From contig JAUWOV010000023.1 in assembly GCA_030611945.1 (NCBI GenBank), positions 1 to 22,647 on the forward strand: a stretch of DNA of 22,647 nucleotides. Direction: 5' to 3'. Every line of letters starts with the position of its first letter. Within the stretch, counting starts at the first letter, position 1. The notes under the pieces are model-generated. The model saw only the letters and a program-made list of their open reading frames with translations. It was not told the origin of the DNA and ran no database searches. The position numbers and the translations under genes are program-made. Source of the DNA: a bacterium (GTDB taxonomy: Bacteria > JAHJDO01). Shown one piece after another: positions 1 through 22,647 of the stretch.

Positions 1-192
1 ATGACTTGTGACATCTTTTTTGTTAATAGCATCTTTATCTCAGTTTTTCACCCATTGGGTGATGCTCTGTTTTTGCTATTATACCAGCAGAGCCTGCTTC
101 TTTCTACCTTTTTTTAGGCTTCTATCTAGGTTTTTGGGTATAATAATAAAGAGGTAATCACCGGAGTATCCGGCTATCATGTTGCTACAGGC
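1..192. other. T-rich non-coding left edge
   Basis: No supportable gene lies here. The + strand is T-rich. It contains a short palindrome at 48-62 (7-bp arms around one base), a weak hairpin at 86-98 (5-bp stem, 3-nt loop) followed by a T-rich run to about 115, and a perfect TATAAT at 139-144. The hairpin plus T run could be a terminator of an upstream gene, but the stem is short. The frame of the first gene stays open back to codon 130 without a usual start codon. Confidence 0.5.
139..144 (+). promoter_or_regulatory. Possible -10 box ahead of the catabolic cluster
   Basis: A perfect TATAAT lies here. The hexamer 17 bp upstream (116-121, AGGCTT) does not resemble TTGACA, so this is a -10-only candidate. 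A start near 151 would give a leader of about 40 nt before the GTG at 193. It is the only promoter-like signal seen before the first gene of the cluster. Confidence 0.3.
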
Positions 193-3100
193 GTGGGCAT
201 GGGTGGAGAAAAAAATAGTACTACTCAACAACCCAATCAAGCAGCAGCAGAATTGAATGTAACCTTACAGCAAGGATCTTTAAGAGCAAGAATAGATTTT
301 TCCGGAAATAAGAATCTGAGAGGCTACTGGGCAATCTATCCGGATTCAAAAATCGAGTATACTCTCATCTTCAGCCCGAAAAGACCTAATGATATGCTCA
401 CCGTTTTAAAACTGGGAATAGATAAAAACTACCTTAGCAAATATCATCTTTATTGTTCGGCTCTTGACAGTAAAGGTATTAGTGGCGAATCCTTTTCAAT
501 TAATAAAACCCCAAGAGTTATAGCTGGCTGGTGGAAAAACGCATTAATAAGACCTCTTAATGGTCCTTTATTAGGGGTTTATGGTTTAAGAAAAAAAATG
601 GGTATTAGCCTGATAAGAAATCCAAAGGAGGCAATTGACATAAACTGGCCTCCTCTCAGGATTACCGATTTCGGAAAGATAGTTTCCCTAGACTGTTATA
701 TGAACAGGTATAAGATGGATAAACATAACCCTGAGCTAAAACGAACCTATATCAGATTGTTTGACAACCCTTCGCAAATGGAAAAGATAGTATCCGGGGC
801 AATTAAAAAACCAAAAAGTTTTACCAGCGAAGAATATGTTTCTTTTCTTAAAGAAAGAATAACAGAAGCAAAAAAGATAATATCGATATTGCCCGAACTC
901 AAAGAATCGGGAAAAAAACTCCATGAATTAGAGAATGCGTTAGTAGAGATGGAACTTTCTCCGGATGCCCTTTTAGAAATCGAAAAGAAATTAGAAGAAG
1001 ACATTGACGGGAAGGTTCAATCAGTCAATGAAGATATCCAAACTATAAAAAGCTCTATTCAGCGATTAAAGAAAGAAAATCTCATTTACCAGCCTGTTAA
1101 GATAGATATAGATAAAGCAGAGGTTTATTTCAGAACCGCTGATTTATTTAATGGAAACGAAAGGCTGTCTTACCAATGCGAAGGCTTTAAGTTGCTTGTT
1201 CAGGCAGGAGAAAAACTAAGGGTAATAAAAAAATCCCGCATGCCAGATTCTTTGAAAGGACCAAGGGGCAAGATGGGAATAGCAGTTACATTTAGTTCCA
1301 CGCCTCTAGGGATAGTAGGGATAGATACACTTAAAGCACTAGGCATACGGTATGGCGGGAATACAAGCTTTTTTCAAGATAAATGGGTTAGGATGGGAGA
1401 GTATGATTTTAGTAATCTTGATAGCATATTCAATTATTACGATGAACACGGCCTTGAATGTATGAAGGGTTTTTACTATCAGGCATATCGTCTGCGGTCA
1501 AAATTCAAAGAAGAGTTTAAAGACGAGATAGAAGTATCACCTGTTGGAAGGAAGAAGCAGCAAAATCGTTTCATTATGGCTTCTCCGGATATGATTCCGC
1601 TTAAATGGACTGCTATGCAAAAGAAACTCATCCAGTCATTTGTCAGAAGATATAAAGACCGGAAATCCGTGCTTACCTGGGACCCGTGGGGTGAGACCTG
1701 GCTTAGACCTACCTATTATCATCCACTGATTACAAAGGCTTATCGGGAATTTCTGAAAGAAAAGTATCAGAAGATAGAAAGATTAAATAAAGTATGGTCT
1801 CAAGACCTTATGGACTATAACTACGCCGGTTTTAACGAAATTATTCCGCCAAAGGCAGAAGAGGTTCGTAAACATTCCTGGCGTATTGCTGATTGGCATC
1901 TTTTTAATACCAAAAGACTTGCCGGATATATTGCCTGGGTAACCGGCATTATAAAAGAAATAGACCCGGTTCACCCCATAAAGCTTGTAGAGACCAGCGG
2001 TATGTATCCAATTTATGGCAGGCAGCTTGATAGTTACGCTTTAGCTCATGCCGGAGCCAATTACAAAGGGGCAGGCATAGACACCTATCCCGCCAGTAAC
2101 GATAAAAAACATCCTTGGCAGGAGATAGCTGACAGAATTGATTCCAAACGCAGCGCCAATAATGACGCAGATGTCTGGGTAGGCGAGACCGGCCATTGGA
2201 ACAACATAAACATGCCGGCTACTGAGGCATGCGTCCAGCCTGAAGAAATGCGCGAGTGGGTCTATACCTGTTTTCTGCACGGGGCGAAATTTATCTCTTT
2301 TTTCCGTTGGAATGCAGGGGTAACGAAATGGAGTCTTATGGAACCAGACACTACTCCAACGGAGAATGCTATAGCCATAGGTCTTGTAAATTGTGAAGCA
2401 AACAATCTTAAACCTCTCTGGTCAGCAAAGCCAAAGAGAGAAGTTGCTCTTTATTATCCAAGGCTCTCCGCCCTGCATGGCAAATCAAACGGGGGAGAAA
2501 TGAGAGGTCTGCATAAGATACTGATTGAACTTGGCTTTGGAGTAGACCCGATTGATTCGGAGATATTAAAGAAGAGATTGAATCAATATAAACTGCTTGT
2601 TCTCCCGCCGTCTCCATATATGTATGATGACGTGGAGAAAGAGATAATGGATTTTGTGAAGAAAGGCGGTGTAATAATATGCAATTCCAAGACAGCAACT
2701 GGAATTTATAACAGGATAGGTGAACTAGAAAAATCTCCAGATGGATTGGCAAAACTGCTTTCTCAAGGGATGAAACTAAATGACCCTGTCTATAGCGGGA
2801 ATGTGGATAGTATTTCCAAACTGGGTAAAGGGAATATTGTTGTGATAGCCAAAGATATTGGCAAAAGATACAGGGATAGAAAGGACATAGAACAGATACG
2901 AACAGGAATACTTAAGGTACTGACAGAGAACAGTATCTATCCTGCTGCCAGTCCGGATAAAGGAGAAATTGAATCGGCTGTGCTCTCAAATGGCAAGAGC
3001 AAGTATCTCCTGATCATAAATCACCAGCATAAAGAGGTGTCGTGTAAGGTTACCATTTATGACTCTGTAGCTAAGAATTTCGGGGATTCGCACAAAGTTA

Positions 3101-3216
3101 TTCATGACATCTACACACTGAAACCGGCAATGATAAGAAAAGAAGACTCTCTCTGGAAATTATCCACAGAATTAGAACCGATGGGAGTACAGATTTATGC
3201 ATTTACTGAAAAATAA
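193..3216 (+). CDS. GH42-like (beta-galactosidase A4 type) glycoside hydrolase
   Basis: This 1007-residue protein probably hydrolyses terminal beta-galactoside-like bonds. After an N-terminal beta-rich part comes a charged helical, coiled-coil-like stretch (about 215-310). A TIM barrel starts near 360. Barrel motifs fit GH42: DPWGETW puts the likely acid/base at Glu501, and VGETGHW puts the likely nucleophile at Glu665. Their spacing of 164 is close to that of GH42 enzymes. A Rossmann-like segment from about 748 resembles the GH42 trimerisation domain, followed by a small C-terminal beta domain. The start is uncertain: GTG 193 lacks a good Shine-Dalgarno, and ATG 199 has a weak AGG 8 nt upstream. 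No signal peptide is visible, so the enzyme appears cytosolic unless the true N-terminus is missing. Its end overlaps the next gene by 20 nt. Family assignment is fairly sure; the substrate is not known. Confidence 0.75.
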   Translation: MGMGGEKNSTTQQPNQAAAELNVTLQQGSLRARIDFSGNKNLRGYWAIYPDSKIEYTLIFSPKRPNDMLTVLKLGIDKNYLSKYHLYCSALDSKGISGESFSINKTPRVIAGWWKNALIRPLNGPLLGVYGLRKKMGISLIRNPKEAIDINWPPLRITDFGKIVSLDCYMNRYKMDKHNPELKRTYIRLFDNPSQMEKIVSGAIKKPKSFTSEEYVSFLKERITEAKKIISILPELKESGKKLHELENALVEMELSPDALLEIEKKLEEDIDGKVQSVNEDIQTIKSSIQRLKKENLIYQPVKIDIDKAEVYFRTADLFNGNERLSYQCEGFKLLVQAGEKLRVIKKSRMPDSLKGPRGKMGIAVTFSSTPLGIVGIDTLKALGIRYGGNTSFFQDKWVRMGEYDFSNLDSIFNYYDEHGLECMKGFYYQAYRLRSKFKEEFKDEIEVSPVGRKKQQNRFIMASPDMIPLKWTAMQKKLIQSFVRRYKDRKSVLTWDPWGETWLRPTYYHPLITKAYREFLKEKYQKIERLNKVWSQDLMDYNYAGFNEIIPPKAEEVRKHSWRIADWHLFNTKRLAGYIAWVTGIIKEIDPVHPIKLVETSGMYPIYGRQLDSYALAHAGANYKGAGIDTYPASNDKKHPWQEIADRIDSKRSANNDADVWVGETGHWNNINMPATEACVQPEEMREWVYTCFLHGAKFISFFRWNAGVTKWSLMEPDTTPTENAIAIGLVNCEANNLKPLWSAKPKREVALYYPRLSALHGKSNGGEMRGLHKILIELGFGVDPIDSEILKKRLNQYKLLVLPPSPYMYDDVEKEIMDFVKKGGVIICNSKTATGIYNRIGELEKSPDGLAKLLSQGMKLNDPVYSGNVDSISKLGKGNIVVIAKDIGKRYRDRKDIEQIRTGILKVLTENSIYPAASPDKGEIESAVLSNGKSKYLLIINHQHKEVSCKVTIYDSVAKNFGDSHKVIHDIYTLKPAMIRKEDSLWKLSTELEPMGVQIYAFTEK

Positions 3217-4318
3217 GACCGCAATACGTGGTTATTTATCTGCTTTATTGTGTGGAATATGCTTATTGGTATATTCCTGTTTATCTTCTGCTGAAATACC
3301 TGATTGGTGGGATCCTAATGGCTGGGGCAATTCTCCTGACTGGCACTATCGAGTTCCGATAACTATTACAAAGGATAAAGGGTGTGAGGAGACTGATTAT
3401 TCAAATACTCTGGTTGAAACATCAATAGATTTTAAGGAATGGCTCTCCTGTCCGAACATAGACGCGGAGAGTCTGCGTATTGTTGATGAGAACGGAAAAG
3501 AGATTCCATGTCAGAGTGGTAGTTGGGCGGATAGTAACTATGAGACATACAATGTAAGCTGTAATCTTTCTTTTATAGTTCCAGCCGATAATCTCAAGAA
3601 AGAGAAATCAGCGAGGTATTTCCTGTATTTTGACACCTTTGGCAATGAAGAAAAAACATCTGCGGATTATATTACAGATCTGAAGATAAGTAAAAACAGT
3701 GTGGAAAACAGTATTTATAAAGTGTGTCTGGATCCTAAGCAGGAGATACTGATAATCGGTCTGACTGATAAGGAATCGGGCAAGGAGCTATTATCTGGAG
3801 AGAAATATATATCAAGGGAAAAAATTCGATTACTTTCCGCGGGTTTTGTTTTTGTCTCCCCTGTAAAAGCAGTTTACAAGAGAAGTTATTCCAGGAACGA
3901 GTTTAAGATTATTGAAGAGTATACTTTTTATCATCAGGCATCCTTTTTTCAGGTTAAACACCAGGTTATACCTTTAGATTCCCAAAAGAAAATCTCTAAA
4001 ATCTTACCGCGTATCATGCTTTGCGGATTTTCTGACACACCTGCTTCTGCAACAGCAGATAGCAACTGGTGGCAGGGAGTATATGGACAAGGGATGCGTG
4101 TCGGGTTCTTTGGTATAGATGGTAAAGCACAGTTGCATACTAACCTGCGAAAGGGCACAAAGGTGGAAGTTGGCTTTAACAATAAGACAGAACAGAATAA
4201 GACTTTTGAATCTATTGTCTGTATTTCACTGAAAAGAGAGACAGGAATTAATCTTCGGAAGAAATACGTAAATCCATTGAAGATAATGTTTGAGGAGTTT
4301 AAAATTCATAATGATTAA
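3197..4318 (+). CDS. Exported DUF2341-like beta-sandwich protein
   Basis: This 373-residue protein is the only product of the catabolic cluster with a clear export signal. It has a basic start (KNK...R), a hydrophobic core at about 13-29, and a likely signal peptidase I site after Ser-Ser-Ala32. A Cys at 28 could make it a lipoprotein, but the surrounding residues fit a lipobox poorly. The mature start (DWWDP...W.YR.PITI) and the later pattern of residue-rich strands (ESLRIVDENGKEI, ARYFLYFDT) resemble DUF2341-type beta-sandwich domains found next to carbohydrate-active proteins. No catalytic motif was recognised. ATG 3197 is supported by GGGAG at 3183-3187, inside the end of the glycosidase gene, so the two are translationally coupled. 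The last codons lie in a 31-bp direct repeat shared with the end of sulfatase 1. It may bind or process glycans outside the cytoplasm, which is only inference. Confidence 0.6.
   Translation: MHLLKNKTAIRGYLSALLCGICLLVYSCLSSAEIPDWWDPNGWGNSPDWHYRVPITITKDKGCEETDYSNTLVETSIDFKEWLSCPNIDAESLRIVDENGKEIPCQSGSWADSNYETYNVSCNLSFIVPADNLKKEKSARYFLYFDTFGNEEKTSADYITDLKISKNSVENSIYKVCLDPKQEILIIGLTDKESGKELLSGEKYISREKIRLLSAGFVFVSPVKAVYKRSYSRNEFKIIEEYTFYHQASFFQVKHQVIPLDSQKKISKILPRIMLCGFSDTPASATADSNWWQGVYGQGMRVGFFGIDGKAQLHTNLRKGTKVEVGFNNKTEQNKTFESIVCISLKRETGINLRKKYVNPLKIMFEEFKIHND
4284..4314 (+). repeat. 31-bp direct repeat, left copy
   Basis: This segment matches 9251-9281 at 29 of 31 bases, with the last 21 bases identical. 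The copies lie in different reading frames relative to the genes they end, so shared protein sequence does not explain the match. This copy spans the last codons of the exported protein gene and includes GGAG followed by an ATG at 4311 that opens a frame of only five codons. Confidence 0.85.
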
Positions 4319-4349
4319 CCAGTTTTAAAATAAAGAAAGGAGTATTAAA

Positions 4350-5549
4350 ATGGGTAAATTAGCAATTAATGGTGGAATCCCTGTAAGGGAAAAGGAATGG
4401 CCAAAATGGCCGGTGGTTGGCGAAAGAGAAGTTGATTTGATTACCGAAGTAACTAAAAGCGGCAACTGGTCTTTCGCCGGACCGAAGGAGTTGGAATTTG
4501 CCAAAAAATTTGCTTCTTACTGTGGGGTAAAGTACGGAGAATGTATAGGCAATGGTACGGAGACCCTTGAAATTGCGTTAAAGGCACTGGGAATTTTACC
4601 CGGAGATGAGGTAATAGTTCCTGCTCTTACCTGGATAGCTACCGCCAGCTCTGTGTTAATGGTGAATGCAGTTCCTGTTTTTGTTGATATTGATCCTGAC
4701 ACGTATTGTATTGATCCTGACAAAGTTAAGGAGGCTATTACAGAAAAAACAAAAGCGATTATTCCTGTTCATTTATTTGGCTGCATGGCGGATATGGACA
4801 GGATAATGGAGATTGCGAAAAAACATAATCTCGCTGTTATTGAAGACTGCGCTCATACTCACGGTTCAATCTGGAAAGATAAAAAAGCCGGTTCTATTGG
4901 GAACATCGGTTCTTTTAGTTTTCAGCAAAGCAAGGTGATGACTTCAGGTGAAGGCGGAATAGTTGTTACGGATGATGAGGAACTTGCAGAGAGATGTTTT
5001 TCTTATAAAAACTGTGGCAGAATAAGGAAAGAGACCTCTCAAAATGTATTAGGATGGAATTACAGAATGACTGAATTCCAAGCCGCCATTCTTCTCGCTC
5101 AGTTGGAGAGATTTGATGAGATAAATGCAAGAAAAACAGAAAACGCCAAATACCTATCCCAAAAATTGTCACAGATAGAAGGCATTGAGCCTATGAAAAA
5201 TGATCCGAGAGTTACGCGGCAAACATATTACTGTTATATTTGCCGATATGATTCATCTCAATTTAAAGATGTTTCAATACGACGGATCAGAGAAGCGCTG
5301 ACAAAAGAGGGTATTCTCCATTGGGGGCTTTACGGGCCGGTTTATAAAAGCCCTCTTTGGGCGGTTAATGAAAAAGAATTCCCTTTTGTCAACATAGACT
5401 ACAACAAAACACGTTGTCCTGTGGCTGATGCATCAGACGAAAAAACTCTCTCATTCCCTCACTATGTGTTAGGGGGAACAAAAAAGGATATGGATGATAT
5501 TGTGGAAGCGATAGTAAAGGTGAAAAAAAATATTGAAGAGTTGCTATAA
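4350..5549 (+). CDS. DegT/DnrJ/EryC1/StrS family PLP aminotransferase
   Basis: This 399-residue enzyme should transfer an amino group, usually from Glu or Gln, to a keto-sugar or cyclitol ketone using pyridoxal phosphate. The N-terminus (KLAINGG.PVR) is typical of the branch that holds AHBA synthases and inosose aminotransferases. The PLP-stacking region EDCAHTHGS and the segment FSFQQSK, where Lys195 is the expected Schiff-base lysine, are followed by SGEGG. The glycine-rich GNGTETLEIAL phosphate-binding stretch is intact, and length is normal for the family. AAGGAG at 4337-4342 sits 7 nt before the ATG. In a catabolic cluster it could act in either direction on an amino sugar or aminocyclitol, so the substrate is open. 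It is the first gene after the left copy of the 31-bp repeat. Confidence 0.9.
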   Translation: MGKLAINGGIPVREKEWPKWPVVGEREVDLITEVTKSGNWSFAGPKELEFAKKFASYCGVKYGECIGNGTETLEIALKALGILPGDEVIVPALTWIATASSVLMVNAVPVFVDIDPDTYCIDPDKVKEAITEKTKAIIPVHLFGCMADMDRIMEIAKKHNLAVIEDCAHTHGSIWKDKKAGSIGNIGSFSFQQSKVMTSGEGGIVVTDDEELAERCFSYKNCGRIRKETSQNVLGWNYRMTEFQAAILLAQLERFDEINARKTENAKYLSQKLSQIEGIEPMKNDPRVTRQTYYCYICRYDSSQFKDVSIRRIREALTKEGILHWGLYGPVYKSPLWAVNEKEFPFVNIDYNKTRCPVADASDEKTLSFPHYVLGGTKKDMDDIVEAIVKVKKNIEELL

Positions 5550-5634
5550 AACTATGCTCAAAATTTTCTACAGATACAAGCATCCTGAGTCTGTAAACAT
5601 ATAAATACTTTTTAAATTTTAGGAGGCAATAAAT

Positions 5635-6549
5635 ATGAATATTGAAGAAAAAATCGGAAGTTCGTCAATCGTGTTTCATCAACGACCGGAATTGCCTATT
5701 ATAGATGCAATAAGATTGTGTAAGGACGCCGGATTTAAGGCAATGGAAATTCACCTTGATGACTGGAATGGTGTATTTGGAGATCCTTCTTTAATAAAAT
5801 TTCCAGGAGTATGGCCTAGAACATGCAGTAAAGAAGAAAGAGAAGCTCTAAGAGAAGAACTGGCGGATTTTTCAACAATAATTGTGCACGGAACGCCATG
5901 GGATGTTAAAATTGCCTCGCGAAACCCCGGAATAAGAGAAGAATCTGTGAAGCAATATATGGAAGCTATAGAATTTGCCCATGATATTGGAGCTGGCATA
6001 GTCACCTTTCATATTAATGGAGCAACAAATCCTTTAGAGGAATATTGTGAAACAATGGAAAGAATAGTTGATTTTGGAAAGAGGGCAGTTGAGTATGCTC
6101 AGAAGTATGAAATAATACTTGGAGCAGAAACGGGAACAGGACTTGTGGCGCCCGGAGCCACTCCTATTGAGAAATGGCATAATGTGCTGAACGGTATTGG
6201 AAGTGAAAGCTTTGGCATGTTATTGGATATAGGACATGTATTAGTTGAGATGGGATATAGAGCGGGAACAGAGGCGGTATTGACTTATATTAACGAATTT
6301 TCTGATAAGATTGTAGAAGTACATGCGCATAATGTAATTGCCTGGACTGCGGTTAGCCAGATATTAATAGATCACCAACCATTCTTTGGCGATACAGTAT
6401 GTATTGATGTGGAGAAAGTTTTCAGAAAACTTCGGGAAGTGGGTTATAATGGTCCAATAATTTTCGAAATTGTGGGAGCAACAAAGGAAAAAATACTGAA
6501 AGAATGCCAGTTAGCCAAGCAAAAAATAATAGAAATATGGAATGAATAA
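5635..6549 (+). CDS. Sugar phosphate isomerase/epimerase (AP endonuclease 2-like TIM barrel)
   Basis: This 304-residue single-domain TIM barrel belongs to the xylose isomerase-like superfamily, whose members isomerise or epimerise sugars and keto-cyclitols with a divalent metal. The expected metal-site residues are present in order: Glu165 in GAETGTG, Asp198 and His201 in LLDIGH, His230/His232 in EVHAHN, and Glu278 in IIFEI. No signal peptide is seen, so it acts in the cytosol. A strong AGGAGG at 5621-5626, 8 nt before the ATG, fixes the start and suggests high translation. The 85-nt gap before it is the widest in the cluster but shows no clear promoter or terminator. Its stop is 2 nt from the next start. 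The exact sugar cannot be read from the sequence. Confidence 0.85.
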   Translation: MNIEEKIGSSSIVFHQRPELPIIDAIRLCKDAGFKAMEIHLDDWNGVFGDPSLIKFPGVWPRTCSKEEREALREELADFSTIIVHGTPWDVKIASRNPGIREESVKQYMEAIEFAHDIGAGIVTFHINGATNPLEEYCETMERIVDFGKRAVEYAQKYEIILGAETGTGLVAPGATPIEKWHNVLNGIGSESFGMLLDIGHVLVEMGYRAGTEAVLTYINEFSDKIVEVHAHNVIAWTAVSQILIDHQPFFGDTVCIDVEKVFRKLREVGYNGPIIFEIVGATKEKILKECQLAKQKIIEIWNE

Positions 6550-6551
6550 AA

Positions 6552-7814
6552 ATGTTTAAAATAGGAATGTCTAAAGTTAACATAACTCCCCCAATAGGGG
6601 TAGAATTATGGGGTTATGGTTTTTATTTGAATAGAAAATCAAAAGGCGTGCATGACGACCTTTATTGTAAAGTGGTAGTTTTAGATGATAGCAAAAATAA
6701 AATAGTTCTTATTAATAATGAATTAGGTGGTATAAGCAAAGAGATTGCCGAGAAAACCAGAAATCTGGTCCAAAACGAAATGGATATACCCAAGGATAGT
6801 ATTATTATCACTTGCACGCACACCCACTCCGGACCAGCAGTTACTTTTCTCAGAGGGTGGGGCGAAATAGACAAGGACTATGTAAAGATGTTGCCTAAGT
6901 ATATGGCTGGTGCGGTAATTACAGCATTGAATGATATGAAAGATGCAAAGATTGGCTTCGGAAAAGGCAAAGTAAAAAATATTGCTTATAATAGGGAAAA
7001 TGAAGAAGGTCCAGTTGATAATGAAGTGGGAGTAGTAAGAATAGATGATACTCAGAATAACACTTTATGTATTCTTTCCAATTTCAGCTGTCATCCTGTA
7101 GTATTGAGGGAAGATAATTTTCTTATCTCTTCGGATTTCACGGGTCACGCCATGCGAATGGTGGAAAAAGAGACCGGAGGCGCGGGAATCTTTTTACAGG
7201 GTGCTTGCGGAGACATTGACCCTATCAGACCTACTCAATCTTTTGAAATAATGGAGAAATATGGGAGTATGTTAGCTGAAGAAGTTATTAAAGTATCTTC
7301 TCAAATAAAGACCACTGAAAAAGCAGATATGAAGATTACCTCCAGAACAATAAAAGTTCCTTTAGAACTTTACAAAAAAGAAGAATTAGAAAAAGCACTT
7401 AAAGAAAATCAGAATAAACTAAAGAAAAAAGAAGGAGATGAGAATAGTTTAAAATGGGCTTATTTTAATGTTGATTGGGCAGAAGATATGCTTAAAAAAC
7501 TTGAGAATAATCCGGCAAAAGAAAGAGAGGTAGAGATGCAGATTTTATTTATCAATGATGCTGTTCTGGTATTTACCCCCGGAGAGGTATTTACTGAATT
7601 CGGTTTAAGAATTAAAAAAGAATTTCCTTTTCTATATACTTTTGTAGCCTGTTACGCCAATAATTATATTGGCTATATACCAACTAAAGAAGAGTTTGAA
7701 AAAGGTAGTTATGCCGCAAAGTTAGTTCCTAAGATGTGCGGAAATTTTTCCTTTACTCCTGACGTAGGAGAAGTGTTGGTAGAGAATATATTAAAGTTAA
7801 TTAAAGTGAGGTGA
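6552..7814 (+). CDS. Short neutral/alkaline ceramidase-like metallohydrolase
   Basis: This 420-residue protein matches the N-terminal catalytic domain of neutral ceramidases, Zn-dependent amidases that cleave the N-acyl bond of ceramide. Motifs seen are the N-terminal G.SKVNITPP, CTHTHSGPA (His90/His92, likely zinc ligands), NFSCHP (His181), SSDFTGHA, and the glycine loop QGACGDIDP. It is much shorter than classical ceramidases (about 650-780 residues) and lacks their C-terminal immunoglobulin-like domain and signal peptide. Short cytosolic homologues are common beside sugar-catabolic genes in PVC-like bacteria, and the real substrate may be an N-acylated sugar rather than a lipid (inference). 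Its start is 2 nt after the isomerase stop without a clear Shine-Dalgarno, so coupling is likely. A charged Lys/Glu-rich helix lies at about 280-320. Sulfatase 1 follows 3 nt downstream. Confidence 0.8.
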   Translation: MFKIGMSKVNITPPIGVELWGYGFYLNRKSKGVHDDLYCKVVVLDDSKNKIVLINNELGGISKEIAEKTRNLVQNEMDIPKDSIIITCTHTHSGPAVTFLRGWGEIDKDYVKMLPKYMAGAVITALNDMKDAKIGFGKGKVKNIAYNRENEEGPVDNEVGVVRIDDTQNNTLCILSNFSCHPVVLREDNFLISSDFTGHAMRMVEKETGGAGIFLQGACGDIDPIRPTQSFEIMEKYGSMLAEEVIKVSSQIKTTEKADMKITSRTIKVPLELYKKEELEKALKENQNKLKKKEGDENSLKWAYFNVDWAEDMLKKLENNPAKEREVEMQILFINDAVLVFTPGEVFTEFGLRIKKEFPFLYTFVACYANNYIGYIPTKEEFEKGSYAAKLVPKMCGNFSFTPDVGEVLVENILKLIKVR

Positions 7815-7817
7815 ATT

Positions 7818-9269
7818 ATGTCTAAACGAAAACCGAATATCTTGTTCTTGCTTACTGATCAGCACAGAACCGACGCAATTGGGGCATATGGTGCGCAGGT
7901 CTGCAAAACGCCGAATATTGACAAGTTAGCTTCCGAGGGGGTAACCTTTGACAAAGCCTATACTGCCTGTCCCGTGTGTTCCCCAACACGGGCGAGCATA
8001 TTAACCGGTCAGTATCCGCATACTCATGGAATGACGATCAATATTGAGAATAAAGCTTGCGGAATACCGGAAATTCCGAACGATTCGGGCTTGCTGAGTG
8101 CCCGTTTGCGCGAGGCGGGCTATCAGTTGGGGTATGCCGGCAAGTGGCATCTCGGCGACGAACGGCTTCCGCGTCATCTCGGTTTCCATGGCGACAATTT
8201 TCCGGGGCACGGAGATGGCGGCTTTAAGTTTTCGGAATATAAGGAGTATCTTGCGCTTAATGGTTTTGAGCACGCATTTATTGAAGGCCCGTTTCGGTCC
8301 ACTCAGCGCCATGGAACGCTCTCTGGACCAGAGGAGTCAACTGTTCCATATTTTCTCGCCGAAAACACCATTTCTCTTCTGAAACAGTTTGCTTCGGACT
8401 GCAGGGGAAAACCACAGCCATTTTTTATGTGGACGAATTTCTGGGGACCGCATGCGCCGTACTACGCACCAAAGAATTATGTTGACATGTATCGCAACGA
8501 GGACATACCTCCCTGGTCCAACTATGATGATCCGTGCGTGAACAAGCCGCGCATACATCGCGACAAGGTGCCTGTTGAAGCTCGTGAAAAAGGATGGGAC
8601 TTTTGGCGAGAGAGTCTGGTTCACTACTATGCGTTCACTACGCTAATTGACGCTCAGATCGGACGGATACTTACCGAACTTGATAAACTTGGTTTGGTCG
8701 ATGACACACTGGTAATTTTTTCGGCCGACCATGGAGAATCACTTGGCATGCATGGTGGAATGATGGACAAGGCACATTCCATGTATGAAGAGACAACGCA
8801 TATTCCTTTCATTATACGGGCTCCATTCATGAAATCTACCGAACAGGGTACCCGCGAAGACGCGTTTATCTCACTCGTGGATTTTGCTCCCACTTGTTCA
8901 GAGTTTGCCGGGCTTTCGGTTCCTTCCTCCATGCAGGGAATGAGCGTGCTCCCCTTGCTTGAAAGTGACTCAAGAAAGGGCTGGCGCGACACACTCGTCG
9001 CGGAATGTCACGGGCTCGCCGGCGCACTTTTTGCTCAACGCATGGTGCGGCGCGGGAGCGAGAAATATGTTTATAACTGCGGGGACGTGGACGAATACTA
9101 TGACCTGGCAAACGACCCATATGAGCTAAACAACCGCATAGACGATTCCGACTGCGCGAAAAAAATTCGCGAGATGCGGGAAATTCTGCTTGACTGGATG
9201 GATCAAACAGGGGATGACATCAAGTATTATCTAACAAATCGAATGGGCTGTAATGTTGGGGGAGTTTAA
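7818..9269 (+). CDS. Sulfatase 1 (type I, formylglycine-dependent, cytosolic)
   Basis: This 483-residue arylsulfatase-superfamily enzyme hydrolyses sulfate esters. It opens with KPNILFLLTDQHR, where Asp14 is a calcium ligand. The active-site motif VCSPTRASILTG has Cys54 as the residue to be converted to formylglycine and Arg58 as its partner. SADHGESLGMHG (Asp304, His305) completes the metal site. There is no signal peptide. GAGGTG at 7808-7813, overlapping the ceramidase stop, is the Shine-Dalgarno. Base composition stands out: the 60-base lines counted run at about 47-68% G+C (9001-9060 has 41 of 60), while a line from the preceding gene (7621-7680) has 17 of 60. That suggests recent acquisition. 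Its last codons (CNVGGV) fall inside the right copy of the 31-bp repeat. Sulfatase identity is secure; the sulfated substrate is unknown. Confidence 0.93.
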   Translation: MSKRKPNILFLLTDQHRTDAIGAYGAQVCKTPNIDKLASEGVTFDKAYTACPVCSPTRASILTGQYPHTHGMTINIENKACGIPEIPNDSGLLSARLREAGYQLGYAGKWHLGDERLPRHLGFHGDNFPGHGDGGFKFSEYKEYLALNGFEHAFIEGPFRSTQRHGTLSGPEESTVPYFLAENTISLLKQFASDCRGKPQPFFMWTNFWGPHAPYYAPKNYVDMYRNEDIPPWSNYDDPCVNKPRIHRDKVPVEAREKGWDFWRESLVHYYAFTTLIDAQIGRILTELDKLGLVDDTLVIFSADHGESLGMHGGMMDKAHSMYEETTHIPFIIRAPFMKSTEQGTREDAFISLVDFAPTCSEFAGLSVPSSMQGMSVLPLLESDSRKGWRDTLVAECHGLAGALFAQRMVRRGSEKYVYNCGDVDEYYDLANDPYELNNRIDDSDCAKKIREMREILLDWMDQTGDDIKYYLTNRMGCNVGGV

Positions 9270-9281
9270 AATTCATAATGA
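9251..9281 (+). repeat. 31-bp direct repeat, right copy
   Basis: This copy matches 4284-4314 at 29 of 31 bases. Here it encodes the end of sulfatase 1, provides the GGGGGAG Shine-Dalgarno, and supplies the ATG (9278) of the TIM/PHP fusion gene. The two copies are 4967 bp apart and enclose exactly four genes: aminotransferase, isomerase, ceramidase-like enzyme and sulfatase 1. Confidence 0.85.
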
Positions 9282-12049
9282 ATAATTGTATTGTTTGCGC
9301 GCAGGCTAATTTCAATAATGGGTTAAGCTTTCAGAAGCTTGATAATCTCAGGGATTCAAAAATTAACAAAATTGAGATATCCTGTGGTGCTGCTCCTGGA
9401 AAAGGACACGTTAGTATCCATAATCCTGACAAACATATAATAAACTTCAGTAAGCAGGTTGCTGATAAAGGTTATGCGGTTGATGTTTTGCATATAGATG
9501 ATGAGATTTTCAGCAGTGATAGTGCTGAAAGGATTATTGCAGATGGTAAAAACAGCCTTTTGCTGTTGGATAAGGTAATAAGTTTTGCCAAACTTCTCAA
9601 TGCCCCGGTTATAAGATGGAGGAGCGCGTTATTGGAAAAAACTCTGCTTACAAGCCAGTTGCGGAAAAGCCTGATTGCTTTTTTCATGGAACTTGGCAGG
9701 CATAGCCGGGAGAAGGGAATAGATTTCGGGCTGGAGCCTCCGGACGGGTGTTTGCTGGAAATTAATGAAACAATGGAATTTTTTTCGGAAATAGGAAACC
9801 AGTCCATAGGTTTTTGTTTTAATCCTGCCAAGTTTTTGTTTTCCGGTGTAGGAAGCGAAAGGAAGATGGTTAGAAAGTATGATGATCATTTGAACAGGGA
9901 CGGAATACGGCGATGGTATACTGAAGATGATCTAAAAAAAATTAACGGCATGAATGACATTGACCGCACACCACTACGCAAAATCATAAAATGTTTCTAT
10001 CTGGTTAATTACAAAAAAAACGGAAACTTATACACACCATGCAATATCTGGGAAGGGATAATAGATAACCTGTTGCTAATGGGCCAGCTTTGTACCCATA
10101 ATGGTCGGCTGCCTGCCAATAATCATATCATAATTGATGACCCTGGTCTGGCGCGATGTTATAAAACCGGTCATCTGGAGTTCGGGGCAAAATGTTTTCT
10201 TGATAAAGTCATTGAAAAGGTAAATTCAAAATATGATTTGAATTATGACTTGAGTTCTATGACTGATCTTTGCGCGAAAATAGAACCATGTACGGCTATT
10301 TCATGGCAAATGGAGACATTAAAGATTAAGATGACAGTGGGGGAAAGCAGTATCAGTCCTGGGGGAATGGTTAAAATCCAGTTCCGTAAAAGGGCGCGGG
10401 GAGGAAATCCGCAGATTGCCGATCCTGCCGGTAACGGATATGTTACGGCTGTTGCCTCGCGCAAAGAGACTTGTATTGAAAGATTTGTCTCCCCCAGCCC
10501 CCAGCCGACTATTTTATTGCAGATAAATAATGCCGAACTGGTAAAGGGTAATGAAATAGAGGTCATTATCGGAGATAAAAAATATGGCGGTAAAGGCATT
10601 CAAATGGAACCATTCCCCTTAACACAGCAGATAACAGTCGCTGTAGACAATAATGGAACAGGGCGTTTCCTGCTTATTGAGAAACTTCCTGTTTTGAAAA
10701 CGGTTGGCGGTAAAGCGGAAAAAATCTGCGTGTTATGTCCTTCAACTGTTAAGACGGGGGAACCTTTTAACGTAGGGACTATTGCCGAGGACAGCCGCGG
10801 ATATCCCGCGCATGAATATCAAGGTATAATTAAATTAGAAGATCAGGACGGCTTGGATATTGTTGATCAAAGTGGATCGCCCACAAACCGTCAATTTGAC
10901 AATCAAAATTTCAAGTCAGTTATTAATCGTGAGGGTATTTATTATTTGTCAGTAAAGGATGATGATTCAGGTTTGAACGGTATTAGCAATCCGATAATCT
11001 GTTCTGAAAATGTTGATAATAATATTTTCTGGGGCGACATTCATGCGCACTCCACTATTTCCGATGGCGCCAATTCCATAGATTTTCTATATGAATATGC
11101 CAGATATAGTGCCAAACTTGATTTCGCGGCAGCGGCTGATCACGGAAGTCTGTTTAATAATTCCGCGTGGGAAGAGACAAAAAAGACCATAAACAAATAC
11201 CATGAAAACGGCAAGTTTGCAGCTCTGTTAGGCTCTGAATATAATCCAAAAGATGGTCACAAAAATATCTGTTTCAGCAACCTGGATGTACCGTCTTTGG
11301 AAATAGAGAAAGCAGGGCAAATAGAGAACGTATGGGAACATCTTAAGCAGCACAAAGGCCTTCTTATTCATCATCAAATGGCTACTGTTCCCAAATCTTT
11401 GGTTGATTGGGATCATTGCAATCCAAAGGTAGAAAGACTGATGGAAATAGTTTCATGTCATGGGAATAATGAGAACAAAAGGACTACGTCAAAACTATAT
11501 TCTGTTAACGAAGGACATTATGTTCAGGATGCTTTAGCCAGAGGATATAGATTTGGGTTTTGCGCATCATCGGATACGCATGACAGTCATTGCGGATACA
11601 CTCCTTATGGAAAATACAAATATTCTCCACTGGTAGCGGTTTTTGCCAAAACACTTGATCGAGATTCAATATTTGATGCATTATGGAATAGAAGATGTTA
11701 CGCCACAACAGGCGCAAGGATAATACTTAATTTTAAACTAAACGGACATCTTATGGGGGAAGAGATAAAAATAAACGAAAAAATATATATAAGAAATATA
11801 GAGATAAAGGTGATAGGTACTGAGAAAATTGAGCAAATAGATATCATAAGAAATAATAATGATATATATTCCCATAAAGGCAAGTCGGATATGGAAGAAA
11901 TTAAATGGCGGGACAAGGATAATATTGATACAATTTCGTTTTTTGATAAAAACCGAAATGCACCATTTGTCTTTTATTACATTCGGGTAACTCAATCAGA
12001 TGGCGAAATGGCATGGAGCAGTCCGATATGGATATCTCCGGCAGTGTAA
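9278..12049 (+). CDS. Fusion of a TIM-barrel sugar isomerase-like domain and a PHP-like DUF3604 domain
   Basis: This 923-residue protein joins two enzyme-like modules. Residues 1 to about 320 look like a xylose isomerase-type barrel: Glu153 in GLEPPDG stands at a metal position, but the usual Asp-Pro-Ala motif reads FNPAKF with Asn182, so the metal site may be altered. A beta-rich linker covers about 345-580. From about 583 comes a DUF3604/PHP-type metallohydrolase: WGDIHAHS (Asp587, His589, His591), AADHGS (Asp621, His622), LIHHQ, and SSDTHDSH (Asp766, His768, His771). PHP-type sites hold two or three metals and hydrolyse phosphate or related esters. There is no signal peptide. The start is fixed by GGGGGAG overlapping the sulfatase 1 stop. 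It lies between sulfatase genes, so a role in breaking down a sulfated or phosphorylated sugar is plausible but unproven. Confidence 0.8.
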   Translation: MNNCIVCAQANFNNGLSFQKLDNLRDSKINKIEISCGAAPGKGHVSIHNPDKHIINFSKQVADKGYAVDVLHIDDEIFSSDSAERIIADGKNSLLLLDKVISFAKLLNAPVIRWRSALLEKTLLTSQLRKSLIAFFMELGRHSREKGIDFGLEPPDGCLLEINETMEFFSEIGNQSIGFCFNPAKFLFSGVGSERKMVRKYDDHLNRDGIRRWYTEDDLKKINGMNDIDRTPLRKIIKCFYLVNYKKNGNLYTPCNIWEGIIDNLLLMGQLCTHNGRLPANNHIIIDDPGLARCYKTGHLEFGAKCFLDKVIEKVNSKYDLNYDLSSMTDLCAKIEPCTAISWQMETLKIKMTVGESSISPGGMVKIQFRKRARGGNPQIADPAGNGYVTAVASRKETCIERFVSPSPQPTILLQINNAELVKGNEIEVIIGDKKYGGKGIQMEPFPLTQQITVAVDNNGTGRFLLIEKLPVLKTVGGKAEKICVLCPSTVKTGEPFNVGTIAEDSRGYPAHEYQGIIKLEDQDGLDIVDQSGSPTNRQFDNQNFKSVINREGIYYLSVKDDDSGLNGISNPIICSENVDNNIFWGDIHAHSTISDGANSIDFLYEYARYSAKLDFAAAADHGSLFNNSAWEETKKTINKYHENGKFAALLGSEYNPKDGHKNICFSNLDVPSLEIEKAGQIENVWEHLKQHKGLLIHHQMATVPKSLVDWDHCNPKVERLMEIVSCHGNNENKRTTSKLYSVNEGHYVQDALARGYRFGFCASSDTHDSHCGYTPYGKYKYSPLVAVFAKTLDRDSIFDALWNRRCYATTGARIILNFKLNGHLMGEEIKINEKIYIRNIEIKVIGTEKIEQIDIIRNNNDIYSHKGKSDMEEIKWRDKDNIDTISFFDKNRNAPFVFYYIRVTQSDGEMAWSSPIWISPAV

Positions 12050-12070
12050 TGGTTAAAATTATAAAAATGC

Positions 12071-12076
12071 AAGGAG
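12071..12076 (+). promoter_or_regulatory. Shine-Dalgarno that decides the sulfatase 2 start
   Basis: AAGGAG lies 1 nt before an ATG at 12078 and 10 nt before an in-frame ATG at 12087. Only the second spacing allows normal ribosome positioning, and starting there leaves the N-terminus MQKKKPNF, which matches the other two sulfatases. Confidence 0.7.
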
Positions 12077-12086
12077 TATGTTAATT

Positions 12087-13451
12087 ATGCAAAAGAAAAA
12101 ACCTAATTTTATATTTATATTTGTGGATGATCTTGGGTGGGGGGATTTGGGCTGCTATGGTAATCCCATAGTAAAAACACCGAATTTAGATAAAATGGCT
12201 TGTAACGGCATCCGCTTTACCCAAAGTTATGTGAATGCGCCAATGTGTTCTCCTTCGCGGGCAGCTATAATCACCGGGCATTTTCCTTCAAGACATGGAA
12301 TTCATTACTGGATGGACAGAAAACATAACGCAAAAATAGGCATGCCGGAATATCTGGATCCTGAAGTATATACTTTGCCGAAACTCCTTCAACAATCCGG
12401 TTATGCTACAGCCCATTTCGGGAAATGGCATATTGGAGAAGGTCCTGATGCTCCACAGGTCGCTGACTACGGTTTTGACGAAACACGGATCATCTGTCAA
12501 GGCAATGGTCCCGGCTACGGTGTTCCGGCGAATCACCATCAGGGGACAGAGATGATTGTTGATTCCGCCATTGATTTTATTGGCCGGAACAAAGACAAAC
12601 CGTTTTTCGTCAATGTTTGGCCGCGAGACGTACACGCTGCCTTGGATCCTTCTCTTGACGCCTTATCACGATACAGTCATTTAGCTTCTGAAGGTAAATA
12701 CAAAACAGCAATGCAGGTTTACTATGCGGCAATTACTGAAATGGACAGGCAGATAGGCCGTCTTTTAGATTATCTTGATTCGGAAAAACTTGATGAAGAT
12801 ACCATTGTAATCTTTTCCAGTGATAATGGCCCGGAAGAATATTTTGTTGTACACGCAAATCATCATAATGCGGGCAGCACAGGAGCATTCAGAGGACGAA
12901 AAATGAGCCTGTACGAAGGAGGTATTCGCATGCCCTTTATACTACAGTGGAAAAATCACACCCCTGTAAATAAAATTGATAATAAGAGTGTTATCAGCGG
13001 CATAGATTTACTCCCCACATTTTGTCATCTTGCAAATGTTCCCTTGCCGGAAGATTACCATCCTGACGGTGAAAATATCACAGATTGTTTTTTGGGAAAG
13101 AATTTCACGAGAAGCAAGGAACTGTATTGGGAGTGGCGTGTTGAGCGTGAACTTACCACGAGTCCAAGCGCGCATGTAAGTCCCCGTATTGCTATACGTG
13201 ATAAAGAGTACAAATTATTATTTAATCCGGATAACAGCAGAACTGAATTATATAATATTCCCGAACAGCCAATGGAGCTGCATAGTATTGCTGAAAAGCA
13301 TCTGGAAATAGTGGAAAACATGAAACAAAAAGCCTTGAAATGGGCAAAAACCCTTCCTGATATACCTATTGCCGACAACTCTGGAACAGCGCCTGTTATG
13401 TGGCCATTAAAAATTGATCCCTCTGAACTTGCTGACCCGGATTTTGATTAA
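12087..13451 (+). CDS. Sulfatase 2 (type I, formylglycine-dependent, cytosolic)
   Basis: This 454-residue sulfatase carries PNFIFIFVDDLGWGDLGCYG at the N-terminus (paired Asp metal ligands). The motif MCSPSRAAIITG has Cys54 as the formylglycine precursor and Arg58 as its partner. SSDNGPEEY forms the second metal-binding strand, and the later GAFRGRKMSLYEGGIRMPF is the classic C-terminal sulfatase signature. Asp-Asn in place of the Asp-His seen in sulfatases 1 and 3 places it in the arylsulfatase A-like branch, so it likely acts on a different sulfate position or sugar. No signal peptide is present. I place the start at 12087 rather than the in-frame ATG at 12078 because of the Shine-Dalgarno spacing. 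The gap to the previous stop is 37 nt. Confidence 0.92.
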   Translation: MQKKKPNFIFIFVDDLGWGDLGCYGNPIVKTPNLDKMACNGIRFTQSYVNAPMCSPSRAAIITGHFPSRHGIHYWMDRKHNAKIGMPEYLDPEVYTLPKLLQQSGYATAHFGKWHIGEGPDAPQVADYGFDETRIICQGNGPGYGVPANHHQGTEMIVDSAIDFIGRNKDKPFFVNVWPRDVHAALDPSLDALSRYSHLASEGKYKTAMQVYYAAITEMDRQIGRLLDYLDSEKLDEDTIVIFSSDNGPEEYFVVHANHHNAGSTGAFRGRKMSLYEGGIRMPFILQWKNHTPVNKIDNKSVISGIDLLPTFCHLANVPLPEDYHPDGENITDCFLGKNFTRSKELYWEWRVERELTTSPSAHVSPRIAIRDKEYKLLFNPDNSRTELYNIPEQPMELHSIAEKHLEIVENMKQKALKWAKTLPDIPIADNSGTAPVMWPLKIDPSELADPDFD

Positions 13452-13501
13452 AAAGACAGTTCTCGAGAAATCCACGCAGGTGGAAAATATAGGAGATTGC
13501 A

Positions 13502-15013
13502 ATGAATAAAAAACCAAATATCTTACTGATTACAAGTGATCAGCAGCATTGGAATACACTTGGCATAACCAATAAGGAAATCAAAACGCCAAATCTTGAC
13601 CGACTCGCAAAGCAGGGAACTGTCTTTACCCGCGCTTATTGTCCGAATCCAACCTGTACACCGACGCGCGCATCCATTATAACAGGCAAATATCCCAGTC
13701 AGCATGGCGCATGGTCATTAGGTACCAAGCTTCCGGAGAACGAACATACAGCAGGGGTGATTTTTGGAAATAACGGATATAAAACAGCCTTGGTCGGCAA
13801 GGCGCATTTCCAGCCAACTAAAAGCACTGAAGAGTTCTCGTCTCTTGAATCAATGCCTATATTGCAGGATCTGGAATTCTGGAAAAAATTTAAAGGACCA
13901 TTCTATGGTTTTGACCATGTTGAATTGGCAAGAAATCACACAGATGAAGCGCATATCGGTCAGCATTATGCGATCTGGATGAAAGAAAAAGGATGTAAGA
14001 ACTGGCGTGACTACTTCTGTAAACCCACTGGAAACAGCGAGAAACAATTACATAAATGGAATATACCTGAGAAATATCATTACGATACCTGGATTGCAGA
14101 ACGTACTAATTCTCTTATGGAAGAATACAATAATAACGAAGAATCTTTCTTTCTCTGGGCAAGCTTTTTAGACCCTCATCCTTCTTATCTTGTTCCTGAA
14201 CCATGGGATACAATGTATGACCCTGAAAAGATAACTGTTCCTACAATTACCAAAGGAGAGCATGACAATAATCCGCCGCACTTTAAATTAACTCAGCAGA
14301 AAAATCCTGATTTTTCTCCATGGCAGGAGCCTGATGGTAATAGCTGTCATGGTTTCCACTCACACATCCATGACAAAAAGAATTTAGCCAAAAACATAGC
14401 AGTTTATTACGGCATGGTCAGTCTTATGGATAAATATATAGGCAGGATTCTGGATAAGCTGGAAGAATTGGGATTAGCGGAAAACACACTCGTTGTTTTC
14501 ACTACAGACCACGGGCATTTTTACGGTCAGCATGGTCTGATTGCCAAGGGACCTTTTCATTATGAAGACATGATCAAACTTCCATTTATTACACGTTTCC
14601 CGGGAAGAGTTCCTGCTGGTAAACAGTCCGATTCGTTACAGTCGCTTGTTGATCTTGCCCCAACATTTTTGAGCGCAGCTGGAATTGATATCCCCAGGGG
14701 AATGGCAGGTATAAACCAAAGAGATGTCTGGTTTGGGAAAAAGGAAGGGATCAGAGAGCATGTTATTGTTGAAAACAGACATCAACCAACAACCATTCAT
14801 GTAAAAACATATGTTGATAAAAGATATAAGATTACAGTGTATTACAATCAGAAATATGGAGAATTGTTTGATCTTGGAAAAGACCCTCAGGAAATCAATA
14901 ATCTATGGAATAAGAAAGAATATTCTGAACTCAAAGCAAAACTAATAATGAAATTACTTTTTGCGGAAATGGGCAAGGAACCCTTATGGATGCCTAGAAT
15001 TGCAGGGGCCTAA
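13502..15013 (+). CDS. Sulfatase 3 (type I, formylglycine-dependent, cytosolic)
   Basis: This 503-residue sulfatase opens with KPNILLITSDQQHWNTLG and carries TCTPTRASIITGKYPSQHG, with Cys52 as the formylglycine precursor and Arg56 as its partner. TTDHGHFYGQHG supplies the Asp-His metal pair, and the tail shows the usual ELFDLGKDPQEINNLW pattern. It resembles sulfatase 1 more than sulfatase 2 in its Ser/Thr-Asp-Gln opening and Asp-His-Gly motif, but its sequence and composition (lower G+C) differ, so it is not a recent copy. AGGAG at 13491-13495 lies 6 nt before the ATG. It has no signal peptide. It is the last gene of the catabolic cluster; no hairpin terminator was found in the 65 nt that follow. 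Confidence 0.93.
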   Translation: MNKKPNILLITSDQQHWNTLGITNKEIKTPNLDRLAKQGTVFTRAYCPNPTCTPTRASIITGKYPSQHGAWSLGTKLPENEHTAGVIFGNNGYKTALVGKAHFQPTKSTEEFSSLESMPILQDLEFWKKFKGPFYGFDHVELARNHTDEAHIGQHYAIWMKEKGCKNWRDYFCKPTGNSEKQLHKWNIPEKYHYDTWIAERTNSLMEEYNNNEESFFLWASFLDPHPSYLVPEPWDTMYDPEKITVPTITKGEHDNNPPHFKLTQQKNPDFSPWQEPDGNSCHGFHSHIHDKKNLAKNIAVYYGMVSLMDKYIGRILDKLEELGLAENTLVVFTTDHGHFYGQHGLIAKGPFHYEDMIKLPFITRFPGRVPAGKQSDSLQSLVDLAPTFLSAAGIDIPRGMAGINQRDVWFGKKEGIREHVIVENRHQPTTIHVKTYVDKRYKITVYYNQKYGELFDLGKDPQEINNLWNKKEYSELKAKLIMKLLFAEMGKEPLWMPRIAGA

Positions 15014-15042
15014 TAAGAGAAAGGCAAGCGAGGTTGATACGT

Positions 15043-15071
15043 TTGACGGTGCTGCAACATTAAAGTATAAT
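15043..15071 (+). promoter_or_regulatory. Near-consensus promoter giving a leaderless exporter mRNA
   Basis: TTGACG (15043-15048) and TATAAT (15066-15071) are separated by exactly 17 bp. The A of the exporter's ATG (15079) lies 8 nt after the -10 box, a normal transcription start position. No Shine-Dalgarno precedes the ATG (the preceding bases are CCCTTTT). The mRNA should therefore begin at or within a base or two of the start codon. Confidence 0.7.
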
Positions 15072-15078
15072 CCCTTTT

Positions 15079-15840
15079 ATGTATTATTTATTGGCTCCTT
15101 TAGCAGGTATATTCGTAGGAATTGAATCAGGTCTGTTAGGCATGGGAGGAGGTTCAATTCTTGTTCCTGTTTTGCTGTTTGTCTTCCGACTGCCAATTAA
15201 AGAGGCAATTGGAACAAGTTTATGTATAATTGTGCTCACTGCTTTCTCAGGAATAATTGTACATTGGAAGGAAAAACAGGTTAATCTAAAACTTGCCATT
15301 GTCATGGCTTTAACCGGAGTTATTGGTGCCCAGCTTGGAGCTTACCTTAATAAGATCACTCCCGATAACATAATTAAGCTTATATTTACAATCGTTGTAA
15401 TTATATTCGGTTTTAAAATGTGGATAGGGACAAATAACGGAGGGAAAGAAACTTTCGCTACCAATACTTCCAACATAACATTTAATAAATCATTTGCATT
15501 AATCCTTGGGCTAATTGCTGGAACCGCTTCCGGTCTGCTTGGCATAGGAGGAGCGTTGATCATGCTTCCTATGATGCACATATTCTTACATATTCCTATG
15601 AATATATGTGTTGGAACCTCTCTTTTCGTTGTATTCTTTAATTCTCTTTCAGGCGCATTTGGATATATAGCCAGAGGAGATGCGAATTTGAAACTTGCAA
15701 TTTTTATAGCTGTTGGCTCAGTTGCTGCCGCTCCTTTTGGCGCAAAATTAAGCGTAAAGATTTCACGGGAAAAACTAAGAAAAATATTTGCTGTTGTTCT
15801 TGCGCTTGCCGGGATAGCTATATTGTTTAAGAAGGTATGA
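15079..15840 (+). CDS. TauE/SafE (TSUP) family anion exporter
   Basis: This 253-residue integral membrane protein has about seven to eight hydrophobic segments. The glycine-rich TSUP motif occurs twice, once per half: SGLLGMGGGSILVPVLL near the start and SGLLGIGGALIMLPMM at about 155-170, the usual internal duplication. Family members export sulfite, sulfoacetate or related organosulfur anions, although many have no known substrate. Placement right after three sulfatase genes fits a role in clearing sulfur oxyanions from the cytosol (inference), but it has its own promoter and overlaps waaA, so the link is not operonic by sequence alone. The start is the first residue of the conserved hydrophobic helix and coincides with the predicted transcript start. 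Confidence 0.85.
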   Translation: MYYLLAPLAGIFVGIESGLLGMGGGSILVPVLLFVFRLPIKEAIGTSLCIIVLTAFSGIIVHWKEKQVNLKLAIVMALTGVIGAQLGAYLNKITPDNIIKLIFTIVVIIFGFKMWIGTNNGGKETFATNTSNITFNKSFALILGLIAGTASGLLGIGGALIMLPMMHIFLHIPMNICVGTSLFVVFFNSLSGAFGYIARGDANLKLAIFIAVGSVAAAPFGAKLSVKISREKLRKIFAVVLALAGIAILFKKV

Positions 15841-17141
15841 TGTACTTCATCTACGACACATTTCTCTATGTAGCGTCTATCATTGCATCGCCCTATTTCT
15901 TATGCAAACTTGTTTTTACTGAAAAGCATAGAATGGGCTTATCACAGCGATTCGGTAAATTACCTCAGTCATTGATAGACATAGCTCAATCTGGCAAATC
16001 AGTCTGGATACATGCTGTTTCAGTGGGAGAAGTAGCTGCTGCAATACCATTCATTGACGAATTCAGAAAAATGTTTCCTGAATATAGAATTTTCCTTTCA
16101 ACGGTTACTGCTACAGGCAATCAGTTTGCAAAAAAAATAAAAAATATTGATGGATTATTCTTCTTTCCTTTTGACTATTCGTTCGCAGTTAAAAAAGCGC
16201 TAAAACATATAAATCCAAATATATTTATAACATTTGAGACAGAAATATGGCCCAATTTTCTCAAGTACGCTCAAGACATGAAAATCCCCTGCATACTCGT
16301 AAACGGACGTATATCTCCAGACTCTTTCAGGCGTTATAAAAAAGCAAAATTTTTCTTTAAACATATTCTGAGGAACTTTTCCGCATTCTGTATGCAAACA
16401 GAACAAGATAGAACAAGAATCATAGAATTAGGCGCAGAAAAAAGAAAAGTCAGAGTAACTGGAAATACAAAGTTTGACGCGCTTGTCAGCAAGGAAGAAA
16501 ACGCAGATGTAAAAAACAAGTTTACAAAACTCTTTGGAATTGGAGAAAATGATAAGATCATTATTGCCGGCAGTACGCACAAAGGTGAAGAAGAAAAGGT
16601 TTTAGACGCATTTGAATGTATTTGCCAAAAAGCCAGCAATGTCCTATTAATACTTGCGCCAAGACATCCTGAACGCTTTCCTGAAGTAACAAAACTGTTA
16701 CAAGATAGGAACATAGATTATATTTTAAGGTCAACCTTAAATGAGACCGAGAGAAAGAGACAGCAGGTCATAATTCTTGATACGATCGGAGAATTATCAA
16801 AACTATATACCATAGCTGACGTTGTATTTATCGGAGGAAGTTTGGTGTCTACTGGAGGACATAACGCCATTGAACCAGCAAGCCTTGAGAAACCTGTTGT
16901 TTTTGGTCCGTATATGTATAACTTTACTGAAAGCGCAAACCTGCTTCTTGAAGGCAAAGGAGCTATTCAGATATCTGACGAAGCGGAACTTGCGGCTTGT
17001 TTATTGAAGCTAATCTTAGATCCTGAATATGCAGAACAAATTGGTAAGATTGCAAAGGAAATCGTACAGGGAAAAAAAGGCGCAAGCAAAAGAAATCTTG
17101 AGATTATATCTGGATTTTTGGATAACGGTCCCGCCAGCTAA
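15837..17141 (+). CDS. waaA: 3-deoxy-D-manno-octulosonic acid (Kdo) transferase
   Basis: This 434-residue glycosyltransferase adds Kdo from CMP-Kdo to the lipid A precursor at the inner membrane. An N-terminal hydrophobic anchor is followed by WIHAVSVGE, with Glu65 as the expected catalytic base. VNGRISPDSFRRY lies in the acceptor half, and the CMP-Kdo binding half shows GSTHKGEE, APRHPERF and GGHNAIEPASLEKPVVFGP. Length is normal (about 420-430). The start overlaps the exporter stop (ATGATG), so the pair is coupled; the second ATG (15840) is an equal alternative. Its presence shows the organism makes LPS. The final residues (NGPAS) and the stop come from a hairpin-forming repeat and look like a non-native tail. 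Confidence 0.95.
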   Translation: MMYFIYDTFLYVASIIASPYFLCKLVFTEKHRMGLSQRFGKLPQSLIDIAQSGKSVWIHAVSVGEVAAAIPFIDEFRKMFPEYRIFLSTVTATGNQFAKKIKNIDGLFFFPFDYSFAVKKALKHINPNIFITFETEIWPNFLKYAQDMKIPCILVNGRISPDSFRRYKKAKFFFKHILRNFSAFCMQTEQDRTRIIELGAEKRKVRVTGNTKFDALVSKEENADVKNKFTKLFGIGENDKIIIAGSTHKGEEEKVLDAFECICQKASNVLLILAPRHPERFPEVTKLLQDRNIDYILRSTLNETERKRQQVIILDTIGELSKLYTIADVVFIGGSLVSTGGHNAIEPASLEKPVVFGPYMYNFTESANLLLEGKGAIQISDEAELAACLLKLILDPEYAEQIGKIAKEIVQGKKGASKRNLEIISGFLDNGPAS

Positions 17142-17150
17142 AGCAGGCGG
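17131..17150 (+). repeat. Hairpin-forming palindrome covering the waaA stop
   Basis: CCGCC-A-GC-TAAA-GC-A-GGCGG folds into a stem of 5 bp, an A-A mismatch, 2 bp and a 4-nt loop. The waaA stop codon (17139-17141) overlaps the loop. No T run follows, so a simple intrinsic terminator is not supported. It resembles the dispersed palindromes seen in many candidate-phylum genomes. Confidence 0.55.
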
Positions 17151-17168
17151 TTGCAACAGAGGAGACAA

Positions 17169-17188
17169 CAGACTGCTTCAGCTGTCTG
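17169..17188 (+). repeat. Second hairpin with the same layout as the one at the waaA stop
   Basis: CAGAC-T-GC-TTCA-GC-T-GTCTG forms 5 bp, a T-T mismatch, 2 bp and a 4-nt loop, the same architecture as 17131-17150 with different outer bases. It lies 18 nt downstream in the gap before the toxin gene. It could help terminate the waaA transcript, but no U-tract follows. Confidence 0.4.
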
Positions 17189-17266
17189 GGTGAGTGAAAG
17201 CAAGTGCCTGTTCATTTCCAGTCAAACAAACAAATAGATTTTGAGGAAACTCCAAAAATAATAATA

Positions 17267-17295
17267 TTGACAAAAGATAGGCATTGTCATATATT
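17267..17295 (+). promoter_or_regulatory. Consensus-like promoter of the toxin-antitoxin pair, leaderless
   Basis: A perfect TTGACA (17267-17272) and TATATT (17290-17295) are spaced 17 bp apart. The expected start, 7 nt after the -10 box, is the G of the toxin's GTG start codon at 17302. No Shine-Dalgarno is present between them, so the toxin mRNA is probably leaderless. Confidence 0.75.
17268..17289 (+). promoter_or_regulatory. Candidate autoregulatory operator of the toxin-antitoxin pair
   Basis: TGACAA (17268-17273) and TTGTCA (17284-17289) form a perfect inverted repeat with a 10-bp spacer, with half-sites about 1.5 helical turns apart. It covers the -35 box and the spacer up to the -10 box, so bound protein would block RNA polymerase. 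RHH antitoxins commonly repress their own promoters through such sites. Confidence 0.5.
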
Positions 17296-17301
17296 TAGCT
17301 T

Positions 17302-17571
17302 GTGAAATTCAATTGGAGTCCAGAAAAAAACAAATGGCTGGCGGAAAACCGTAGCATTACATTTGAGGAAATAATTTATCTTATAGACGAAGGATATTTG
17401 CGTGCGATTCTAAAGCACCCGAAGAAAGCAAATCAAAAAATATTTGTGGTTGAACGCGAAGGGTATGCATTTAATGTGCCCTCTGTGGAAGAACATGATG
17501 GAACATGTTTTTTAAAAACAATATATCCAAGTCGTTCATCAACCAAAAAACATATTGGAGGCAAAAAATGA
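17302..17571 (+). CDS. brnT: BrnT-like toxin of a type II toxin-antitoxin pair
   Basis: This 89-residue protein fits the BrnT family (RelE-like fold, RNase toxins). It has the N-terminal MKFNWSPEKN, the helix containing ITFEEIIYLIDEG, a basic HPKKANQKIFVVE strand, and the C-terminal FLKTIYPSR segment that carries family-typical basic residues. The GTG start is chosen because family members begin M-K-F-x-W and because it matches the predicted transcript start. It is followed by the antitoxin gene with an ATGA overlap, the normal BrnTA order (toxin first). Members of the family cut mRNA and slow growth under stress; that activity is assumed here from homology. Confidence 0.75.
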   Translation: MKFNWSPEKNKWLAENRSITFEEIIYLIDEGYLRAILKHPKKANQKIFVVEREGYAFNVPSVEEHDGTCFLKTIYPSRSSTKKHIGGKK

Positions 17572-17843
17572 AAAAGCTACTGCTCACTAAAGAAGAAGCG
17601 GCGTTGGAAAAGGAAATCGAAAATGGCGAATGGGTTGCCGTTCCCGATATGACAAAAGAAATAAAAAAATATCAAACTCATGCCCGTAATGCTTTGAATA
17701 AGATCAAAAAGATCAATATCCGCATGTCCGATTGGGACTATAACAATATAAAGCTGCGGGCTGTTCAGGAAGGACTGCCTTATCAAACATTAGTTTCAAG
17801 CATAATTCACAAATATTTAACGGGACAAATAAAAGCCGGTTAA
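17568..17843 (+). CDS. CopG/RHH-like antitoxin paired with the BrnT-like toxin
   Basis: This 91-residue protein starts MKKLLLTKEEAALEKEIENG, then an acidic/aromatic toxin-binding type stretch (GEWVAVPDM...YQTHARNAL). It ends in a ribbon-helix-helix-like unit: the strand INIRMSDWD, a helix through LRAVQEG, LPYQTL, and a second helix SSIIHKYLTG. This layout matches BrnA/COG5304-type antitoxins that neutralise BrnT toxins and bind their own promoter. I use the ATG at 17568, overlapping the toxin stop, rather than the upstream in-frame ATG at 17505, because the intervening 21 codons only retrace the toxin gene and the family begins at the MKK position. The stop is 13 nt before the radical SAM gene. 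Confidence 0.75.
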   Translation: MKKLLLTKEEAALEKEIENGEWVAVPDMTKEIKKYQTHARNALNKIKKINIRMSDWDYNNIKLRAVQEGLPYQTLVSSIIHKYLTGQIKAG

Positions 17844-17856
17844 AGGTCGCAGAATT

Positions 17857-18720
17857 ATGAAAGAAGCTCTATATTATAAAAAGCTCAACAATGATTCTGT
17901 GCAATGTTTGCTCTGTCCCAAGCTATGTAAGATCAAGGAGGGGAAAAGCGGATTCTGTGGCGCAAGGAAAAATATAGGGAATAAGCTGTTCTCAAACATA
18001 TATTCCAGCGTTAGTTCACATGGAATGGATCCTATAGAGAAAAAACCTCTGTATCGCTTTTACCCTGGGAAATTAATCCTTTCGTTAGGAACTGTCGGCT
18101 GTAATTTTGCCTGCCCTTTTTGTCAAAACTGGCAGATCTCTCAAGAGCGTAATGTTCCTACTCAGCATATGTCACCGGCTGAAGCTGTAGAAAAGGCTCT
18201 GGAGGCAAATTCAATCGGCATTGCATATACATACTCTGAACCAATGATATGGTATGAATATGTAATGGATACAGCTAAGCTTGCCAGAGAAAAAGGCTTG
18301 AAAAACGTGCTTGTAACAAACGGCTATATTAATGAAGACCCGCTCAAAGAATTACTGCCATTTATAGATGCCATGAATATTGATTTAAAGGCTTTTGACG
18401 AAAAATTCTATAAAGAAATCTGCAAAGGAGACCTTGAAACTGTATTGAAAACAATAAAAATATCCAGCGCAAGCTGCCATATAGAGATAACAAATCTTGT
18501 TATCCCGGGATTTAATGACACAATCGGACACTTTGAAAATCTCGTCAACTGGACGGTGAAAAATATAGGAACAGATATCCCTCTGCATTTTTCGAGATAT
18601 TTCCCGCAATATAAGATGGAAACCAGTTCTTCTATTACTCCGATTGAAACTCTAAAGCAGGCATACAAAATTGCAAAGAAAAAGTTAAGGTATGTATATT
18701 TGGGGAATGTAGTGATATAA
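17857..18720 (+). CDS. amrS: AmmeMemoRadiSam-type radical SAM enzyme, short C-terminus
   Basis: This 287-residue protein has the radical SAM cluster motif CNFACPFC (Cys82, Cys86, Cys89), which binds a 4Fe-4S cluster to cleave S-adenosylmethionine. The N-terminal Cys set (17, 20, 24, 34) and GFCGAR are typical of AmrS. Conserved stretches include MDPIEKKPLYRFYPG, YTYSEP and LVTNGYI, with HFSRYFPQY late in the protein. AmrS normally acts with AMMECR1 and Memo proteins; neither is in the window. Family members usually run on past the final LRYVYLGNV for some 40 residues with a CPxCG zinc-type tail; this one stops at GNVVI with two tandem stop codons, and no remnant of the tail was found downstream. 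The reaction is not known for most members. Confidence 0.88.
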   Translation: MKEALYYKKLNNDSVQCLLCPKLCKIKEGKSGFCGARKNIGNKLFSNIYSSVSSHGMDPIEKKPLYRFYPGKLILSLGTVGCNFACPFCQNWQISQERNVPTQHMSPAEAVEKALEANSIGIAYTYSEPMIWYEYVMDTAKLAREKGLKNVLVTNGYINEDPLKELLPFIDAMNIDLKAFDEKFYKEICKGDLETVLKTIKISSASCHIEITNLVIPGFNDTIGHFENLVNWTVKNIGTDIPLHFSRYFPQYKMETSSSITPIETLKQAYKIAKKKLRYVYLGNVVI

Positions 18721-18721
18721 T
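18713..18721 (+). promoter_or_regulatory. Extended -10 promoter candidate for the DUF4321 gene
   Basis: TGATATAAT matches the extended -10 form TGnTATAAT, within the last codons of the radical SAM gene. The upstream -35 region is weak, as is usual for this class. The predicted start near 18728 leaves a leader of about 19 nt that carries the Shine-Dalgarno at 18734-18738. Confidence 0.4.
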
Positions 18722-18733
18722 AAATGAAATTTT

Positions 18734-18738
18734 GGAGG
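18734..18738 (+). promoter_or_regulatory. Shine-Dalgarno that decides the DUF4321 start
   Basis: GGAGG lies 8 nt before the ATG at 18747. A longer frame could begin at the TTG at 18732, but that would place this Shine-Dalgarno inside the coding sequence, so the ATG is the better start. Confidence 0.7.
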
Positions 18739-18746
18739 GCTATATA

Positions 18747-19013
18747 ATGGCATTATTAAAAGGCAGAATAGGATCTTTTTTAGGGGTAATATTAATAAGC
18801 GCGCTTGTAGGCAGTGTAGTAGGAGAAATCTTTGGAGTACTTATTCCCACAGGTTTCTGGCATAATGCTTTTGCTGCGGGTCCAAAATTTCAGCTTGGCC
18901 CGGCGCCTTTAGATCTAGTAGTCTTGAGTATAACTCTGGGATTTGCTCTAAAGATTAATCTATGCGGGTTACTGGGAATTATAGTAGGTGTATTAATATA
19001 TAGAAAATTATAG
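18747..19013 (+). CDS. DUF4321 small membrane protein
   Basis: This 88-residue protein has two hydrophobic segments, about 10-32 ([23 protein letters not shown]) and about 58-86 (a Leu/Ile/Gly-rich helix ending at RKL). They flank a short polar loop with [11 protein letters not shown] and a [21 protein letters not shown] stretch typical of DUF4321. The function of the family is unknown. It lies 26 nt after the radical SAM gene and is convergent with rpoD: its TAG (19011-19013) lies inside the rpoD coding span, so the genes share 6 nt. Confidence 0.8.
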
Positions 19014-20648
19014 GGGCATGTCGCGCCGTGCCCCTACCTCAAGGAATCCCTTAAGCTTTTTACTCCTGATTGGGTGACATAGCTTTTTCAAAGCCTTTGC
19101 TTCTATTTGGCGGATCCTCTCTCTTGTTACATGGAATACATTGCCTACTTCTTCCAAAGTATGAGGATATCCATTATTAAGACCAAACCTGAGTCTTAAT
19201 ATCTTTGCCTCCCTCTCAGTAAGGGTTACCAGAACCTCTTCCAACTGTTCCTTTAACATTACAGATGAAGTAGCATCTGATGGAGAAACAATACTCTTAT
19301 CCTCTATAAAATCTCCGAAATGAGTATCTCCCTCATCTCCTACCGGTGCTTCAAGAGATATTGGATGCTGGGCTATCTTAACTATGCCGCGAACTTTATC
19401 TATAGGCAGTTTCATTCTTTCTGCAAGCTTTTCCGGGCTTGGTTCTTCTCCAAACTCCTGTATCAGTTCACGTGATGCTCTTGCAAACTTATTAATCGTT
19501 TCTATCATGTGCACAGGAATACGAATTGTTCTAGCCTGATCAGCTATTGCTCTTGTTATTGCCTGGCGAATCCACCATGTTGCATAAGTAGAAAACTTAT
19601 AACCCCGTTTATGCTCAAATTTATCTATAGCTTTCATTAGACCTATGTTTCCTTCTTGAATCAGATCCAAAAATGGCAAGCCTCTATTAACATACTTCTT
19701 GGCGATACTTACGACAAGACGTAGGTTTGCCTCTGCCATTTCCTTCTTTGCTGCAGAAATCCTTATTTCCTCATGCTCTATTTCCTTCACTAATTCAGAC
19801 AGCTGATCAAAGGATAGTGCAGCTTCCGATTCTAAATATCTTATTCTTCTCCGACTTTTGCTTATTCTCACTTTATCTGTAATCTCATTAATTCTTGTTT
19901 TTATCTCCTGCATTTCTTTGAGAGAAGATTTTATCTTATTAGCAGTTTCTAATATATCTGTCTGATTTAATTTAAGCTTACTTCCGACTTTTATAATCCT
20001 ATTTTTTTCGGAATTTATTTCTTCTGTTATTTTTAACTCCTGTTTTTTTGAGAGTCCATGTTTTCTTAGTTTCTTCTTTAAATCATGAATTTTTATGTCA
20101 GCGCCGCTTATACTATCTAATAAAGCAGGCATTCTTTCTAATAGATCTTTGCTTTGAATGTCTATTTCATTATCAATAATATCCTCAATTTCTGTTTCAG
20201 TATCTTTTAGCTTTTTAAGATATCTATCAACTATGATCTTTATTTGTTTAGGTGCAAACCCACAGGTAAATACTAGTCTTCTTAATTTTCTCTCTGCCTT
20301 TTCAATCTTCTTCGCCAGTTTTCTCTCCTGCTCTCTGGTAAGTAAAGCAATCTGCCCCATCTGATGCAAATATGTGCGCACAGGATCACTAACTTTTGAC
20401 TTTGTAGCAACATCCAGTGTTTCTTCAACTTCTTTTTCTTTTGAAACAGCTGTAATCTTAGTCTCAGGAGTAGATAAAATCTCAATATCCATATCTCCCA
20501 GCATCATAAGAATGTCATCAATCCGCTCTGATGAGACAACATCCCCGGGAAGCATCTCGTTTATCTCTTCATAAGTTAGATGTCCTTTTTTCTTTCCTGC
20601 CTCTATTAATTTTTTTGTGCCTTTAGGGTATCTTTTTCTCTTATCCAT
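19008..20648 (-). CDS. rpoD: Primary RNA polymerase sigma factor (sigma-70)
   Basis: This 546-residue housekeeping sigma factor directs RNA polymerase to the -35/-10 promoters seen in this window. It has region 1.1 at the N-terminus, region 1.2 ([21 protein letters not shown]) at about 87, and a helical non-conserved insert. Region 2 begins near 304 ([18 protein letters not shown], then [20 protein letters not shown]), region 3 follows, and region 4.2 carries [17 protein letters not shown]. The start overlaps the end of dnaG by 8 nt, as expected for a coupled dnaG-rpoD operon. The native end is probably ...KLKGFLE; the last nine residues (VGARRDMPL) are encoded by a palindromic repeat that also covers the stop of the opposing gene. 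Confidence 0.97.
19011..19036. repeat. REP-like palindrome between convergent genes; possible terminator
   Basis: This 26-nt near-perfect palindrome has outer arms TAGGGGCA and TGCCCCTA. It pairs across its full length except one T-C mismatch and one wobble. It belongs by look to the GTAGGGGC-type palindromes scattered through many bacterial genomes. In the rpoD direction it is followed by the T-rich TAATTTTC, so it may end the rpoD transcript. It encodes the last nine codons of rpoD. Confidence 0.65.
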
Positions 20649-22410
20649 GCTTTACATTTACCTTTCTACATTGTATTATCAATTCTTTCTGTTCCATTAT
20701 CTGCTTTAGAAGGCTCCTTACCTTACCTGTTTCTTTTGTTTTTTCTAAACTTGCATTGAGCTCAGTTATCCTTTTATTTATTTTTTTCTCTTTCAGCTTT
20801 GCTATTGTCTGATTAACTTCTTTTTCTTTTTCAGAATGAGGAACAGTTTCCATAATGAGACCTGTAACTACGTCCTTAAGCGCATCATTTTCCAGATGAG
20901 TTAAAACATTTTTATGAGATGATATTTTACCGGCTGTGTCAAGTTCAAACAATAGTTTTGCAACTTGTTGATAGTCGTTATTCAAGAAGTCCTCCACATC
21001 TAAAGACCGACGCACTTTTTTAACAATATCTGTATCTTCCAGCATCAATTGCAGCAAGTGTTTCTCAATCCTTTCTGTTGGCAGGAGAGATACACTTGGA
21101 TTATAGGATATTTGCTCAGATGTTTGATTTTCTATTTTCTCTATCTCGTCTAATATAGATGCTTCATTTAATGATAATTTTTCTGCTAAATATTTGATAT
21201 ATTCGGATTTTCTAATGGAATCTGTTATCTTGCTGATTGTAGGAAGTATATTTTTTGCAATCTCTGCCTTGCCGTCTATGGATGCTGAGTCTAGCTGATT
21301 TTCTAAAATACTAATCCTGTAAGTAATAATATCAACTGCTTCTTCCAGCATATTGGAAAACTTGTTTTTGCCATATTTATTAAGAAAACTATCAGGATCT
21401 TCTCCTGCAGGCAGTTTAACAATTTTTACTATTAACCCTTGCTCAACTAAGATATCTAATCCGCGTAATGTTGCATTAGTCCCGGCTGTATCCCCGTCAT
21501 AGACTATAGTCGCTTTTGTGGCATATCTTAACAGCAATTTAGCCTGTTGAACTGTTAAGGATGTTCCTGAGGATGCTACAACATTTAGAAACCCTGCTTG
21601 ATAAAGCGGCAGAAGATCCATATATCCTTCCACTATAACAGCATGCTTATTATCAGCTATCTCCTTTTTCGCAATATTAAGTCCATAAAGAATATTGCTC
21701 TTATTGTATAAATCTGTTTGCGGAGAATTTAGATATTTGGGAAGCGTTTTATCATCAAGCGCTCTGCCCGCAAAACCCACAATTTTCCCCTGTATATTAT
21801 GTATTGGAAATATAATACGATTCTTAAACCTTACATACCTATTTTTCTCTTGAGAATCATACGCAGTTATTCCCGCTTTATCTAAAAATGCCTCGGATAT
21901 TTTTTGCCCTTTAGCAAATTCCAACAAACTCTTTGGAGAGGCTGGAGCATATCCAAGTTTAAAATCTTTAATTGTCTGGCTGCTAATTCCCCTGTTCTTC
22001 AGATACTCACAGGCATGTTTACCTTCTGAACTATTTATCAGCATATTCGCAAAATAATCAGAGATCATATTGTTAATTTTATACAGATCCAGAACATCAG
22101 TATTTATTTTTTGTCTTGTAATAGAGATTCCAACTTTATTTGCAAGCAGCTCTACCGCTTCAATAAAAGTCATATTTTCGTATTTCATTACAAAGCCAAA
22201 TACATTACCTCCTGCTCCACAGCCAAAGCAATGAAATATTTGTTTTTCCGGGCTGACCACAAATGACGGGGTTTTTTCATGATGAAATGGACACAGCGCT
22301 TTAAAACTTCTCCCTACCTGTTTTAGGGGAATATAACCGGAAATAATTGAAACAATATCGCTCTGCTGCTGTATATTTTCAATAACCGACTCAGGAATCA
22401 TTCCAGCCAT
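20641..22410 (-). CDS. dnaG: DNA primase
   Basis: This 589-residue primase makes RNA primers for replication forks with the DnaB helicase. The N-terminal CHC2-type zinc finger is intact: Cys40-Pro-Phe-His43 and Cys61-Phe-Gly-Cys64. A catalytic core follows, with the TOPRIM motifs EGYMD (Glu261, Asp265) and DGD (Asp305, Asp307) that bind magnesium. The C-terminal third (about 430-589) is the helical DnaB-interacting region. The start at 22410 gives [13 protein letters not shown] with a weak AAGGCGG about 9-15 nt upstream; the internal ATG at residue 4 is a possible alternative. It heads the dnaG-rpoD operon, a common bacterial arrangement. Confidence 0.97.
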
Positions 22411-22469
22411 GAATTTAGACCGCCTTGGTTGACGTTTTTTCTAAAAAGCTAAACCGAAAGTCTAACACG

Positions 22470-22499
22470 AGAATACGTAAATTGTCAAACTATTGTCAA
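22470..22499 (-). promoter_or_regulatory. Promoter of the dnaG-rpoD operon
   Basis: On the minus strand a perfect TTGACA (plus-strand 22494-22499) and TATTCT (22470-22475) are separated by 18 bp. Transcription would start near 22463, leaving a leader of about 53 nt before dnaG. A second TTGACA lies 11 bp downstream (22483-22488) but has a poorer partner -10 box. Confidence 0.6.
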
Positions 22500-22515
22500 C
22501 CACCCAAATGGAAAT

Positions 22516-22534
22516 GGTAAGATACATCCTTACC
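22516..22534. repeat. Small hairpin upstream of the dnaG promoter
   Basis: GGTAAG and CTTACC form a 6-bp stem with a 7-nt loop. It is outside any gene and just upstream of the dnaG promoter. The role is not clear, and chance is possible. Confidence 0.3.
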
Positions 22535-22555
22535 CCCTAGGTGGAGGATACAAGG

Positions 22556-22587
22556 GACCCCATCCCGAAAGCTTTCGGGATGGGGTC
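22556..22587. repeat. 32-bp perfect palindrome
   Basis: Two 16-bp arms meet without a loop, centred on the AAGCTT between 22571 and 22572; the outer arms begin GACCCC and end GGGGTC. It is G+C-rich in an A+T-rich gap, is not followed by a clear T run, and looks like a dispersed palindromic element rather than an operator of dnaG, whose promoter lies over 50 bp away. Confidence 0.75.
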
Positions 22588-22647
22588 AGGAAAATATTAA
22601 TAGTATCTACGGGAATATTTAAGGAGATAAAGAAAGAAGCATCATGT

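Follow-up and report, generated by a model that had tools for sequence, protein, structure and literature searches.

The DNA analysed here (the window, a single stretch of 22,647 nucleotides) contains a gene island in which two copies of a short direct repeat bracket a block of four genes. The genes and features discussed below are as follows; all those with an orientation lie on the forward (+) strand.

193 to 3216, + strand: GH42-type glycosidase (Pfam PF02449), left flank of the island
3197 to 4318, + strand: exported-protein gene, with a signal peptide-like N-terminus and no family at the gathering score
4284 to 4318, + strand: left copy of the repeat, made up of the terminal codons and stop codon with which the exported-protein gene ends (MFEEFKIHND-stop)
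4350 to 5549, + strand: DegT/DnrJ/EryC1 aminotransferase, block gene 1, GC3 0.36 (flank-like)
5635 to 6549, + strand: xylose-isomerase-like TIM barrel (isomerase), block gene 2, GC3 0.29
6552 to 7814, + strand: neutral/alkaline ceramidase N-terminal-domain protein (ceramidase), block gene 3, GC3 0.30
7818 to 9269, + strand: sulfatase 1, block gene 4, a compositional outlier (GC 0.50, GC3 0.52)
9251 to 9285, + strand: right copy of the repeat, matching the left copy at 32 of 35 bases and reading MLGEFKIHNE-stop in the exported frame
9278 to 12049, + strand: TIM-barrel plus CehA/McbA (DUF3604, PHP-type) metallohydrolase gene (TIM/PHP gene)
12078 to 15013, + strand: sulfatases 2 and 3, right flank of the island
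15038 to 15041, no strand: right edge of the island, where DNA identity with all four genus relatives starts, just past sulfatase 3

As the preliminary description had reported, positions 4284-4314 and 9251-9281 agree at 29 of 31 bases, the last 21 being identical. The match can be extended to 32 of 35 bases (4284-4318 against 9251-9285), which takes in the stop codon of the exported-protein gene; the repeat as a whole represents the 3' end of that gene (MFEEFKIHND-stop in the left copy, MLGEFKIHNE-stop in the right). At the right copy this frame serves no gene; it is an isolated scrap, with sulfatase 1 on one side and the TIM/PHP gene on the other. Read in another frame, the DNA of this copy provides the last codons and the stop of sulfatase 1, and the TIM/PHP gene has its start region there too. 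The tail of sulfatase 1 that the repeat encodes begins at about the residue at which homologues of this protein end. Exactly four open reading frames lie between the copies, the fourth terminating within the right copy. The two copies stand in different frames relative to the genes that each one ends, and the ATG at 4311 in the left copy opens only the five codons MINQF before a stop; the repeat is copied DNA rather than a protein motif, again as originally proposed. Because the copies differ at three positions in 35 bp (3/35; 95% CI 2-23%), the event that formed the repeat was apparently not recent. As a separate observation, the TIM barrel encoded at 9278-12049 is fused to the CehA/McbA metallohydrolase.

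The pair is the only one of its kind in the 1.66-Mb draft genome, and it is not a chance match in the statistical sense. A BLAST search of the whole genome gave E = 1.6e-7 for the right copy against the left; no other site in the whole genome matched the 21-mer at up to three mismatches, and no exact match to the 21-mer was found elsewhere in 84,980 species genomes or in IMG/VR. None of 400 Markov-simulated windows contained an exact repeat of 21 bases or more (the longest was 20). The 31-mer is not scattered over the genome at places unconnected with module boundaries; such scatter would have spoken against the original proposal. As to the background of looser pairs, about ten loci with pairs matching at 29 or more of 31 bases within 12 kb, this one counted, were present in 760 kb of stretches sampled from the same genome, most of them paralogues (paralogous genes) and dispersed repeats, so that finding one such pair within 22 kb is nothing unusual in this genome. 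Dispersed repeats of 31-37 bp, of the AGGCACATCGTCCAGAGGACGACCAGCC and TCCCCCTTTGAAGGGGGATTCAGGGGGATGTAA types, were also seen at L053:480, 11848 and 14792 and at L126:2373 and 10778.

The AT-rich core, TTTAAAATTCATAAT, is weak evidence by itself, since it recurs as a 15-16-mer at unrelated places in the genus and in the same genome, and words of this type are several-fold more frequent than the Markov expectation. The specific part is GGAG plus eight of ten matching bases farther upstream (P about 6e-4 for 8/10), and it is this extension through GGAG and the preceding bases that makes the pair convincing, given that the core recurs elsewhere in the genus. The same recurrence and the same excess of core words would be expected if the two copies had arisen by convergence, being AT-rich words of the TTTAAAATTCATAAT type common at gene edges in the genus and lying beside a Shine-Dalgarno-like GGAG. 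However, the identity of 21 exact bases, and of 32 of 35, crosses bases that are not AT-rich, and neither the 400 simulated windows nor any other genome site within three mismatches provided an equivalent; we therefore consider convergence improbable.

An assembly artefact, in which the contig wrongly joins two places that have a 21-mer in common, is more improbable still. The draft is fragmented (119 contigs) with 3% contamination, a step in GC content is located at the right copy, and 21 bases, the length of the exact match, is a common smallest k-mer in assembly. Against this, the homology continues past 21 bases into imperfect matches, the island genes are all co-directional and closely spaced, and at its left edge sulfatase 1 is closely linked to the ceramidase gene.

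The preliminary description had treated the four genes as one inserted cassette, and base composition does not bear out such a unit. The flanking island genes have a GC content of 0.38-0.42 and a uniform GC3 on both sides (0.36-0.38). Relative to these flanks, the GC3 z-scores are -0.4 for the aminotransferase, -2.9 for the isomerase, -2.9 for the ceramidase and +6.4 for sulfatase 1. The block is therefore mixed: sulfatase 1 is clearly distinct, and alone clearly foreign-looking (50% GC against 38-42%), the isomerase and ceramidase are weakly distinct, and the aminotransferase is not distinct at all. Nothing shows that the four genes moved as one unit. Codon-usage z-scores were also tried as a means of separating the first three genes from the flanks, and they proved too noisy, as the native gene group compared with the right flank likewise gave a z of 3.6.

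The best high-GC segment has its left edge at 7820-7893 and its right edge at 9060-9266, reaching the right copy, and the compositional edges of sulfatase 1 coincide with its open reading frame. At the left edge the junction reads TGA-ATT-ATG, with a Shine-Dalgarno-like GAGG inside the end of the ceramidase gene. In one rival explanation, sulfatase 1 alone would have been imported into an operon already carrying the aminotransferase, isomerase and ceramidase genes, and the right copy would be ectopic repair filler derived from the end of the exported-protein gene. That sulfatase 1 is the sole strong compositional outlier, with edges matching its open reading frame, argues for this explanation, as does the occurrence of an aminotransferase-isomerase neighbourhood without the repeat in the relative G004. 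However, it is ad hoc to suppose that templated filler came from at least 3.5 kb away and landed precisely in front of the start of a gene, and no matching scar is found at the left edge of sulfatase 1. We regard import of this gene alone as rather unlikely.

No recombinase or integrase was found in or beside the block among the window genes scanned with Pfam (dnaG and the radical-SAM gene were identified by orthology or NCBIfam, and one small open reading frame had no assignment). The block contains no transposase, and no inverted repeats pair its ends. There is no tRNA gene in the window, and the gene whose end contains the repeat is an orphan accessory gene, not a conserved target. An attC site of an integron cassette was considered and rejected: neither copy folds better than its shuffled versions (z from -0.7 to +0.5), and there was no Rfam match. 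No third copy of the core, as an excised-circle or deletion junction would provide, is present in the assembly, which has two copies only. With no recombinase, no structured ends, no third core copy and three differences in 35 bp, nothing points to present-day mobility of the block. Deletion between the copies is possible in principle but should be very rare. It is hardly credible that a four-gene sulfatase cassette without a recombinase is still excising and integrating through a 21-35-bp gene-end repeat by means of host functions, in the manner of the E. coli H47 island.

Within this set of genomes, the whole of 193-15013 is confined to the one species. All four genus relatives lack the island, although they share TauE-kdtA-radical SAM-rpoD (KdtA identity 83-88%), and dnaG is also common to those with contigs long enough. 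The absence of the block from the relatives is consequently uninformative on the block itself and, since the whole island is missing from all four, none of them can show an "empty site". On the left, the contig begins in the end of a multi-copy element (1-140), of which at least seven other contigs of the genome have copies, 98-100% identical, at their own ends. The GH42 gene starts 52 bp after it, so that the island is cut on this side by a repeat, probably an insertion sequence end. Beyond the island, a small open reading frame at 17505-17843 is shared with G001 and G004 at 94.6% identity but went unmatched in the stretches compared from G002 and G003; it is weakly BrnA antitoxin-like, below the cut-off.

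At the corresponding position, the relatives carry varied genes. Directly adjacent to TauE are a mannitol-dehydrogenase-like gene in G001 and a DeoR regulator in G003; in G002 the place is taken by a different sulfatase together with a SPASM radical-SAM protein and a GDSL protein, and the contig of G004 terminates there. In the genome studied here, the DeoR/MtlD genes are on contig C12, where they adjoin further sulfatase, arylsulfotransferase-like and SPASM genes that form a second set. From these arrangements, the interval between TauE and DeoR appears to be a preferred site for the acquisition of sulfatase genes. The second set includes a broken copy of sulfatase 3 (L094:11569-12503, 89% DNA identity, frame broken), in which about 554 bp are missing between two GCAGGAT repeats, and which adjoins the DeoR/MtlD genes, the neighbours of TauE in relatives. 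This deletion shows that rearrangement at short repeats occurs in this genome.

Most probably among the explanations considered, but still tentatively, a single illegitimate recombination long ago left the repeat as its scar, within an island that is species-specific and a mosaic of sulfatase and glycan genes; insertion of a block is the favoured route. The starting state would have been an operon of GH42, exported-protein, TIM/PHP, sulfatase 2 and sulfatase 3 genes. A DNA block ending in sulfatase 1 would then have entered at the exported-TIM/PHP junction, and its integration, by short homology or in an additive (single-crossover-like) manner, would have duplicated about 35 bp of this junction. 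The left copy would have retained the end of the exported-protein gene, and the right copy the TIM/PHP start, lending sulfatase 1 its stop. We infer the ancestral junction, the direction of insertion and any joint arrival of all four genes, and the route also presumes a putative donor with a 35-bp anchor.

Insertion is favoured because the repeat stands on both sides of the block, the flanking genes are intact when joined, and GC3 is the same in both flanks. Joining the flanks in silico within the core yields an intact 373-aa exported protein ending in FEEFKIHNE and an intact 923-aa TIM/PHP protein, the stop of the first gene overlapping the start of the second. The idea that the two genes once adjoined, put forward in the preliminary description, is thus coherent, but a genome with this junction was found neither in the genus nor among 384 other genomes, which counts against insertion. 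Relatives were searched for the two genes joined without the cassette; none was found, and no relative has both flanking genes together. In the genus the exported protein was without a match, and of 384 other genomes 7 gave partial matches only; the TIM half of the TIM/PHP gene matched nothing in these 384. Also weighing against insertion are the mixed composition of the block, whose aminotransferase is flank-like, so that arrival as a single unit is not demonstrated, and the length of the repeat, as 31-35 bp is near or below the lengths required for efficient homologous recombination. The four-gene order itself was not found elsewhere, so distant relatives do not show it conserved without the repeat: with the isomerase as bait, 60 pattern matches were obtained in species genomes, none from a relative. 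In G004 an aminotransferase, a second aminotransferase and an isomerase are consecutive, without the repeat, and a ceramidase-aminotransferase pair, distant, occurs in three relatives.

A close rival of the insertion reading, though in itself of limited probability, involves no inserted block: a second exported-type gene between sulfatase 1 and the TIM/PHP gene would have been deleted except for its last 35 bp, and the deletion would have fused the end of sulfatase 1 to this remnant. In favour of this, the right copy corresponds precisely to the 3' terminus of a gene, stop codon included, and a similar short-repeat deletion of a duplicated gene is found in the same genome (the 89% identical sulfatase 3 copy on C12); the repeat copies (3/35, 2-23%) have diverged about as much as those paralogues. 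However, the genome retains no second gene of the exported type, and an extra duplication step is required. The evidence does not separate insertion with duplication from loss of such a gene; each of the two is more likely than convergence, misassembly or the import of sulfatase 1 by itself.

The locus offers one readable junction in a piecewise-assembled gene cluster, from a lineage of which few relatives have been sequenced. Discovery of the ancestral junction would give a date and an orientation to one stage in the build-up of a sulfatase operon; the scar leaves the understanding of how such islands form unchanged.

Several known systems can be compared with this arrangement. Integrase-dependent genomic islands likewise have direct repeats (attL/attR) at both ends of a block; here, in contrast, there is no integrase, tRNA target or structured site, and the repeat lies within coding ends. 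The E. coli H47 genomic island excises via direct repeats without a recombinase of its own (PMC5426353), and the two cases are alike in having a gene block between imperfect direct repeats with no recombinase encoded. However, H47 has extensive repeats with four homology regions and its excision was detected by PCR, whereas here there is one 21-bp core and a block of mixed composition, read from an assembly only. Single-crossover integrations that duplicate a homologous anchor (additive), and homology-facilitated illegitimate recombination, have been documented (PMC3240628); in these, too, foreign DNA is joined at a short chromosomal anchor, which the additive form duplicates, although the duplications described were of 109-950 bp and recent, as compared with 35 bp with three differences and a putative donor here. 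Illegitimate recombination has moreover been proposed to be one of the main origins of small variable segments in the genomes of bacteria (PMC2884548). By analogy, the repeat and its four-gene block appear to fit these already known kinds of event, illegitimate recombination and additive integration.
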